From the NCBI RefSeq assembly GCF_015529805.1, contig NZ_CP064654.1, forward strand, positions 1 through 64,000: a stretch of 64,000 bases of DNA, read 5' to 3'. Positions 1 to 64,000 of this stretch are shown piece after piece (the stretch's first letter is position 1; every line of letters begins with the position of its first letter). The position numbers and the translations under genes were made by a program. This stretch comes from Qipengyuania soli. GTDB lineage: Bacteria; Pseudomonadota; Alphaproteobacteria; Sphingomonadales; Sphingomonadaceae. Below the pieces are notes generated by a model. The model had not been told where the DNA came from. It saw only the letters and a list, made by a program, of their open reading frames with translations, and ran no database searches.

Positions 1-1156
1 CCCCGCCGAGGCCGGTGTCGTCCTCCGACAGGCCGTCGCCGGTGATGTCGGTGTACTTGGTGCCGGAGATGTCGAACTTCTCAAAATTACCGAAATTCAT
101 TCGTTCGGTAGTGAGGGGATCGCCATCCGGGAGGTTGGTGAGGTTGCGTCCGATAACGACTTGGGTCGACCCGTTTACGGTCGCATCGCCATCATAGGTG
201 TTGATCCATCCGTCCTGCACCTGCTCGGTGATGGTGATGGTGTAGGCCTGGTTCGAACTGACGATCGGGATGATGTAGCGGCCATTGGCGTCGGTCACGG
301 CAGTGCCGTTGTAGGTTACTGCATTGGAGCCGTTCCCAATGGTGTAGCTGTAGTCGAACTTCCAGCCGCTGAGCGCCTGTTCGCCCTGGTCCCAGACCCC
401 GTTGCCGTTGCTGTCTTCCCACTTGTAGCCATCGATAGTCGGGCCGCTGATGGTGCGGGAAACCGCCCATTCCTCGAAACCGTCGTTCGTCGCATACGAA
501 CCGTAAAGCGCATCAGGGATGTCGCCGGTGCCATCCTCGTCGGTTGCGTCGAGCGCGCCGAGTTCGCCGAAGGACGAGAAGAGATACACGTAGGTTGTCG
601 CCGGATCGCCGGTGAAATCGCTGACGGGCACGTAGAAATACATGTCGGCCGCACCGCTGCCCGACTGCAGTTCGTAGTTCAGCAGGATCGAGGTGTCGCC
701 GGCCCCGTCGAGATCGTAGACAAGGTCTGTGGCGTTCTGGAAGGCGGCGGTCTCGACGCCCGAGGTAAGGCTGGCAGTCGAGCTCGTGTAGAGTTGCAGT
801 TCGTCCAGCGAGATCAGCGGATTGGCATTGGTCTGGTTGATGTCGAGCAGGAATTCGTAGTGCGGCACGCCGTCGATCATCACGATCGGGACGTCGGCCA
901 GCAGCAGGTTGTGCGTGAACTGGAGCGACGTGTTGACGTCCGGGTCGTTGATCGGGCGACCCGAGGTATTGTAGCCGTCCTCGTCACCTGATTGCTGCAG
1001 GCGGACAAACGACTGGATCAGCCCCGTCCCGGACGAAGACTCGAGAGCTTCGATGGTGAAGTAAGCGCCGTTGACGGTGGCATCGATATCCGTGTCGTCG
1101 ATCAGGGTGGTGAGGTCGACCAGCGAGATGCCATCGTCATTCGTGTAGACTGCCAT
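1..1156 (-). CDS. SdrD B-like domain surface/secreted protein, 3' part beyond window
   Basis: Reading leftward from an ATG at 1156 (Shine-Dalgarno GGGAGAG a few bases upstream) there is an open frame of 385 codons with no stop before the window edge. The product is acidic and rich in Asp, Asn, Thr and Tyr. Roughly residues 1-230 form an Asp-rich domain I cannot name. After that come SdrD B-like modules: a GYKWEDSNGNG...DQGE unit near residue 240 and a second GTKYTDITGDG unit at the truncated end. SdrD B domains are Ig-like calcium-binding folds of adhesins and large secreted proteins. There is no N-terminal signal peptide, so a C-terminal type I secretion signal outside the window is a reasonable guess. 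Domain class is fairly sure, function is not. Confidence 0.75.
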   Translation of the reverse strand, partial: MAVYTNDDGISLVDLTTLIDDTDIDATVNGAYFTIEALESSSGTGLIQSFVRLQQSGDEDGYNTSGRPINDPDVNTSLQFTHNLLLADVPIVMIDGVPHYEFLLDINQTNANPLISLDELQLYTSSTASLTSGVETAAFQNATDLVYDLDGAGDTSILLNYELQSGSGAADMYFYVPVSDFTGDPATTYVYLFSSFGELGALDATDEDGTGDIPDALYGSYATNDGFEEWAVSRTISGPTIDGYKWEDSNGNGVWDQGEQALSGWKFDYSYTIGNGSNAVTYNGTAVTDANGRYIIPIVSSNQAYTITITEQVQDGWINTYDGDATVNGSTQVVIGRNLTNLPDGDPLTTERMNFGNFEKFDISGTKYTDITGDGLSEDDTGLGG

Positions 1157-1633
1157 CAGAACTCTCCCGGGCTCAACCGCCCTGCGATGGCGGTCGCCGA
1201 TTGTTGAACCGCGCGATTGGTTGCGCGGTCGGAGTCAATCAAATCTGAGTGCAGCCGGAGCCAGAAATAGCCGGGGCTGTGCCAAGTGTATGGCACGCGA
1301 AACGTCGATACGCAGATTCCAACGCAAACTGCACGCGACCAGCTATTCTAGTTTCCCGAGGGGTCAGGGCCGCGAAGACTCTATGAGCGGACCAAACGAC
1401 TCGGGCAGCAGCGCGGGATGGTTAATTTTTTGGTTAAGGGAGTCAACACGATAAGACTGACCCCTTTGAGCAGGACGATTTGTTCTGGCTGCCCTAAAGT
1501 ATAGGAATCGTGAGAATTTGACGGATTTGCACCGTTCGCGGCGCTCCTGCGCACCCGAATGGTCCGATGCAACGCAAGGCAACTATGGCTTCCGGGAAGG
1601 CAATTCGGTTAATATTGAGCCGCTTGCATGTGC
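1157..1633. other. Non-coding gap between adhesin 5' end and aroC 3' end
   Basis: No convincing gene. Short open frames here on both strands lack ribosome sites and look random. It must hold the promoter of the leftward adhesin gene. A 7-bp hairpin ACCGCGC/GCGCGGT with an 8-base loop lies at 1208-1229 and would fall in that gene's 5' leader. The segment 1420-1520 is visibly AT-richer than its surroundings. I see no terminator with a T-run behind aroC. Confidence 0.5.
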
Positions 1634-2701
1634 TCAGCCGCATTGGGCGCGGTGGAGCATTTTGTGATCTGCCAGCACCAGCGCCATCATTGCCTCGACC
1701 ACCGGGGTCCCGCGGATGCCGACACAGGGATCGTGGCGGCCCTTCGTGCGCACCTCGGTTGCCTCGCCATCGCGGGTGATGCTCTCCACCGGGGTAAGGA
1801 TGGAGCTGGTCGGCTTGAAGGCGACGCGGCAGGCTACGGGCTGGCCGGTCGAGATTCCCCCGGCGATGCCGCCCGCGTGGTTTGCTTCGAAGCGGGGGCC
1901 ATCATTGCCCGGGCGCATCGGGTCGGCGTTCTGCTCGCCGGTCAGGCGTGCGGCGCCGAAGCCGTCGCCAATCTCCACTCCCTTGACTGCGTTGATGCTC
2001 ATCATGCCGCTGGCGAGGTCCGCATCGAGCTTGGCATAGATCGGCGCGCCCCAGCCCGCGGGAACGCCAGTCGCGATACATTCGACCACTGCGCCAAGCG
2101 ACGAGCCGGCCTTGCGTGCGTCGTCGACAAGCTTCTCCCAGCGCTTCGCGGCTTCGGGATCGGGGCACCAGAACGGATTGCGGCCGATTTCCTCTGCGTT
2201 GAAATTCGCCGGGTCGACAGCATCGCCGCCGATCTCGACGACATAGGCCATGATGCTCACTTCAGGGATGACAAGCCGCGCCACGGCGCCGGCGGCCACC
2301 CGCATCGCAGTCTCCCGCGCGCTTGATCGCCCGCCGCCGCGATAGTCGCGAAAGCCGTACTTCGCGTCATACGCATAATCCGCATGGCCGGGGCGATAGG
2401 TGTTGGCGATCTCCGAATAATCCTTCGACCGCTGGTCGGTGTTCTCGATCAGCAAGCTCAGTGGGGTGCCCGTCGTCTTGCCCTCGAACACGCCCGAAAG
2501 GATGCGGACCTCGTCGGCTTCCTGTCGCTGGGTGGTAAATTTGTTCTGCCCGGGTTTGCGCGCATCGAGGAAGGGCTGGATGTCGGATTCCGCCAGCGCA
2601 AGGCCCGGCGGGCACCCGTCGACGACCGCGCCGATCGCGGGGCCGTGGCTCTCCCCCCAGGTGGTGAAGCGAAGCACGCGTCCGAATGTGTTCCAGCTCA
2701 T
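1634..2701 (-). CDS. aroC: Chorismate synthase
   Basis: Catalyses the last step of the shikimate pathway, 5-enolpyruvylshikimate-3-phosphate to chorismate, using reduced FMN, in the cytosol. The 355-residue product begins [12 protein letters not shown], immediately followed by the family signature [21 protein letters not shown]. It also has RPGHADY, the [11 protein letters not shown] block and a C-terminal RGTPVVEAM motif. The frame can be extended 25 codons upstream, but those residues do not resemble the family, and MSWNTFG is the conserved start. Divergent from ruvA across about 100 bases, so the two genes share a promoter region. Chorismate made here feeds prephenate dehydratase, encoded about 24 kb away. 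Confidence 0.97.
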
Positions 2702-2799
2702 GCCATCCTGTCTGTCGCAACTGTGGGCGCAAGTCCATCGGCGCTGGACCAAATCCTTCTTGAGGCGCAAGAACAAACCATGATTGCTGAGCGCACCAG

Positions 2800-3402
2800 A
2801 TGATCGCGAAACTCAAGGGACTGCTCGACGAAACCGGCGCCGACTGGGCGGTGATCGACGTCTCCGGCGTCGGCTATCTCGTCCATTGTTCGACCAAGAC
2901 GCTGGCAGCGCTGGGCGAGGTCGGCGAGGCCTGCACGGTCTATACCGACCTGCAGGTCTCCGAAAACGACATGCGCCTGCTCGGCTTCGCGGAAAGCGCG
3001 GAGCGTGACTGGTTCCGCCTGCTGACACAGGTGCAGGGCGTGGGCAGCAAGGTCGCGCTGGCGATCCTCTCGGCGCTGTCGACTGCCGAAGTGCAACAGG
3101 CCTGTGCCAACGGCGATGCGGCAATGGTCGCGCGGGCGAACGGTGTCGGGCCGAAGCTCGCCGGACGCATCGTCAACGAGCTCAAGGACAAGGCAGGCGC
3201 GCTACCGGGCGGCCCTGGTCCGGTCGGCGTTGCGATCTCCCATGCGGGAAGCCACAGTGCCGATGCCGTAAGCGCGCTTGAGAACCTGGGCTTCAAGCCC
3301 GCCGTCGCTGCGCGCGCCGTGGCGCTGGCGCAAGGCGAACTGGGCGAGGGCGCGAGCGAGGGCGATCTGATAAGGGTTGCTCTGAGAAAGGCTGCTGGGT
3401 GA
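2800..3402 (+). CDS. ruvA: Holliday junction branch migration protein RuvA
   Basis: Tetrameric DNA-binding subunit of the RuvAB branch-migration machine, used in recombinational repair. At 200 residues it has the normal family length. The N-terminal OB-fold domain starts [11 protein letters not shown] and includes GVGYLVHCS. Two helix-hairpin-helix segments follow ([16 protein letters not shown] near residue 75 and [13 protein letters not shown] near 110), then a flexible linker and the small C-terminal domain III that contacts RuvB ([16 protein letters not shown]). It starts a rightward cluster with a DsrE-like gene and ruvB. No ruvC lies upstream here, unlike the common ruvCAB arrangement. 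Confidence 0.97.
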
Positions 3403-3413
3403 GGAGAAGCTCG

Positions 3414-3926
3414 ATGCGCAAGGTAATCATGGTCACTCTGGCCTTGCTGGCAAGTCCGCTTGCCGCGCAGGATATGAGCACCTTCAAGACCGGTCCGGTC
3501 TTCAAGCAGTTCGGCCCGCACGCTCCGGTGGAAGGGATCGGACAGGTCCCTGCCGACACCGAATTCGCGGTGGCATTCGATGTCTCCAAGCCGGCCGAAG
3601 CAGGGGAATGGAACAAGGGCTTCGAAAGCGCGGCGCGCTTCATCAACATGCACGTCGCCCATGGCGTGCCCGAGGACAACATCCGCATCGCGGTGGTCGT
3701 CCACGGCAAGGCGGTGAACGACCTGCTTGCGCGCGGCGATAACCCGTCCGCCGACATGGTCCAGATCATGATCGAGCATGGCGTGCGCTTCATCGTCTGC
3801 GGCCAGAGCGCGGCAGCTTATGGGGTGACGCAGGACCAGCTGATCCCGGGCGTCGAAATGGCACTCTCCGCCATGACCGCTCATGCGCTGCTGCAACAGC
3901 GCGGCTACACGGTGAACCCGTTCTGA
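3414..3926 (+). CDS. Exported DsrE-family protein
   Basis: 170 residues from ATG 3414, chosen because GAGGAG lies seven bases upstream and because it yields a clean signal peptide ([19 protein letters not shown]). The five codons in front of it lack that logic. The mature part has the DsrE/DsrF-like fold pattern: VAFDVS near residue 50, an amphipathic helix with [11 protein letters not shown], then [15 protein letters not shown] and [17 protein letters not shown] with one Cys. DsrE relatives take part in sulfur relay, but exported members of this type are uncharacterised. It sits 11 bases behind ruvA and one base before ruvB, so all three are probably co-transcribed. Its link to recombination is unclear. 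Confidence 0.8.
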
Positions 3927-3927
3927 G

Positions 3928-4959
3928 ATGACCGAACCCGTTCCCCTTCATTCCCCCGCCCGCCAGCCGGAGGATCCGGATGCCGCCCTGCGGCCGAAAT
4001 CGCTTGCCGAGTTCGTCGGGCAAAAGGCGGCGCGCGAGAATTTGCGCGTGTTCATCGAGGCCGCCCGCTCGCGAGGGGAGGCTATGGACCATGTGCTGTT
4101 CTTCGGCCCTCCGGGGCTGGGCAAGACCACGCTCGCGCAGATCGTTTCGAAGGAACTTGGCGTCGGCTTTCGGGCTACGTCCGGGCCGGTGATCGCCAAG
4201 GCGGGCGACCTGGCCGCACTGCTGACCAATCTCGAGCCCAACGACGTGCTCTTCATCGACGAGATCCACCGCCTCAATCCGGTGGTCGAGGAGGTACTCT
4301 ATCCGGCGATGGAGGACCGCGCGCTCGACATCATCATCGGCGAGGGGCCGAGCGCGCGCAGCGTGCGGATCGACCTGCCGCCCTTCACCCTGGTCGGCGC
4401 GACGACGCGGCAGGGCCTGCTGACCACCCCCTTGCGCGACCGTTTCGGCATCCCGGTGAGGCTCAATTTCTACACCGAAGACGAGCTCCTGAAGGTCGTC
4501 ACCCGCGGCGCGGGCCTGCTCGGCATGGGTATCGACGAAGGCGGTGCGCGCGAGATCGCCCGCCGTTCGCGCGGCACGCCGCGTGTCGCGGGACGCCTGA
4601 TGCGCCGCGTGCGCGATTTCGCCCATGTGCTGGGCGAGGCGACGGTCACCAGCAAGGTCGCCGACGAGGCGCTCACCCGTCTGGAGGTCGACGGCCTTGG
4701 CCTCGATGCCATGGACAGGCGTTATCTCACCATGATTGCAACGACTTACAAGGGCGGCCCGGTGGGCGTAGAGACGCTGGCGGCAGGGCTTTCCGAACCG
4801 CGCGACACGGTGGAGGAAGTGATCGAGCCCTACCTCATCCAGCTCGGCCTGATCGCCCGGACTGCGCGCGGGCGCATGCTCAACGATGGCGGTTGGCAGC
4901 ACCTTGGAATCACGCCACCTTCGCGCCCGCAGCCCGACATGTTCGACGAAGAGGGTTAG
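3928..4959 (+). CDS. ruvB: Holliday junction branch migration DNA helicase RuvB
   Basis: Hexameric AAA+ motor that drives branch migration on RuvA-bound Holliday junctions. 343 residues, normal length. Visible landmarks: [12 protein letters not shown] near the N-terminus, Walker [15 protein letters not shown] (around residue 60), Walker [11 protein letters not shown], sensor 1 LVGATTRQG, the arginine-finger region PLRDRFGI, sensor 2 [18 protein letters not shown] and a C-terminal winged-helix domain ending in a disordered DMFDEE tail. The start ATG follows the stop of the DsrE gene directly, consistent with translational coupling. Confidence 0.98.
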
Positions 4960-4987
4960 CTGCCCGGTAATACCCTTGCCGCAGTTG

Positions 4988-5033
4988 GTCCCGAAACGGG
5001 ACGCGGGCTCCGGAAAGCTCGCAAATCCGCGAG
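4988..5033 (+). terminator. Two short hairpins after ruvB, possible terminator
   Basis: GTCCCG-AAA-CGGGAC at 4988-5002 and CTCGC-AAATCC-GCGAG at 5018-5033 lie 28-75 bases behind ruvB. The second is followed by AAATTTACTTTT. Neither has a textbook U-run, so termination is tentative. The rest of the 211-base gap to the next gene must contain the next promoter. Confidence 0.35.
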
Positions 5034-5170
5034 AAATTTACTTTTGTCTGCGATGTGCGAATATTAATTCCGTTCGGCGTGATTCCTCCATGGGAAATCG
5101 CGAACGGGGTGAAGGGGCCGGAAACCACGGGGGGCGTTTTCGTGGAGCTGGTCCAGAGGGAAATTGAACG

Positions 5171-6274
5171 ATGTCGGTAAAGTCAGCCTTGGCGAAATTG
5201 GCGGCAACTGCGGCGGGCGGGGCGCTCGTTGCGGGCGGCGCCGTCCACGTTGCGGAAAAGCCGATCACCGACAATCCGCAGTACAAGACCAAGATGGTCA
5301 AGCAGGTGAAGCAGGCCAAGCCGGTCAAGCGCGCGATCCCGCGCCGTCCGGTCCAGGCAAAGCGCACGATCCCGCCGCGCCCGGTGCAGTGCGTGCCCGC
5401 CGATTCGCCGCAGGCCGCCTACAATCCCGACAACATCTGCCCGCCCGTCTATCGCGAGGCGATGGTCCCTGTTCCCGTTCCGCCGCTGCCGCAGGCTCCG
5501 GTCGTTTCGGGTAGCGGCGGCGCCTCGCGCTCGATTCCGGGCGGTGGTTATGGTGGCGGCTACGGCGGCGGTTTCGGAGGCGGTTTCTTCGGCGGTTTCT
5601 TCGGCGGTTCGAGCGGCGGCAGCGTGATCGTCAATTCGACCACCACCACCGGCGGCGAACCTCCCGTGGTCAACATCTCGTCCACGACCTCGACGGGCGG
5701 CAGCTCCACCTCCACCGGAGGCAGCTCCACTTCGACTTCGACCGGCGGCAGCTCGACCTCGACTTCGACGGGCGGCATTACCTCGACCACCAGCACGGGC
5801 GAGGTTTCCAGTTCGTCGTCGACTTCGACCAGCACGGGCGCTGTCTCGACCTCCACGGGTTCGGTTTCGACCTCGACCGGCGGCGTCTCGACTTCGACCG
5901 GGAGCGTTTCGACCTCGACCGGTAGTGTTTCGACCTCCACCGGCCAGGTCAGCAGCACGACGACCAGCTCGTCCTCGGGCGATGTCAGCTCGTCGACTTC
6001 CAGCTCGACCTCGGGCGACGTGAGCACCTCGACCTCGACGTCCACCTCGACCTCGACTTCGGGCAATGTCACCAGCAGCACCAGCTCGTCGAGCTCAACC
6101 TCGACCAGCTCGTCGTCGAGCACCTCGACCTCGAGCAGCTCGTCGACCTCGGGTTCGACCACCGGCAGCAGCAGCGGCACCGACGTGCCTGCGCCGCCGA
6201 TGATGGCGCTGTTCGGCATGGCGGCCGCCGCGATCCTCGGCCGGCGCAAGCTGCGGGTGAAGCGCGGGGCCTGA
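5171..6274 (+). CDS. PEP-CTERM-type surface protein with Ser/Thr repeat stalk
   Basis: 367 residues in four zones: (1) a hydrophobic Ala/Gly signal region to about residue 30; (2) a basic Lys/Pro/Arg stretch with repeated RPVQ motifs; (3) a Gly-rich patch of GGGYGGG/GGFFGGF units at about 115-150; (4) a stalk of some 180 residues made almost only of Ser, Thr, Gly and Val. The C-terminus reads VPAPPMMALFGMAAAAILGRRK, that is a VPxP motif, a transmembrane helix and a basic cluster. This is the tripartite PEP-CTERM sorting signal cleaved by exosortases. The stalk is a likely target of O-glycosylation in the matrix outside the cell. The start is set by AGAGGG upstream. No exosortase gene is in this window. 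Confidence 0.8.
   Translation: MSVKSALAKLAATAAGGALVAGGAVHVAEKPITDNPQYKTKMVKQVKQAKPVKRAIPRRPVQAKRTIPPRPVQCVPADSPQAAYNPDNICPPVYREAMVPVPVPPLPQAPVVSGSGGASRSIPGGGYGGGYGGGFGGGFFGGFFGGSSGGSVIVNSTTTTGGEPPVVNISSTTSTGGSSTSTGGSSTSTSTGGSSTSTSTGGITSTTSTGEVSSSSSTSTSTGAVSTSTGSVSTSTGGVSTSTGSVSTSTGSVSTSTGQVSSTTTSSSSGDVSSSTSSSTSGDVSTSTSTSTSTSTSGNVTSSTSSSSSTSTSSSSSTSTSSSSSTSGSTTGSSSGTDVPAPPMMALFGMAAAAILGRRKLRVKRGA
5846..5950 (+). repeat. Five in-frame 21-bp tandem repeats in the Ser/Thr stalk
   Basis: Five consecutive 21-base units, each encoding a heptad of type STSTG-x-V, begin at 5846, 5867, 5888, 5909 and 5930. The units differ mainly at third codon positions and at the sixth residue (S, G, S, S, Q). The surrounding stalk (about 5640-6170) is made of looser STSTGGSS and SSTSTS blocks. 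In-frame unit gain or loss would change stalk length without breaking the gene. Confidence 0.85.
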
Positions 6275-6283
6275 GCCCCTCGA

Positions 6284-6994
6284 TCAGCCGCGGCTGACCT
6301 GCCAGTCCTCCTGGCGATACCACTGCGTCACGACGTATTTGCTGCCCGCCAGCACGGGCAAGGCTGCATGCCGCGTGGCACGATTGGGCCGGCCCTTGCG
6401 GTCCATGTTGTTCCACGCGACCATCAGGCCGGGGCGCGGAGTTACGACGAGGCCCAGCGTCGGAAACTCCGTTTGGCCGCCTTCTTCGACCTCGTTGAGG
6501 TAGATCATGGCGGTCCATGTCCGCTGCCCGCCGCGCGGCCTTTCGCCGGGCCAGTAGGGTCGATCCTGGCGGAAGAAATCGCAGTGGTGGCGGTATTCCT
6601 GCCCGACGAGATAGCGTTGGCCCTGCAGCGTCTCGCCATGTCGCCGCTCGATCCCGAGCGTTGCATCGATCGCAGCGGTCGCGGCGCGGGTCTCTGGCAG
6701 GTCCTTGCGGAAATAGTGCGTCGAACTGGTTCGTCCTGCGGGGGCGACGCGGTCGCTGAACAGCGTCGAGCGGGTGATGCGGCTGTCGATCGCCTTGATC
6801 AGCCGCTTGCACTGGTCGGGCGAAAGCATGTCGGGGACGAGGAAAAGGTCGGCCTTCGCGCCGCCCCTGTCCTCGGCGCGCGGGTTTGTTGCCAGCCGCG
6901 CGCGCACTTCGTCACCGATCCGCGCGAGCTTCGCCGGATCGGCCTTTTCGTCGAATTGCGCGAGACCGAAGCGGCGGCGCAGGCCCTCGAGCAT
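6284..6994 (-). CDS. 2OG-Fe(II) oxygenase, prolyl 4-hydroxylase alpha-subunit-like
   Basis: 236 residues with a C-terminal double-stranded beta-helix dioxygenase domain. Iron ligands are visible as HCDFF (HxD motif, about residue 135) and a distal His in RATRHAALPV. A Lys a few residues on (GSKYVVTQWY) would hold 2-oxoglutarate. The LNEVEEGGQTEFP block is typical of P4Hc domains. Such bacterial proteins hydroxylate proline or other residues in proteins such as elongation factor Tu, but the target here is unknown. Lies 20 bases downstream of acnA on the same strand, so co-transcription is likely. Convergent with the PEP-CTERM gene. Confidence 0.88.
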   Translation of the reverse strand: MLEGLRRRFGLAQFDEKADPAKLARIGDEVRARLATNPRAEDRGGAKADLFLVPDMLSPDQCKRLIKAIDSRITRSTLFSDRVAPAGRTSSTHYFRKDLPETRAATAAIDATLGIERRHGETLQGQRYLVGQEYRHHCDFFRQDRPYWPGERPRGGQRTWTAMIYLNEVEEGGQTEFPTLGLVVTPRPGLMVAWNNMDRKGRPNRATRHAALPVLAGSKYVVTQWYRQEDWQVSRG

Positions 6995-7013
6995 GCTGCG
7001 CCGCCTGCTCTTC

Positions 7014-9689
<2,676 letters not shown>

Positions 9690-9905
9690 GCGGGGGCGTG
9701 TCCTTTCTGTCCGGAGCCGCATCGCGAGCCTTCGCGGGTGCGGCGAAAATGTGCCCGCGCCCTGCGCGCAAAGCGGGCAAAAATCAAGGTCCGCCGCCCC
9801 TGAAAAACGCCTTGGCGGAACCCAAGCCCCGCTTCATCGATTATTAAGGCAAAATCGGGGCAGGCGCGCGACGCGGTTCGTGCGAACCCAATGAGGAGTT
9901 ACCAG

Positions 9906-10052
9906 ATGTCGTCGCTTCAGGCTGCGGGCACACGCTCGCGTCAACCCATCCGTATAGCCGTAATCGCTGCCGCGCTGGCCGTGGTCGGCTGCTTTTCCGC
10001 TGCCTTCACCTTCGCCGATGCTCCGGCCACGGCAGCTGAATCGGTTCGCTAG
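9906..10052 (+). CDS. 48-residue membrane-anchored or exported small protein
   Basis: A complete small gene: GAGGAG seven bases before ATG 9906, 48 codons, TAG at 10050. The product has a basic N-terminus (TRSRQPIR), one hydrophobic helix IAVIAAALAVVGCFSAAFTF and a short AT-rich polar tail, so it is either a one-pass membrane peptide or a signal-peptide-bearing microprotein (VVGC resembles a weak lipobox). No family recognised. The TAG stop overlaps the stop of the convergent EamA gene in a shared CTAG. The strong ribosome site and clean topology support expression; homology is untested. Confidence 0.6.
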   Translation: MSSLQAAGTRSRQPIRIAVIAAALAVVGCFSAAFTFADAPATAAESVR

Positions 10053-10948
10053 ACCGCGCTGATCTCGGGCCGCCTGCGCGTCGTCGCAATCCAGCACCCG
10101 GCCACGATCAGTACTGTTCCCGCAACTGCACTCGCGGTCAGGCTCTCGCCGAGCAGCAGCCAGCCGAACAGCGCCGCCCAGACGAATCCCGAATATTCGA
10201 GCGGCACCAGCACCTGCGCCTCCGCACGGGCATAGGCCCATGACATGGTCAGCGCGCCGAGCACCGACAGGCCCGCCGATATGCCTACATCCTTGAGATC
10301 GCCGATTGCGGGCATGGCGAAAAGCCAGGGCGCGGCGGCGAGATAGACCAGACCCGCCGTGCCCATGTAAAAGGTCGCGACCTCCAGCGGCTTGGCCACC
10401 AGCGCCTGTTGCCGCTGGAGCACGAGGTTCCAGGCGTAGAGCAGCGCCGATACGGTGATCGCCGCGAGGCCGAGCCAAGTTTCCGCGTTGAGATTGCCGC
10501 GGTCGAACTTGCCCCCGACAATCACCAGCACGCCCGCCAGCCCCAACAACGCACCCCAGACCGCGCGCGGATTGATCGTCTCGCCCAGCATGACGGCGGC
10601 GAGGTAGAGCGACACGATCGGCGCGATGAAGGAAATCGCAATTGCCTCGGCCAGCGGCAGCTTGGTCAGCGAATAGAAGAAGGTCAGCGCCATCATCGAT
10701 CCCACGACCCCGCGGGTCAGGTGAACCTTCATCACTTCGCGCGATGGCCAGCGGCTCTTCGTCGCCAGCCAGACCGGGGCCACGATGGCGAAGGCAAGCG
10801 AGGATCGCAGCAGTGCCGCCATGTATGCGCCCAGCGCCAGCGAGGCGCTCTTCATGAAGGCGTCCATCAGCGACAGCAGCGCTATGCCAAAGGCGGTCGC
10901 CAGGATCGGGCGGATGGGATTGGCATGGTCGCTCACCGTTCGTCGCAT
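10049..10948 (-). CDS. EamA/DMT-family transporter
   Basis: About 299 residues with ten predicted membrane helices arranged as two EamA repeats of five, the hallmark of drug/metabolite exporters such as RhaT, YdcZ and RarD relatives. The first repeat shows FIAPIVSLYLAAVMLGE and the second EYSGFVWAALFGWLLLGE, the typical end of each EamA unit. Substrate cannot be told. The start is uncertain: ATG 10948 (MRRTVSDHANP) is used here, with 10972 and 10975 as alternatives; none has a clear ribosome site. Divergent from the L,D-transpeptidase gene. Confidence 0.85.
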   Translation of the reverse strand: MRRTVSDHANPIRPILATAFGIALLSLMDAFMKSASLALGAYMAALLRSSLAFAIVAPVWLATKSRWPSREVMKVHLTRGVVGSMMALTFFYSLTKLPLAEAIAISFIAPIVSLYLAAVMLGETINPRAVWGALLGLAGVLVIVGGKFDRGNLNAETWLGLAAITVSALLYAWNLVLQRQQALVAKPLEVATFYMGTAGLVYLAAAPWLFAMPAIGDLKDVGISAGLSVLGALTMSWAYARAEAQVLVPLEYSGFVWAALFGWLLLGESLTASAVAGTVLIVAGCWIATTRRRPEISAV

Positions 10949-11085
10949 AATGCGGGTGTTGCGCCGCGTCATCATATGATGCGCCAGTTCAGGCTCTTGT
11001 AAGCCGCGATCTTGGAGATGAGGGTGATATTGCATAGGATGCTGCCGCGCGCGCCTCGGAGCCTGCGGCGCAAACGGTGGGACGA

Positions 11086-12516
11086 ATGACGTACAAAAAA
11101 TTCCTTTTCGGTTCGGTCGCTGCAGCGGCCCTTTTCGCCAACCCCGGCGTTGCGCAGGATCGCAAGCCGGAGAACCTTCTCCCGCCCGAGCCGGCCAAGG
11201 TGACCGAGAAGCTGCCTGATTTCACCAAGAAGGAAGCAGCTGCGCCTGCGCCCAAGCAGGAAAGCGTCGACCAGGCTTTCGACGACATCAAGATGCAGTC
11301 GGGCGAAGTGGTGCAGGAGGTGCCCTCGCTGGTCGGCGAATGGTCGCTCGCCAATGCACAGAAGCTGCTGGCCTTCATTCCTTCGGTCAAGGCCGAGGGG
11401 CTGCGCGTCGCCGACTACAATGCCGACGGGCTCAAGGCCGCGATTGCTGCGGGTGCCGGACCTGCCCTCAACGAGGTTGCCAGCCAGACTTTCGTGTGGC
11501 TGGTCGAGGACCTGCGCGACGGGCGCACGCCGATGGAAGCGCGCAAGCAGTGGTTCGTGGTCGATCCCGACCCCGATCGCATGCCGACGCACAAGCTGCT
11601 GGAAAGCGCGCTGGCGAGCGGTGACATCGCGGGCACGCTGACGGCGCTCAACCCGACGCATCCGCACTACGCGCGTCTCAAGGAAGACCTTGCCCTGACC
11701 AAGGACCCGGCCAAGCGCGCGCTGATCCGCGCCAACATGGACCGCTGGCGGTGGCTGGGGCAGGACCTGGGCAAGAAATACCTGCTGACCAACGTGCCGG
11801 AATACCAGCTGCGCCTCACGGTTAACGACAAGAACATCAAGACCTATCGCGTGGTGGTCGGCAAGCCCGGCCGGACCGCGACGCCGCAGCTTGCCGAGAT
11901 GGTCGAAGCTGTGATCTTCAACCCGACCTGGACCGTGCCGCAGAGCATCGTGAAGGGCGAAGGCCTGGGGGCCAAGGTGCTCGCCAATCCCGGCTGGGCC
12001 AAGGCCGCCGGTTACAAGGGCACCAAGGGCGAGAACGGCTGGATTACCGTCGTCCAGCAGCCCGGGCCGAACAATTCGCTTGGCCTGATGAAGCTCGACA
12101 TGCCCAACGAGCATGCGATCTTCCTCCACGACACGCCGAGCCGCCATCTCTTTGCGCAGGACAACCGTGCGCTGAGCCATGGCTGCATCCGCGTGCAGGG
12201 CGCGCGCGAATTGGCCATGACCATGTCGATGCTGGGCAATGCCAAGACCAAGGCCGACCTGCCGGTCATCCAGGCCGAGGTGTCGGAAATCACGGCGAGC
12301 GGCGAATACACCCGCTACCCGATGGTCAACCAGTGGCCGGTCTACATCACCTATTTCACTTATGGCGTCGACGTGAACGACAAGCTGACCAAGTTCGCCG
12401 ACATCTATGAACGCGATGCCCCGGTACTCGCCGCGCTCGATGCGCCGCGCCAGCAGAACCGTGCGCGCAAGACCAACGAGGAAGTGGTCGAGATCGTCGA
12501 CGATCTCCAGACCTGA
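11086..12516 (+). CDS. L,D-transpeptidase, YcbB/LdtD-like
   Basis: 476 residues from ATG 11086 (a GTG three codons earlier is also in frame). Signal peptide FLFGSVAAAALFANPGVAQ, a Pro/Lys-rich linker, a helical scaffold region (YNADGLKAAI..., LESALASGDI) and a YkuD catalytic domain with HDTPSRHLF...LSHGCIRVQG, in which His and Cys of SHGCIRV are the active-site residues. This architecture matches YcbB-type enzymes that make 3-3 peptidoglycan cross-links in the periplasm and can confer beta-lactam bypass. Convergent with a second, unrelated L,D-transpeptidase-fold gene. Confidence 0.92.
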   Translation: MTYKKFLFGSVAAAALFANPGVAQDRKPENLLPPEPAKVTEKLPDFTKKEAAAPAPKQESVDQAFDDIKMQSGEVVQEVPSLVGEWSLANAQKLLAFIPSVKAEGLRVADYNADGLKAAIAAGAGPALNEVASQTFVWLVEDLRDGRTPMEARKQWFVVDPDPDRMPTHKLLESALASGDIAGTLTALNPTHPHYARLKEDLALTKDPAKRALIRANMDRWRWLGQDLGKKYLLTNVPEYQLRLTVNDKNIKTYRVVVGKPGRTATPQLAEMVEAVIFNPTWTVPQSIVKGEGLGAKVLANPGWAKAAGYKGTKGENGWITVVQQPGPNNSLGLMKLDMPNEHAIFLHDTPSRHLFAQDNRALSHGCIRVQGARELAMTMSMLGNAKTKADLPVIQAEVSEITASGEYTRYPMVNQWPVYITYFTYGVDVNDKLTKFADIYERDAPVLAALDAPRQQNRARKTNEEVVEIVDDLQT

Positions 12517-12525
12517 TCGAGAAGC

Positions 12526-13239
12526 TCAGTAAACCCCGGGGTTCGTCCGGTCGAAAGTGCCCGTGGCCGGATCGCGGACCAGCAGGTCGGTCTGCGCGAG
12601 CGGCGGGTTCATGCGTCCCCCGGTCTCGGTCAGCCCGTAGCTCCCGGCGACCAGCAGGCGGCCGCCCGACAGGTCGATGAGGGCGCGGTCGAACTGTTCC
12701 GGCCCCATGGCGAAACAGCCGTTCGACCGGCCCAGCCGGCCCCAGCGCGAGACGTGTTCGGGCGTCGCATAGCTTGCCTGGTGCATGACGATGGCGCGCG
12801 GAAGCGCTTCCGAATTGCTCGGGTCGAGACCGTCCAGCCGGATCGAGGTGCCGAATTTGCCCGTGTACCAGCTGCGCGTCATGTAAGCCCCGCGGCTGGT
12901 GCAGTGTGAGCCTTCCTGGTTCGAATAATATTTCAGCCAGCCATCATGCTGCGGATCCGAACCGTCGCCGTGGCTGACGTGGAAGCTCTGCACGCGCTCG
13001 TTCACGACGTCGACGAAATGAAACCGGCGTTCAGCCGAATGGAGGCCGAAGTCGGCGACGCCGACTATATCCTTCTTCCAGATACCCGAACCCACGCGGG
13101 CGAGTTCGGACCGGGCGAGGTCCATGAGTTCCCGGTCGCGCGACGCAGTCGGGTTCACCTGGGCGAATACGCGCGCCGGCAAGGCCGAAGCCAGTCCGGC
13201 AGCAAGTCCGCCACGAAGGATGTCACGCCTCTTCACCAT
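12526..13239 (-). CDS. Murein L,D-transpeptidase catalytic-domain family protein (YkuD_2)
   Basis: 237 residues from ATG 13239. The N-terminus MVKRRDILRGGLAAGLASALPARVFA looks like a Tat signal (twin Arg, hydrophobic stretch, Ala-rich cleavage). The body has the YkuD_2 pattern: FHVSHGDGSDPQHDG, SNQEGSHCTSRGAY, a catalytic-type HQASYATPEHVSRWGRLGRSNGC with the SNGC cysteine motif, and MGPEQFDRAL. Family members are thought to act on peptidoglycan in the periplasm, but few have been assayed. The frame extends 13 codons upstream without a better start. It is 9 bases from the convergent LdtD-like gene. Confidence 0.88.
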   Translation of the reverse strand: MVKRRDILRGGLAAGLASALPARVFAQVNPTASRDRELMDLARSELARVGSGIWKKDIVGVADFGLHSAERRFHFVDVVNERVQSFHVSHGDGSDPQHDGWLKYYSNQEGSHCTSRGAYMTRSWYTGKFGTSIRLDGLDPSNSEALPRAIVMHQASYATPEHVSRWGRLGRSNGCFAMGPEQFDRALIDLSGGRLLVAGSYGLTETGGRMNPPLAQTDLLVRDPATGTFDRTNPGVY

Positions 13240-13297
13240 ACCAATATAGCAATTCGGCCGCCGCGGTTCCATTGCCAATCGGTCGGCGGGGGCAGGG

Positions 13298-13834
13298 CTA
13301 CGATCCGCCGAGGATCATCTTGTCGCCCTCGATACGCACCGGCTCGATCGTGCGCAGGAAGCTCTGTCCGAGAAGCGAGATGCCGAGTCCCTCGGGCACG
13401 ATGATCGCTTCGACATTGTCCGCCTCGTGACGGCCCAGTTCGACATGGTCGAGCCGCACATAGACGCCGTAGACCGGCCCGCTCGCGCCCGAGGCGACTT
13501 CGCGCACATCGGCATCGCTCCAGGTCAGGCCTGCTGCGGTGGCGTCCGCTCCGGTCAAAGCAATGACGCTGGCGCCGGTGTCGACCATGAAGCCGACGGG
13601 GACCCCGTTGATCATGGCATCGGCAAAGAAATGGCCGTTGGCTCCGCGCGGCAGGACGGTTTCCCCCGCGCTCCACGAGGCGAAGGCCTCCTTGCGTTCG
13701 ACTTCGGCGAGGACCTTGTTGGCCTCCTCGCGCGATGCGCTTTCGCCGGTCGCGGAATCGAAGGCGCCGCCCGGCACGAAGGCTGCGCCGACAAAGGCGC
13801 ATACGGCGACGACAAGGAGCACGGCTTCGCGCAT
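13298..13834 (-). CDS. Retropepsin-like aspartic protease (clan AA)
   Basis: 178 residues. One N-terminal hydrophobic helix (LLVVAVCAFVGAAFV) anchors or exports it. A single aspartic-protease domain follows: FMVDTGASVIALT carries the catalytic DTGA/S motif, and GVYVRLDHVELGRHEADNVEAIIVPEGLGISLLGQSFL is the C-terminal half, with the ψ-loop-like LLGQSFL typical of the family usually annotated as TIGR02281. Such enzymes act as homodimers facing the periplasm; substrates are unknown. Probably co-transcribed with the thioredoxin-like gene 42 bases upstream. Confidence 0.87.
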   Translation of the reverse strand: MREAVLLVVAVCAFVGAAFVPGGAFDSATGESASREEANKVLAEVERKEAFASWSAGETVLPRGANGHFFADAMINGVPVGFMVDTGASVIALTGADATAAGLTWSDADVREVASGASGPVYGVYVRLDHVELGRHEADNVEAIIVPEGLGISLLGQSFLRTIEPVRIEGDKMILGGS

Positions 13835-13876
13835 GCTGCCATTGTCGCAAAGAGGGATTAAGCGCGGGTAAAGCGC

Positions 13877-14368
13877 TCAACGGTCGGCGAGGGCGGCCAG
13901 TTCTGTGTAAATCGCCTCTTCGCTGCGGCTCGAGGCGTTGCGCCAGCCGGTTACGGTCTCTGGGTTTACCAGGCGGCCTTCGGGCGTGATGACGAAGACA
14001 TTGGGCGTGCCCGGCAGCTCGTCGATCCCGAAGCGGCGGGCAACCGCGATATTGGTCCGCTCGCCGCCGTTGGGATAGGCGACGTGCACATAGACCGGCT
14101 CGTAACGCTCGGCGACCAGGGCGGCGAGGCGGGGGGTCTCCAGCCATCCGGCGAGTGCGCGGCTGTCGTGGCACCAGTTGCCGCCCATCACGAGCAACAC
14201 CCGCGTGCCGCGCTCGGCAGCGCGGGCGAGCGCTGCATCGACATCGGCCATGGCATCGCGGCCCTCGGCATAGGGTGCAGCGTCAGGCAGTTCGGCTGCC
14301 ACGGGTGGAACAGTCGCGCAAGCGGCGAGCGGCGCGGCAAGGGCCAGCGCAAAAGCGAAACGGATCAT
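13877..14368 (-). CDS. Thioredoxin-fold lipoprotein with single active-site Cys
   Basis: 163 residues. The first 17 form a lipoprotein signal with lipobox LAAC (Cys 17). The mature part is thioredoxin-like: VLLVMGGNWCHDSRALAGWLE at about 55-75, then GTPNVFVITPEGRLV with the cis-Pro position. The active site has WCHDS instead of WCxxC, so only one cysteine is present and it cannot form an intramolecular disulfide; it resembles DsbC/Spx-independent thioredoxin-like proteins of the WCxD type. The start ATG overlaps the stop of the upstream flavoprotein gene (ATGA), so the two are translationally coupled. Confidence 0.82.
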   Translation of the reverse strand: MIRFAFALALAAPLAACATVPPVAAELPDAAPYAEGRDAMADVDAALARAAERGTRVLLVMGGNWCHDSRALAGWLETPRLAALVAERYEPVYVHVAYPNGGERTNIAVARRFGIDELPGTPNVFVITPEGRLVNPETVTGWRNASSRSEEAIYTELAALADR

Positions 14369-15780
14369 GCGGATGCGATGGCGCTTGCTGCCAATCGTTG
14401 CAAGTTCGGCATGGCCGCCATGCTCGCTTCGCTGAACCGCTGGAGGATGGCCAGCCGGTGCGGGGCGTTCTGCGCGAGCCAGGCAATCGTCGGTGCCGCC
14501 GGGTCGAGCCGCGACTTTGCGAGGAATCCCGCGACCTTGGGATTCTGCGACCACAGGAAACGGTTCGTGCCGGTGCCGAGGATGGTGCCTGCATATCCGT
14601 CTATCGAATCGACGAAGGCAGCGGGCTTGCACAGGGCGTTCTTTTCCTCGTCGGTGTCGAAGTTCGCCTCGATGAAGGCGCTGACTGCGGCATTGAGGGT
14701 GACAAGCGGGACGTGGAGCAATTGCAGCACGATCCTGTCGCCCTGCCATTGCGGCGCAACAGGCTTTGGCCGAACAGCGGTTGCCGTGCAGTCGATGTAG
14801 AGCGAGTTTTCGGGGACTGCCTCCTCGCCGTCGCGCATGATCATCCGGCCATGTTCGATCCGCTCGACGCGGCCATTGCGGATGACCCGGTCGATGGTCC
14901 GCAACCGGTCGACTTCGCCCTGCGAGATGGTGGCATAGTGGAACATCTCCGGCTCGACCGCCTCGTCGATCCGCAACATGACCCCGGCATCTTCAAGTGC
15001 GTGGAACAGCGCCGCGACGCTTTCGGCCTTGGCGGCGTTCTCCATGATCGCGATCTGGCCGCTGATCGTGTCCTCGAAGAACTGTTCACCCGGCTGGACC
15101 CGGGCACGGTTGAGTATCCAGCTCTCGCGCGGTTTCACCCAGGTGATCGCTTCGGGAGGGATGCCCGCCTCGAGCAGCCAGACGCCGGTATCCATCGCGG
15201 TCTTGCCCGCGCCGAGGATGACGTAGTGCTGCGGCAGGCTTTCGGCCTGCTTCCACAGGTTGGGCAATTCGCCCGGCACGGCCACGCGCACACCATCGGC
15301 GACGGCAAACTTGCGCTTGTGCGTCGAAGGCACGGAGGTCTCGAAATAGGTGGAATCGACCAGCTTGCGGCGCACGGTGACCTTTGTCTCCTCGCCCGAG
15401 AAGATGTTGCGGAAGCGGTTGTCGCCTAGGAATTCGCTGTTCGGGAAGTATCTCACTCGGCCCGTCGGCAGCAGGTGGTCGCGCATGGCCGACTGGAAAT
15501 AGGCCAGCACCTCGGCCCCATCCGCAAGCTCGTAGAAACCCTTGTTCGGCCCCGCCTCGTCGATGCGGTCCTGGCCGAGGGGCAGGCGGTTGATGCCGTA
15601 TGTCGCGCTCGGCTGGTGCAGCGCGACGAAGGAATAGGCGTCATTCCAGTGCCCGCCCGGCGCGGAATGCTTGTCGATGAAGACGATGTCGGCGTCGGGG
15701 TCCTGTTCGAGCAGCGTGTCGGCGAAGGCGAGGCCGGTCGCCCCGGCTCCCACGATGAGGTAGTCTGTCTCGATTGCCAT
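14365..15780 (-). CDS. FAD-dependent oxidoreductase, flavin monooxygenase-like
   Basis: 471 residues. N-terminal dinucleotide-binding motif DYLIVGAGATGLAFAD, acidic end of beta-2 (FIDKHSAPGGHW), and a second GxGxxG-like site YVILGAGKTAMDTGVWL around residue 185 that would bind NAD(P)H. The PGGHWNDAYSFV segment is like that of FMO/BVMO-type enzymes, but the BVMO fingerprint is missing. Substrate unknown. It overlaps the thioredoxin-like gene by 4 bases and starts 18 bases after ispG on the same strand, so it may belong to an ispG-led operon. Confidence 0.82.
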   Translation of the reverse strand: MAIETDYLIVGAGATGLAFADTLLEQDPDADIVFIDKHSAPGGHWNDAYSFVALHQPSATYGINRLPLGQDRIDEAGPNKGFYELADGAEVLAYFQSAMRDHLLPTGRVRYFPNSEFLGDNRFRNIFSGEETKVTVRRKLVDSTYFETSVPSTHKRKFAVADGVRVAVPGELPNLWKQAESLPQHYVILGAGKTAMDTGVWLLEAGIPPEAITWVKPRESWILNRARVQPGEQFFEDTISGQIAIMENAAKAESVAALFHALEDAGVMLRIDEAVEPEMFHYATISQGEVDRLRTIDRVIRNGRVERIEHGRMIMRDGEEAVPENSLYIDCTATAVRPKPVAPQWQGDRIVLQLLHVPLVTLNAAVSAFIEANFDTDEEKNALCKPAAFVDSIDGYAGTILGTGTNRFLWSQNPKVAGFLAKSRLDPAAPTIAWLAQNAPHRLAILQRFSEASMAAMPNLQRLAASAIASA

Positions 15781-15798
15781 TCGCCCTCCTTCGGAGTG

Positions 15799-16938
15799 TT
15801 ACTCCGCCGCTATTGCATGGGGATCGAAGGCGACCGCTTCCCCTGCCTCGATCTGTGCCGCCTTGGCCTCGACCAGCCTGACGATGTGGTCGAGCATGTC
15901 CTCGTTCTCGATGTGGTGGTCCTTGACCCCCGAGAGGTAGACCATGTGCTTGCCATTGCCGCCCCCGGTCAGGCCGATGTCGGTCTCGCGCGCTTCGCCA
16001 GGGCCGTTGACCACGCAGCCGAGCACGGAAAGGCTCATCGGCGTCTTGATGTGTTCGAGCCGCTTTTCGAGCGCCTCGACCGTGCGGATGACGTCGAAGC
16101 CCTGGCGGCTGCACGAGGGGCAGGACACCACGCGGACGCCGCGGGTGCGCAGGCCGAGCGCCTTGAGGATCTCGTAGCCCACCTTCACTTCCTGCTCCGG
16201 CTCGGCGGAAAGCGAGACGCGGATGGTGTCGCCAATGCCGGCCCACAGCAGGCTGCCGATGCCGATCGAGGACTTGACGGTCCCGCCGATCAGCCCGCCC
16301 GCCTCGGTTATGCCGAGATGCAGCGGGCAGTCCACCGCGTCGGCGAGGCCGTGATAAGCCGCGACCGCGAGGAAGACGTCGCTGGCCTTCACCGCCACCT
16401 TGTATTCGTGGAAGTCGTGATCCTGCAGCAGCTTGATATGGTCGAGCGCGCTTTCGATCAGCGCCTCGGGACAGGGCTCGCCGTATTTTTCGAGCAGGTC
16501 CTTCTCGAGGCTGCCCGCGTTCACGCCGATGCGGATCGCGCAACCGTTGGCCTTGGCCGCGCGGACGACCTCGGCCACGCGCTCGGACGAACCGATGTTG
16601 CCGGGATTGATGCGCAGGCATGCCGCGCCCCTGTCGGCGGCTTCGAGAGCGCGCTTGTAGTGGAAGTGGATGTCGGCGACGATCGGGACGTTGGCTGCGC
16701 GGGTGATCTTGTCGAAGTTCGCGGTCGCCTCCTCGGTCGGGCAGGACACGCGGATGATGTCCGCGCCCGCATCCTCGCAGCGGCGGATCTGGTCGATCGT
16801 CGCGCCCACGTCCTCGGTCGGCGTATTGGTCATGGTCTGGACGGTAATCGGCGCATCGCCGCCTACGGGGACGTTGCCGACCATGATCTGGCGCGATTGG
16901 CGGCGCATGATGTCGCGCCAGGGACGGATAGAGGACAT
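15799..16938 (-). CDS. ispG: 4-hydroxy-3-methylbut-2-enyl diphosphate synthase (flavodoxin)
   Basis: Seventh enzyme of the MEP isoprenoid pathway, a [4Fe-4S] protein reducing MEcPP to HMBPP. 379 residues from ATG 16938 ([21 protein letters not shown]). The frame stays open 69 codons further, but those residues are not family-like. Key segments: the N-terminal TIM-barrel start [23 protein letters not shown], the glycine-rich HLGITEAGG, and cluster cysteines in [12 protein letters not shown] and [12 protein letters not shown] long antisense frame over this gene is a shadow. Confidence 0.97.
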
Positions 16939-17008
16939 GGGCCGCGATATAGAGGGCGAAGCATGAAGGGGCAATGACACGGCGCGCGGCTTGGGGCATG
17001 AGGCTGGC

Positions 17009-18010
17009 ATGAAGGATCCGAACGACGACTTCGAACATGTGACCCCTCTGTTGTTCGGGCGTGTGCTCGACGGGAAAGGTGGCGGACGTCCGATTACCTG
17101 GGAGGACGCACAGGACTGGTCCCCCGGCAATCCGGACGAGGTCATGTGGCTTCACCTCGACCGTACCCGGCCGGGTATGCAGCACTGGCTCGAAGAGAAA
17201 CTCTCGCTTCCCGAGCCGACTGCCGAACTGCTGACCGGCGACCAGAACCGGCCGCGTGCCTTTCGCGAGGGCGAAACGCTGGTGGCGACGCTACGCGGGA
17301 TCAATTTCAATCCGGGGGCCGAGCCGGAGGACATGATCTCGATGCAGTTGTGGAGCGACGGCCAGCGCCTGATCACGCTGCGCCGGCACCCACTGCAAAC
17401 CCCGCGCGAAATCCTGATGGCGATCGACCAGGGACAGGGACCGCCCGATGCCGGAGCAACCATCACGCTGCTGGCCGAACTGCTCATCACCCGGATGAGC
17501 CAGTCGATCATCGACATGAACTACGTGCTCGACGAACTCGAGGCCCAGGATCCGGACCAGCATGCCGAGCAGATGCTGCACCGGATTTCGACCATCCGGC
17601 GCAATTGCCTCGCGCTCAAGCGCCATATGGCCCCCCAGCACGAAGCGCTGGAACAGATCAGCCGCGATGCGCCAATGTGGTTCGAAGGGCACGACCGGCG
17701 CGAGATTGCCGAGAGCATCGCCCGCCTGCGTCGTTATCTCGACGACATCGACATCAGCAAGGAAAGCGCGGTGGTCCTGCAGGACGAATTGCGCGCCCGC
17801 AGTCTCGCCTCGAGCGAGCATGCCACCTACATGCTGACCATCGTCGCAGGTATCTTCCTGCCGCTGAGTTTCCTAACCGGCCTGCTCGGCATCAACGTCG
17901 GCGGAATGCCCGGGATGAACGATCCTGACGCATTCTGGACCGTCGCCGCGATCTGTGCGCTGCTGTTCGTCGCGCTGATCGTGGTGTTCCGCCGTCTGCG
18001 CTGGCTCTAA
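17009..18010 (+). CDS. CorA/ZntB-family divalent cation transporter
   Basis: 333 residues. A large N-terminal cytoplasmic domain (about 1-265) with long helices such as [19 protein letters not shown] precedes two C-terminal membrane helices. The pore signature after the first helix is GINVGGMPG, which corresponds to the GxN motif of CorA but with GGMPG following, as in the ZntB-type zinc/proton subgroup. So zinc or another divalent ion is more likely than Mg alone. ATG 17009 has GAGG upstream; a TTG six codons before is possible. Convergent with nrsF at a 3-base distance. Confidence 0.88.
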
Positions 18011-18013
18011 GGC

Positions 18014-18655
18014 CTACCAGCGCACGAGGTAGGGCACGACAATCCGGCCTGCCAGTGCAGCTATCGCCACTGGCACCATGTGCCACAGACCGAGATGCGC
18101 GACAGTGTCGAACGAGCAGGACAGGCCGTAGGAGAACGTGCCCAGCGCTCCCGCAGCAAGCCCGGTGAGAAATCCCGCGCGCGTAGCCGAGACCGGTGCT
18201 CCGCGCCGCAGCCACCAGACAAGCGCGGTAGCGGTGACGAGTGAAGTGAGCAGCGGAGCGGTGACGCAGTGGAGGGCGAAAGCCTCGTCGATCGCCGCCA
18301 GTGCATCGCCGCGGCCGAGAAGGGCGACGAGCGTGGCAGCGGGCAGGATTGCAGTCATGGCCAGTGCCCAGCCTGAACCGGCGTAGGAATTGCCCACGCT
18401 CGGCGAGGCCATTCGCAATACCGCACCGGCGCAGGCAAGCCCCAGCAGCAGGAAGGCCAGGTTGACGATCAGGAAGAAGGGTGAGGCCTGCCCGGCGTAG
18501 GGGGCCATCCAGATACCCTCGACCAGCGCTGTACCGGTTACCGAAAGTGCGAGCGCCGCAAACGCCACGGCTATGCCGGTGCGATGCGTCATGGGGCTGA
18601 CCGGGGCGAGATCGCTCGCCAGTTCGTCGATCAGCGGATTGGGAACCCGGTTCAT
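18014..18655 (-). CDS. nrsF: NrsF-family membrane anti-sigma factor (DUF1109)
   Basis: 213 residues: a short cytosolic N-terminus LIDELASDLAPVSP, the conserved element by which NrsF binds SigF, then about six membrane helices containing paired-Cys-containing loops (HCVTAPLL, GLSCSFDTVAHLGLWH). In Caulobacter, NrsF holds the ECF factor SigF at the inner membrane and releases it on metal or oxidant stress; two cysteines in the protein are needed there. Lies one base behind the sigma gene in the same operon, at the downstream end of a bufferin cluster. Confidence 0.88.
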   Translation of the reverse strand: MNRVPNPLIDELASDLAPVSPMTHRTGIAVAFAALALSVTGTALVEGIWMAPYAGQASPFFLIVNLAFLLLGLACAGAVLRMASPSVGNSYAGSGWALAMTAILPAATLVALLGRGDALAAIDEAFALHCVTAPLLTSLVTATALVWWLRRGAPVSATRAGFLTGLAAGALGTFSYGLSCSFDTVAHLGLWHMVPVAIAALAGRIVVPYLVRW

Positions 18656-18656
18656 T

Positions 18657-19187
18657 TCATTCGGCCTTTTCTACGAGCGCGGACAGCTTCTTGAGCCCGC
18701 GATGGATATTCACTTTGACCAGGCTTTCGCTCTGGCCGGTCCTGGCGGAGGCTTCGGCTATCGACAGCCCCTCGATCTTGACCAGTTCGATGCATTCGAC
18801 CTGCTTTTCGGGGAGGTGGACGAACAACCGTTCGAGGCTCATGCGGGCAAGCACCGCTTCCTCGTCGCTGTCGTCGGCGGCGTCGTGGTCGCCAAGCTCG
18901 TCCTCGGCGCTGCGATACACCTTCCTCAAATGGTCGACCCAGCGATAGCGCGCGATCGCCGCGAGCCAGGGGATGAAGGCGCGGGTCGGATCCCAGCTCG
19001 CGCGCTTGGCGTGGAGCGCCATCATCACGTCCTGGACCAGATCGTCGAGCTGCGCCGGGGCGACGCGGCGCCGGAAATAGCGCTCCAACCACAGCTGAAC
19101 TTCGGCCAGCAGCACGCGATAGGCATTGGCATCGCCTTTCTGCGAAGCGGCCATCAGCCGTGCCAGCGCGCTCTCGTCGGCGATCAT
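18657..19187 (-). CDS. sigF: ECF RNA polymerase sigma factor, SigF-like
   Basis: 176 residues with the two ECF domains: region 2 (YFRRRVAPAQLDDLVQDVMMALHAKR...WLAAIARYRWVDHLRK) and region 4 (LPEKQVECIELVKIEGLSIAEASARTGQSESLVKVNIHRGLKKL, a helix-turn-helix). There is no extra C-terminal domain. Linked to nrsF, doxX and bufA1 on one strand, which is the Caulobacter SigF setting. Two copies of the SigF-type promoter GTAACC-N16-CGAA lie upstream of its operon and of the divergent bufA2BC operon, so it is predicted to activate both and itself. Confidence 0.9.
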   Translation of the reverse strand: MIADESALARLMAASQKGDANAYRVLLAEVQLWLERYFRRRVAPAQLDDLVQDVMMALHAKRASWDPTRAFIPWLAAIARYRWVDHLRKVYRSAEDELGDHDAADDSDEEAVLARMSLERLFVHLPEKQVECIELVKIEGLSIAEASARTGQSESLVKVNIHRGLKKLSALVEKAE

Positions 19188-19212
19188 CGCGTGCCCTCCG
19201 ATGCCGAACCTA

Positions 19213-19671
19213 TCACTGCGTCCGCCACCCGGCGAGCGCTGCGTCGAGCGAAAACAGTCCGCCCCCGCGCGAGACGAGGATCGCGGCCATGGCGAACCAC
19301 AAGATGTGCGTCTGCCACCAGGCCTCGGGATAGACGAAGACCTGTATCACCAGCGTCATGACAAGCAGGCCAAGCGCGGAGAAGCGGGTAAAGAGGCCGA
19401 GCACCAGCAGGAGGGGGAGCAGATGCTCGGCCAGGGTCGCCATCGGGGTCGCAATGGCGGGAGGAAGGGGGAGGCCGGTGTATTCGTACTCGAACAGCGC
19501 ATAGGCCTGGTCGCTGATCGAAAAGAGCGTGCCCTCCTCGATCTTGGTCCGGCCCGAGCGCCAGAAAATCCCGCCCAGCGCAACGCGCAGGACGAGCAGC
19601 GCCAGGCTTTCGGGCAGGCGCGAGGCGAGCCAGGCGGTCAGGCTGTCATAGGCGGAAAGCAGGCTGCGCAT
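19213..19671 (-). CDS. DoxX-family membrane protein of the bufferin operon
   Basis: 152 residues with four membrane helices (LALLVLRVALGGIFW, MATLAEHLLPLLLVLGLF, ALGLLVMTLVIQVFV, ILWFAMAAILVS), the DoxX fold. ATG 19671 gives MRSLLSAYDSLTAW. The open frame continues far upstream but would read through bufA1. DoxX proteins are frequent companions of DUF2282/BufA genes; a role in redox or quinone handling connected with peptide maturation is suspected, not shown. Sits between bufA1 and sigF. Confidence 0.85.
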   Translation of the reverse strand: MRSLLSAYDSLTAWLASRLPESLALLVLRVALGGIFWRSGRTKIEEGTLFSISDQAYALFEYEYTGLPLPPAIATPMATLAEHLLPLLLVLGLFTRFSALGLLVMTLVIQVFVYPEAWWQTHILWFAMAAILVSRGGGLFSLDAALAGWRTQ

Positions 19672-19697
19672 CGTGGACCTCCCCTCGACTGAAGCAA

Positions 19698-19985
19698 TCA
19701 GCGCTTGATCGCGGTGAGCGAGCCCTTGCCCTTGGGCGTCTCGGTCTTGATGCAAGTGCCCTTGGCGACGAGCTTCCAGGCATTGCCCTGGTAATCGCGG
19801 GTCGAAGTACCGGCGCAGCTTGTTCCGGGTCCTGCGGCACAGTCGTTCTGACCGGCCTTGGCGATGCCGTAGCACTTTTCCATTTCCGGCTTCTTCTGCG
19901 CGGCTGCGGGAGTGCTGGCGAGGCCGGCGGCGACACCGGCGGTAAGGGCGAGGCCGGCGAGGCGGGCAATCGAATTGGCGTTCAT
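19698..19985 (-). CDS. bufA1: BufA1-family bufferin precursor (DUF2282)
   Basis: 95 residues. Signal peptide to AAAQ at about 29, then a short core with four cysteines: [23 protein letters not shown] and KGTCIK, the DUF2282 pattern including [10 protein letters not shown]. Bufferins are ribosomally made, post-translationally modified periplasmic peptides in which MNIO (BufB) enzymes convert cysteines to thio-oxazole groups that bind copper. This gene has doxX, sigF and nrsF behind it but no bufB/bufC of its own on this strand, so modification would depend on the divergent bufBC. Confidence 0.85.
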
Positions 19986-20049
19986 GGCATGTCTCTCGAA
20001 GAATGGGTTGTCCGTTCATCGCGGCGATCCCGCCGGATGTGGCCGTCCA

Positions 20050-20075
20050 TTCGCGAAGGTCCGGGGGGAGGTTAC
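20050..20075 (-). promoter_or_regulatory. SigF-type ECF promoter for bufA1-doxX-sigF-nrsF
   Basis: On the minus strand GTAACC (20075-20070) is followed by exactly 16 bases and CGAA (20053-20050), the form I recall for Caulobacter SigF promoters. Transcription would begin near 20043, about 58 bases before the bufA1 ATG. The same motif occurs in the opposite direction 25 bases away. Confidence 0.75.
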
Positions 20076-20099
20076 GGAGCTGCGAAAATATTTGCCGCT

Positions 20100-20125
20100 G
20101 TAACCGGCTGGAGATGCGTTCCGAA
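20100..20125 (+). promoter_or_regulatory. SigF-type ECF promoter for bufA2-bufB-bufC
   Basis: GTAACC at 20100-20105, a 16-base spacer, CGAA at 20122-20125. Identical -35 and -10 elements and identical spacing to the divergent promoter at 20050-20075. The bufA2 ATG lies about 66 bases downstream. Two exact matches with the same spacer between divergent genes of the predicted regulon make chance unlikely. Confidence 0.75.
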
Positions 20126-20191
20126 CTGCCGGGTGTGCCCCGTCGCACACCTCGCATTTCGTACATTCATCTTCACAAGGGATCAGATGCC

Positions 20192-20476
20192 ATGACCACC
20201 ACCACCCGTCCCGCGATGGCCGCTGCCGCCGCTCTCTTCGCCCTCAGCTCGATGAGCGCCTTTGCCGCAGAAGCACCCGCAGGCAGCAGCGGCCGCGCCG
20301 TCGGTGCCGACGACACGGTCCACTGCTATGGCGTCAACAGCTGCAAGGGCACTGCCGACTGCGCCACCACCGAACACCAGTGCAAGGGCCAGAACGAGTG
20401 CAAGGGCCACGGCTTCAAGGCCATGAAGGCCGGCGCCTGCCTGACCAAGGGCGGCACCATCGGCGACCTCGGCTAA
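20192..20476 (+). CDS. bufA2: BufA2-family bufferin precursor
   Basis: 94 residues from ATG 20192. Signal peptide AAAAALFALSSMSAFAAEA, then a Cys-rich core: VHCYGVNSCKGTADC, HQCKGQNECKGHGF and GACLTKGG, six cysteines in all. The repeated CKG units resemble BufA2-type bufferin precursors, which BufB converts into copper-binding peptides. Differs from the divergent BufA1 paralogue in having CKG repeats and two more Cys. First gene of bufA2-bufB-bufC, driven by the SigF-type box at 20100. Confidence 0.87.
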   Translation: MTTTTRPAMAAAAALFALSSMSAFAAEAPAGSSGRAVGADDTVHCYGVNSCKGTADCATTEHQCKGQNECKGHGFKAMKAGACLTKGGTIGDLG

Positions 20477-20515
20477 CCGAAGCAAAAACTTTCGAGCCCC
20501 AAGGTCGCTCGAACA

Positions 20516-20563
20516 GGCGGCCCGGCGTAACCCTCCCCCCAACCCGTCCCGCGCCGGGCCGCC
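20516..20563 (+). terminator. 12-bp hairpin between bufA2 and bufB, likely attenuator
   Basis: GGCGGCCCGGCG (20516-20527) and CGCCGGGCCGCC (20552-20563) are perfectly complementary over 12 bases, with a 24-base loop. A smaller TTCGAG/CTCGAA stem precedes it at 20491-20512. The stem is followed by ACCCCTTTCC, a poor U-run, so it more likely gives partial termination or protects the bufA2 mRNA 3' end than full stop. Lies in the 111-base gap between peptide and enzyme genes. Confidence 0.6.
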
Positions 20564-20587
20564 ACCCCTTTCCTCGCGAGCTTTTCC

Positions 20588-21424
20588 ATGACTCACATCG
20601 CCCCGTTCTCCGGCTTCGGCCTCGGCCTTCGTCGCACCCACTACGCCGACTTCCTCGGCGGCCGCGTGCCGGTCGATTTCGTCGAGGTGATCTCGGAGAA
20701 TTACATGGTCGATGGCGGCAAGTCGCTGCGCATCCTCGAAGAGGTCCGCGCGAGGCATCCGGTCATCCTCCACGGCGTGTCGCTGTCGATCGGCTCTGCC
20801 CACGGGCTCGACCGAGACTATCTCGCAAGGTTGCGAACCCTCGCCGAGCGGATCGAGCCACTGTGGGTTTCCGACCATTTGTGCTGGACCCGCACCAGCG
20901 CCCACAATTCGCACGACCTCCTGCCGCTGCCGCTGACCCGTGAGGCGCTGGACGTGGTGTGCGACAATATCGACGCGGCCCAGACCGCACTCGCCCGCCC
21001 GATGCTGTTCGAGAACCCGTCGAGCTACCTGACTTTTCCGCACGACGAGATGGCCGAGTGGGAATTCCTGGCCGAGATGGTGCGCAGGACCGGCTGCTAC
21101 CTGCTCCTCGACGTGAACAACGTCTACGTCAGTGCGCACAACCACTCATTCGATGCGCGCGACTACATCTCCGGCCTGCCGCTCGATCGCGTACGACAAA
21201 TCCACCTTGCCGGGCATCAGCCGGGCGAGATCATCGTCGATACCCATGATCGCGCTGTGTCCGATGGCGTCTGGCAGCTGTTCGGCGAGGTGATGAAGCA
21301 CTCGATCGACGTCGCAGTGATGATCGAGCGCGACGACAAGATACCGCCACTGCCCAACCTGCTCGACGAACTGGCGATTGCCCGCGACTTCGCGAGCCTG
21401 CATCGTGAGCGCGAGGCGGCATGA
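20588..21424 (+). CDS. bufB: MNIO-family peptide-modifying enzyme BufB (DUF692)
   Basis: 278 residues, a TIM-barrel multinuclear non-heme iron enzyme. Metal-ligand and family segments are intact: GFGLGLR start, VDFVEVISENYM, HGVSLSIG, SDHLCW, ENPSSYL, LLLDVNNVYVSA..NH, RQIHLAGH, DTHD and MIERDDK. MNIO enzymes use two or three irons and oxygen to recast cysteine residues of BufA peptides. Overlaps bufC by 4 bases (ATGA). The ribosome site is weak, in keeping with lower expression than the peptide gene. Confidence 0.95.
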   Translation: MTHIAPFSGFGLGLRRTHYADFLGGRVPVDFVEVISENYMVDGGKSLRILEEVRARHPVILHGVSLSIGSAHGLDRDYLARLRTLAERIEPLWVSDHLCWTRTSAHNSHDLLPLPLTREALDVVCDNIDAAQTALARPMLFENPSSYLTFPHDEMAEWEFLAEMVRRTGCYLLLDVNNVYVSAHNHSFDARDYISGLPLDRVRQIHLAGHQPGEIIVDTHDRAVSDGVWQLFGEVMKHSIDVAVMIERDDKIPPLPNLLDELAIARDFASLHREREAA

Positions 21425-22179
21425 GTACGCTGGCGCAGTTGCAGGAGGATTTCCTCGGCCGGATCCTCGCCGAGGATGACGTCGCCGACGACCGCGCCGA
21501 CGGGTTTGCCATCTACCGCAACAACTACCGCTCCTCGCTGGTCGAGGCGCTGCGCGCAACCTTCGAGCGGACCGACAGGCTGGTCGGCGCCGATGCATTC
21601 CGCACTGCCGCCGCCCACCACTGCATCGTCCATCCGCCGTCGAGCTGGACGCTCGACCTTGCCGGCGCCGGCTTTCCCGACACCTGCGCCGACCTCTTCG
21701 CCAAGGATCCCGACGTCTCCGAACTGGCGGCGCTCGAATGGGCCATGCACTGTGCCTTCACCGCTGCCGATGCCGAGCCGCTGGACATGGCAGGATTCGG
21801 TGCCGCGACAGCGAGTTTCGGGGAAGGGGAATGGGCGAGCCTGCGCCTCGCTTTCTTGCCCGGCACGGCAAGTACCAGCGCAAGCTTCGACCTTGTCTGC
21901 CTGTGGTCCTCGCTCGCCTCGGATGGCAGCGAACCGGACTTGCTGTCCCTCGATGAACCGCACTCCGCCATCGTCTGGCGCGAAGGAGAGAGGCCTGTCT
22001 TCGTCCTGCGCCCGCAGTGGGAAGGACGCGCCCTTGTCGCCATGCTCGCAGGGTCTAGTTTCTCCGAGGCATGTAGCCTGCTCGCAGCCGACCTTGGCGA
22101 AGATGCCGCAGTGAACGAGGCGGGCCTGATGCTCGCCCGCTGGCTGCGCGACGGGCTGCTCGCCAGCGTTCTTCAGTAA
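21421..22179 (+). CDS. bufC: BufC, DUF2063-type partner of the MNIO enzyme
   Basis: 252 residues. The N-terminal DUF2063 domain shows LAQLQEDFLGRIL, FAIYRNNYRSSLVEALRATFERTDRLVGADAFRTAAAHH and ELAALEWAMHCAF. The rest is a divergent C-terminal domain. BufC/HvfC proteins bind the leader/peptide and present it to BufB (RiPP recognition-like role). Start overlaps bufB, and its 3' end overlaps the convergent SDR gene by 7 bases. Confidence 0.88.
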   Translation: MSTLAQLQEDFLGRILAEDDVADDRADGFAIYRNNYRSSLVEALRATFERTDRLVGADAFRTAAAHHCIVHPPSSWTLDLAGAGFPDTCADLFAKDPDVSELAALEWAMHCAFTAADAEPLDMAGFGAATASFGEGEWASLRLAFLPGTASTSASFDLVCLWSSLASDGSEPDLLSLDEPHSAIVWREGERPVFVLRPQWEGRALVAMLAGSSFSEACSLLAADLGEDAAVNEAGLMLARWLRDGLLASVLQ

Positions 22180-23135
22180 GCGAAGCTTTCCCCCACCAGC
22201 TCCTCCGACAGAGACCACAGGCGGTCTGCATTACCAGGATCGATGGCATAGCTGCGCACGCCGCCGCTCGGATTGTCGTCGCTCTGGTCGGCGACATGGC
22301 AGTCCTCGCAATAGAGCCCGCCTGCACCTTCGAGTTCGTCTGCAGTCGCGGCCCAGCAGCTGGTCGCCGCGCCTTGCGGGATGGTCTTGAACCCTTGCGC
22401 CGGAGCGCCGCTCTGCTCCGAATTCTTGCGGATGCGATCCATCATCCACTTCATGTCGTCCTCGGTCATGTGGCGTCCGAGGTTGGTCTGGATGCCGCCG
22501 GGATGCACGGCATAGGCATGGATGCCCCTGTCGGAGAGGCGCTGCTCCAGCCCGACGGAAAAGAGGACGTTGGCGGTCTTGGACTGCCCGTAGGCGGTCC
22601 ACTTCTCGTACTCGCGGCTGTCGTAATTCGGATCGTCGAAATGGACGCCGTCGAAATGGTGGCCACGGCTCGACAGGTTGACGATGCGCGGGTGGTCGCC
22701 CTTTTCCAGCAGCGGCACGAGCCGGTTGGTGAAGAGGAAGTGGCCGAGGTGATTGGTGCCGAACTGCATCTCGAAGCCATCGGCTGTCCGGTCGAGCGGG
22801 CAGGCCATCACGCCGGCATTGTTGATCAGCAGATCGATCTTGTCGAAGCGGCGATTGGCTTCGTCGGTCGCGCTGCGCACGCTGGCGAGCGATGCGAGGT
22901 CGCAGACCAGCGTATCGACCTTCGCGCCGGTCGCAGTGGCGATCTCGTCGGCTGCGGCGGACAGCTTGGTGGCATCGCGACCCGAAAGGATGACATGCGC
23001 GCCCTTCACAGCCATGGCCCGTGCGGTTTCGAGACCGAGCCCCGAATAGCCCCCGGTTACCAGCGCGGTCTTGCCCGACAGGTCCTTGCCCTCAAGCACG
23101 TCATCCGCGGTGCTTTCGAAACCGAAGTTCGCCAT
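22173..23135 (-). CDS. Short-chain dehydrogenase/reductase
   Basis: 320 residues from ATG 23135, which has AAGGAGAGAGAC in front. Rossmann motif TALVTGGYSGLGLETARAM (TGxxxGxG), cofactor segment CDLASLASV, NNAGVMACP, and the catalytic Ser/Tyr/Lys with YGQSKTAN (YxxSK). Length and pattern match the light-dependent-protochlorophyllide-reductase/retinol-dehydrogenase-like SDR group, often of unknown substrate. Downstream of a GNAT gene by 10 bases, likely one transcript. Confidence 0.9.
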   Translation of the reverse strand: MANFGFESTADDVLEGKDLSGKTALVTGGYSGLGLETARAMAVKGAHVILSGRDATKLSAAADEIATATGAKVDTLVCDLASLASVRSATDEANRRFDKIDLLINNAGVMACPLDRTADGFEMQFGTNHLGHFLFTNRLVPLLEKGDHPRIVNLSSRGHHFDGVHFDDPNYDSREYEKWTAYGQSKTANVLFSVGLEQRLSDRGIHAYAVHPGGIQTNLGRHMTEDDMKWMMDRIRKNSEQSGAPAQGFKTIPQGAATSCWAATADELEGAGGLYCEDCHVADQSDDNPSGGVRSYAIDPGNADRLWSLSEELVGESFAY

Positions 23136-23145
23136 GTCTCTCTCC

Positions 23146-23658
23146 TTACAATGGCAGTTCGTACAGGAATTCCTCGTCGAGCTGTTCGCCGACCTTGAAG
23201 TGGATGTCCGCGATCTTGGCGAAGCCGTATCGCTCGTAGAATTTCTGCGCCCGGTGATTGCCGCTCCAAACCGACAGCAGCACCGAATCGTGCCTGCCAT
23301 CGCGCGCGACGTCGAGCGCCCAGTCCATCAACTTCGCGCCGATACCGGTGCCGGTCATCGATGGGTGGGTATAGAGCTGGCCCAGTTCGAGCGGGTTGGC
23401 CGCCTGCGAATAGCCCGCCAGCTTGCTGGGGTAGCGCAGCTTGCAATAGCCGACGATCTTCCCGTCGTCCTCGGCGATGCGGTGGGTGCAGGTGTCGCCT
23501 GCGATTTCCGCTTCCACCGCCTCGGGCGAGTAGCTCTCGGCGTTGAAGGCGGCGAGGTCTTCCGGGCGGTAGAGGTGGGCGAAGGCCGCGGCGAAGCTCT
23601 CCCGACCGAAATCGGCCAGCTCTTGCGCGTCATCGATGGTGGCGGGGCGAAGCTGCAT
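23146..23658 (-). CDS. GNAT-family N-acetyltransferase
   Basis: 170 residues. GNAT fold landmarks: MQLRPATIDDAQEL start, VGYCKLRYPS (beta-4), ELGQLYTHPSMTGTGIGAKLMDWAL with the acetyl-CoA P-loop GTGIG, and SVWSGNHRAQKFYERYGF. The start is chosen at 23658 because the residues upstream do not fit the family, although the frame begins at 23718; no strong ribosome site is visible. Substrate unknown. Confidence 0.85.
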   Translation of the reverse strand: MQLRPATIDDAQELADFGRESFAAAFAHLYRPEDLAAFNAESYSPEAVEAEIAGDTCTHRIAEDDGKIVGYCKLRYPSKLAGYSQAANPLELGQLYTHPSMTGTGIGAKLMDWALDVARDGRHDSVLLSVWSGNHRAQKFYERYGFAKIADIHFKVGEQLDEEFLYELPL

Positions 23659-23720
23659 CGTGCAGCGGCTTAGTCCGGAGCTCGCCGCAATTGAAGAGGT
23701 TTGCGTGAAGGGAATCAAAT

Positions 23721-23786
23721 GGGGGCGCGAAGCCCGTGCTTCGCGCCCCCTTTCCCCTCCCCCCGAAGGGCCGGAGCTTTTGCTCC
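23721..23786. promoter_or_regulatory. Two strong hairpins in divergent intergenic region
   Basis: A perfect 13-bp stem GGGGGCGCGAAGC/GCTTCGCGCCCCC with loop CCGT lies at 23721-23750. On the plus strand it is followed by TTTCCCC. A second stem GGAGC-TTTT-GCTCC lies at 23773-23786. They sit between the divergent GNAT and asparaginase genes, where a terminator serves no annotated gene. Possible leader attenuator, small-RNA terminator or protein site. Confidence 0.5.
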
Positions 23787-23918
23787 TGGCGCAAGATCCG
23801 AATCCGGTGAAAATTGCTCATCGAAATCCGTTCGAGCTTGCGGCTATCACCGATGGCGTATTTTTACAAAACGGTGACTGGGGATTGAGTGGATAACTGC
23901 CGGTGCTATCCCACTGCC

Positions 23919-24920
23919 ATGAAATCCATCCCCTCGCGCCTGACCGCAATCGCCGCCGCATTCGTGGCAATCCTCGGAGCACCTGCCATGGCACATGAAG
24001 AGGAAGGGTGGTCGATCGCCATCCACGGTGGAGCGGGCACGCTCGGACGCAAGGACATGACGCCGGAGCGCGATGCCGCCTATCGCGCGGCACTCCGGCA
24101 GGCTCTCGATGCCGGAGCCAAGGTACTGCGCGAAGGCGGCACCGCGATGGACGCGGTCGAGGCAGCGATCGTGATCATGGAGGACGATGCCAGGTTCAAC
24201 GCCGGGCGCGGCGCAGTCTACACCTGGGACGAAACGCACGAGCTCGATGCATCGATCATGGACGGGCGCGACCGGTCGGCAGGTGCGGTGGCAGGAGTGA
24301 CCGGCATTCGCCACCCGATCCGGCTGGCGCGCAAGGTGATGACCGACAGTCCCCATGTCATGCTCGCCGGCAAGGGCGCGCAACAGTTCGCCTCCGAACA
24401 GGACATAGAGATGGCCCCGCCCGAATGGTTCGACACGCCCGAGCGGCTGGAGGCGCTGAAGAGGCTCAAGGCGGAAAAGCTTTCTGCGATCGACGTCGAC
24501 ATCAAGTTCGGCACGGTGGGCGCGGTGGCGCTGGACAAGTCGGGCAACCTTGCAGCGGGGACTTCGACTGGCGGGATGACCGGCAAGCGCTGGGGCCGCA
24601 TCGGCGATGCTCCCGTCATCGGAGCAGGCACTTATGCCGACAATGCGGCATGCGCGGTCTCTGCCACGGGCTGGGGCGAGTTTTTCATCCGCGTCGGCGT
24701 TGCGCGCACGATCTGCCTCAGGATGCAGATGAAGGGCGAAGATGCCCAGACTGCATCGGATGCGGTGATTGCCGAGGTCGGAGCGCTGGGCGGTGACGGC
24801 GGCGTTATCGTGGTCGCGCCCAATGGCGATGCCGTCTTCAGCATGAACACCAGCGGCATGTATCGCGGTCGGGCGACCAGCAAGGGTACCAGCGAAGTTG
24901 GCATCTACGCCGACGAGTAG
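23919..24920 (+). CDS. Isoaspartyl peptidase/L-asparaginase (plant type, Ntn hydrolase), exported
   Basis: 333 residues from ATG 23919 (a GTG ten codons earlier is in frame but gives no signal). Signal peptide AIAAAFVAILGAPAMAH, then WSIAIHGGAGTLG, ALDAGAKVLREGGTAMDAVEAAI, NAGRGAVYTWD and the autoprocessing site KFGTVGAVALD, where Thr becomes the N-terminal nucleophile. TSTGGMTGKRWGRIGDAPVIGAGTYAD completes the active site. It removes isoaspartyl dipeptides or asparagine in the periplasm. It ends 30 bases before a perfect bidirectional terminator. Confidence 0.93.
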   Translation: MKSIPSRLTAIAAAFVAILGAPAMAHEEEGWSIAIHGGAGTLGRKDMTPERDAAYRAALRQALDAGAKVLREGGTAMDAVEAAIVIMEDDARFNAGRGAVYTWDETHELDASIMDGRDRSAGAVAGVTGIRHPIRLARKVMTDSPHVMLAGKGAQQFASEQDIEMAPPEWFDTPERLEALKRLKAEKLSAIDVDIKFGTVGAVALDKSGNLAAGTSTGGMTGKRWGRIGDAPVIGAGTYADNAACAVSATGWGEFFIRVGVARTICLRMQMKGEDAQTASDAVIAEVGALGGDGGVIVVAPNGDAVFSMNTSGMYRGRATSKGTSEVGIYADE

Positions 24921-24950
24921 GCAGCCCCCCTCCTGAACCGGGCAAGCAAA

Positions 24951-24976
24951 ATGGGGCCGGATTGCTCCGGCCCCAT
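24951..24976. terminator. Bidirectional terminator between asparaginase and ompA
   Basis: A perfect 11-bp stem ATGGGGCCGGA/TCCGGCCCCAT with loop TTGC, preceded by AAAA on the left side (GCAAGCAAAATGGGG). Read leftward the stem is followed by TTTTGCTTG, a proper U-run for the ompA transcript; read rightward it also ends the asparaginase transcript. Confidence 0.8.
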
Positions 24977-25003
24977 CCATGCGTTTCGCAAAGGGGAGCG
25001 AAA

Positions 25004-26095
25004 CTACATGCCCGAACCCGGGCCGTAGGTGATTTCGACGCGGCGATTCTGTAGCTCGCGCACGCCATCTGCTGTCGGGACACGCAGCTGCGATTCACCG
25101 AAAGCTTCGCTGGCGATCCGGCCATCCGGGATGCCGCGCGAGGTGAGGTACCCGCGAACCGACGAATTGCGACGCTCGGCCAGGCCCATATTGTAGCTGG
25201 TCGAGCCCGAGGTGTCGGTGTGGCCGGCGAGCATGACGCTCGCCGCGCCGCAGTTCGAATAGGCCGAGACCGCGTTGTCGAGGATCGTCGCCGCTTCCGG
25301 GGTGATCGCCGATTCGTCCCAGTTGAAGAAGACGATGTACGGACCCTGCTCGCAGACCGAAGCCGGAGGTGGCGGCGGCGGAGGAGGAGGGGGTGGAGGA
25401 GGCGGAGGTGGCGGCGGGGGAGGTGGCGGCGGGGCAACACTGCCGCCGAAATTGTAGGTGAAGGTCCCGAGCAGCGAATGCGAGGTCCAGTCGCCCTTCA
25501 CGACGCTGGTCCCATTGTCGCCGCCGACATTGAAGTCGTCGACGTGGAAGTAGCGATAACGCAGGCCGACATCGATGTTGTCGGTCAGCGGGGCGCGAAT
25601 GCCTGCGAGGCCCTGCCACGCAAACTCCCAGTCGGAGCCCTGCACCAGATCGACACCGCCGGCGGAGATGTCCGTCTTGAGCTTCGCGGCACCACCGCCC
25701 ACGCCGAAGAAGAACTGCACGCCGTCGTCGGGGCCGAAGTCGGCCAGGACGTTACCCATGAAGCTCAAGGCTGAGACATCCGCGTCGAGCGTCGGGCTGG
25801 CGATGGTGGCAGTGGGGGTGACGAGCTGTTCGAAATCGGTCTTGCGATAGGAAGCCTCGGCTTCCATCCGGAACTGACCGAAATCGTAGCCGACGATGAA
25901 CCCGCCATCGAAACCGAAGTCTTCGGGTTCGATCGTGGCACGATCGCCGGTAGGAGGCACGATTTCCGATACGTCGATGTCCTCGACGATCATCGGGCCG
26001 AAGCCGGCTTCGACATACACTTCGCCGTCGCGCGCAAATGCTGGTGTGGCAAGCGCAGTCGAGCAAAGCGCAAAAACTATAGGAAGTTTGCGCAT
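25004..26095 (-). CDS. OmpA-family outer membrane porin with poly-proline linker
   Basis: 363 residues. Signal peptide MRKLPIVFALCSTALATPAFA, an N-terminal eight-stranded beta-barrel (alternating aromatic strands such as GFIVGYDFGQFRMEAEASY and NIDVGLRYRYFHVDDF), a linker of 23 consecutive prolines (25365-25433), then an OmpA/peptidoglycan-binding domain with FNWDESAITPEA, LAGHTDTSGSTSYNMGLAERRNSSVRGYL and RVEITYG. It would span the outer membrane and hold on to peptidoglycan. Upstream GAGGG supports the start. Convergent with the asparaginase gene across a terminator. Confidence 0.93.
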   Translation of the reverse strand: MRKLPIVFALCSTALATPAFARDGEVYVEAGFGPMIVEDIDVSEIVPPTGDRATIEPEDFGFDGGFIVGYDFGQFRMEAEASYRKTDFEQLVTPTATIASPTLDADVSALSFMGNVLADFGPDDGVQFFFGVGGGAAKLKTDISAGGVDLVQGSDWEFAWQGLAGIRAPLTDNIDVGLRYRYFHVDDFNVGGDNGTSVVKGDWTSHSLLGTFTYNFGGSVAPPPPPPPPPPPPPPPPPPPPPPPASVCEQGPYIVFFNWDESAITPEAATILDNAVSAYSNCGAASVMLAGHTDTSGSTSYNMGLAERRNSSVRGYLTSRGIPDGRIASEAFGESQLRVPTADGVRELQNRRVEITYGPGSGM

Positions 26096-26208
26096 GGTTT
26101 ACCCTCATTAGAATGAATTACCAATTCCAAGAGGAGAACTGTGGATTTAGATTTATAGTTCCCGAGTATATCGATTTTTTATCTTAATCATCGGGCGGTT
26201 AGTCGCAC

Positions 26209-26261
26209 TATCACCGGGTTTGATACCCCGCTAACGGCGGGATTCCGCCGTTCCCGTGATA
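26209..26261 (-). other. Nested inverted repeat downstream of pheA
   Basis: An inner perfect 8-bp stem AACGGCGG-GATT-CCGCCGTT (26233-26252) sits inside an outer pair TATCAC-x-GGG/CCC-GTGATA (26209-26218 with 26253-26261). It lies 16 bases beyond the pheA stop and about 115 bases upstream of ompA. No T-run follows on the minus strand, so it may be a terminator of pheA or a cruciform-type site. Confidence 0.45.
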
Positions 26262-26276
26262 ATCGGAGAAGGGAAT

Positions 26277-27170
26277 TCACCCGCGCTTTCTGACCTGCGG
26301 ATAGCTGCCCAGGAGGCGCACCGAATTGGTCTGGAACGCAAGCTCGTCAAGCGCAGCATCGACGCGCGGATCGCCGGGCATGCCTTCGATATCGGCGAAG
26401 AACATGGTCGCCGCAAAGCTCGCCCCCTTCTGGTAGCTTTCGAGCTTGGTCATGTTGACCCCATTGGTCGCGAAGCATCCGAGCGCCTTGTACAGAGCGG
26501 CGGGGATGTTCTTCACCTCGAAGATGAAGGTCGTCATCGTCGGCGTGCCCGCAAGGCTGTTCGGATCGAGTGGATCCTTTGCCAGGACGACGAAGCGCGT
26601 GGTGTTGTCATGCGCGTCTTCGACCGCGTTCTCGATGATCTTCAGTCCGTAAAGGTCGGCCGCGAGCGGAGGGGCAAGGGCGGCGATGTCCGATTTGCCG
26701 CTTTCGGCGACGAAGGCCGCTGCACCCGCCGTGTCGGCATAGCTCATCCCGGTGATGCCGCGCTGGTGGAGGTAGTGGCGCGACTGGCCGAGCGCCTGCG
26801 GATGGCTGTAGGCGGCCTCGAACGGGCCCTCGCCCAATGCCATCAACGCATGGGTGATCGGCATGAAATGCTCGGCAACGATGGCGAGCCCGCTTTCGGG
26901 CAACAGGAAATGGATGTCCGCGACGCGGCCGTGCTGCGAGTTCTCGATCGGGATCATCGCGCAGCCCGCGACCCCGGTCTCGACCGCGTCGAGCGCATCT
27001 TCGAAGCTGAAGCATGGCAGGGGCAGCGCATCTGGCGCAAACTGCATCGCCGCCTGGTGCGAATTCGAACCGGGTGCGCCGCCAAAGGCGATGGCACGGG
27101 CAGGCTCGGCGGCGGCGGCGGTGCGCATCGAATCGACGATCGCAAGGGCTGGTTTGGCAAACTGACGCAT
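26277..27170 (-). CDS. pheA: Prephenate dehydratase
   Basis: Makes phenylpyruvate from prephenate, the phenylalanine branch after chorismate. 297 residues from ATG 27170 (the frame runs 13 codons further). Catalytic part: IAFGGAPGSNSHQAA, MIPIENSQHGRV, ITHALMAL, SHPQALGQ and DTAGAAAFV, with NTTRFVVL containing the Thr-Arg-Phe core. The C-terminal ACT domain (TTFIFEVKNIPAALYKALGCF, KLESYQKG) should bind Phe for feedback inhibition. No chorismate mutase domain is fused. Divergent from a cytochrome c gene. Confidence 0.95.
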   Translation of the reverse strand: MRQFAKPALAIVDSMRTAAAAEPARAIAFGGAPGSNSHQAAMQFAPDALPLPCFSFEDALDAVETGVAGCAMIPIENSQHGRVADIHFLLPESGLAIVAEHFMPITHALMALGEGPFEAAYSHPQALGQSRHYLHQRGITGMSYADTAGAAAFVAESGKSDIAALAPPLAADLYGLKIIENAVEDAHDNTTRFVVLAKDPLDPNSLAGTPTMTTFIFEVKNIPAALYKALGCFATNGVNMTKLESYQKGASFAATMFFADIEGMPGDPRVDAALDELAFQTNSVRLLGSYPQVRKRG

Positions 27171-27305
27171 GGAACTGGCGGTGCTAGGGAGGTGAAAGCC
27201 CCTCTTCAAGCGCTATTCCCACACCCGCACTTGCGCGGGCGCGCTTGCTTCACTAGAGCGGCGCGCAAACACCAGACCACTCGTATTCTTGCAGGCAATC
27301 ACGCA

Positions 27306-27962
27306 ATGGACGACCGTTTCAATACCGCTGCCGGTTGGGTTCTTGGCGCAGGCATCATCGCGCTGGGCGCATCCATCGTTTCAGGCATGTACTTCAAGGC
27401 TGACAAGCACGCCCATGTTGAGAAGCCCGGCTTCTTCATCCAGGGCGAAGCTGCCGAAGGTGGCGAAGCCGCTGGCCCCGATCTCGGCACGTTGCTCGCC
27501 AGCGCCGATCCTGCGGCTGGCGAGAAGGTCTTCGCCAAGTGCACGGCTTGCCACACCATCAACCAGGGCGGTGCCAACGGCATCGGTCCGAATCTGTGGG
27601 CCATCGTCGGCAAGCCCGTCGGCAAGCATGCTGCCGGTTTCGCCTACAGCTCGGCACTGTCGGGCCATGGCGGCGACTGGACCTATGAAAATCTCGACCA
27701 TTGGCTGACCAGCCCGCGCGCTTTTGCCGACGGCACCAAGATGAGTTTCGCCGGTCTCGGCAAGGCGGAAGACCGTGCCAACCTGCTCGCCTACCTGAAG
27801 GCCAACGGTGGCGGTCCTGATTTCCCTGCCCCTGCGGCTCCGGCAGCGGCCGAGGAAGCTGCTCCCTCGGAAGCGGGTGAAGCACCTTCCGAAGCAGAAG
27901 CCGCCGGTGCCATGGGCGCCGACGAGCCGGTTGCCGAAGCAGGCGCCGCCACCGCGAACTGA
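27306..27962 (+). CDS. Membrane-anchored c-type cytochrome
   Basis: 218 residues from ATG 27306. An uncleaved N-terminal helix WVLGAGIIALGASIVSGMYF, a class I cytochrome c domain with the haem site VFAKCTACHTINQGG (CxxCH at about 78-82) and axial Met in GTKMSFAGLGK. The Ala/Glu/Pro-rich C-terminal tail (about 45 residues) is low complexity. Resembles CycM/c552-type electron carriers between the bc1 complex and terminal oxidases. A classic UUCG-loop terminator follows. Confidence 0.92.
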   Translation: MDDRFNTAAGWVLGAGIIALGASIVSGMYFKADKHAHVEKPGFFIQGEAAEGGEAAGPDLGTLLASADPAAGEKVFAKCTACHTINQGGANGIGPNLWAIVGKPVGKHAAGFAYSSALSGHGGDWTYENLDHWLTSPRAFADGTKMSFAGLGKAEDRANLLAYLKANGGGPDFPAPAAPAAAEEAAPSEAGEAPSEAEAAGAMGADEPVAEAGAATAN

Positions 27963-27989
27963 TCGCGAAGGCAAACGAATTTGGAGAGG

Positions 27990-28015
27990 AAGGCCCCGCT
28001 TCGGCGGGGCCTTTT
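27990..28015 (+). terminator. Rho-independent terminator after cytochrome c
   Basis: AAGGCCCCGC-TTCG-GCGGGGCCTT: a perfect 10-bp stem closed by a stable TTCG tetraloop and followed by TTCGTTT. The stem's own AA start gives an A-run for the opposite strand, so it can also stop rlmE transcription from the right. Confidence 0.9.
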
Positions 28016-28026
28016 CGTTTCAGGGT

Positions 28027-28695
28027 CTAGGCCTGATCGCCCTTGAAGCCCTGCGCGATCACGTACCACTCGCTCGAACCTTTGCGGCTCGCGGGCGGTT
28101 TGGCGTGCTTGACGGTTCTGAAATGCTTCTTGAGCAGGGTAAGGAGGTCGTTATCGGTCCCGCCTGCCAGCACCTTGGCAAGAAACGTCCCGCCCGGCGC
28201 CAGGTTCTCGATCGCGAACCACGCCCCGGCCTCGACCAGTCCCATCGTGCGCAAATGGTCGGTCTGCTTGTGGCCGACGGTGTTGGCGGCCATGTCGCTC
28301 ATGACCAGTTCGGCCTTGCCGCCCAGCGCCTCCTCCAGCACGCGCGGTGCATCATCGTCCATGAAGTCCATCTGGAAGATGGTTACGCCCTCGATCGGTT
28401 CGACCTCGAGCAGGTCGATTCCGACAACATGCGCCTTGGGTTTGACCTTGCGCACCACCTGGCTCCAGCCACCAGGGGCGATGCCAAGGTCGACGACGCG
28501 TTCCACCCCTTTGAGCAGGTCGAACTTCTCGTCGAGTTCGATCAGCTTGTAGGCGGCGCGGCTACGATAGCCTTCGGCCTTGGCCTGCTTGACGTAGGGG
28601 TCGTTCAATTGCCGCTGGAGCCAGCGGGTCGAGCTCGCAGTGCGCTTCTTGGCGGTCTTGACCCGCGTTTCGCGGTCCTTGCCAGAACGGCTCAT
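28027..28695 (-). CDS. rlmE: 23S rRNA (uridine-2'-O-)-methyltransferase
   Basis: FtsJ/RlmE family, which methylates U2552 of 23S rRNA on the 50S subunit. 222 residues. SAM-binding motif VVDLGIAPGGWSQVV (about 80), VVGIDLLEVEPIEGV, MSDMAANTVG with the catalytic Asp, and GTFLAKVLAGG with Lys. The K-D-K-E tetrad of this family can be placed. Its ATG overlaps the ppx/gppA stop (ATGA), so both are translated together. N-terminal basic stretch binds RNA. Confidence 0.95.
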   Translation of the reverse strand: MSRSGKDRETRVKTAKKRTASSTRWLQRQLNDPYVKQAKAEGYRSRAAYKLIELDEKFDLLKGVERVVDLGIAPGGWSQVVRKVKPKAHVVGIDLLEVEPIEGVTIFQMDFMDDDAPRVLEEALGGKAELVMSDMAANTVGHKQTDHLRTMGLVEAGAWFAIENLAPGGTFLAKVLAGGTDNDLLTLLKKHFRTVKHAKPPASRKGSSEWYVIAQGFKGDQA

Positions 28696-29924
28696 ACGTC
28701 CTGCTCCCGCATGCGCTGGAGCGCGGCTCGGCTGCGATCACCTTCGGCGTCGGCGGCGATCAGGCTGCGCAATATGCCCTCGCGAATACCGCGATCAGCC
28801 ACGCCGAGCTGTTCTGCGGGCCAGATGTCGAGGATCGATTCAAGGATCGCGCATCCGGCAATGACGAGGTTTGCCCGGTCATCGCCGATACAGGGCAATT
28901 GCCGGCGTTCGGGTGCGCTCATGCGCGAGAGCCTGGCGGAAATGTCGCGCATCGACTGTGAGGGCAGGATCAGCCCGTCCACCGCCCGGCGGTCGTATTG
29001 CGGCAGTTCGAGGTGCAGGCTGGCAAGGGTGGTAACCGTGCCGCTCGTTCCCAGAAGGCGGATCGGCGCGTCCGACTTGGCCATTTCGCCGATGCGCCGC
29101 GCGAAGGGCGCAAAACTTCGGGTGACGATGCGGCGCATTTCGCGATAGCGTTCGATGCGATCTTCTTCGCTGTCTTCCTTGCTGGCGACGCTGTCGGTCA
29201 GCGAGACCACGCCCCAGGGCACGCTCATCCAGTCGAGAATGCGCGGAACGGGGCCGCCGGATTCGACCAGCACAAGCTCGGTCGAGCCGCCACCGATATC
29301 GAAGATGATCGCCGGGCCTTCGCCTTCGGCCAGCAGGACATGGCAACCGAGCACGGCAAGCCGCGCCTCTTCCTGCGCGGATATGATGTCGAGCATGATG
29401 CCCGTTTCGCGCTTCACCCGCTCGATGAATTTCGCCCCGTTGGCGGCACGACGGCATGCCTCGGTCGCGACCGAGCGGGCCAGCCTGACGTTGCGCCGTT
29501 TCAGCTTCTCGGCACAGACGTGCAACGCGGCCATGGTGCGTTCCATCGCCTCGTCCGAAAGGCGGCCGCTCGCGGCGAGGCCCTCGCCCAGCCGGACCAC
29601 GCGGCTGAAGGCATCGATGACGGTGAAATCTTCCCCGCTCGGCCGGGCGATGAGCAGGCGGCAGTTGTTGGTGCCGAGATCCAGCGCGGCATAGGCCTGT
29701 CGCCGCGCGCCGTTGGCGCCATCAATCGGTTGCACATTGTCGGTGGGGGCCGGCGCTTTGGGTGGCGGTCGGCGTAGGTCACGCGGCTTTGCTGCGCGCC
29801 TTTCGCTGTCTCTCGCCTCGGCCCGGGAGGGGCGCTTGTAGCGGAAATCGGCTACCTTGCCGGACTTGCCGCCCCGTTTTGTCCCGTGCCCCGTTTTTGC
29901 GTCCGGCGGAGGATGATCCGCCAT
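28692..29924 (-). CDS. Ppx/GppA-family exopolyphosphatase/phosphatase
   Basis: 410 residues from ATG 29924 (MADHPPPD). An N-terminal extension of about 80 residues, rich in Arg/Lys/Pro, precedes the ASKHA-fold domain: ALDLGTNNCRLLIA (phosphate 1), FSRVVRLGEG, ARSVATEACRRAANG, FDIGGGSTELVLVE (phosphate 2) and a C-terminal LLGTSGTVTTLASL. This family splits polyphosphate or (p)ppGpp. The extension is not normal for Ppx and may bind nucleic acid or polyP. Coupled to rlmE by overlap. Confidence 0.9.
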   Translation of the reverse strand: MADHPPPDAKTGHGTKRGGKSGKVADFRYKRPSRAEARDSERRAAKPRDLRRPPPKAPAPTDNVQPIDGANGARRQAYAALDLGTNNCRLLIARPSGEDFTVIDAFSRVVRLGEGLAASGRLSDEAMERTMAALHVCAEKLKRRNVRLARSVATEACRRAANGAKFIERVKRETGIMLDIISAQEEARLAVLGCHVLLAEGEGPAIIFDIGGGSTELVLVESGGPVPRILDWMSVPWGVVSLTDSVASKEDSEEDRIERYREMRRIVTRSFAPFARRIGEMAKSDAPIRLLGTSGTVTTLASLHLELPQYDRRAVDGLILPSQSMRDISARLSRMSAPERRQLPCIGDDRANLVIAGCAILESILDIWPAEQLGVADRGIREGILRSLIAADAEGDRSRAALQRMREQDV

Positions 29925-30114
29925 AATCGGGAGCTTTCTTTTTTCCTCCCGCGCCAACCACCGGCACGGGGACTTGTGGCCGATGCTAGCGATGAAGCGA
30001 ACTCACGGCAAGCGCGGCGGTTCGCACGGGGTTGACCTTGGTCGCGCGCGAAACTAGATGCGCGGCCTCTCTGCCGGACCGGAGGCGATTCTGCCCGTCC
30101 TGCCGAGGTGATGA

Positions 30115-30188
30115 TGCCCCGTCGTCTAATGGTAAGACTACGGACTCTGACTCCGTCAATTGAGGTTCGAATCCTCACGGGGCATCCA
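30115..30188 (+). tRNA. tRNA-Gln (anticodon CTG)
   Basis: 74 bases with a complete cloverleaf. Acceptor TGCCCCG pairs with CGGGGCA, D arm GTCTAATGGTAAGAC, anticodon stem ACGGA/TCCGT around loop CTCTGAC (anticodon CTG, reading CAG), variable CAAT, T arm TGAGG-TTCGAAT-CCTCA, then T plus an encoded CCA. Decodes the CAG glutamine codon, the preferred one in GC-rich genomes. Confidence 0.95.
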
Positions 30189-30231
30189 GCACATTTCTCA
30201 CGCAATCATGGGTCGCCGCGGACAGGTCCGC

Positions 30232-31161
30232 TCAGAAGATGACTTCCTTGGCGCCCGGGGCTTTCTTGTCGCGGCTGGTCCAGAGGATATCCGGCCCGCC
30301 CTCTCCGGTGCCGCGGATCGACGCGTAGATCAGTTCCCTGCCATCCCAACTGACCCAGGGCCTGGCGTCGAAGCCGGGTGAATTGAGCGACCGCAGGTTA
30401 GTTGCCGGTCCGAAAGGCTCGGAAACGCTAGTGCGCGAAGCGACGTGGAGGTCGGGACCACCGGCACCCCCGCTGCGGGTGGAGTCGAAGAACAGCGTCA
30501 ATCCGTCGTGCGTGATGCTCGGGCGGTTGTCGGAACCGGCGCTGTTCACTCCCCCTTCGACCAGGGTCGCCGGACCGAACTCGACCGACTGGTAGATCTT
30601 CCCTTGGCTGCCACCGGGCAGGCGGCTGGAAAAGATCATCACCTCGCGTCCCTGCTCGTCCTCGTAGAAGGTTGGCGTCTCGTCGAGCCACCCGGGGCGA
30701 TTGATATTGCCCCCGAGGTTGACCGGATCGGTCCACTCGCCCGCCTGCCAGCGCGCTGCGTAGATGTCGTAGGCGGAATCCTCGCGGTCGCTCGAGAAGA
30801 ACAGGCGGTGGTCCTGGGTGAAAGTGGGGCAAGACTCATTGGCCGAGGTGTTGATCGGCGCGGGGAGGCGCTGGGGCTCGCCGAAGCCCTCGTCCCGGCT
30901 TGCACGGGTCGCCACGAATATGTCGAAATTGCCCGAGCGGTTCGAGTTGAAGAACAGGGTCAATCCGTCTCGGGACAATGAGGCGCAACCGTCGATCGCT
31001 GCCGTGTTGATGGCGGTGGAGGAAGCCGGCAGGGCTTCTATGCTGACGGGCGGCGCCCAATCGGCAAAGCGCGGCAGTGCCAAGGCGGCCGTTGCGCAGA
31101 GGGCGGTCGAGCCGAGTGCCGCGACAAGGCGGGCCTTCGACAGGGTGGTAGTCTTGGTCAT
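30232..31161 (-). CDS. PD40/TolB-like beta-propeller exported protein
   Basis: 309 residues with a signal peptide (AALGSTALCATAALALPRFA) and repeated PD40 blades: GCASLSRDGLTLFFNSNRSGNFDIFVA, ESCPTFTQDHRLFFSSDREDSAYDIY, RPSITHDGLTLFFDSTRSGGAGGPDLHVA and RPWVSWDGRELIYASIRG. The SxDGxxLFFxSxRxGxxD motif is the WD40-like repeat seen in TolB. No TolB N-domain is present. Function unknown; probably a periplasmic propeller binding a protein or cell-wall ligand. Confidence 0.85.
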   Translation of the reverse strand: MTKTTTLSKARLVAALGSTALCATAALALPRFADWAPPVSIEALPASSTAINTAAIDGCASLSRDGLTLFFNSNRSGNFDIFVATRASRDEGFGEPQRLPAPINTSANESCPTFTQDHRLFFSSDREDSAYDIYAARWQAGEWTDPVNLGGNINRPGWLDETPTFYEDEQGREVMIFSSRLPGGSQGKIYQSVEFGPATLVEGGVNSAGSDNRPSITHDGLTLFFDSTRSGGAGGPDLHVASRTSVSEPFGPATNLRSLNSPGFDARPWVSWDGRELIYASIRGTGEGGPDILWTSRDKKAPGAKEVIF

Positions 31162-31318
31162 GATCGGTACTCCCGATAATCCGGCTACGACGGGCTCGGG
31201 CTGATTGCCGATGCTCGTCAGGGTGTTGCGACCATGACCGGATGTATCGAGAGGGTGGTGACGAGCGGCAATGACGGGCCACCGACGGTTGGCCGACCGA
31301 TTGCCGATGGTTTGTGAA

Positions 31319-31339
31319 AGCCGGATTTTCGGCCCGGCT
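31319..31339 (-). terminator. Possible terminator after the P450 gene
   Basis: AGCCGG/CCGGCT 6-bp stem with a 9-base loop, 9 bases beyond the P450 stop. Read on the minus strand it is followed by TTTCAC, a short U-run. Modest support only. Confidence 0.4.
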
Positions 31340-31348
31340 GCTGCTCGC

Positions 31349-32572
31349 CTAGCCCCGCTGCTCCAGCCTGACCGGCATGGATGTGAACCCGTGCAGGAAC
31401 GGGCTGGCGAGGCGCGTGGGTTCGCCCTGCGGAACGATCCGCCAGTTGCGCGCCACGATCTCCTCGATCAGCGTCACCAGCTGGACCTCGGCCAGCCGCG
31501 CACCGACGCAGCGGTGGATGCCGTGGCCGAAGCCGAGATGGCGGCGGGCATTGGCGCGGCCGACGTCGAAGCGGTCGGCATCGGGAAACACGCTCTCGTC
31601 ACGGTTGGCGGAGATGTACCACAGCACGATCTTCTCGCCTGCCGCGATCCTCTGCCCGGCGAGTTCGGTGTCCTTCGTCGCCGTGCGCCGCATGTGCGTG
31701 ACGGGCGATTGCCAGCGGATGATTTCCTGCGCGGTATTGGGGATCAGCGAGGGGTCGGCGTTGAGCCGGTCCAGTTCCCCGGGGAAACGGTTGAAGGCAT
31801 CGACAAGCCCGCTCATCGAATTGCGCGTGGTGTCGTTGCCGCCGACGATCAGCAGGGCGATGTTGGCGATCCGCTCCATCGGGGTGAGATTGCCCATGGC
31901 TTCCGAATGCACCATCCTGCTGAGCAGATCGTCGGAGGGCGGCAGGTTGCGGCGCTCCTCCATCAGTTCGTCGAAACGGGCTAGCATGCGACCCATCTCC
32001 GCCATGAAACGCTCGTAATATTCCTCGCTGCCCGTGTCGGGGGCGACATTGCTGGCCATGTCCGACCAGGTCTTGATGTCGTGACGGTCCTCGAACGGCA
32101 TGTCGAACAGGATGCACAGCATCCCCATCGTCAGCGGGATGGAGACCTCTTCGACCCAGTCGAAGGTCTCGCCCTGCGGCAGGGCATCGAGCAATTGCTT
32201 GCTGCGCGCGCGGACCAGTTCTTCAAGGCGGGCCATCGATGTCGGGTTGAAGGCCGGGGAGACGACCCTGCGCTGCGCAGTGTGGCGTGGCGGGTCCATG
32301 GCGATGAAGTTGGGGAATTCGTGTCCCGCGACGCCTTCCTGGATGGTGATGTTGCCAAGCTCCGACGACCAGGTCGCCGGGTCCAGCTCAACCTCCGCGA
32401 CGAGCTCGTGCGTGGTGGCCGACCAGTAAGGGCCATAGGGGCTGTCCTCGCGCCAGCTCAGCGGGGCGCTGCGGCGCAGTTCGGCAAAAGGCGCGTGCCA
32501 GAGGTGTTCGGTGTAGAGCGCATTGTCGCTCACATCGACCGGGGTAGCGGGACGTTCCAGTAACGTTGCCAA
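31349..32572 (-). CDS. Cytochrome P450
   Basis: About 407 residues. P450 landmarks in order: I-helix LIVGGNDTTRNSMSG, K-helix AQEIIRW (ExxR), MRRTA, the PERF-like region PDADRFDVG, and the haem loop FGHGIHRCVGARLAE with the Cys thiolate. The GNDTTRNS/MRRTA/NRDE combination recalls CYP153-type alkane hydroxylases, but assignment needs phylogeny. The start is likely TTG 32572, with AGAGGGAGAG upstream; a GTG at 32602 is the alternative. Divergent from a Baeyer-Villiger monooxygenase, so both may act on one substrate. Confidence 0.92.
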   Translation of the reverse strand: MATLLERPATPVDVSDNALYTEHLWHAPFAELRRSAPLSWREDSPYGPYWSATTHELVAEVELDPATWSSELGNITIQEGVAGHEFPNFIAMDPPRHTAQRRVVSPAFNPTSMARLEELVRARSKQLLDALPQGETFDWVEEVSIPLTMGMLCILFDMPFEDRHDIKTWSDMASNVAPDTGSEEYYERFMAEMGRMLARFDELMEERRNLPPSDDLLSRMVHSEAMGNLTPMERIANIALLIVGGNDTTRNSMSGLVDAFNRFPGELDRLNADPSLIPNTAQEIIRWQSPVTHMRRTATKDTELAGQRIAAGEKIVLWYISANRDESVFPDADRFDVGRANARRHLGFGHGIHRCVGARLAEVQLVTLIEEIVARNWRIVPQGEPTRLASPFLHGFTSMPVRLEQRG

Positions 32573-32673
32573 TGCAGCTCTCCCTCTGCGCGACTCAGGC
32601 ACTTTCGAGTTGCCAGTCTGGGGTCATCATGGAACAGTTGCAATAACAGACGGAATCGACCGGGAGAGGGTGG

Positions 32674-34479
32674 ATGGCCACAGCGGCAAGGGACATCAGT
32701 TTCGACAAGGAAGCGCTGAAGCAGAAGTACGCGGAGGAGCGCGACAAGCGCCTGCGCAGCGACGGCAGTGCGCAATATGTCCGTCTCGAAGGCAGCTTCG
32801 ACGAACTCGCTGCCGATCCCTACACGCCAGTGGCCGAGCGCGAGCCGGTGCACGACCATGTGACCTTCGCCTTCATCGGCGGGGGCTTTGCCGGCCTCGT
32901 CGTGGGTGCGCGGCTGAAGGCGGCCGGCATCGACGATGTTCGTATCATCGAGAAAGGCGGCGACTTCGGTGGCACGTGGTACTGGAACCGCTATCCCGGC
33001 GCGCAGTGCGATACGGCGAGCATGATCTACATGCCTCTGCTCGAGGAAACCGGGCACATGCCGACCGAAAAGTATGCGCATGCTCCCGAGATCCGCGACC
33101 ACTGCAGCCGCATCGGCCACCATTTCGGGCTTTACGACAAGGCGCTGTTCCACACGCGCGTGACCGGGCTCGACTGGGATGAAGAGCGCTCTGTCTGGGT
33201 CGTCCGGACAGACCGCGGCGACGAGTTCACCGCCAAGTATGTTGGCATGGGCACCGGCCCGCTGCATGTCGCCAAGCTGCCGGGCCTGCCGGGGATCGAG
33301 GATTTCAAGGGCAAGAGCTTCCACACGAGCCGCTGGGACTATTCCTACACCGGCGGCAATCCCGAGGGCGCGGCGCTCGACAAGCTGGGCGACAAGCGCG
33401 TGGCGATCATCGGCACGGGAGCCACCGCGGTGCAATGCGTACCGCACCTTGCCAAGGGCGCGAAGGAGCTCTTCGTCTTCCAGCGCACCCCGTCATCGGT
33501 CGACGTGCGGGCCAATGGCCCCATCGACGAAGACTGGTTCGCCGGCGTCGCGGAAGAGGGCTGGCAGCGTAAGTGGCAGGACAATTTCGCCGCCAATCTG
33601 GGTGTCGGCTTCCCTGCCGAAGACCTGGTCAACGACGGCTGGACCGACCTTGCCAAGCGGATGCGCGCGAACCTCAAGGAAGTGCCGCCTTCGGAGTGGA
33701 CGCCGGCCAAGATGATGGCCGCGTTCGAGGATGCGGACTTCGCCAAGATGGAGCAGATCCGTCAGCGTGCGCAGGAAGTGGTCGACGACCCAACCACGGG
33801 CGAGAACCTCAAGGCCTGGTACCGCCAGCTGTGCAAGCGCCCGTGCTTCCACGACGAGTACCTTCAGGCCTATAACGAGCCGGGCACGCACCTCATCGAT
33901 ACCGGCGGCCAGGGGGTCGAGCGGATTACCGAGAAGGGCGTGATCGCGAACGGCGTCGAATACGAGGTCGACTGCATCATCTACGCATCGGGCTTCGAAG
34001 TCGGCACGAGCTATGTCTCGCGCTCGGGCTTCGACATGGCCGGACGTGACGGCGTTACCCTGTCGGAACGCTGGGGCGACGGCATGCGCACCTTCCACGG
34101 CAACCAGATGCACGGCTTCCCCAATGCCTTCATGGTCCAGCCCGCACAGGCGGCGAATTTCATCGCCAATGTGCCGCACAATATCGTCGACCATGCCGAC
34201 ACCATCGCGGCCATCGTCAGCCATGCAGAGAAGGCCGGGGCGAAGACTGTCGAGCCGACCGAAGAGGCAGAGCAGGCCTGGGTCGATTTCATTGCCAGCG
34301 GTCCGCCGCGCGCCATCGGCAGCGGCGACTGCACGCCCGGATACTACAACAACGAAGGTGAAGGCTGGGGCGAGAACTCGCGCGTCTTCGTCGGCGATCC
34401 GCGCGGTGCGCTGGCCTACTGGGCGCACATGGATGCCTGGCGCAATTCGGGCAAATTTGAGGGGCTTGAATTCGGCTAG
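32674..34479 (+). CDS. Baeyer-Villiger-type flavin monooxygenase
   Basis: 601 residues. Two Rossmann motifs ([15 protein letters not shown] near residue 68, [15 protein letters not shown] near 246) flank the BVMO fingerprint [13 protein letters not shown] (FxGxxxHTxxW[P/D]). It should insert an oxygen next to a ketone, making esters or lactones, with FAD and NADPH. RBS GGAGAGGG precedes the ATG. The 101-base gap to the divergent P450 gene must hold both promoters. The pair suggests oxidation of a hydrophobic chain or ring, as in terpenoid, steroid or cycloalkane breakdown. Confidence 0.93.
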
Positions 34480-34521
34480 GCGCTTGAGCGCCTGCGGCAC
34501 GAACGGTCTCCGAAGCCATGG

Positions 34522-34550
34522 AAAAAGGGGGCGACGTTGCCGCCGCCCCC
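34522..34550 (-). terminator. Terminator after the secreted repeat protein
   Basis: On the minus strand a GGGGGCG/CGCCCCC 7-bp stem with a 10-base loop is followed directly by TTTTT (34526-34522), 22 bases behind the stop of the minus-strand gene. Also lies past the 3' end of the convergent monooxygenase gene. Confidence 0.75.
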
Positions 34551-34572
34551 CGATTGGCCAGGGCAGCAGGTA

Positions 34573-35190
34573 TCAGTCGTCCTGCTCAGGAGCCTTGATC
34601 TCGCCTGCGGTCGCGACGGTCGTACCGTTCTGGACCATCTTGGCGCGCTGCGGCCGCGCTTCCGGGGCGACCTTTTGCACTGCGGGAAGCAGCAATGAGG
34701 CACGGCGCTCTTCCTTGGCGGCCTGGACGGTGTCGGCGCTTGGGACGGTCGTGCCGTTCTGGCTCATGCCAGGTTTGCCGTCGCGTCCGTCGCCATTCAC
34801 GTCGCCCACTGCGACGTTGACGCCGCCCTGGAACCGGGGCTGGACGGCAGGAAGGAGGAGACCACGGGTCTCGCCCTGAGGCGCCTGCACGTCATCTGCG
34901 GTGGGAACGGTGGTGCCGCCTTCCTGCCGGAAACCACCATCGCCCGTGGGGGCGGCTTCGCCTTCCTCGACCTTCCAGCTGGCTTCGACTTTCCCCTTCT
35001 TGCCTGCCTTCGCAGTGCCCGTAGCGGCATCGACAGCCTCGCGAGCGGTATCCTGTGCCAGTTCCGACAGCTCCTGCTTCACAACCTTCTTCAGGAAGCC
35101 GAGCGGGCCGGCATGGGCGGGGACCGCGACGAGCGCGGTGGCGGACAGGGCAGTGGCGCTCGCCAGTGCCTTCAAAGTGTTCATCCTCAT
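34573..35190 (-). CDS. Secreted protein with three imperfect GTTV-x-LLLPAVQ repeats
   Basis: About 205 residues; family not recognised. Signal peptide with LASATALSATALVAVPAHAG, a helix (LKKVVKQELSELAQDTAREAVDAA), then three copies of a unit GTTVPxAD-x-VQA...RxxLLLPAVQ. The first two are complete and the third (GTTVATAGEIKAPEQ) is cut short. Between copies one and two is GDVNGDGRDGK, a calcium-loop-like Asp/Asn motif. The start is ATG 35190 or the adjacent 35193, with GGAGAG just upstream. Shares an intergenic palindrome with a divergent TetR gene, which probably controls it. Confidence 0.75.
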   Translation of the reverse strand: MRMNTLKALASATALSATALVAVPAHAGPLGFLKKVVKQELSELAQDTAREAVDAATGTAKAGKKGKVEASWKVEEGEAAPTGDGGFRQEGGTTVPTADDVQAPQGETRGLLLPAVQPRFQGGVNVAVGDVNGDGRDGKPGMSQNGTTVPSADTVQAAKEERRASLLLPAVQKVAPEARPQRAKMVQNGTTVATAGEIKAPEQDD

Positions 35191-35260
35191 CATCACTCTC
35201 CGTGTTCGTTTCTTGCATTTCAGCCGCGCTGGGTGGCGCCGACGAATCACCCTCTAGCCA

Positions 35261-35288
35261 AAATTAGAGCAATTGTCTAGATTGTTAA
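35261..35288 (-). promoter_or_regulatory. Candidate sigma-70 promoter of the secreted repeat protein gene
   Basis: On the minus strand TTAACA (35288-35283) and TAATTT (35266-35261) with a 16-base spacer resemble the -35 and -10 elements of a housekeeping promoter, some 70 bases before the start. The -35 box lies inside the TetR-type palindrome, so repressor binding would cover it. Confidence 0.5.
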
Positions 35289-35297
35289 TCTAGATAA
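35273..35297. promoter_or_regulatory. 25-bp palindrome, likely TetR operator
   Basis: TTGTCTAGATT (35273-35283), a 3-base centre GTT, then AATCTAGATAA (35287-35297): 10 of 11 positions are complementary. A further TCTAGA occurs at 35302-35307. It lies between the divergent repeat-protein and TetR genes and 28 bases before the TetR ATG, the usual place for autoregulation. Confidence 0.8.
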
Positions 35298-35324
35298 TAG
35301 TTCTAGAGTGACATCGAGGAAGGG

Positions 35325-35963
35325 ATGAGCCAAAGGCGGACCATGGTTCAGGCGCGCAGCAAGATGACGCGGGAGCGGGTGCTCGAGGCGGCGACACAGC
35401 TGGTGCTGGAGCGCGGGCACGAAGCCCTTGCGATGAAGGATCTGGTCGAGCTGTCAGGCGTGTCCAACGGGTCGATCTTCCACCACTTCGGTTCACGCGA
35501 CGGGGTGCTCGAGGAAATCTTCAAGCGCGAGCGACGCGCCTATCTCGCCTATGTCAGCCAGTGCACTCTCGAACACCAGGGCGACCCTTGCGAAGCGCTG
35601 GGGGAAGGTGCGCGCGGCGCCCTGATGTTCCAGGCGCGCGATCCGCAGCGCTACTACCGTCTCAACGCGCAGTTCTCGAATTCGGAATGGCTGCGTGAAA
35701 AGCAGAAGATGTGGAATGACCTCGCCGCCGACATCGAGCGTCCGGTCATAGAGTGGGGCATGCCGCATTTCGCTGCCAAGCGGTTACCCCTGCTTGCCCC
35801 CGCATTGATCCAGTCGCTGCTGCTGGGTCCACCGGAACTGGTCTGCAACCAATGGCGGGCGGGCCGGATCGGCGGAGAGCTTGCGGATCATGCCGACACG
35901 GTGGCGGCCTATGTCACCGCCGGAATGCGGCACCTTCGCGACATGGGTAACGGGGCGGGCTAG
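35325..35963 (+). CDS. TetR-family transcriptional regulator
   Basis: 212 residues. N-terminal helix-turn-helix about 14-60: RERVLEAATQLVLERGHEALAMKDLVELSGVSNGSIFHHFGSRDGVLEEIF, the TetR signature. The rest is an all-helical ligand-binding and dimer domain. SD AGGAAGGG is eight bases before ATG 35325. Divergent from the secreted repeat protein, with a 25-bp palindrome between them. The ligand is unknown; lipophilic compounds are plausible given the nearby monooxygenases. Confidence 0.92.
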   Translation: MSQRRTMVQARSKMTRERVLEAATQLVLERGHEALAMKDLVELSGVSNGSIFHHFGSRDGVLEEIFKRERRAYLAYVSQCTLEHQGDPCEALGEGARGALMFQARDPQRYYRLNAQFSNSEWLREKQKMWNDLAADIERPVIEWGMPHFAAKRLPLLAPALIQSLLLGPPELVCNQWRAGRIGGELADHADTVAAYVTAGMRHLRDMGNGAG

Positions 35964-35983
35964 GACCGTCTGGAGGCGGTCGC

Positions 35984-36610
35984 CTATCGCACGACCTCGA
36001 CGAGATCGCCGGGCGAGCGCTCGACGACTTCGCGGGCACGGTCCCAGCTTCCGTGAAGCCACGCCTGTCGTGCCTGTTCCTCGTTGGGCACGACCACCGG
36101 CATTGCGGTGCAGCCCAGGTCGCGAGGAGCGCCCAGTGCATCCCTTGCCAGCAGGGCGAAAGCAGGCACCTCCTCGTCCTTCCATACTCCGGCGAAGGCG
36201 AAGATCGGCTGGCCCTGCGGCGCGAACCAGTGTTGCAGGCGGCGCCCCTCGTAATCGGTGCCGCTGCCCCAGAGCATCACCGAAGTTGCCGGGACGAGAC
36301 AGCGGAATTCGCTGTTCCTCAAGTTTCCGATCCAGAACGGGCTGTCGGGATTGCGGACGGTCGAAACGCGGCGGGTCATGTCGTGCGACGAGGGTGGGGA
36401 CAGGACGCCCCACAGGCGCGGGGTCATGCGCGGCTCCAGCCTGCCACCGGCAGGGCGTGGGCCGGCGATGAACTCGCGGCCGGCAGTGACGACCGGTGCG
36501 AAGTGCTCGGGCGCCACGTAACCGCCCTGCCACGAGTCCTCGCCCTGACGGGCCCCGAAGCGCATGGCGACCTCCTGCGCGCTGGCATCGAGACGGTAGA
36601 GCCGGGTCAT
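35984..36610 (-). CDS. SRAP/HMCES-like protein lacking catalytic residues
   Basis: 208 residues with the SRAP (YedK/HMCES, DUF159) layout: WGVLSPP for WGLxP, NPDSPFWIGNLRNSEFRCLVPATSV for the RCLVPA..GFYEW region, FAFAGVWKDEEVPAFALLA for the FAFAGLWE region, and TAMPVVVPNEEQARQAWL for the RMPVIL..W segment. The hallmarks of the active enzyme are absent: the start reads MTRLYR instead of MCGR, the GFYEW Glu is replaced by a TSVMLWG sequence, and the HxRMP His is gone. Normal SRAP proteins trap abasic sites through Cys2. It is therefore a degenerate or repurposed member. Confidence 0.75.
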   Translation of the reverse strand: MTRLYRLDASAQEVAMRFGARQGEDSWQGGYVAPEHFAPVVTAGREFIAGPRPAGGRLEPRMTPRLWGVLSPPSSHDMTRRVSTVRNPDSPFWIGNLRNSEFRCLVPATSVMLWGSGTDYEGRRLQHWFAPQGQPIFAFAGVWKDEEVPAFALLARDALGAPRDLGCTAMPVVVPNEEQARQAWLHGSWDRAREVVERSPGDLVEVVR

Positions 36611-36623
36611 GGGCTGCCACTAG

Positions 36624-38636
<2,013 letters not shown>

Positions 38637-38640
38637 GAGC

Positions 38641-39822
38641 CTACGCTTTTGGCTTATATTTTTTGAGAGCGTCAAATTCGGTCGGGTCAGAAGCAATGCC
38701 AATCAACAGATCGACCCACTTTTGCGAGTAGGTGTAGTCTTGATGGGCTGCATGATAATGGCAATAATCCTTCTTGCAGTCTGCGGGGTTCTTTGCCTTT
38801 CCACGTGGCCGCGCACCGAATTTCTTCCATGCCAGTTGATGGTGGTGAGCATTAAAAGTTGGGGCGCCCCGTTGGCGAACCTTCGCAACGACATCTTTAG
38901 GTTTGAAGGGCCACAGCTCATCACCGACAACCTTCTGCGTCAGTACGTTCTTCTTGGAGTTTCCGTCTGGGTTGTTCTCAGAAAATACAATATGCGACTC
39001 CCCCTTTGTCGCTTTCTCGAAATGATAGCTGACCTTGAATTTGTAGTTCGTGCCCTCACTGCCATTAAGTCCGGCTGCATCAGATATTGCTTGGTCAATC
39101 GCTTCAATTTGAGGCGTAAGATCGTAGGCTTGTAGTTCTTTAAGCTGATCGATGTCCATTTTTGAAAATTGAAGTGAGATTGAAAGACTGTCTCGAAGAC
39201 CGGTATTGTCGCCGAATAGTTTTCTGATAGCCTGATCGAAGTTGAGGCAATTTGCCTGAAAAAGAGGCCAATAAGTTCTCCCAATTGATGCCAAAAGCTT
39301 GTGTTCAACGTTGTCCCGCAACGTTTTAACTGCGATCAAATTCTTCTTTACCTCGCTTTCAAGCGGACAATCGTCTCTGTTAAGCATCTGGCCGAGAAGC
39401 AAAGAATTGCCATTGGCGTCGATGATCTCGACACCCCTTCGATCATAATACTCGTGTAACAAATAAGTCCAAGCTACCTGACTTAAAACAGGGAAAATTT
39501 GAACTTTGAATAACATAGCTGGGCTGTTGAATATTTCGACAGCGGCAATCATCGCCTCTCTGGCACGGTAGAGCCTTTCATCGTCTATGGGAGAAAGTCC
39601 GCTCTTAAGATCGACTAGTGATTTCTCATATCTATATCGTTTGACGTCGACCTCTGAGGTTGCTTCGATTTCCCAGTCTTTCCAGCCAGCAAGGCGCCCC
39701 GGATTTATTGTAGGCATTCTGCCGGTGTTGATGAGCTGCTGAACGTCCTGGTATGTATTACCGTCCTCAAGCAATCTCTTCGCTATGCGTTTCTCGTGGT
39801 CGGTAAGTGATGCGGTTTTCAT
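38641..39822 (-). CDS. DUF3644-like protein, putative defence-associated
   Basis: 393 residues from ATG 39822 (GAGGGCGAA ahead). The N-terminus LTDHEKRIAKRLLEDGNTYQDVQQLINTGRMPTINPGRLAG is a short helical DNA-binding-like element. After it REAMIAAVEIFNSPAMLFKVQIFPVLSQVAWTYLLHEYYDR matches the DUF3644 core. A central helical region follows. The C-terminal part has FNAHHHQLAWKKFG and ADCKKDYCHYHAAHQDYTYSQKW with His/Cys groups. DUF3644 proteins occur in defence islands; no mechanism is established. Overlaps the Cys-cluster gene by 4 bases. Visibly AT-richer than its surroundings. The name is from pattern memory. Confidence 0.7.
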   Translation of the reverse strand: MKTASLTDHEKRIAKRLLEDGNTYQDVQQLINTGRMPTINPGRLAGWKDWEIEATSEVDVKRYRYEKSLVDLKSGLSPIDDERLYRAREAMIAAVEIFNSPAMLFKVQIFPVLSQVAWTYLLHEYYDRRGVEIIDANGNSLLLGQMLNRDDCPLESEVKKNLIAVKTLRDNVEHKLLASIGRTYWPLFQANCLNFDQAIRKLFGDNTGLRDSLSISLQFSKMDIDQLKELQAYDLTPQIEAIDQAISDAAGLNGSEGTNYKFKVSYHFEKATKGESHIVFSENNPDGNSKKNVLTQKVVGDELWPFKPKDVVAKVRQRGAPTFNAHHHQLAWKKFGARPRGKAKNPADCKKDYCHYHAAHQDYTYSQKWVDLLIGIASDPTEFDALKKYKPKA

Positions 39823-40250
39823 TTCGCCCTCAGAAGCCTCGCTGCCCATTCTTCCCGGTTCCAGCGCACTGCAAATGCTTCCGATACCTCAAACCATGAG
39901 CCATCGTTTTCAACGCCGTGATTGGCGCCCATGCACGAACACTGACATTCGTGGCCTTGAGCCTTCATGCAAGCGGGGGCACAAACTTCGCTTTCTCGGT
40001 AGGGTTGAATAATCCATACTTGGCCAAATCGCTTGAGGCTTCGCTCAACGAAGTCGTTGAACCAAGCTTTCGGGATCTCCCAGTATTTACCATCTGATAG
40101 CCAGACTGGCCGATCACGCCTATCGTTTCGAAGCCAATCACGATTGATTGCACTAAATGGCATCCGAAGTCGATGCTTCTCACCCTTCTTCGTTCGCCGG
40201 ATGACTACCGGGATCGCTCGTTGATTCCAGACATATTTAATATCGGCCAT
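39819..40250 (-). CDS. Cys-cluster protein coupled to the DUF3644-like gene
   Basis: 143 residues; family not recognised. The first half is basic with aromatic residues (RRTKKGEKHRLRMPFS, PVWLSDGKYWEIPKAW). Residues at about 90-115 hold C-x3-C-x7-C-x-C-x-C-x4-H, a zinc-binding-like cluster in the context PACMKAQGHECQCSC. The C-terminus is acidic/aromatic (WNREEWAARLL). Start ATG 40250; stop overlaps the next ATG (ATGA), so the two proteins are made together, probably in fixed ratio. Could be a sensor, nuclease partner or immunity factor of a two-part system. Confidence 0.7.
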   Translation of the reverse strand: MADIKYVWNQRAIPVVIRRTKKGEKHRLRMPFSAINRDWLRNDRRDRPVWLSDGKYWEIPKAWFNDFVERSLKRFGQVWIIQPYRESEVCAPACMKAQGHECQCSCMGANHGVENDGSWFEVSEAFAVRWNREEWAARLLRAK

Positions 40251-40361
40251 TTTGTGATTCTATCATCAATTAGAGAGTCGATTGAGAACTTAATACAGTT
40301 ATCAGTTGATTTCTTCCCAGTCTGCGTGGCTTGAGGGGCGGTCGACGTCGTGGATCAAATG

Positions 40362-40973
40362 CTATTCCCCGGGAACCAGCTTCTCCACCAGCGCCCTGAG
40401 TTCACTCGGCGTTGTATGCCCTGCGACGACCTCGTGATACCCGATCCCCGCTTTCCTTAGTGCTTCCTTCTTCACCGCGTCGCGGGCGGCGGCGTTGCCC
40501 TGGTGGTGGCCGTTGCCCTGGTATTCGAGAGCGTGGCGCACGCAGCATTTCTCGTCCATCAGCGCGAAATCGACGCGCTTCGAGTTGACTGCGAAATAGG
40601 CGCTGCGGTTGGGGGAGGAGAGGAACTCACCTAGCGAGACCTGCGCCATCACCTGCCATTTCGGATTGCGGGCGATCACCGCCTCGTCGAGCGCCTTGAA
40701 CACCGCTGCCTCGGGCCGGTTGAGCAAGGCGCGCGACTTGAAGTCCGCGCCCATGACCGTGCGCAACTGGTCCGCCGCCGAGGCCAGCGCGGGGTCTTCG
40801 CCCGCCTGCGGCATGACTTTCTGTTCGGGTCGATAACCACCTCGGCGCTTCCGATAATATCGCTTCTTGCCGCCGCCCGATATCTCCTTCGCAACGAACA
40901 CGACCGCCACAACGACGAACAAGAAAACAAGAAGCGGATTGCTCAATACTTTGGAGAATAGCTCTTCGACCAT
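40362..40973 (-). CDS. DUF2726 nuclease-like membrane-anchored protein
   Basis: 203 residues. An N-terminal membrane helix VFLFVVVAVVFVAKEI and a basic stretch KKRYYRKRRGGYRPEQK are followed by a DUF2726 domain: LLNRPEAAVFKALDEAV, KWQVMAQVSLGEFL, then KRVDFALMDEKCCVRHALEYQGNGH (Asp...Glu-x-Gln pattern) and RDAVKKEALRKAGIGY. This is the PD-(D/E)xK-like nuclease/winged core of the family, tied to the membrane. Lies next to the AT-rich unit but has host-like GC. Confidence 0.82.
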   Translation of the reverse strand: MVEELFSKVLSNPLLVFLFVVVAVVFVAKEISGGGKKRYYRKRRGGYRPEQKVMPQAGEDPALASAADQLRTVMGADFKSRALLNRPEAAVFKALDEAVIARNPKWQVMAQVSLGEFLSSPNRSAYFAVNSKRVDFALMDEKCCVRHALEYQGNGHHQGNAAARDAVKKEALRKAGIGYHEVVAGHTTPSELRALVEKLVPGE

Positions 40974-41070
40974 GATTCGGCCTCCCGATTCAGAAACCTA
41001 GTCGCAATTGCCGTTGGAAGAACAGGTTATTTCTTTCCTACACCCCTCCATCCGTGCCTAAGCTCGCCGG

Positions 41071-41394
41071 ATGGACCATCCCGCACCCCCTCCTGCTCGC
41101 CCGAAGCCCGACAACACCCGCTGGACGGGGGAGAAGGCCTCAATCTTTCTCAAGCTTCTCGGGCGCTCGGGCAAGGTGGCGGCTTCGGCGCGGGCCGTGG
41201 GGATGAGCCGGCAGGCGGCCTATCGCCTGCGCGCGCGGGCGCCGCGGTTTGCCGAGTACTGGGACATGGCGATGGAGGTGGCGGCGAAGCGCAAGGCCTC
41301 CTCGCGGCGGGGACGCAAGCCGGTCCATCCGCTGCTCGACAAGCGGCCCCTGCCGAGCCCTGCCAAGGGTGACAGGCGGGCGCGCAGCAGGTGA
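41071..41394 (+). CDS. HTH-domain protein with repeat-encoded tail
   Basis: 107 residues. A helix-turn-helix of the TrfA/terminase-small-like sort: WTGEKASIFLKLLGRSGKVAASARAVGMSRQAAYRLRARAP at about 18-58, where VAASARAVGMSRQAAYRLR is the HTH. Then a basic tail (RKASSRRGRKP, KGDRRARSR). No family name can be given with certainty. The last nine codons and the TGA stop are part of a repeating GTGAC array that continues for 180 bases beyond the gene, so the 3' end may have been longer in an ancestor. Confidence 0.7.
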   Translation: MDHPAPPPARPKPDNTRWTGEKASIFLKLLGRSGKVAASARAVGMSRQAAYRLRARAPRFAEYWDMAMEVAAKRKASSRRGRKPVHPLLDKRPLPSPAKGDRRARSR

Positions 41395-41578
41395 CGGCGG
41401 TGCGGCCTCGCGGTGACGCTTTCAGCGCGCGCAGGGTGACGGGCGGGCCTCGTCGGGTGACGGCTCGCGCGGGGAGGGTGACAATCCGCTGCGCAGGGTC
41501 ACGCTTTTGCGCTCCAGAGTCACGGAAGGCGCGGAATTTCTTCTGGACCGTGTTCCACCTGTTCCACCTGCGGGTGAC
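41369..41578 (+). repeat. Array of GTGAC/GTCAC boxes, ~21-bp period
   Basis: Boxes begin at 41369, 41391, 41413, 41436, 41457, 41478 (GTGAC), 41498 and 41519 (GTCAC), then 41574 (GTGAC). Successive distances are 22, 22, 23, 21, 21, 20, 21 and 55 bases, with GGGTGAC or CGGTGAC as the common extended core. The run lies in the 3' end of the HTH gene and the 287-base gap to the sulfotransferase gene. A 9-base tandem TGTTCCACC x2 lies near its end (41551). Confidence 0.8.
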
Positions 41579-41681
41579 ACATTCGCCTACCCGCAATTGC
41601 CCCTGTCGCTTGCGGCGAGCCTCGTTATGATGCGAAAAACGGGCCGCGCCATGCATTCACTCGGGGGAGGGGAAAGCCGCC

Positions 41682-42641
41682 ATGCAGCAAGCTCGACTGG
41701 TCCGTCCGGCCACGCGCCACGTTCGTTCGCTCATCTTCGACAGCGCAGGATGGGACGACTTTCCCGTACGCAGCGACGACATCGTCATCTCCACCTATGC
41801 CAAGTGCGGGACGACCTGGACGCAGCGCATCGTCGGCTCGCTGGTCTTCGGCAGCGCCGCGCCCTTTCCGGTGCAGGACAGCTCGCCCTGGCCCGATTTC
41901 CGCATGCCGCCGCCGGGCGCAATGATCGCGCTGGGGGAATCGCAGACGCACCGGCGCTTCCTCAAGTCGCACCTGCCGTTCGATGCGCTGCCGGTCTACG
42001 AGGGAGTGAAGTTCATCCACGTCGCGCGCGACGGGCGCGATGCAGCGATGAGCCTCTACAACCACAAGCTTCATTACACCCCTTTCACGGTCGAGCGGAT
42101 GGAGGAATTGAATCGCGAGGATCCCAAGTTCGGCGGCGAGCACGTCCCCTTCGTGCCCGAGGGCGGGCCGGGCCAGCACTTCCATGACTGGCTGCATGGC
42201 TGGGAAAACGCGATGGGCGACGAGGGTGCGAACTACTGGGTGATGGAGAACAGCTTCTGGGCCGCGCGGCGCGATCCGAACGTCCTGCTGGTCCATTTCA
42301 ACGACCTCAAGGCCGATCGCGAGGGCGAGATGCGAAGGATCGCCGGATTCCTCGGGATCGACATCCCCGAAACCCTGTGGCCCGAACTGGTCGAAGCGGC
42401 GGGGTTCGATGCGATGAAGAAGAAGTCCGGCGACCTGCTGCCCAATGCGGTGAACATCTGGAAGGGCGGTGGCGATACTTTCATCAACAAGGGCACCAAC
42501 GGCCGCTGGCGCGATGTCTACGACCCTCAGGACCTCGCCGATTACGACCGCATGGTCGCCGCCGAGTTCAGCCCTTCGCTCGCCGCATGGTGCGAGGGCG
42601 GCAGGCTGGTCGCCGGCGATCCGCGCGAGTTGCCCGATTGA
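41682..42641 (+). CDS. Sulfotransferase domain protein
   Basis: 319 residues. PAPS-binding signatures of cytosolic-type sulfotransferases: 5'-phosphosulfate loop STYAKCGTTWTQRIV (about 33-47), 3'-phosphate region HVARDGRDAAMSLY (Arg/Ser) and the C-terminal INKGTNGRWRDV, corresponding to RKGxxGDW. KSHLPFDALP is the catalytic-base area with His. It transfers sulfate to a hydroxyl of an alcohol, phenol or sterol-like acceptor. Alone in its neighbourhood; the acceptor cannot be inferred. Confidence 0.92.
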   Translation: MQQARLVRPATRHVRSLIFDSAGWDDFPVRSDDIVISTYAKCGTTWTQRIVGSLVFGSAAPFPVQDSSPWPDFRMPPPGAMIALGESQTHRRFLKSHLPFDALPVYEGVKFIHVARDGRDAAMSLYNHKLHYTPFTVERMEELNREDPKFGGEHVPFVPEGGPGQHFHDWLHGWENAMGDEGANYWVMENSFWAARRDPNVLLVHFNDLKADREGEMRRIAGFLGIDIPETLWPELVEAAGFDAMKKKSGDLLPNAVNIWKGGGDTFINKGTNGRWRDVYDPQDLADYDRMVAAEFSPSLAAWCEGGRLVAGDPRELPD

Positions 42642-42679
42642 GCCACGTGCGCACAGCGAATAGCTGCTAGGTCTGGCGG

Positions 42680-43261
42680 ATGGCCGAATACCTCATCTTC
42701 TTCGCACTCGTATTCGGCGTGAACCTGCTGCCCGCCTTCGGGCCGCCAACATGGTCGATCATCGCGCTGTACGCCTTCAACAGCGATCTCGAACTTGCTC
42801 CGCTGGTCGGACTGGCGGCGGTGGCGGCGGCGAGCGGGCGGTTCCTCCTCGGCCATGCCACGCGGGCGCTGGGCACGCGATTCCTGTCGGTGAAGACCAA
42901 GGCCAATCTCACCGCGGCCCGGCAAATGCTGGAGGCGCGTCGTCGCAACACGCTGTTGGCCCTCGGACTGTTCGCGATCTCGCCCGTACCCTCGGCACAA
43001 TTGTTCGAGGCGGCCGGATTGGCGCGCCTGCGCCTGCTGCCCTTCACAGTCGCCTTCTTCACAGGGCGGGTCATGTCCTACGCATTCTACGGTCTGACCG
43101 CCCAGAGCATCCGATCGACAAGCATGGGAGAGGTCCTGCGCGAGGAGATCAGCAGCCCGCTGGGTATCGCGCTTCAGGTGGCGATGCTGGCGGGGCTCGT
43201 CCTCCTCGCACGCATCGACTGGGGTGCGAAACTGACGCCAAGAGACAGCAACACGCCCTAG
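42680..43261 (+). CDS. VTT/DedA-like small membrane protein
   Basis: 193 residues with about five membrane helices. FGVNLLPAFGPPTWSII, ALGLFAISPVPSAQLFEAAGLARL and PFTVAFFTGRVMSYAFYG are the re-entrant loop and GR-S-Y elements of the VTT (SNARE-associated/DedA) superfamily, which includes lipid-scramblase-like proteins. Some members are called small multidrug export proteins. The TAG stop overlaps the convergent stop in a shared CTAG. Confidence 0.7.
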   Translation: MAEYLIFFALVFGVNLLPAFGPPTWSIIALYAFNSDLELAPLVGLAAVAAASGRFLLGHATRALGTRFLSVKTKANLTAARQMLEARRRNTLLALGLFAISPVPSAQLFEAAGLARLRLLPFTVAFFTGRVMSYAFYGLTAQSIRSTSMGEVLREEISSPLGIALQVAMLAGLVLLARIDWGAKLTPRDSNTP

Positions 43262-43995
43262 CGCTTGATCCAGTCCTTCGCTTCCTCGAGCTTCTCCATC
43301 GGGAAGACTTCGAAAGTGTAGGGCACGATCGGCCGGAATATCCTGGCGGTGCGAACCAGCCACGGAACGTCTGTTACCATTGCGATGCGTGTGAAATCCC
43401 TGACATGGCGCAGGTCGAATTTCGTGTCCTCCCACGCCGCATCGCCCGAAAATGTCGTGTAGTCATCTCCCATCACGAACAGCAGCTTGAGCTTGTCGTG
43501 ATCCTTCAGCCTGTTCTCGACCAGCGGGATAAGGACATCGTGATAGTCCTGTGCAGTGATGATCCCAACCGCCCGCACGGCGATTACATCGCGCGGCAGG
43601 CCTTCGATGACCTCGAAGCGGCCCGGGTCATCCTCACTCGCGCGCAGCCAGGCCTTGGCGTCCTCTATCTTGCGCGAAGGGAAGCGCCGGATTGTCGCCT
43701 TCGTGAATAGATTGGCGATTTCGGGAGCAAGCGACAGCAGGGGCGAGTCGCCCACCACCGCTACCTTCTCCACGATCTTCTGGTGTTCCTTCACGAAGTG
43801 GAAGTGCCGGGTGAGAGCTCCCACGCTGTCCCAATGGGGAAGGCCTTCGACGCTGATCAGCAGGTTGGGGACTCGATCCGTCTCGTTGATCCGGGAGTCG
43901 ATAGCGGCTGCGAGATCCGCGAAATCCTGCTCGCTTAGCGCGCCCTTCGGCCGCAGGATCACGAATTCTTCGTGGGACAGGTCGATGTCGATCAT
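43258..43995 (-). CDS. Tandem SpoIIAA-like protein
   Basis: 245 residues from ATG 43995 (AAGGAG ahead; the frame is open 60 codons more). Two SpoIIAA-like halves: residues 1-120 (FVILRPKGALSEQDFADLAAAIDSRI, NLLISVEGLPHWDSVGALTRHFHFVKEHQ, VAVVGDSPLLSLAPEIANLF) and 120-245 (VIAVRAVGIITAQDYHDVLIPLVENRL, LLFVMGDDYTTFSGDAAWEDTKFDLRHVRDF, RIAMVTDVPWLV). Each ends with FP-x-E/KIE-DAKAWL. Members of this family bind lipophilic or acidic ligands and lack the phosphorylatable Ser. Function unknown. Confidence 0.85.
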   Translation of the reverse strand: MIDIDLSHEEFVILRPKGALSEQDFADLAAAIDSRINETDRVPNLLISVEGLPHWDSVGALTRHFHFVKEHQKIVEKVAVVGDSPLLSLAPEIANLFTKATIRRFPSRKIEDAKAWLRASEDDPGRFEVIEGLPRDVIAVRAVGIITAQDYHDVLIPLVENRLKDHDKLKLLFVMGDDYTTFSGDAAWEDTKFDLRHVRDFTRIAMVTDVPWLVRTARIFRPIVPYTFEVFPMEKLEEAKDWIKR

Positions 43996-44173
43996 GGCGG
44001 GACTCCTTCTCTTGCGGATTGCAATTTCTCCACTGACGGGGTCAGTGTCGTTGTCCTCGATCAAATTTTTCTGCGCGGGACGGATGCGCGACGGCCGGAC
44101 GCAATAGACTCCCACTCCAAGGCAAGTTAGCCTTCCTCCGGGCCGCCGAGACTCCATCAGGGGGAGAGCGTCC

Positions 44174-44800
44174 ATGTCCCATCATCATTACATCATCTCG
44201 CGCCGAACGTTTGCCGTTGGGGTTATTGGTGCGGCCGCGGCCGGGCCGCGTGCGCTGGCGCAGGCGGTCACGGCAACGTCGGAAATGGGGCCGTTCTATC
44301 CTGCCGGGTATCGCGGTGAGACCGATGCGGACCTGACGCGGGTTGCCGGTGCCGCCAAACGCGCGGAGGGCCAGGTAATCGAGGTCGTCGGGCGCGTGCT
44401 CGACAAGATGGGAAATCCCATCCGCGGGGCCCAGCTCGACATCTGGCAGGCCAATACCCACGGACGCTACGACCATCCGCAGGACCCCGCGATCATGCCG
44501 CTCGACCCCGGCTTCCAGGGCTTTGCCCGGATCACCACCGGGGGCGACGGCAGCTGGAAGCTGGCCACGATCAAGCCGGGCAGCTATGACAGCCCGATCG
44601 GCAACCGCCCACCGCACATTCATATGGACGCCATCGGACCCAATACGCGGGCCATGCTGCAAATGTATTTCCCAGAGGATGCCGCGGCGAACGCGCGGGA
44701 CTCGCTCTACAAGACGCTTGGCGCGGATGCGCCGACATCTGTCGCCAGCGCGCTGGGCGATCATCGATACAGCTGGGACATTGTGCTGCTGGAAGGATAG
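44174..44800 (+). CDS. Exported intradiol ring-cleavage dioxygenase-like protein
   Basis: 208 residues with a Tat signal (ISRRTFAVGVIGAAAAG), strong SD GGGGGAGAG. The dioxygenase fold resembles protocatechuate 3,4-dioxygenase beta: GPFYPAGYRG, VVGRVLDKMGNPIRGAQLDIWQANTHGRYDHP and RPPHIHMDA. The four Fe(III) ligands Tyr-Tyr-His-His can be placed (GPFYP, RYDHP, PHIH). Exported versions occur in soil bacteria but their substrate is undefined. No protocatechuate operon is near. Confidence 0.85.
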   Translation: MSHHHYIISRRTFAVGVIGAAAAGPRALAQAVTATSEMGPFYPAGYRGETDADLTRVAGAAKRAEGQVIEVVGRVLDKMGNPIRGAQLDIWQANTHGRYDHPQDPAIMPLDPGFQGFARITTGGDGSWKLATIKPGSYDSPIGNRPPHIHMDAIGPNTRAMLQMYFPEDAAANARDSLYKTLGADAPTSVASALGDHRYSWDIVLLEG

Positions 44801-44941
44801 AGTTTGCGTCTTCGACAGGCCGCATGCGCATCACGACCCGGCGCAACGGGCGCACTGCAGCAGCGGGTTCGGCTGGCGCGCACGGGGCTGAAACCCCATA
44901 TCGGGCGTTGATACAAGGAACGGCAAGAAGGAACACCAGCC

Positions 44942-45286
44942 ATGCAGGTCCAGTTCAATTCCGACAGCAGCGTCATGGGCACCGACAACGTCGCCAGCCG
45001 CATCGAGGCGCGAGTTCGCGACAAGCTCGGACGGTTCGAAGAGCGGCTGACCCGGCTGGAGGTGCACCTTCACAACGACCATCGCCACACGCACGGTCAT
45101 GACGACAAGGCCTGCACTTTGGAGGCGCGCCCCCGCGGTGGGCGGGCTATCGGGGTAACCGAGCACGGCTCGACCGTTGACGATGCCGCGCGTCGCGCTG
45201 CGATTACACTGGCCCAGCGGCTCGACCGTCACTTCGGGAAGAGCGACCGCCACGGCCACGACCCGCGGCCCGACAAAGTAATGTAA
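44942..45286 (+). CDS. HPF/RaiA-family ribosome-associated protein
   Basis: 114 residues: MQVQFNSDSSVMGTDNVASRIEARVRDKLGRFEERLTRLEVHLHNDH and LEARPRGGRAIGVTEHGSTVDDAARRAAITLAQRLDRHFGK follow the two beta-alpha-beta halves of the HPF/YfiA fold. The His-rich insertion HNDHRHTHGHDDK between strands is unusual. Such proteins inactivate or dimerise ribosomes in stationary phase. There is no C-terminal dimerisation domain, so this is a short form. Upstream AAGGAACACC is a good ribosome site. Confidence 0.82.
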   Translation: MQVQFNSDSSVMGTDNVASRIEARVRDKLGRFEERLTRLEVHLHNDHRHTHGHDDKACTLEARPRGGRAIGVTEHGSTVDDAARRAAITLAQRLDRHFGKSDRHGHDPRPDKVM

Positions 45287-45311
45287 CCACAAAGTTTTTT
45301 GGGAGGGGGCG

Positions 45312-45779
45312 ATGATGGAAAGCAGTACTGCGTTGAAACTGGGCGCTGCCGCGGTGGCCTTGTCACTGACCGTACCCGCAGTTGCTCAGGAGAGCGAACC
45401 TGTCTTCACACCTTCGACGCTACCCTATCCGTTCTCAGATGCGGTGCAGGTGGGGAATATCCTGTTCTTGTCCGGCGACATCGGCATGGCCGAAGACGGG
45501 CAGACCATCGCCAAAGGCGGTATGGAGGTCGAGGCGCGTCGGGTGATGATCAGGCTCGGCGAGCGCCTTGCGACCCATGGCCTGAACTATCGTGACGTGA
45601 TCAAGTGCACTGTCATGCTGGCCGACATGGCGGATTGGCCGACCTTCAACGGCATCTATGCCGAATACTTCACCAAGCCCTTTCCGGCCCGATCGGCCAT
45701 GGGCGTTAACGGGCTGGCACTCGGCGCGCGGGTCGAACTCGAATGCTGGGCACACAAACCTGCGGGGAGCGCGGACTAG
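45312..45779 (+). CDS. RidA-family protein with signal peptide
   Basis: 155 residues. Leader MESSTALKLGAAAVALSLTVPAVAQE is a clear Sec signal. The body has the RidA/YjgF fold with FLSGDIGM, the segment CTVMLADMADWPTFNGIYAEYF and PARSAMGVNGLALGARVELECWA, in which the conserved Arg (PARS) and Glu (VELE) are kept. Cytosolic RidA removes reactive enamines; an exported member would act on periplasmic substrates. SD GGGAGGGG is six bases before the ATG. Confidence 0.87.
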   Translation: MMESSTALKLGAAAVALSLTVPAVAQESEPVFTPSTLPYPFSDAVQVGNILFLSGDIGMAEDGQTIAKGGMEVEARRVMIRLGERLATHGLNYRDVIKCTVMLADMADWPTFNGIYAEYFTKPFPARSAMGVNGLALGARVELECWAHKPAGSAD

Positions 45780-45858
45780 ACTGTGCTTGCGAGGCGGGAT
45801 CGCTATGGCATGATGCCTGGCGAAATACGGAATGCGCCATGACAGAGGACGCCGCAGC

Positions 45859-46239
45859 ATGATCAAGCTGACCTATTGTCTCCATCGCCTGCCTTCGCTC
45901 ACCCGCGAGGAATTCCAGCGCTATTGGCGCGAAACCCACGCTCCGCTCGTCGCGGCAGCAAGTGAGGCCCTGGGCATCAAACGATATGTCCAATGCCACA
46001 CAGTAGAGAGCGCGATCGGCGACGGGACGGCGGACGGTCGCAATATGCCGCATGGCGAGGGCGAGGACTACGACGGCGTCGCCGAGCTCTGGTTCGACAG
46101 CGAAGATGCCGTGGCCGCGATGACTGCGACCCAGGAAGGGCTCCGCCACGCGCACATCCTGCTCGAGGACGAGCGCAATTTCATCGACTTCACGCGAAGC
46201 CGGGCATTCATCGGCAGCGAGAACGTGGTGATCGGATAG
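45859..46239 (+). CDS. EthD-domain protein
   Basis: 126 residues from ATG 45859. EthD/dimeric alpha-beta-barrel layout: IKLTYCLHRLPSLTREEFQRYWRETHAPLV, ALGIKRYVQCHTV and YDGVAELWFDSEDAVAAM with a carboxyl-terminal ILLEDERNFIDFTRSRAF. EthD was found in ether-degradation operons, and related small barrels carry catalytic or structural roles. Starts a tight rightward pair with the next gene. Confidence 0.85.
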   Translation: MIKLTYCLHRLPSLTREEFQRYWRETHAPLVAAASEALGIKRYVQCHTVESAIGDGTADGRNMPHGEGEDYDGVAELWFDSEDAVAAMTATQEGLRHAHILLEDERNFIDFTRSRAFIGSENVVIG

Positions 46240-46256
46240 GTTTGGGGAGGAAGTAG

Positions 46257-46706
46257 ATGGGAGAGATAGCCGAGAAGCCAGTTTACCGCGTGCCCTTCGT
46301 CGAACGCACCGGTATGCGGCGGCTGGAGGAAGGGCGCGGGCATTCGAAACTGCTCATGCCGCTCGCCCCCAATGCCAATCACGTCGATGTCATGTACCTC
46401 GGCGCATTTTGCGTCTTGGCCGAGGCGGTTGCGGCAGGGCCGGGCATCTCGATCCTCGATACCGAGCGTTATTTCCCGATCATCAAGGACATCGCAGTCG
46501 ACTTCCACCGGATGGCGGCCAGCGACGTAACTGCCGAATACACTCTGTCCGAGGATGAAATGGCTCGGCTCCTATCCGACCTCGAGAGCAAGGGTAGTGC
46601 GACCTACGTCGCGCAGGTGCCCATGCACGATGCCGAAGGGATCGAAGTGGCGACAGGCAAGGTCACCGTGAAACTTCTCAGCCACGGCTGGAGGAAAGCC
46701 GGCTGA
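46257..46706 (+). CDS. Hotdog-fold protein (DUF4442/PaaI-like)
   Basis: 149 residues. RRLEEGRGHSKLLMPLAPNANHVDVMYLGAFCVLAEAVAAGPGISIL is the hotdog helix with the His/Asn pair, then KDIAVDFHRMAASDVTAEYTL and EGIEVATGKVTVKLLSHGW as beta-strands. This group contains acyl-CoA thioesterases and inactive relatives. 17 bases after the EthD gene, so a two-gene operon is likely. Confidence 0.75.
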   Translation: MGEIAEKPVYRVPFVERTGMRRLEEGRGHSKLLMPLAPNANHVDVMYLGAFCVLAEAVAAGPGISILDTERYFPIIKDIAVDFHRMAASDVTAEYTLSEDEMARLLSDLESKGSATYVAQVPMHDAEGIEVATGKVTVKLLSHGWRKAG

Positions 46707-46709
46707 CAC

Positions 46710-47279
46710 TCAGGTCGCAGGCTGCTGGGTCAGTCGGACGAGGGCCCAGTCATAGCCCAGTTCCTTCACGCGTCGCTGCAGTAGTTCGCGCAGGACAGCG
46801 TCAGGTTGCGGCTCACGCGTCAGCATCCACAGGTATCGCCCACTGGGTTCACCCACGATCGACCATTCGTAAAGGCCATTGGTCCCCGTTGGACCGTGGT
46901 CGAGAACCCAGTAGTCGCCGTAGAACGGTCCGAAGAAACTGACCTTCAGCTTCGCACCCTGGCTGTCCTCGACAACCTTTGCCTTGCCGGTCGACTGGTC
47001 GAACTTGCCGTCGAGGCTGTCGCGATAACACGAGTTGACCACTTTGATCGTCCCATCGTCACGCCGCGAGTACTCTGCGGTCACACCTTCGCAGCCTCTT
47101 TGGAATGGGGCTTCGTAGCGGCCGTATTCGTACCATTTGCCGAGATAGGCATCGAGCGCCACAGGTTTGGCCGGTTGAGGGACTGCAATATTGCCTACCG
47201 GGCCGGGCGTGCCGACGCAGCCTGCGGCAGCTATTCCCAGCGGCAAGAGGACGGTGAGAGCAAGGATCTTTCGGTTCAT
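46710..47279 (-). CDS. Blc-type outer membrane lipocalin
   Basis: 189 residues. Lipoprotein signal with lipobox AAGC at about 20, then the lipocalin SCR1 GKWYEYGRYEAPFQRGC, ECVTAEYSRRDDGTIKVVNSCY-like strand pair, FGPFYGDYWVLDHG and YLWMLTREPQP. Bacterial lipocalin (Blc) binds lysophospholipids at the outer membrane. Two Cys outside the lipobox may form a disulfide. Normal family length. Confidence 0.92.
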   Translation of the reverse strand: MNRKILALTVLLPLGIAAAGCVGTPGPVGNIAVPQPAKPVALDAYLGKWYEYGRYEAPFQRGCEGVTAEYSRRDDGTIKVVNSCYRDSLDGKFDQSTGKAKVVEDSQGAKLKVSFFGPFYGDYWVLDHGPTGTNGLYEWSIVGEPSGRYLWMLTREPQPDAVLRELLQRRVKELGYDWALVRLTQQPAT

Positions 47280-47320
47280 GGCCTTGGCAACACGCCAGCG
47301 GAACAGGTGTTCCTAGAACA

Positions 47321-47998
47321 CTAGCGGGCCGGGCCACCACGCCATTTGCGGCCTGGCCACCAGTCGGGATCGAACCATTGGCAGGCCATATCTGGTCGCG
47401 CATCCGCCAAGGCCATAAAGCCTTCGAAATTCGACACCGCCTTGGCGCACTGGAGCCGGCTGAGATTGCGACAGGTGATGAGTGGGGAAAGATCCTTGTC
47501 CTTCACGCTCGTGCTGACAAGCGACAGTTCGGAAAAGGCAAAGCCGTCCAACGGATCGAGGCTTTCCAGTTTCTGAGTGGTATTTATCGATCCGTCGAGG
47601 CCGAGCATCTCGAGCCGGTCCTTAAGCGGCCTGATCCAGCGTAGGTCAAAGAGATGTTTGGCGTTCTCGATTTCCAGCCGGGTCAGGCCGAATATTCGGG
47701 TAAGGGGTGTGAAATCGGTGATGTTGCGCGGTGAATCGAGCTTGAGGCGATGGAGTTTTTTCAGGCGGGTCAGGCCTTCGAGAGATTCGGCAGTGATTGG
47801 CCATTCGAGCGTCAGCCACTCGAGATTTTCGAGTTCGCAAATCTCGTCGAGGAAGTCCTGGGTTACGGCGCTCGCGGTCAGGATGCGCAATTTCTTCCGG
47901 GTAGAGATTCCGCGAAAACTCTCCTTCTCGCGGTGATGCACTCCAACTTCTGAATCGGGCCCGATCTTCAGTCGCTCGCTGAACTCGTCTCGCTCCAT
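47321..47998 (-). CDS. Leucine-rich-repeat protein
   Basis: 225 residues from ATG 47998 (TTG 48004 is in frame). From about 40 to 190 a run of LRR units: KKLRILTASAVT, LENLEWLTLEWPIT, LTRLKKLHRLKLDSP, IFGLTRLEIENAK, LEMLGLDGSINT and FSELSLVSTSVKD. The C-terminus ends CQWFDPDWWPGRKWRGG, basic and aromatic. No signal peptide. Function unknown; protein binding is likely. 12 bases after the PhnA-like gene. Confidence 0.75.
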   Translation of the reverse strand: MERDEFSERLKIGPDSEVGVHHREKESFRGISTRKKLRILTASAVTQDFLDEICELENLEWLTLEWPITAESLEGLTRLKKLHRLKLDSPRNITDFTPLTRIFGLTRLEIENAKHLFDLRWIRPLKDRLEMLGLDGSINTTQKLESLDPLDGFAFSELSLVSTSVKDKDLSPLITCRNLSRLQCAKAVSNFEGFMALADARPDMACQWFDPDWWPGRKWRGGPAR

Positions 47999-48010
47999 GC
48001 TCAAGCAGGC

Positions 48011-48319
48011 TCAGCGCTTGCGGACAAATTCCGCACGCAGCACGAGCCCCTTGATGCCAGGATACTTGCAGTCGATTTCCTGCGGGTCGCCGGTCAGCCG
48101 GATCGATTTGATGAGCGTGCCCTGCTTGAGGGTCTGGCCGGCGCCCTTGACGTCGAGATCCTTGATGAGCGTCACCGCATCGCCATCGGCGAGAAGATTG
48201 CCGACTGCGTCACGCACTTCGACCTGTCCCTCGGCAGCCTGTCTTGCAGCCAGCTCGCTTGCAGGCAGCCATTCGCCGCTTTCCTCGTCATACACGTACT
48301 CTTCGTCGCCGCCCGACAT
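48011..48319 (-). CDS. PhnA-family C-terminal domain protein
   Basis: 102 residues. The second half (VRDAVGNLLADGDAVTLIKDLDVKGAGQTLKQGTLIKSIRL...KYPGIKGLVLRAEFVRK) is the conserved PhnA/YjdM C-terminal domain. The usual N-terminal zinc ribbon (CPxC pairs) is missing; instead there is an acidic DEEYVYDEESGEWLPASELAA segment. The name is historical; a link to phosphonates is not supported by context. Confidence 0.85.
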   Translation of the reverse strand: MSGGDEEYVYDEESGEWLPASELAARQAAEGQVEVRDAVGNLLADGDAVTLIKDLDVKGAGQTLKQGTLIKSIRLTGDPQEIDCKYPGIKGLVLRAEFVRKR

Positions 48320-48378
48320 GTCCGAACTCCTGCTTTTGCTGAGCGCGGTTCCCTAGGCGATGCGCACACGCTTTTCCA

Positions 48379-49122
48379 TCACGGGGTCGAGAGAAATGCG
48401 GTCGATACCTCGGAGTACCATGTGGATCCGTACAACCACGCTGCAATCACATAGGTGGCAAACAGTATAGGCGCTCCGACCCGGTAGACCGGATGTAGCG
48501 CGCCGCGCGAATAGAGATCCCAGGCCATGCCCATCGCGACTAGCAACATCGATCCGCCGAAGCCGAAAGCGAGGTGGGCAAAGTAACTTTGCGACTCCCA
48601 GAACAGAGCCGGATCGAAGGATGAAACGGTGCGCAAGTGCGCACCTGCGCAGATCGACGCGGTTGCCATGAGTATCAGGCGCTTGTGCGCGGGCGGATTC
48701 TTTCGCGCTGCCCAGGCAAATGGGACAAGTACTGCAAAGGTAGTGAGGTATGTCAGGGTAACGATGGAGAACGCGCCGCTTTGCCCGGCGGCGACTTCAC
48801 GTTTCTGGGCCGCGAACTCGGCAGTGCCTGCGGAAACCAGCATCACCATGGCAAGCGGCAACATGGCAACTCCCAGTTTGCGATGCCAGTCGATGCGCTT
48901 TGTGGCGGCAAACCATGCCTGCATGGCCAGCAGGAAAAGCCAGGCGGCAAAGCTCCAGACGTGCAGGACCAACCAGGGAGATGCGGGCTCCTGGTAGTCG
49001 TCGAAGAAGCGCTGGCTCACCGGCTCGCGAAATCCGAGCAGGACGATGAGTAGGATGTAAAGCCACAGTGCGGCCCAGAACCGGCTGTCGCCTTCGTGAC
49101 GAGTAGCAAAACTTGCTTCCAT
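48379..49122 (-). CDS. Seven-helix membrane protein of unknown function
   Basis: 247 residues from ATG 49122 (SD GGGGGAGG ahead). About seven membrane helices; WLVLHVWSFAAWLFLLAMQAWFAATKRIDWHRKLG contains a His and the Trp/His/Lys group seen in a family of uncharacterised proteins. Helices include LWLYILLIVLLGF, LPLAMVMLVSAG, VTLTYLTTFAVLVPFAW and YFAHLAFGFGGSMLLVAMGMAW. Several His in helices hint at haem or quinone binding, unproven. Confidence 0.7.
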   Translation of the reverse strand: MEASFATRHEGDSRFWAALWLYILLIVLLGFREPVSQRFFDDYQEPASPWLVLHVWSFAAWLFLLAMQAWFAATKRIDWHRKLGVAMLPLAMVMLVSAGTAEFAAQKREVAAGQSGAFSIVTLTYLTTFAVLVPFAWAARKNPPAHKRLILMATASICAGAHLRTVSSFDPALFWESQSYFAHLAFGFGGSMLLVAMGMAWDLYSRGALHPVYRVGAPILFATYVIAAWLYGSTWYSEVSTAFLSTP

Positions 49123-49224
49123 GCGGACCTCCCCCAAGGCCGCGACCCGATGCTTCGAGGATGCAGCTAATTGGACGGCGAGGCAATGGTGCCAAGCCGG
49201 GGGTGCATGCTCGGGATCGTTGGG

Positions 49225-49728
49225 TTAGTACTGGGCGGCACCCGCAACGGCGGCGGAAACATCGACAATTCGCACAGTGCCATCATTTGTGCTCGTTGTT
49301 GAGATGCCTGAGTGATCCTGTTCTGCAGGTTCGTCCTGCCCCAGGACTGCCGGCTCGGCATGGGCAAGCTGCTCAATCTCCCGATCACTGAATTCGTCGT
49401 CATAGGACGCGTCGAGCATCACCGGATCGGCGCCTTCCCACCAACTATCACTCCTGCCCCTGAGCCGTCCATGGAGAGAGAGTTCCGCAACCGGGATCGT
49501 TCCCTCTGGCGTTACCAAGTCATAATGGTCCGGTGGGCGATCTTCTGCGGCAATTGCCGCGAAGTTATCCTGGTCAATCCGGGTGCCTGCAACGGCCGAT
49601 GCAGTATCTTCCATCAGCATCGGGGTCGATCCAATGGCCTTTCCACTTATCGCACCGATCGCAGCCACCGTAATTGCTGCGATGCCTAGGGTCGCCTTGA
49701 GGGGGAAAGGTCGTGACAGGGTGGACAT
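49225..49728 (-). CDS. Exported or membrane-anchored acidic protein, unknown
   Basis: 167 residues if started at ATG 49728 (176 from 49755); no clear ribosome site separates the two. One N-terminal hydrophobic helix GIAAITVAAIGAISG, then an acidic, low-complexity body (RPPDHYDLVTPEG, ASYDDEFSDREIEQLAHAEPAVLGQDEP). No family recognised. Divergent from the next gene across a 186-base gap. Confidence 0.55.
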   Translation of the reverse strand: MSTLSRPFPLKATLGIAAITVAAIGAISGKAIGSTPMLMEDTASAVAGTRIDQDNFAAIAAEDRPPDHYDLVTPEGTIPVAELSLHGRLRGRSDSWWEGADPVMLDASYDDEFSDREIEQLAHAEPAVLGQDEPAEQDHSGISTTSTNDGTVRIVDVSAAVAGAAQY

Positions 49729-49914
49729 GGTGACGGTGGGTGCAACGCGCGCCATGGCCCATGTGTTCCGGCGCGGTTTTTACCGAATGACCCCTTCACC
49801 CCTCCTTAACCCCGCCGGGAAACGCCCCTGCAATGGTTCAAGGTGCAGGTTAACGGCGCGGTGACAATTGGCCGCTAGAGCGCCCTCGGGCGCAATTCGG
49901 GGAGTTTCGTACAG

Positions 49915-50811
49915 ATGCACTCGTTGCAGCACACTTTTGCGGATGCAGAAGGGGAGAGCGCATGGGAAACCAAGTTGCGAGCCCATTTCCTTGCCGGCGA
50001 GCTCGACGATGCCCATGCGGTTCTCGAAGCGGCACTGGCGGAACTCGATAGTGATTTCGGGCGCATGTGTCTCCGGACAGGGCCCGAGAACGTCACGATC
50101 AGTGGTTGGGAAGAGCTTGTCGAGGCGATCCGTGATCATGAGGGTGATCCGATCACAGGGGTAACCCTTGCCATTGCCAATGAGGCGGACCGTGCGTTCG
50201 AAAAGGGGCAAGTGCATCACCCTTACATGATGCTCGGCCTTTACACCGATGAAGGGTTCGAATTCAGCAGCGCGGCGGCAGACGACCTGCTTGCGCAGAC
50301 CGAAACGGAAGACGGTCCCGCGTGGGCGGGTTACGACGAGGACATCGAGGTTTATCTCGACCTTGAAGGTCTCGATGCGATCAACACCGCCCTTCTGCAT
50401 CACAAGGAGCGCCACTTCTTCCGCGATGGTCGGCCCGAGAATGCTCCGCTGCGATATGTGGAATATGTGCTTGGCTGCTGGTGGCGCGCGTTGCTTTTCC
50501 ATCAGTCGGTCGCCAGCGAATGTGCAATTCACGGGCTGCCCGGTGGAATTCCGGTCGTGGCCGGAACTGTCGAGATGCGCCCCGAAATCGTCACCGTTCA
50601 CGGGATCGGCGCAAGGACGGTGGAGAAAGCCCGCGTGGTTGAAATAAGGCCAGCAGCACCGATCATTGCGGCAGATTTCATCCAGGTCCGAACGGTCGAG
50701 GAGATCGTGGAACTGACCGGCGCCGACCTTCGCCGCAAGGTCATCGAAACCGGCCAAGAGGACGAGCCCGAAGCGAAGCGCGGTATCATCGCTCGTATCT
50801 TCGGTCGGTGA
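49915..50811 (+). CDS. Conserved-looking protein of unknown function
   Basis: 298 residues, no signal and no motif I can name. Acidic, mixed helix/strand: HAVLEAALAELDSDFGRM, ITGWEELVEAIRDHEGDP-like helices, AGYDEDIEVYLDLEGLDAINTALLHHKERHFF, YVLGCWWRALLFHQSVASECAIHGLPGGIPVVAGTVEM and a basic C-terminus (KRGIIARIFGR). Good codon bias and clear start support a real gene. Downstream is a GFA protein on the same strand. Confidence 0.65.
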   Translation: MHSLQHTFADAEGESAWETKLRAHFLAGELDDAHAVLEAALAELDSDFGRMCLRTGPENVTISGWEELVEAIRDHEGDPITGVTLAIANEADRAFEKGQVHHPYMMLGLYTDEGFEFSSAAADDLLAQTETEDGPAWAGYDEDIEVYLDLEGLDAINTALLHHKERHFFRDGRPENAPLRYVEYVLGCWWRALLFHQSVASECAIHGLPGGIPVVAGTVEMRPEIVTVHGIGARTVEKARVVEIRPAAPIIAADFIQVRTVEEIVELTGADLRRKVIETGQEDEPEAKRGIIARIFGR

Positions 50812-50871
50812 CGCCGGGGTCTGGACTCCCTTCGCTCACCGGCTAGGTTGTTGGCCAAAGGGAGAGAGGCG

Positions 50872-51276
50872 ATGAGCAAGACCGAAGGCGGCTGCCTGTG
50901 CGGCCAGGTGCGCTACAGTTTCCAGGGCGATCCTGCGGCGGCGATGGTGTGCCATTGCACACATTGCCAGAAACAATCGGGCAGCGCCTTTTCGACCATT
51001 CTCGGCGTTCCGGAAGGTGCGATCCAAGTTTCGGGCGAGACGAAGACCTACCATGATGCCGGAGAGAGCGGGAAGTCCGTGGAGCGCATCTTTTGTCCCA
51101 ATTGCGGTTCTCCGTTGATTTCGAAGGTCGAGGTCGCGCCTGGAATGGCCTTTGTGAAAGCCGGCACGCTTGACGACGCTTCACGTTTTGAGCCGACGGC
51201 GCATATCTGGACGCGCAGCAAGCAATGCTGGGTGGACACCGGCGAGACGCCCGCCTTCGACACAAATCCCGGCTGA
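50872..51276 (+). CDS. GFA-family (glutathione-dependent formaldehyde-activating-like) protein
   Basis: 134 residues from ATG 50872 (AGGGAGAGAGGCG ahead). Zinc-binding cysteines in the GFA order: GGCLCGQVRYSF, VCHCTHCQKQSGSAF and FCPNCGSPLISK. These bind two zinc ions in the beta-tent fold. Family members are often called glutathione-dependent formaldehyde-activating enzymes, though most have unproven activity. Single-gene unit. Confidence 0.9.
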   Translation: MSKTEGGCLCGQVRYSFQGDPAAAMVCHCTHCQKQSGSAFSTILGVPEGAIQVSGETKTYHDAGESGKSVERIFCPNCGSPLISKVEVAPGMAFVKAGTLDDASRFEPTAHIWTRSKQCWVDTGETPAFDTNPG

Positions 51277-51429
51277 CACTTTTAACAAATTTTGCATTCA
51301 GGCGAACTTTCGGAATTTCCGATTCGTCCCATCGCGCCGCCCAACCTTTCCGCCGCAATCATCATGCGGAAGACAGGGCGATAATGCTATCGGTGCAACC
51401 GGATCGTAAGAAGTCGAGGGACGCTAAAA

Positions 51430-51930
51430 ATGAGGGTTTCGGCAAGAATACTTGCCGCGGGCATCGCGCTCGCGGCGACGGCTGGGTGTGGTAGTGCACC
51501 CAGTGGCAACTATCGCCCGCAAAGTGTGGCCAATGTCAGGCCTGTTGCGCCGCAGCAGCATGTTGCTGTGGCTCCCGCAAAGGCCATGCCGCGCGCGGAA
51601 ATATGGCGCCTGCGTTCCGGCCTCAACGTCGCTGCGTTATCGTGTCGGGGGCGGGGAGTGGAAAACGTCAACGGGCATTATGCGCAACTGCTGAAGCGGC
51701 ATTCGGTGCTGCTCGACCAGACATATCGCCAAGAGGTCGCCAGGTACGGCGTAGCTGGCTTGGACCGCCAGCAGACCAAAGTTTACAACCGTTTCGCAAT
51801 GCAGCGGTCTCCTCAGAAATTCTGTGGGGTTGCAGCTGATGTGGCACGACAGGCGAACGCCATGAGTTCTGCCGAACTTTCGCCTGCTTCACCGGGACTC
51901 GTTGCGCGGCTCGAGGGCGGGCTGCGCTAA
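51430..51930 (+). CDS. Lipoprotein of unknown function
   Basis: 166 residues, lipoprotein signal with lipobox TAGC (Cys 20). A Pro/Gln/Val low-complexity stretch (YRPQSVANVRPVAPQQHVAVAPAK) precedes a helical domain with RSGLNVAALSCRGRGVENVNGHYAQLLKRHSVLLDQTYRQEV and RFAMQRSPQKFCGVAADVARQ; the two Cys could pair. Resembles small lipoproteins common in sphingomonads, without a named function. Confidence 0.7.
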   Translation: MRVSARILAAGIALAATAGCGSAPSGNYRPQSVANVRPVAPQQHVAVAPAKAMPRAEIWRLRSGLNVAALSCRGRGVENVNGHYAQLLKRHSVLLDQTYRQEVARYGVAGLDRQQTKVYNRFAMQRSPQKFCGVAADVARQANAMSSAELSPASPGLVARLEGGLR

Positions 51931-52007
51931 GCAAAGTCTGCCTTTTCACCGCTTGCGCCGTCGCCGGCGGGCGCTAGGCTGGCTTCCTCAAGGGAGGGAT
52001 CCAGCCT

Positions 52008-52925
52008 ATGGTAAGCTTGCCTGCGCGGCTCGTGAATTTCGGCCTGCCGCTGCTCGGCATCAGGCGCTTCTTCAGCCAGCCCGAAAAGCTTGATGCGCGC
52101 ATCGCCGGATTGCGTCGCAAGCCTTCTCCACGACCCGGGAAGGGCGTCCTCGCAGAATTCGATGTCACCGAGGACACTAGTCGTGGCTATCCGGTCGTAA
52201 CGATGGTGCCCAAGGGCGCTGCGGAAAGTGATGCGCCGCATCTCCTTTACCTCCACGGCGGTGGGTATGTGATGGACGTTGCGGCGCTGCACTGGTCGGC
52301 GCTTGCGCGGCTATGCTCGATACTGGGGGCATCGGCCACAGTTCCTGTCTATCCGCTCGCCCCCGAACACAAGGCGCCCCATATCCTCGGCGAAATGCGC
52401 AAGCTTTATGGCGAGCTTGTCGAAAGCCACGGCGCCCAGCGTATTACAATCATGGGCGACAGTGCCGGTGGTGGCATGTCTTTGGCGCTTGCCCAGATCA
52501 TCAGGGATGATGACGGACCATTGCCAGGTTCGTTGGTGCTGTTTTCGCCGTGGCTTGACGCGACGGCATCGGAGCCCGAGCAAAAGGAGATCGAGAAGCG
52601 CGACCGAATGATCGCCGTCTCTGGCCTTGAGGCTTGCGGTCAACTTTACCGCGGTGAGCTGGAACTGACCGACCCCCGCGTCAGCCCGTTGTTCGGTGCC
52701 GTCCAAGGCCTGCCGCCAATGGCGATCTTTTCCGGGACCAGCGACATCCTTGTGGTTGACGGCAGAAGGCTGGACGCGCGTCTCCGTGAAACTGGATTAT
52801 CGACGCACGAGTATCACGAATACCACGGCATGTTCCACGTCTGGATGCTTCTACCCATTCCCGAGGGCAGGCGTGCAATCGAACAAACTGCAGACTTCAT
52901 CTGCCGACACTTGAGGACCCAATAA
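52008..52925 (+). CDS. Alpha/beta hydrolase, HSL-family esterase
   Basis: 305 residues. Oxyanion motif LYLHGGGYVMD (HGGGY) and nucleophile GDSAGGGMSLAL (GDSAGG) mark the hormone-sensitive-lipase family; catalytic Asp in SGTSDILVVDG and His in HEYHGMFHVW complete the triad. Such enzymes hydrolyse short- to medium-chain esters. No signal peptide. Its TAA shares a base with the next ATG, the first of a run of four overlapping genes. Confidence 0.93.
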   Translation: MVSLPARLVNFGLPLLGIRRFFSQPEKLDARIAGLRRKPSPRPGKGVLAEFDVTEDTSRGYPVVTMVPKGAAESDAPHLLYLHGGGYVMDVAALHWSALARLCSILGASATVPVYPLAPEHKAPHILGEMRKLYGELVESHGAQRITIMGDSAGGGMSLALAQIIRDDDGPLPGSLVLFSPWLDATASEPEQKEIEKRDRMIAVSGLEACGQLYRGELELTDPRVSPLFGAVQGLPPMAIFSGTSDILVVDGRRLDARLRETGLSTHEYHEYHGMFHVWMLLPIPEGRRAIEQTADFICRHLRTQ

Positions 52926-53356
52926 TGCGCCTGCCCAATTTTGCGATCCTGTTGGCAAGTGCTTCCCTTGCCTCGTGCCAATCCGCAGGAAGCGAGGGCA
53001 ATGGCGGGCCGACCCCGGCATTCGATGGAATATCGGTCACCGAGACTGTGAAGTTCACTGGAACCGAGCCTTTCTGGGGCGGCTCAATTGCCACCAACGT
53101 GGCAAACTATTCAACGCCGGACGACCCCGGCGGTACCAGCTTTCCCGTCGAACGATTTGCAGGCCTCAATGGCGTCAGTTTCAGCGGCAAGCTAGGCGAT
53201 GCGACCTTCGATCTCATGGTGACCCCGGGCAAATGTTCCGACGGGATGAGTGACCTTACTTATCCCTTCGTTGCCACACTCATGATCGGCTCCGAAAAGC
53301 GGGAAGGCTGTGCCTGGACCGACAAACAGCCATTCACTGGAGGCGAAGCCGCGTGA
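52925..53356 (+). CDS. COG3650-like lipoprotein
   Basis: 143 residues with lipobox LASC at Cys 18. The mature domain has VTETVKFTGTEPFWGGSIATNVANYSTPD and LDPVTPGKCSDGMSDLTYPFVATLMIGSEKREGCA-like Cys-containing strand pair, the pattern of predicted membrane/heat-shock protein COG3650. Probably periplasmic. Overlaps genes on both sides (1 and 4 bases). Confidence 0.72.
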   Translation: MRLPNFAILLASASLASCQSAGSEGNGGPTPAFDGISVTETVKFTGTEPFWGGSIATNVANYSTPDDPGGTSFPVERFAGLNGVSFSGKLGDATFDLMVTPGKCSDGMSDLTYPFVATLMIGSEKREGCAWTDKQPFTGGEAA

Positions 53357-53706
53357 AGGGCTCGGTATCGAGAGGTTGGCGTACCTTTTTCTGGATTGCA
53401 GCAGCCTACAATCTGGTGATTGGATCTGTTGGATTCCTTGCTGCGCATTGGGCTTCTCCCGAAGCGATCAACGGCGTGCTGATTTTCTGCTTCGGGATCG
53501 TCTACGCGCTGGTTGCGGGCAATCCGACGCGGTTCGCCCCCGCATTGCTCGCGGGCATTCTGGGCAAGGCAATGGTCGTCGCCATGCTTGGGCCACCGAA
53601 CTGGTTCGGCAATGGAGATGCCGCAGTCGGAGCAATCGTAGCGGGCGACCTGTTGTTCACCCTGGGGTTTGTCCTCTTCCTCTGGAGGCGCCGAGAAAAT
53701 GCGTGA
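53353..53706 (+). CDS. Small four-helix membrane protein
   Basis: 117 residues with about four membrane helices (FFWIAAAYNLVIGSVGFLAA, AINGVLIFCFGIVYALVAG, FAPALLAGILGKAMVVAML, GAIVAGDLLFTLGFVLFLW). No family recognised. Overlaps the lipoprotein gene by 4 bases and the DUF3429 gene by 8, so it is translated in a coupled run. Confidence 0.7.
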   Translation: MKGSVSRGWRTFFWIAAAYNLVIGSVGFLAAHWASPEAINGVLIFCFGIVYALVAGNPTRFAPALLAGILGKAMVVAMLGPPNWFGNGDAAVGAIVAGDLLFTLGFVLFLWRRRENA

Positions 53707-54151
53707 AGTCCCAGCCATGCCACGTCTCCTGGGTTTGGCAGGACTGCTTCCGCAGTTCGCCTGCGCTGCCATCCTTTATGCCGGGCCACCCGATTGGCGT
53801 TATGCTGCGCTTTCGTTGGCCTTCGCCTACGCCGCGCTGATCTTTGCCTTCCTTGGCGGGATGTGGTGGGGCTTTGCTGCTGCAGCGCCTGCAGCGGAGC
53901 GTCGTCAGGCGCTCGGTTGGCTGTGGGTTGCGGCAGTCCTCCCCAGCCTCGTCGCGCTGGCGGCCTTCCTTCCATGGGTATTTGGCTGGGCCTGGCCCGA
54001 ACCATCCCTCGCAATGCTAGGTGGGGCAATTCTGCTGAGCCCCGCGATCGATGCAAGGCTCGGCCCGCTTGCCCCGCGCTGGTGGATGTCGCTTCGCGTA
54101 ACGCTGTCGTTGGGGTTGGGTATCGCAACTCTGCTCGTCGCATTGGCCTGA
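53699..54151 (+). CDS. DUF3429 membrane protein
   Basis: 150 residues from ATG 53699. About five helices: LGLAGLLPQFACAAILY, YAALSLAFAYAALIFAFLGGMWWGFAAAA, LGWLWVAAVLPSLVALAAFLP and MSLRVTLSLGLGIATLLVALA. The FLGGMWWGF segment after a helix pair is the DUF3429 signature. Function unknown. Its start lies inside the preceding gene. Confidence 0.8.
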   Translation: MREVPAMPRLLGLAGLLPQFACAAILYAGPPDWRYAALSLAFAYAALIFAFLGGMWWGFAAAAPAAERRQALGWLWVAAVLPSLVALAAFLPWVFGWAWPEPSLAMLGGAILLSPAIDARLGPLAPRWWMSLRVTLSLGLGIATLLVALA

Positions 54152-54239
54152 GAATCGCCATTTCTGCGGGAACCGAGCCTCGCTCGCGTCATTGATGCCT
54201 GAATCCCGAATCCGCTGAGCGGTCTGCATCGAGTTGCTT

Positions 54240-55313
54240 GTGAGTGACGATCCCAAGAATCTGGAAGGACATGGTCCGCAAGCGCATATGCGTTTCGACA
54301 CCAGTCCGGGCCGCTTCCGCGAGGCGCATCCCGAAGATTCATTTTCGGGTTCGTCGGGCGTCCTGTTCGAGCAGGCCATGGCCCAGACGCGCATGGCCAT
54401 CTGTCTTACGGACCCATATCAGGACGATAATCCGATAATATTTGCCAATCGGGCGTTTCGCGCCCTGACAGGGTATGAAGAGGAAGAGATTATCGGGCGC
54501 AATTGCCGCTTCCTTCAGGGGCCCGACACAGCTCGGGAACCCGTCCGGCAGTTACGCAGCGCGATCGACACCGAGGAGGTGACGGTCGTCGAAATGCTCA
54601 ATTATCGCAAGGACGGGTCGAGCTTCTGGAATGCGCTCCATTTGGGGCCTATCTACGACAATGATGGCAAGCTGGTCTATTACTTCGGTAGCCAGTGGGA
54701 CGTCAGCGACGTGCGTGCCGCGCGTTCCGAAGAGCGCCATGCGCGAATGCTTGCCCGCGAACTTTCGCACCGCATGAAGAACATGTTCTCGGTCATTTCA
54801 GGTATCGTGAATGTGACGGGGAGAGTGCGCGGGATCGAGGCCGAAGCGGCCGAAATCAACGCACGGATCCAGGCCTTGGGCCGGGCATACGAGACGACCC
54901 TCGACGATGCTTCTTCCGGCACGATCGAACTCGGACAAGCTGTGCGGTCCATCCTCTCGCCCTATGATGCGGACGGCCATCGCATGGACCTGGTCGGAAA
55001 CGGGGGAAGGGTAAGCTTCGCAGCGATATCGCTTGTGGGTCTCATCCTTCACGAACTGGCGGCAAATGCGACGAAATACGGCGCTTGGTCGGCTGACAAT
55101 GGACGCGTGACGGTCAGCTGGCTGCCGGAAGACGAGAACGGACAGGTGAAACTGAGCTGGCTGGAAACGGGCGGGCCGCCGGTCGATGTTTCGATGATCG
55201 GGCCCGGAACCGGCTCCGCAATCACGGACCGCATGCTCAGGACAGGCGGCGGCGCAATCGAACGTATTTGGAACCGGAACGGCCTCCACGCCGTTGTAAC
55301 GCTGCCAGCATAG
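54240..55313 (+). CDS. Blue-light LOV-domain histidine kinase, HWE family
   Basis: About 357 residues. Residues ~40-160 are a LOV photosensor: GRNCRFLQGPDTAREPVRQLRSAI is the GxNCRFLQ flavin loop with the adduct-forming Cys, and NYRKDGSSFWNALHLGPIYDNDGK...FGSQWDVSD gives the FMN-binding Asn/Asn/Gln. The kinase part is HWE/HisKA_2 type: ARELSHRMKNMFSVI (phospho-acceptor His), LILHELAANATKYGA (N box) and WLETGGPPV (the W-E element). Erythrobacter LOV kinases such as EL346 have this build. The start is GTG 54240; TTG 54234 and ATG 54288 are alternatives. Paired with a receiver protein gene 17 bases downstream. Confidence 0.92.
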   Translation: MSDDPKNLEGHGPQAHMRFDTSPGRFREAHPEDSFSGSSGVLFEQAMAQTRMAICLTDPYQDDNPIIFANRAFRALTGYEEEEIIGRNCRFLQGPDTAREPVRQLRSAIDTEEVTVVEMLNYRKDGSSFWNALHLGPIYDNDGKLVYYFGSQWDVSDVRAARSEERHARMLARELSHRMKNMFSVISGIVNVTGRVRGIEAEAAEINARIQALGRAYETTLDDASSGTIELGQAVRSILSPYDADGHRMDLVGNGGRVSFAAISLVGLILHELAANATKYGAWSADNGRVTVSWLPEDENGQVKLSWLETGGPPVDVSMIGPGTGSAITDRMLRTGGGAIERIWNRNGLHAVVTLPA

Positions 55314-55330
55314 CGGGGGCACATTTGCTG

Positions 55331-55717
55331 ATGGACCGACCTACAAGCATTCTACTCGTCGATGACGAACCCCTGATCCTCATGGATCTCGAGTTCGCAG
55401 CGGAGGACGAGGGCTTGCATCCCTATTGCGGGGCGACCATCGCTACCGCACTTGCGCATATCGAGAGCGGGATCGATTGTGCCGTCCTCGACGTGAGCTT
55501 GCAGGATGGCGAGAATTGCCTGCCGATCGCGCTCGAGCTCGACAAGCGCGGCATCCCGTACGTCATCCATTCCGGCGACCTCGACAGGCAGAACGAGACT
55601 ATTCGCTCGCTCAACGCCTATCGCATCGCCAAGCCCGCCTGCTCGCGCAAGGTCGTGGGTGCGGCAATCGAAGCCTACAGCCAGACACGCGGCGGCATGT
55701 TGGCTGCCGCCGAATAG
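55331..55717 (+). CDS. Stand-alone response-regulator receiver protein
   Basis: 128 residues from ATG 55331. Receiver domain: SILLVDDEPLILMDLEFAAEDEGL (acidic pair DD), CAVLDVSLQDGENCLPIA (phospho-acceptor Asp), VIHSGD (Ser switch), IAKPACS (conserved Lys). No output domain follows, so it acts by protein contact or as a phosphate sink. Directly behind the LOV kinase gene, its probable partner. Confidence 0.9.
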   Translation: MDRPTSILLVDDEPLILMDLEFAAEDEGLHPYCGATIATALAHIESGIDCAVLDVSLQDGENCLPIALELDKRGIPYVIHSGDLDRQNETIRSLNAYRIAKPACSRKVVGAAIEAYSQTRGGMLAAAE

Positions 55718-55721
55718 AACG

Positions 55722-57134
55722 TCAGTAGAGACCCGGTACCTGGTACTGCGCTGCACTCGCCTTGGGTGGCGTCCCCATCAGGCGCCTCTTGGCCCCTTCC
55801 TGCGCAGCCGTGCCCTTCGTCGCCTGCGAAATGGCGGTACAGCTACGACCGGCGAGATAATCCAGCGCGACACTGATCGATGCTTCGGTCGGGTCACCCA
55901 GCGGAGTCAGGAGATCGTCTCCCGCAGCACAGGTAACCGGCATCACGCTGGCGAGGCCGGAATAATAGTCGCCCCCGTTCGCGGCATTCACCGTACGGAA
56001 AGTGACTGCGCGTAGGCGATCGTCGCAGGCCGATCGGTCGAAGCCATTCTGCCCCACGGGCTTTCCGTAGGTATCGCTACCTACCAAAGCGATGTTGCCG
56101 TTGAGGTAAGGGATGAAAGCATTTGCGACGAGTTCGCTTGCCGAGGCGGTCCCTTCCGTACCGATTACGGCGATCTTTGTTGCTCCGATTGCCTGGGCTT
56201 CGGCAGCGAAATTGTAAGTCCTGTTCTGGCTTGCCTTTGAATCGCGATAGAGGGTCTTGCTGAACAATTGCCCCACACGATTGGCGCCAAGCAGGTCACC
56301 CAGCGTTTCGGCTACAGTGACCAGTCCGCCCCCGTTGTAGCGGAAATCAAGGATCACCTGGGTGACGCCCTGCGCCTTGAACTGGCCGATGGCGGTCCGC
56401 AGTTGAGCCTTGGCGTCATCGACGATGAAGGTGCGAAGATTGATATAGCCGACCTTGGTGCCGCCGTTGTCGATGATCTTCGCGCCGTAGCGGTCGGAAA
56501 CGGGGTCGAGCGAATAGTTCGCCTTGGTAACGCTAATCGTCGTTTCAGCGCCGCTCGGCTGACGGATGGTAAGAGAACGGGTGACCCCAGGGTCGCTTGG
56601 GCCGAGCGCATTGCTCACTGCTGCCGCACCGCCGCTTGCCATAAGCGCGGAAACGGTCTGGCCGTTGATGGCGATAATCTCGGTTCCGCGGTCGATCCCG
56701 CCCGCCAGGGCTGGAGCTCCCTCGAAAGCTTCTGCCACAAACACGCGTCCCGCGGCGACATCATAGCTCAGTCGAACGCCGAAACCGGCATTCGAACCGC
56801 TGTTGATCAGCGCGTCTTCTTCCTTGATCGAGGTGATGTAGGTGAACGTCCGGTCCGCGCCGAAGAGCTGGTCGCTCGGCGCAGTCAGCGCGTCGATATA
56901 GCTCTGCAATGTGCTGTGATTCGCCTTGTTGACGCTGGTGTCCAGCAGGTTCGGGAACAGGTACCACTCGTTGAGCTGGGCAAGAACCCAGTCCTGCCGT
57001 GCGCCAAGCGAACAATCGGCCGCGCCTACGCCACCGCCGGTGCCACCCCCACCAATCGTGTTACCGCCCCCGCCACCACAAGCAGCGAGCGAAAAGGCCA
57101 GCGCGGCGCTGAGAATGGTGCGACCCATAGACAT
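55722..57134 (-). CDS. S41-family (CtpA-like) protease lipoprotein
   Basis: 470 residues from ATG 57134 (GAGGGG ahead; ATG 57128 also possible). Lipoprotein signal SLAACG, then a Gly-rich spacer. A C-terminal-processing-protease fold: N-terminal helical region (LAQLNEWYLFPNLLD), PDZ-like segment GFGVRLSYDVAAGRVFVAEAFEGAPALAGGIDRGTEIIAINGQTV, and catalytic Ser in TEGTASASELVANAF with Lys in TYGKPVGQNGFD. It likely processes periplasmic or outer membrane proteins. Convergent with the receiver gene, 4 bases apart. Confidence 0.9.
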   Translation of the reverse strand: MSMGRTILSAALAFSLAACGGGGGNTIGGGGTGGGVGAADCSLGARQDWVLAQLNEWYLFPNLLDTSVNKANHSTLQSYIDALTAPSDQLFGADRTFTYITSIKEEDALINSGSNAGFGVRLSYDVAAGRVFVAEAFEGAPALAGGIDRGTEIIAINGQTVSALMASGGAAAVSNALGPSDPGVTRSLTIRQPSGAETTISVTKANYSLDPVSDRYGAKIIDNGGTKVGYINLRTFIVDDAKAQLRTAIGQFKAQGVTQVILDFRYNGGGLVTVAETLGDLLGANRVGQLFSKTLYRDSKASQNRTYNFAAEAQAIGATKIAVIGTEGTASASELVANAFIPYLNGNIALVGSDTYGKPVGQNGFDRSACDDRLRAVTFRTVNAANGGDYYSGLASVMPVTCAAGDDLLTPLGDPTEASISVALDYLAGRSCTAISQATKGTAAQEGAKRRLMGTPPKASAAQYQVPGLY

Positions 57135-57368
57135 AAAGAACCCCTCCAGACGCGATCTGTCACGCGAACAGTCGATAAAGGGAATGCGCCATTAACCAGC
57201 GCTGAGCAAATTTTTTGCCTTCGTGAGTTGTCGGGAAGGGCAAATTCGGACGAAATGCTCTGAAAACGGTGCAAATACGCCTTGGGTGCATGGTTTTCCT
57301 CCGGCGCCTGTGCCTTAACCCGTCGAATCGAAGGGGCGCGGGGGTCGCGGCTCGCACGAGGAAGTTTA

Positions 57369-57953
57369 ATGTCGAGTGGTTCCGGGGGTTGGGTCGCAAG
57401 CGCTGTCGGTGGCGGTGAGGTTCCGGCCAATCTGACGCTCGGCAGGGTTGCGGACGAGCGCGTTCTCGGCCGGTCTGGCTTTGCGCTGACCAGCGACGCA
57501 TTTCGCCATGGCGGCGAACTGGACCCGTGCTTCACCGCTTGCGAAGAAGATTCTGTCGCACCGCCGCTTGAATGGACCGCCCCTCCCCCAGGAGCGCAGG
57601 AAATCGCTCTTGTTGTCGAGGATGCCGACAAGGGCCATGTCCACTGGGCCGTCTGGGGCATCAAGCCGCAGAAGGGCAAGCTGCTCGAAGGCGAGACCCC
57701 GCCGAGAACCGGCAAGAACGCCTACGGCAATTCCGAATGGTTGCTCCCCGACCCGCCGCTTGGCGAGGAGCACCGCTACGTATTCCAGCTCTTTGCGCTC
57801 GATCTCCCGCTCACACTGATGCCGGGGGCGACGCATGAGGAACTCGTCCAGCAAATGGACGGACACGTGACCGCCGCCGCGGTTCTCACCGCCCGTTTCG
57901 AAGGCCATGAGGTCGAAGAATGGGACGCTGATGACCTCGACGACGATGACTGA
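57369..57953 (+). CDS. YbhB/YbcL family Raf kinase inhibitor-like protein (PEBP)
   Basis: 194 residues from ATG 57369 (GAGGAAGTTTA ahead). PEBP fold: FALTSDAFRHGGELDPCFT, PPLEWTAPPPGAQEIALVVEDADKGHVHWAVWGIKP (the D-x-D/HW ligand site), KNAYGNSEWLLPDPPLGEEHRYVFQLFALD and a C-terminal acidic tail. Bacterial PEBPs have undefined ligands. Followed 25 bases later by a SWIB gene. Confidence 0.92.
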   Translation: MSSGSGGWVASAVGGGEVPANLTLGRVADERVLGRSGFALTSDAFRHGGELDPCFTACEEDSVAPPLEWTAPPPGAQEIALVVEDADKGHVHWAVWGIKPQKGKLLEGETPPRTGKNAYGNSEWLLPDPPLGEEHRYVFQLFALDLPLTLMPGATHEELVQQMDGHVTAAAVLTARFEGHEVEEWDADDLDDDD

Positions 57954-57978
57954 AGCATAGCCAAGGAAAGGATTAGTC

Positions 57979-58230
57979 ATGGCTGGCAAGAACAACGCCC
58001 TGCAGAAGCCGGTGAATCTCACGCCGGAACTCGAAGCCGTCGTCGGCAAGGGTCCGATGACCCGCGCCCAGGTGACTTCGAAGGTCTGGGATCACATCAA
58101 GGCTAACAACCTGCAGGATTCCAAGGACAAGCGCATGATCAATCCCGATGCCAAGCTCGGCGCGGTGATCGGCAAGGACCAGATCTCCATGTTCAAGATG
58201 ACGGGCGCCGTCTCGAAGCACATGAGCTAA
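57979..58230 (+). CDS. SWIB/MDM2-domain protein
   Basis: 83 residues, almost wholly a SWIB domain: NALQKPVNLTPELEAVVGKGPMTRAQVTSKVWDHIKANNLQDSKDKRMINPDAKLGAVIGKDQISMFKMTGAVSKHM. Small SWIB proteins of this size occur in chlamydiae and alphaproteobacteria and have been linked to chromosome topology or DNA condensation. SD GGAAAGGA lies eight bases upstream. Confidence 0.93.
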   Translation: MAGKNNALQKPVNLTPELEAVVGKGPMTRAQVTSKVWDHIKANNLQDSKDKRMINPDAKLGAVIGKDQISMFKMTGAVSKHMS

Positions 58231-58233
58231 AGG

Positions 58234-58638
58234 TCATCGGCGGCGTAGCGGCCAGTCCGTTACGCCGCCGGTCCACAAGGCCAGCCACACCAACAGTGGC
58301 TGCGCAAACATTCTTGGCACATGATAGCCGAGGCCCAGCCCGCCATCGGGCCGCGCCATGTCGAGCGCGAAGTGATGGATATTCGCTGGAAACACGCAAA
58401 CTGCATAGAGCGCGAGGCCGATCGCGCCTGCCTTCCTGAGCTTCGGGTACCAGCCCTGAACCAGTGCAAGCGCGCCGAGCAGCTCGGCCACCCCGGTCCA
58501 AAACACGACGGTTTCCGGCAGCGGTACCCAGCGCGGCGTGATTGTCAGGAAGGGTTCCGGCGAAGCGAGGTGCGCGTAGCCTGCAAGCGCATAGAACACA
58601 CCCATGACGTAGCGCAGCATGGTCCGGACGCGGGTCAT
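58234..58638 (-). CDS. DoxX-like four-helix membrane protein
   Basis: 134 residues from ATG 58638. Helices MLRYVMGVFYALAGYAHLA, VFWTGVAELLGALALVQGWY, AGAIGLALYAVCVFPANI and MFAQPLLVWLALWTG give the DoxX/SURF4-like fold. PRWVPLPE and NIHHFALD are typical of DoxX-like proteins. Start overlaps the stop of a 27-codon ORF (ATGA), so translation is probably coupled to it. Convergent with the SWIB gene. Confidence 0.82.
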   Translation of the reverse strand: MTRVRTMLRYVMGVFYALAGYAHLASPEPFLTITPRWVPLPETVVFWTGVAELLGALALVQGWYPKLRKAGAIGLALYAVCVFPANIHHFALDMARPDGGLGLGYHVPRMFAQPLLVWLALWTGGVTDWPLRRR

Positions 58639-58718
58639 TCGGCGAAAGCTTCGACGCCCTTCCAGAACGCGATCCGGTCCTTGATATCGGCTCCGTTCCA
58701 GCGTGCGACGATGGCCAT
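58635..58718 (-). CDS. 27-codon ORF coupled to doxX-like gene
   Basis: ATG 58718 with AAGGAAAGGAATTGCACC in front, 27 codons, TGA overlapping the DoxX ATG. The product MAIVARWNGADIKDRIAFWKGVEAFAE has a hydrophobic N-terminus and an amphipathic helix. Too small for homology calls by eye. It could be a leader peptide controlling translation of the DoxX-like gene or a genuine microprotein of its complex. Confidence 0.5.
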   Translation of the reverse strand: MAIVARWNGADIKDRIAFWKGVEAFAE

Positions 58719-58787
58719 GGTGCAATTCCTTTCCTTGTGGCCAAGGTTTGCTAGGAGCAGGATCGCAATAGCAAGGGGTATTCGATC

Positions 58788-60056
58788 ATGCGCCGCACCG
58801 CTTTTCTCGCTGCCAGCACCATCCTGTTCGCCGCACCTGCCCTTGCGGCGCCTACACCGGAGCAGACAGCTGCGGCCGCGCTGGAGGCGGCACCGGTATG
58901 GGACGGTCATAACGACGTCCCTTATGCCCTGCGCGAGCGGGTCGGCAACGTGATCAACGATTTCGATTTCGTCGACACGCTCGACACTGCCACTGGCGAT
59001 ACCAAGGCGATGCACACCGATCTGACGCGGGCCCGGAAGGGGCATCTCGGTGCGCAATTCTGGTCGGTCTATGTCAACGCAAGCCTGCCCGAGGCCGAGG
59101 CCGTCCAGCAAGTGGTCGAACAGATCGACGTCACCAAGCGCCTGGTCTCGCGTTACCCTTCTGACATGCAGTTGGCCTTCAGCGCCGACGACGTTGCCAA
59201 AGCAATGAAGGCGAGGAAGATAGCCTCGCTCATGGGCATGGAAGGCGGGGGCGGCATCGGATCGAGCCTGGCCGTGTTGCGGCAGATGTACGCGCTCGGG
59301 GTGCGCTACATGACGCTGACCCACTCCAAGACCCTGGGCTGGGCCGACAGCGCGACGGATGTGCCGACGCATGGCGGTCTCACCGAGTTCGGCGAGAATG
59401 TGGTGCGCGAAATGAACCGCTTGGGCATGCTCGTCGACCTCAGCCATGTCAGCGAGGCGACGATGATGGACGCGCTCGATGTGGCGAAGGCCCCGGTCAT
59501 TTTCAGCCACTCGGGTGCTCGCGCAATCAACGGACACGCGCGCAACGTACCCGACAGCGTGCTGGCACGCCTGCCCCGAAATGGCGGAGTGGTCATGGTT
59601 GTCGCGTTGCCCGGCTTCCTGAGCGAGGAGCAGCGACAGTGGTTCGGGGCGCGATCGGGTGAAGAGGCGCGGCTGAAGGCGCTCTGGCAGGGGCAACCCG
59701 ACCAGGTCGCGGCCGAATTGGCCAAGTGGGATGCCGCCAACCCGACACCGGTTGCGACTGTTTCCGACATGGCAGATCATATCGACCACATCCGCAAGGT
59801 TGCCGGTATCGACCATATCGGCATTGGCGGAGACTATGACGGCATGCCGAACGGACCGGTCGGCATGGAGGATGTTTCGGGATACCCAGCGTTATTTGTA
59901 GAGCTGGCACGCCGCGGGTACTCGCAGGCCGATCTCGAAAAGATTGCGTCTCGAAACGTGATGCGCGTTCTTCGCGAGGCGGAGACTTTTGCAGCGAGCG
60001 AGAAGGCCGCGCCACCGATTGAGACCCCGTCGGGTGGTGCCAAGGATGCCGACTAG
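58788..60056 (+). CDS. Membrane dipeptidase (renal dipeptidase family, M19)
   Basis: 422 residues. Signal peptide [16 protein letters not shown], then [14 protein letters not shown] with the first zinc ligands (HxD), [11 protein letters not shown] with the bridging Glu, [15 protein letters not shown] and [10 protein letters not shown] with His ligands, and [15 protein letters not shown]. Binuclear zinc enzyme that cuts dipeptides (also D-amino acid-containing ones) in the periplasm. Tight 3' overlap with the ion-channel gene in a shared CTAG. Confidence 0.93.
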
Positions 60057-60535
60057 CGGCGTTTGCCGTCGTCGCCTTCCAGCCGACCCAGTACGCGGAC
60101 GAAGAAGGCGGTAGACCACCCCAAGAGGATGACGCCGAGTACGCCCTCCAGAGCCGCTACCATACGCCATTGTTCATGGATCGAGGCATCGGAATACCCG
60201 ATCGTGGCGTAGCTGATCGTGGAGAAGTAGAGGGCGTCACTGAAGGTGTGCAGCGCCCCGAGGTGATCATAGAGGAATGCGAACAGCCAGATCTCTATGA
60301 AGTGGATCACAATGATCGCGAAGACCGCGACCAGAGTGAAGACGGCTCCGGTGAACGAAAGCGGCTCGAGTTCTTCGAAACGTCGCGTCATCGATTCACG
60401 GGAGATGATGCGCTGGATAGTGAAAAGACCGATTCCGTGAATCACAACGCAAAGCGCGATCATACCGGCTCCTACCAGGAGCTGTTCGTTGAAGGTCGCA
60501 GTGATGACCTCGACGCTGTCGTCGGAGCCGGTCAT
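60053..60535 (-). CDS. Two-helix-pore potassium channel family protein
   Basis: 160 residues: helices [43 protein letters not shown] and a pore segment [18 protein letters not shown], whose TIGYSD equals the K+ selectivity filter (TVGYGD-like), then [20 protein letters not shown]. The Tyr of GYSD and the preceding Thr/Ile agree with a K+ channel, though Ser replaces Gly. No regulatory RCK domain is fused. Confidence 0.85.
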
Positions 60536-60972
60536 AGCCTTTCAAGCGTGTGCGAACAGCGTTCGCCTTCGAAGAACTGTTCGATAGCATCATTGAAAAC
60601 GGCATCGTCTTCCGGACATGCGGCTTCGAACAGCGTCATCGAGCTTCGAAACTTCATCGCATCGGTTTGGCCGAGGATGTCCGCTGCCGACATGGTACCG
60701 GCCCATTCAAGCATGGCTTCCGTTGCCTCGTAGAGTCGAGGACCGAGTTCTTCGTGGGTGGCATAGCCATGCGCGGCATGCTTGTCCGGCAAGGCGTACT
60801 TTTTCGCATTGGCGCTTGTGCCGAGCCCAGCGATCTGGGGAAAGACGAACCACATCCAGTGGCTGGTCTTCTCGCCTGACTGGATCTCCTCGAGCGCAAC
60901 TTCGTAAACGCCATGGTCCTGGGCGGCCAGGAAGCGATCGAAATCCACCGGATGATCCTCGCGCGCTGCCAT
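60532..60972 (-). CDS. DUF1810 protein
   Basis: 146 residues with the DUF1810 signature: FDRFLAAQDHGVYEVALEEIQSGEKTSHWMWFVFPQIAGLGTSANAKKYALPDKHAAHGY and [47 protein letters not shown]. The HWMWFVFPQ and KFRSSMTLF elements are diagnostic. Function not established, often found beside stress or DNA-repair genes. Overlaps the channel gene by 4 bases. Confidence 0.92.
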   Translation of the reverse strand: MAAREDHPVDFDRFLAAQDHGVYEVALEEIQSGEKTSHWMWFVFPQIAGLGTSANAKKYALPDKHAAHGYATHEELGPRLYEATEAMLEWAGTMSAADILGQTDAMKFRSSMTLFEAACPEDDAVFNDAIEQFFEGERCSHTLERL

Positions 60973-60978
60973 CGACGG

Positions 60979-61206
60979 TCAGCTCGCCTCCGACAATTCG
61001 GACCCCAGCTTGAGGACCTCGGAGCCGTCTTCCTGTTCAATCAGGTAGGCAGGGTCGTCCTTCGTCCCGTTCCGCGTGATCTCGCTCCCCTCGAGGGTAC
61101 GAGTTACCTTCCGCTCAAACCGCTCGGTAATCTGGCCCGTGCCAGTGCCATTGCCCCAGTTCCATTGGACATACTGGTTCGTCCGGTAACTGTTCGACTT
61201 GCTCAT
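60979..61206 (-). CDS. DUF2945/hypervirulence-associated TUDOR-domain protein
   Basis: 75 residues. NSYRTNQYVQWNWGNGTGTGQITERFERKVTRTLEGSEITRNGTKDDPAYLIEQEDGSEVLKLGSELSE follows the HVA_TUDOR (DUF2945) pattern: V-x-W-x-WG(N)G-x-G-G-I, E-x-x-V...T..GxxxxRNGTxDxPAYLI. A small beta-barrel fold; role unknown. Six bases before the DUF1810 gene, same transcript. Confidence 0.9.
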   Translation of the reverse strand: MSKSNSYRTNQYVQWNWGNGTGTGQITERFERKVTRTLEGSEITRNGTKDDPAYLIEQEDGSEVLKLGSELSEAS

Positions 61207-61231
61207 GCGACCCGTTTGCTCCGTTCAGCGA

Positions 61232-61453
61232 TCAGTTCAGGTCGCCCTGCGGCCGTCCCATTTCTGTCGCCCGATCGTGACGGGCGGCATCATCGGTGTC
61301 ATCTCCGGAAAGAGCCGGGATGAGCCAGGTTACCGAGAGCAGCGCGATCGCAAGGACGAGTCCGCCGAGCAGTACCCAGCGCACGACGCCTTCCTTCGAG
61401 CCACCGCTCGCCTCGGCTTCGCTAACATGAATTTCTTCGCCTTCCTTGTGCAT
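61232..61453 (-). CDS. Small membrane protein, unknown
   Basis: 73 residues from ATG 61453 (GGGAGG eight bases ahead; the frame continues six codons upstream). Acidic N-terminus, one helix VVRWVLLGGLVLAIALLSVTWLIPALSG, and a charged C-terminus (DDTDDAARHDRATEMGRP). One-pass, probably N-in. No family recognised. Upstream of the TUDOR and DUF1810 genes on the same strand. Confidence 0.65.
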   Translation of the reverse strand: MHKEGEEIHVSEAEASGGSKEGVVRWVLLGGLVLAIALLSVTWLIPALSGDDTDDAARHDRATEMGRPQGDLN

Positions 61454-61481
61454 GACAAACGCCTCCCGCACTCATTGGTGG

Positions 61482-61499
61482 ACCCGTGTATTCACGGGT
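61482..61499. terminator. Hairpin between dapD and the small membrane protein gene
   Basis: ACCCGTG-TATT-CACGGGT, a perfect 7-bp stem with a 4-base loop. It lies about 48 bases behind the dapD stop and 28 bases before the start of the next gene, both reading leftward. No U-run follows, so it is a weak terminator or leader structure. Confidence 0.4.
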
Positions 61500-61547
61500 T
61501 CCTACGGTCGGGATTGGCGAATGTTCCGCCGGACTGTGACGAAGGTA

Positions 61548-62372
61548 TCAGTCGCGCAGCAGCTCGTTGATGCCGGTCTTCTCGCGCGTCTGGGCGTCGA
61601 CAGTCTTGACGATTACGGCGCAGGCGAGGCCAGGGCCGCCATCCTTGCCGGGCATCGAGCCGGGCACGACGACCGAGTAGGGCGGGATGTGGCCGCGGAT
61701 AACTTCGCCCGTGTCGCGGTAGACGATCTTGGTCGACTGGGTGATGAAGACACCCATGGCGACGACGCAGCCCTCACCCACGATCACGCCCTCGACGATT
61801 TCCGAACGCGCACCGATGAAGCAGTTGTCGCCGATGATCGTCGGATTGGCCTGCATCGGCTCAAGCACGCCGCCGATCCCGGCGCCTGCCGAGATGTGGC
61901 AGTTCTTGCCGACCTGGGCGCAGGAGCCGACCGAAGCCCAGGTATCGATCATCGTGCCTTCGCCGACATGGGCGCCGATGTTCACGAAACTGGGCATCAG
62001 CACGCAGCCGGGGGCGATGTAGGCACCTTCGCGGGCGATCGCGCCGGGCACCACACGGAAACCCGCCGCGCGGAAACGGGCATCGTCCCATCCCGCGAAC
62101 TTGCTCGGCACCTTGTCATATGCCGGATGGCCGGCACTGCCGCCTTCCATGACGCGATTGTCGTTGAGGCGGAAGGACAGGAGCACGGCCTTCTTGAGCC
62201 ACTGGTTGACCTTCCAGCCTCCGTTGCCGTCGGGCTCGGCGACGCGGCCGGTGCCGCTGTCGAGCATGGCAAGCGCAGCATTCACCGCCGCGCGCACGTC
62301 GGCGCTCTGAGGCGTGACGTTGGCGCGGTCATCCCACGCGGCTTCGATGGCTGCTTCGAGGTCGGCGCTCAT
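61548..62372 (-). CDS. dapD: 2,3,4,5-tetrahydropyridine-2,6-dicarboxylate N-succinyltransferase
   Basis: Transfers a succinyl group to tetrahydrodipicolinate in lysine and meso-diaminopimelate synthesis. 274 residues: an N-terminal helical domain ([15 protein letters not shown]), then left-handed beta-helix hexapeptide repeats ([57 protein letters not shown]) and a C-terminal domain with [27 protein letters not shown]. Trimeric cytosolic enzyme. DAP supplies the peptidoglycan that L,D-transpeptidases elsewhere in the window cross-link. Confidence 0.96.
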
Positions 62373-62420
62373 GCTGGTCTCCGTATGATATGCGGAGAAC
62401 CCGTTAGCAGCGTGGCAGCG

Positions 62421-63506
62421 CTAGTCCATCCCTGCGGCGACGGCGAAGTCATACGCGCGGTCGACCAGCGGCGCGACGCGATCCGACATCGACTTGGCGT
62501 GGGCGGACGAGGCCGTGCCGTCGATGACGCGCTTCTTGATGCCCTGCATGATGCCCGCGAGGCGGAAGAGGTTGTAGGCGAAGTACCAGTCCATCGGCGG
62601 GACCGGGTAGCCGGTGCGAGCGACGTAACGCTCAACCGCCTCTTCCTGTGTCGGGATGCCCAGCGCCTTGAGGTCCAGCCCCTGCAACCCTGCGCGACCG
62701 TCGGCGGGATTGTGCCAGTTGAGCATGAGGTAGCTGAAGTCCGCAATCGGATCGCCCAGCGTCGATAATTCCCAGTCGAGCACCGCGAGCACGCGGTTCT
62801 CGGTCTTGTGGAAGATCATGTTGTCGAGACGGTAATCGCCATGGACGACAGAGCTTTCGTGCTGCGGCGGAATGGTCTCGGGCAACCATTCGATCATCCG
62901 CTCCATCTTCGGCATGTGCTCGGTTTCGGACAGCTTGTACTGCTTGGTCCAGCGGCTGATCTGGCGCGCGCAATAGTCTGTCGGCTTGCCGAAGTCCGAA
63001 AGTCCGATCGCCTTGGGATCGGTGGTGTGGAGATCGGCGAAGGTATCGATCATCGAATTGTAGATTTCGCGCCGCTCTTCGGGCGTATTGTTCGGCAGCG
63101 AACCGTTCCACAAGGACCGCCCGTCGGCGAGGCCCATGACGAAGAACTTCGACCCGATGACCTCCGGGTCTTCGCACAGGCCATAGGTCTTGGGCACGGG
63201 GAAACCTGTCGGCCCGAGTGCATGCATGGCCTTGTATTCGCGTTCGACCGCATGGGCACTGGGCAACAGCTTGCCGAAGGGCTGGCGGCGCAGCACGTAT
63301 GACCTGCTCGGCGTGTCGATGCGATAGGTCGGGTTCGATTGCCCGCCCTTGAACTTCGAATAGCTGATCGGCCCTTCGTATCCTTCGACATTGGCCTCGA
63401 ACCACGCGGTCAGCGCGTCGAGGTCCATCTTGTCGGCGTCGGACACCTCGACGGTGCCGACCATTTCCTTGTCGAAATCGATCGGTGCTGCAGCCTGTTC
63501 CGCCAT
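62421..63506 (-). CDS. Phosphotransferase (APH) family protein, acyl-CoA-dehydrogenase-associated type
   Basis: 361 residues. Aminoglycoside-phosphotransferase-type fold: GGQSNPTYRI (nucleotide loop), YVLRRQPFGKLLPSAHAVEREYKAM (Lys/Arg and Glu), catalytic HGDYRLDNMIFH, metal-binding VLDWELSTLGDPIADFSYLM. The RQPFGKLLPSAH pattern is that of ACAD10/11 N-terminal kinases, which phosphorylate hydroxy-fatty acyl chains. Its ATG shares a base with the stop of the alcohol dehydrogenase gene, suggesting joint catabolism of an alcohol or hydroxy-acid. Confidence 0.88.
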   Translation of the reverse strand: MAEQAAAPIDFDKEMVGTVEVSDADKMDLDALTAWFEANVEGYEGPISYSKFKGGQSNPTYRIDTPSRSYVLRRQPFGKLLPSAHAVEREYKAMHALGPTGFPVPKTYGLCEDPEVIGSKFFVMGLADGRSLWNGSLPNNTPEERREIYNSMIDTFADLHTTDPKAIGLSDFGKPTDYCARQISRWTKQYKLSETEHMPKMERMIEWLPETIPPQHESSVVHGDYRLDNMIFHKTENRVLAVLDWELSTLGDPIADFSYLMLNWHNPADGRAGLQGLDLKALGIPTQEEAVERYVARTGYPVPPMDWYFAYNLFRLAGIMQGIKKRVIDGTASSAHAKSMSDRVAPLVDRAYDFAVAAGMD

Positions 63507-64000
63507 CAGTCGAACACCACCACGCTGCGAGCGGAGTGGCCCCCCTTCATCTTTTCGAAGCCTTCGTTGATCTTCTCGAGCGGGATGCGCTCGGCAATGA
63601 TCGTGTCGAGATCGAGCAGGCCGCGCATGTAGAAATCCACCAGGCGCGGCAGGTCAACGGGGAAGTGGTTCATCCCCATGATCGCGCCTTGCAGCTTCTT
63701 GCCCGACAGCAGGTCGAGCGCGCCGAGGCCGACCTTGCAGTCGAGCGGCATCATGCCGAGGATCGTCGCGGTCCCGCCGCGGCGCAGGATCTTGACCGCG
63801 AGGTCGGCAGAGGCCTGCCGACCCACAGCTTCGATCGCGTGATGCACGCCTCCACCCGAGATCTTCATCACCTGGTCGACGGCATCGTCGGCCATGGCAT
63901 CGACCGCATGGGTCGCGCCGAGGACCTGCGCAAGGTCGCGCTTTTCGGCAATCGGATCGATGGCGATGACCTTGCCCGCGCCCGCTATCTTGGCCGCATT
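63506..64000 (-). CDS. Zinc-containing alcohol dehydrogenase, 5' part beyond window
   Basis: Reading leftward from the window edge, 164 codons encode the C-terminal part of a medium-chain dehydrogenase: end of the Rossmann domain AAKIAGAGKVIAIDPIAEKRDLAQVLGATHAVDA, AIEAVGRQASADLAVKILRRGGTATILGM, and a C-terminal part with FPVDLPRLVDFYMRGLLDLDTIIAERIPLEKINEGFEKMKGGHSARSVVVFD. The catalytic zinc ligands lie in the missing N-terminus. Resembles NDMA- or class III-type alcohol dehydrogenases. An ATG at 63895 is internal, not the start. Confidence 0.88.
   Translation of the reverse strand, partial: NAAKIAGAGKVIAIDPIAEKRDLAQVLGATHAVDAMADDAVDQVMKISGGGVHHAIEAVGRQASADLAVKILRRGGTATILGMMPLDCKVGLGALDLLSGKKLQGAIMGMNHFPVDLPRLVDFYMRGLLDLDTIIAERIPLEKINEGFEKMKGGHSARSVVVFD

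What the first reader, a model, noticed from the sequence alone, without database searches (positions are those of the whole stretch)
41369..41578. Regular ~21-bp array of GTGAC boxes running from the end of an HTH gene
Nine GTGAC/GTCAC boxes occur, eight of them at distances of 20-23 bases, about two DNA turns. The HTH gene's stop codon lies inside the second box. Two readings are possible. First, a cooperative operator bound by the encoded HTH protein. Second, decay of a coding repeat: boxes 2, 4, 5 and 6 fall in one frame (GGT GAC, Gly-Asp) and box 1 in the HTH frame, so small indels would have broken an ancestral tail of heptads containing Gly-Asp. Either would be a little-described feature of this HTH family.
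Basis: partly seen in the sequence, partly recalled or inferred. Interest (0 to 1): 0.75.

Follow-up and report, generated by a model that had tools for sequence, protein, structure and literature searches.

The report
Phased box array after phage-like regulator
A small phage-like DNA-binding gene in a marine bacterium is followed by eight evenly spaced copies of a short DNA box; related bacteria keep the boxes and sometimes carry such an array in front of other genes, so it is probably the docking site of a little-known family of regulators, although no binding has been tested.

Summary
The array is real: eight GTSAC boxes, 41369-41519, steps 22, 22, 23, 21, 21, 20, 21; the ninth (41574) is outside. 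GTCAC is not inverted: all eight are direct repeats of CARGGTSACRC with a variable middle base. The protein is homologous to the DNA-binding domain of phage terminase small subunits and lacks the rest. In a tree of 102 family members, arrays occur in 38 of 41 rows of one clade and 3 of 61 others. Boxes are conserved more than spacers. RNA structure finds no support. The coding reading is half right: some relatives translate the array, yet the DNA box is what persists. HTH-less arrays precede other genes; one is conserved in two species (boxes 73%, spacers 35% identical), and a genome whose HTH-linked array has a changed box carries that changed box before lpdA too. Best reading: an operator-like array, probably bound by this HTH family; binding and regulation are inferred. 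Against: G004 has an array without a clade gene seen, G033 lacks the adjacent array, G022 keeps the array beside a broken HTH gene, and SF6 terminase showed little preference for its repeats. Searches cited found no published description.

The parts
41034..41060 (+). promoter-like element TTTCCTAC-N14-GCCTA, starting 37 bases before the ATG; no Shine-Dalgarno seen by eye, perhaps a leaderless start
   Evidence: T[TGC][TC]CCTAC at this place in 54 of 66 distinct HTH-family loci (the start codon was chosen to favour it); sequences; function inferred
41071..41394 (+). HTH gene, 107 aa, homologous to the DNA-binding domain of phage terminase small subunits; ends in box 2
   Evidence: phrog_4044 in 15 of 15 members; model best PDB match Sf6 terminase small subunit, Z 8.5, rmsd 1.5 over 60 residues
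41365..41376 (+). box 1 (AAGGGTGACAGG), coding, Lys-Gly-Asp
   Evidence: PWM score 13.1 at -183 from the end motif core
41387..41398 (+). box 2, holds the stop codon TGA
   Evidence: stop inside GTGAC in 26 of 32 array loci
41409..41420 (+). box 3
41432..41443 (+). box 4
41453..41464 (+). box 5
41474..41485 (+). box 6
41494..41505 (+). box 7, centre C (GTCAC), same orientation
41515..41526 (+). box 8, centre C (GTCAC), same orientation; its GTCAC starts 33 bases before the end motif core
41543..41568 (+). end motif CTGGACCGTGTTCCACCTGTTCCACC, a 9-base direct repeat; its core is dispersed in the genome
   Evidence: core GTTCCAYNTGTTCCA 15 times in this genome, 0 for the reversed-pattern control
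   Evidence: 55 bases from box 8, out of register
41682..42641 (+). next gene, sulfotransferase (Sulfotransfer_1), same orientation; not the neighbour seen in relatives
   Evidence: Pfam; neighbours in relatives differ

Best explanation
The array is a DNA-level binding platform, operator-like, for the protein of the gene that it follows or a close paralogue. Shown: eight direct-repeat boxes about two helical turns apart; box conservation above spacer conservation; restriction of the trait almost entirely to one clade of terminase-small-subunit-like HTH proteins; array copies before other genes, also in genomes where box and HTH subclade differ from the window's. Inferred: several HTH protomers bind the boxes side by side on one face of the DNA, and this nucleoprotein acts on transcription around the end motif, both at the HTH gene's own 3' end (autoregulation or control of read-through) and before other genes: lysK, a folP-like, a saccharopine-dehydrogenase-like, a ruvA and a ridA-like gene, and lpdA in G003.
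For: Tree of 102 HTH domains: array in 38 of 41 rows of one clade (support 86/90) and 3 of 61 outside; 7 changes needed, 32.2 on average when shuffled, 0 of 500 as low. HTH-blind test: an array pattern in 397 genomes gave 42 places in 37 genomes; of the 30 places fetched, 14 are arrays by a PWM made from 15 array loci (one is the window itself), in 14 genomes of 10 genera, all among the 22 with the best HTH matches (E <= 1.5e-19); none of the other 16 fetched places is in one of those 22 genomes except the chance that a genome has both (none here). Seven genomes with a match were not fetched; none is among the 22. Two of the 14 (L044, L050) have only two PWM units. Box identity 82% (411/501) against spacer 59% (320/543), box above spacer in 12 of 12 pairs, which share loci. 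HTH-less array before the same gene in G000 and G015: boxes 73%, spacers 35%, no gap in 118 columns. Single steps: 21 in 52 of 103, mean 21.1, with 19-23 allowed by the search. HTH-less arrays at 687k and 2809k of this genome (553k short), 729k and 791k in G015, and about 0.85 kb downstream of the HTH gene in G033. Subclade L012, L014, L076 (helix AYALRAR or AYSLRAR) has box CAAGCCGAC, and G003, the genome of L012, carries an HTH-less six-unit array of that box (one unit degenerate) before lpdA, steps 21, 21, 21, 21, 20, seen in none of the other 19 lpdA regions. In SPP1 and P22 the pac site lies in or across the start of the terminase small subunit gene (PMC4737164, PMC9611059, passages).
Against: No binding or expression data. 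The SF6 terminase domain bound pac DNA weakly and with little preference for the repeats (PMC4737164, passages). G004 has a 7-unit array (L283) but no array-clade HTH was seen in it. G033 keeps the HTH gene without the adjacent array; three of 41 clade rows have none. In G022 the array stands beside an HTH gene that has lost its helix region and frame. Helix residue alone does not set the box: L107 (AYSLRAR) and L068 (AYPLRAR) have the usual box. Like boxes within one genome may also come from copying of the module. Neighbours after the array differ in kind and, by ORF picks in unannotated GC-rich DNA, in strand. End motif copies without array are the rule, so most of the module does not need the HTH protein. 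The logo is of units chosen by GTBAC. Homology is of one domain only.
Confidence: 0.58

Rival explanations
1. Another protein (a nucleoid or stress regulator, or a paralogue outside the clade) binds the boxes, and the HTH gene is only a frequent neighbour.
For: Arrays without HTH gene exist; G004 has an array and no array-clade HTH seen; G022 keeps the array beside a broken HTH gene; end-motif module in 32 of 33 congeners.
Against: Arrays track one HTH clade; the HTH stop codon lies inside a box in 26 of 32 array loci; changed box in HTH locus and lpdA array of the same genome.
Confidence: 0.2
2. Mobile module: TTTCCTAC and CTGTAGGA are ends of a short dispersed element; the HTH copy is the full form and the short copies are internal deletions, as MITEs are of a transposon.
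For: Copy number varies: exact core 15 in G000, 24 in G015, 6 in G033, 1 in G018, by model 15, 27, 23, 13; end motif letters differ between genomes and some congeners lack the element at lpdA and lysK.
Against: Interiors are not alike between copies (by eye); 11 of 15 copies point to a gene start close by, by my reading; the element sits at the same place before lpdA in 12 of 20 and before lysK in 11 of 20 congeners by regular expression, which suggests inheritance; no clean empty site or target duplication seen; no transposase by sequence or fold.
Confidence: 0.1
3. Coding relic: the array is the remnant of a C-terminal tail of Gln-Gly-Asp heptads, broken by small indels in this lineage and without a DNA function.
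For: Array translated in L116, L012, L199, L189 and partly in L119, L120, L014, L076; box 1 in the window is in frame as Lys-Gly-Asp; 52 of 103 single steps are multiples of 3.
Against: Boxes stay conserved after the stop codon while spacers do not; CAA in 26 of 29 in-frame Gln codons; conserved arrays before genes without any HTH ORF; frame-breaking 20-base step where the array is translated.
Confidence: 0.06
4. RNA element: the 3' region of the HTH mRNA folds into a regulatory structure built of the repeats.
For: The region would be transcribed with the HTH gene; a unit can be drawn as a short hairpin.
Against: Window array folds no better than shuffles (z +0.75, 149 of 200 shuffles at least as stable); units fold no better than shuffles and no pair stands out; consensus fold -3.6 kcal/mol, covariation -0.08, 2 of 11 pairs with a two-sided change; no Rfam match at the array.
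Confidence: 0.03
5. Packaging site: the array is a pac or cos-like site used by a prophage or gene transfer agent.
For: The protein is homologous to the terminase small subunit DNA-binding domain.
Against: No phage family above cut-off among 11 neighbouring proteins scanned; one has no match and the S30EA protein has a sub-cut-off baseplate match. The one Terminase_6N match in the genome is at 2406 kb (other large-terminase families not searched). Length and model leave no room for the oligomerisation and large-subunit parts.
Confidence: 0.03

Closest known systems
Phage terminase small subunit with its pac site (Sf6 gp1 structure; SPP1 and P22 pac)
   Same: homologous DNA-binding domain; repeats or recognition site lie in or beside the protein's own gene (SPP1: three sets of direct repeats across the promoters and start of the gene; P22: 22 bp inside the gene; PMC4737164 and PMC9611059, passages)
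   Different: only the DNA-binding domain is present; no large subunit or virion genes nearby; array at the 3' end of the gene; eight units in two-turn phase; arrays also before other genes
Iteron arrays of plasmids and secondary chromosomes (recalled)
   Same: direct repeats of about 20-22 bp next to the gene of the binding protein
   Different: no replication initiator among the neighbours scanned; on the 2.9 Mb main contig
Multi-box transcription operators with boxes in helical phase (recalled)
   Same: short boxes on one face of the DNA, cooperative binding likely
   Different: array follows the regulator gene and overlaps its stop codon
Transposase site arrays at Tn7 or IS21 ends (recalled, not tested)
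   Same: repeated sites at about 20-22 bp
   Different: no transposase among the neighbours scanned; one array, not two ends

Membership tests
phage terminase small subunit (TerS) | N-terminal HTH DNA-binding domain of TerS type | tested here: met
   phrog_4044 in 15 of 15 members, window E 5.5e-11; Sf6 TerS best fold match, Z 8.5, next family 6.6, though Foldseek E in the PDB is only 0.7; BFVD TerS E 4.9e-4; Rhodobacter phage TerS 41% over 51 residues, E 4e-4
phage terminase small subunit (TerS) | central oligomerisation domain and C-terminal segment that binds the large subunit | tested here: not met
   107 residues; model has four helices ending at residue 81 and a low-confidence tail. So it is filed as a homologue of the domain, not as a terminase subunit
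phage terminase small subunit (TerS) | lies with large terminase and virion genes | tested here: not met
   neighbours scanned: ThiC, DUF3644, one without match, DUF2726, sulfotransferase, VTT (below cut-off), SpoIIAA-like, dioxygenase, S30EA, L-PSP, EthD; Terminase_6N only at 2406 kb
pac-type recognition site | repeats near the terS-like gene that its protein binds | tested here: inconclusive
   repeats and position seen; binding not testable with these tools
transcriptional operator array | boxes conserved above their spacers, in helical phase | tested here: met
   82% against 59% over 12 pairs; 73% against 35% in an HTH-less array; mean step 21.1 within the 19-23 allowed
transcriptional operator array | controls transcription of a neighbouring gene | not testable with these tools
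   needs expression data
C-terminal coding repeat | frame kept through the array | tested here: not met
   stop codon inside a box in 26 of 32 array loci; steps of 20, 22 and 23
structured RNA element | stable or covarying fold | tested here: not met
   no Rfam match at the array
iteron replication origin | adjacent replication initiator gene | tested here: not met
   no initiator family among the neighbouring proteins scanned

The most novel reading that the evidence does not exclude
A family of domesticated phage terminase DNA-binding domains works as transcription regulators in Sphingomonadaceae (Qipengyuania, Erythrobacter and relatives): each regulator gene carries its own pac-like, two-turn-phased array grown from its stop codon, and arrays in a promoter - short ORF - array - end motif module have placed other genes under its control, with box and protein changing together between subclades.
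Probability: 0.33. Interest if true: 0.8.

Novelty: new variant of a known kind. Interest (0 to 1): 0.63.

Why it matters
How terminase small subunits recognise DNA is called unclear and controversial in the review PMC9611059 (passages). A single-domain homologue with a conserved array of cognate-looking boxes, in free-living bacteria with named cultured relatives, would be a simple system in which that recognition can be measured. It would also show a packaging protein's domain turned into a chromosomal regulator, and would begin to explain a dispersed regulatory-looking module of this genus for which I found no name.

Tried and rejected
Inverted-box reading of GTCAC: rejected, same flanks in the same orientation. 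RNA hairpin per unit: no pairing excess, no fold excess, no Rfam match at the array. Leader-peptide reading of the end motif: different copies use different frames (sequences, read by eye). Sigma-70 promoter and intrinsic terminator in 40900-41800: none found. Relatives on plasmids: no match; in viral contigs: 11 stretches, none confirmed; in phages: two Rhodobacter phages, and no array in the 5.2 kb round terS of the one looked at. Solved structures by sequence: none at E <= 1. Pfam and NCBIfam: nothing above a curated cut-off for the window protein; a weak ModE match in 6 of 15 members was not pursued. IS21/Tn7-end resemblance: recalled only, not tested. Mobility at lpdA and lysK: the rows with a minus-strand match (8 of 20 and 9 of 20) were printed on the wrong strand; one search repeats all 40 in the right orientation. 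It shows the element in 12 and 11 of 20 by regular expression (L228 and L237 have degenerate forms beside these), and absence in others without a clean junction.

Literature: the two end-motif strings and the box string are in 0 papers of the library; with a promoter string added, 37 papers, of which the 20 listed hold only that short string and are unrelated by title. Sphingomonadales with direct repeats and HTH: 0 papers. Erythrobacter with terminase terms: 16 papers, 10 listed, none on this. Iterons and helical phase: 8 listed, none on this. Qipengyuania with repeat terms: 2,772 papers at two terms, 8 listed, so nearly uninformative. Only passages were read in PMC4737164, PMC9611059 and PMC6854486; the last says that the R. 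capsulatus gene transfer agent's TerS lacks the HTH domain. All other papers: listing only.

Caveats on counts: array labels join two rules (a GTBAC chain of 3 or more; or a repeated 11-base chain of 4 or more above shuffles with at least two CARG-type boxes). 102 of the 115 loci entered the tree; the tree has 67 columns, many weak forks and an unsettled bootstrap. Of the three arrays outside the clade, L048 is clear, L122 and L124 are weak. Orphan-array control: best model hit of 25 congeners (L261-L285); G003 and G023 among them have the other-box clade; of the remaining 23, one (G004) has an array. One hit a genome was looked at there; L260 is from G033, which has the HTH gene; G008 and G001 (one weak match each) were not fetched and G009 had no match. 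The match list is cut.

Full report
What is there. The window is bases 1-64000 of the one contig (2.91 Mb) of its genome. Named relatives with the gene are Qipengyuania, Erythrobacter, Aurantiacibacter and Actirhodobacter; G018, of the same genus as the window, has the contig length and place of Q. citrea. The HTH gene (41071-41394) is followed by eight boxes at 41369-41519 with steps 22, 22, 23, 21, 21, 20, 21. Chance does not give this: longest chain 8, against 1-2 in 40 simulations, and at most 5 for any 5-mer in 12.

Anatomy. Arrays of relatives show one directional unit, CARGGTSACRC(TT), repeated in the same orientation; the middle base is G, C or sometimes T, which explains the mixture of GTGAC and GTCAC. 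The last box stands 32-33 bases before the core of an end motif, CTGGACCGTGTTCCAYGTGTTCCAY, in the copies measured in this genome. A promoter-like TTTCCTAC starts 37 bases before the ATG; 54 of 66 distinct HTH-family loci have it or a near form there. The HTH stop codon is the TGA of a GTGAC box in 26 of 32 loci with three or more boxes.

The protein. Pfam and NCBIfam give nothing above cut-off. PHROGs puts all 15 members tested in a terminase small subunit family. The model (mean pLDDT 78; helices 20-33, 36-42, 47-56, 58-81) matches the Sf6 terminase small subunit best among solved structures: Foldseek E 0.7, Z 8.5 with rmsd 1.5 over 60 residues; CoREST chains follow at 6.6, and the tool warns that middling Z is common for helical folds. 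In the viral library the best named match is a terminase small subunit, E 4.9e-4. Two Rhodobacter phage terminase small subunits are found by sequence. Only the DNA-binding domain is present.

Who has the array. In 102 HTH domains, 38 of 41 rows of one clade have an array and 3 of 61 others: 7 changes, 32.2 when shuffled, 0 of 500 as low; near-copies and 67 columns limit the tree. An HTH-blind pattern search of 397 genomes of the family gave 42 places in 37 genomes. Of the 30 places fetched, 14 are arrays by a PWM made from 15 array loci, of which one is the window. The 14 genomes, of 10 genera, are all among the 22 best for the HTH profile; the other 16 places are not arrays. The 7 genomes not fetched are outside the 22.

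Selection. Over 12 pairs of related loci boxes are 82% and spacers 59% identical, box above spacer in all 12; box columns were taken from one member of each pair, and pairs share loci. Where the array is translated (L116, L012, L199, L189, partly L119, L120, L014, L076), the peptide is Gln-Gly-Asp or Gln-Ala-Asp heptads; the Gln codon at boxes is CAA 26 times and CAG 3 times. The base rate is 128 to 394 in long window ORFs; in ORFs of five of those loci it is 60 to 77, array included. Copying of units could add to this bias.

Arrays elsewhere. A sequence-only model of about two and a half units plus the end motif was run on 33 genomes of the genus: 32 have 1 to 34 matches, mostly to the end-motif half in the part of the list shown. 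Matches with confirmed phased units are at the HTH locus of G000, G015, G018 and G022 and at HTH-less places: 687k (class I lysyl-tRNA synthetase) and 2809k (saccharopine-dehydrogenase-like) in G000, with one or two units at 553k (pterin-binding enzyme); 729k (RuvA) and 791k (saccharopine-dehydrogenase-like) in G015; and about 0.85 kb downstream of the HTH gene before an L-PSP protein in G033. The 2809k and 791k arrays stand before similar genes and share register: boxes 73%, spacers 35%, no gap in 118 columns. Of 23 congeners without a known array-clade gene, the best model hit has no array in 22; G004 is the exception.

Box and protein. The subclade L012, L014, L076, with helix AYALRAR or AYSLRAR, has CAAGCCGAC in place of CAAGGTGAC. 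G003, the genome of L012, also has an HTH-less array of six units before lpdA, four exact CAAGCCGAC, one with one change and one degenerate, steps 21, 21, 21, 21, 20; none of the other 19 lpdA regions compared has it. This is what a shared trans factor predicts, but copying of the module inside one genome would give the same. The helix residue alone does not set the box: L107 and L068 differ there and have the usual box.

What speaks against. In G033 the HTH gene lacks its adjacent array; in G022 the array stands beside an HTH gene without its helix region and frame; G004 has an array and no clade gene seen. Genes behind the array differ. The SF6 terminase DNA-binding domain showed little preference for the repeats of its pac site (PMC4737164, passages). 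In the end-motif module the array is optional: of 15 copies in this genome three have a phased array, one has one or two units and 11 have none in phase.

Mechanism. Shown: a phased, conserved DNA array tied to one clade of terminase-like HTH proteins and reused before other genes. Inferred: the protein binds it cooperatively and the complex acts on transcription around the end motif.

Verdict. No description was found by the searches listed.

Noticed in passing
G000 at 408.8k, 552.9k, 686.9k, 720.7k, 930.6k, 974.0k, 1062.7k, 1122.4k, 1242.3k, 1507.6k, 1516.7k, 1663.3k, 1791.5k, 2809.1k; window 41552: Dispersed end motif GTTCCAYNTGTTCCA, 15 copies and 0 in the control; 11 of 15 shortly before a gene start by my reading, 9 of 15 with TTTCCTAC or TGTCCTAC 110-250 bases upstream. 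Genes behind it look like lysK, ppdK, lpdA, sdhB and maiA (names recalled from the sequences except lysK). The motif letters differ between genomes.
   Followed up: partly
L085, L080, L087 (G000, G033, G015): A lysozyme-like gene (name recalled, not from a call) in three congeners shares the TTTCCTAC element, and its reading frame holds Asp-Arg-Val-Pro-Cys-Val-Pro or a variant, which is the end motif translated.
   Followed up: no
L231 (G003), 0.1-0.2 kb before lpdA, minus strand of the locus: HTH-less six-unit array with the changed box CAAGCCGAC in the genome whose HTH gene L012 has the same changed box in its coding tail.
   Followed up: partly
L283 (G004:C1:474906-477988): Seven-unit CAAGG array inside an ORF behind a TTTCCTAC element, in a genome without an array-clade HTH gene seen.
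   Followed up: partly
L010 (G022:C2): HTH gene with the helix region deleted and frame shifted, array and end motif kept.
   Followed up: partly
G117:C1:4087429 and 6115944: Two identical clusters of GTGAC boxes with other spacing in a 6.6 Mb genome of the family, perhaps a mobile element.
   Followed up: no
window 36651-36759: TPP riboswitch before thiC (36795-38636), just above the Rfam threshold.
   Followed up: no
window 5296-6175: Dense degenerate tandem repeats with periods from 6 to 96 bases, 21 among them.
   Followed up: no
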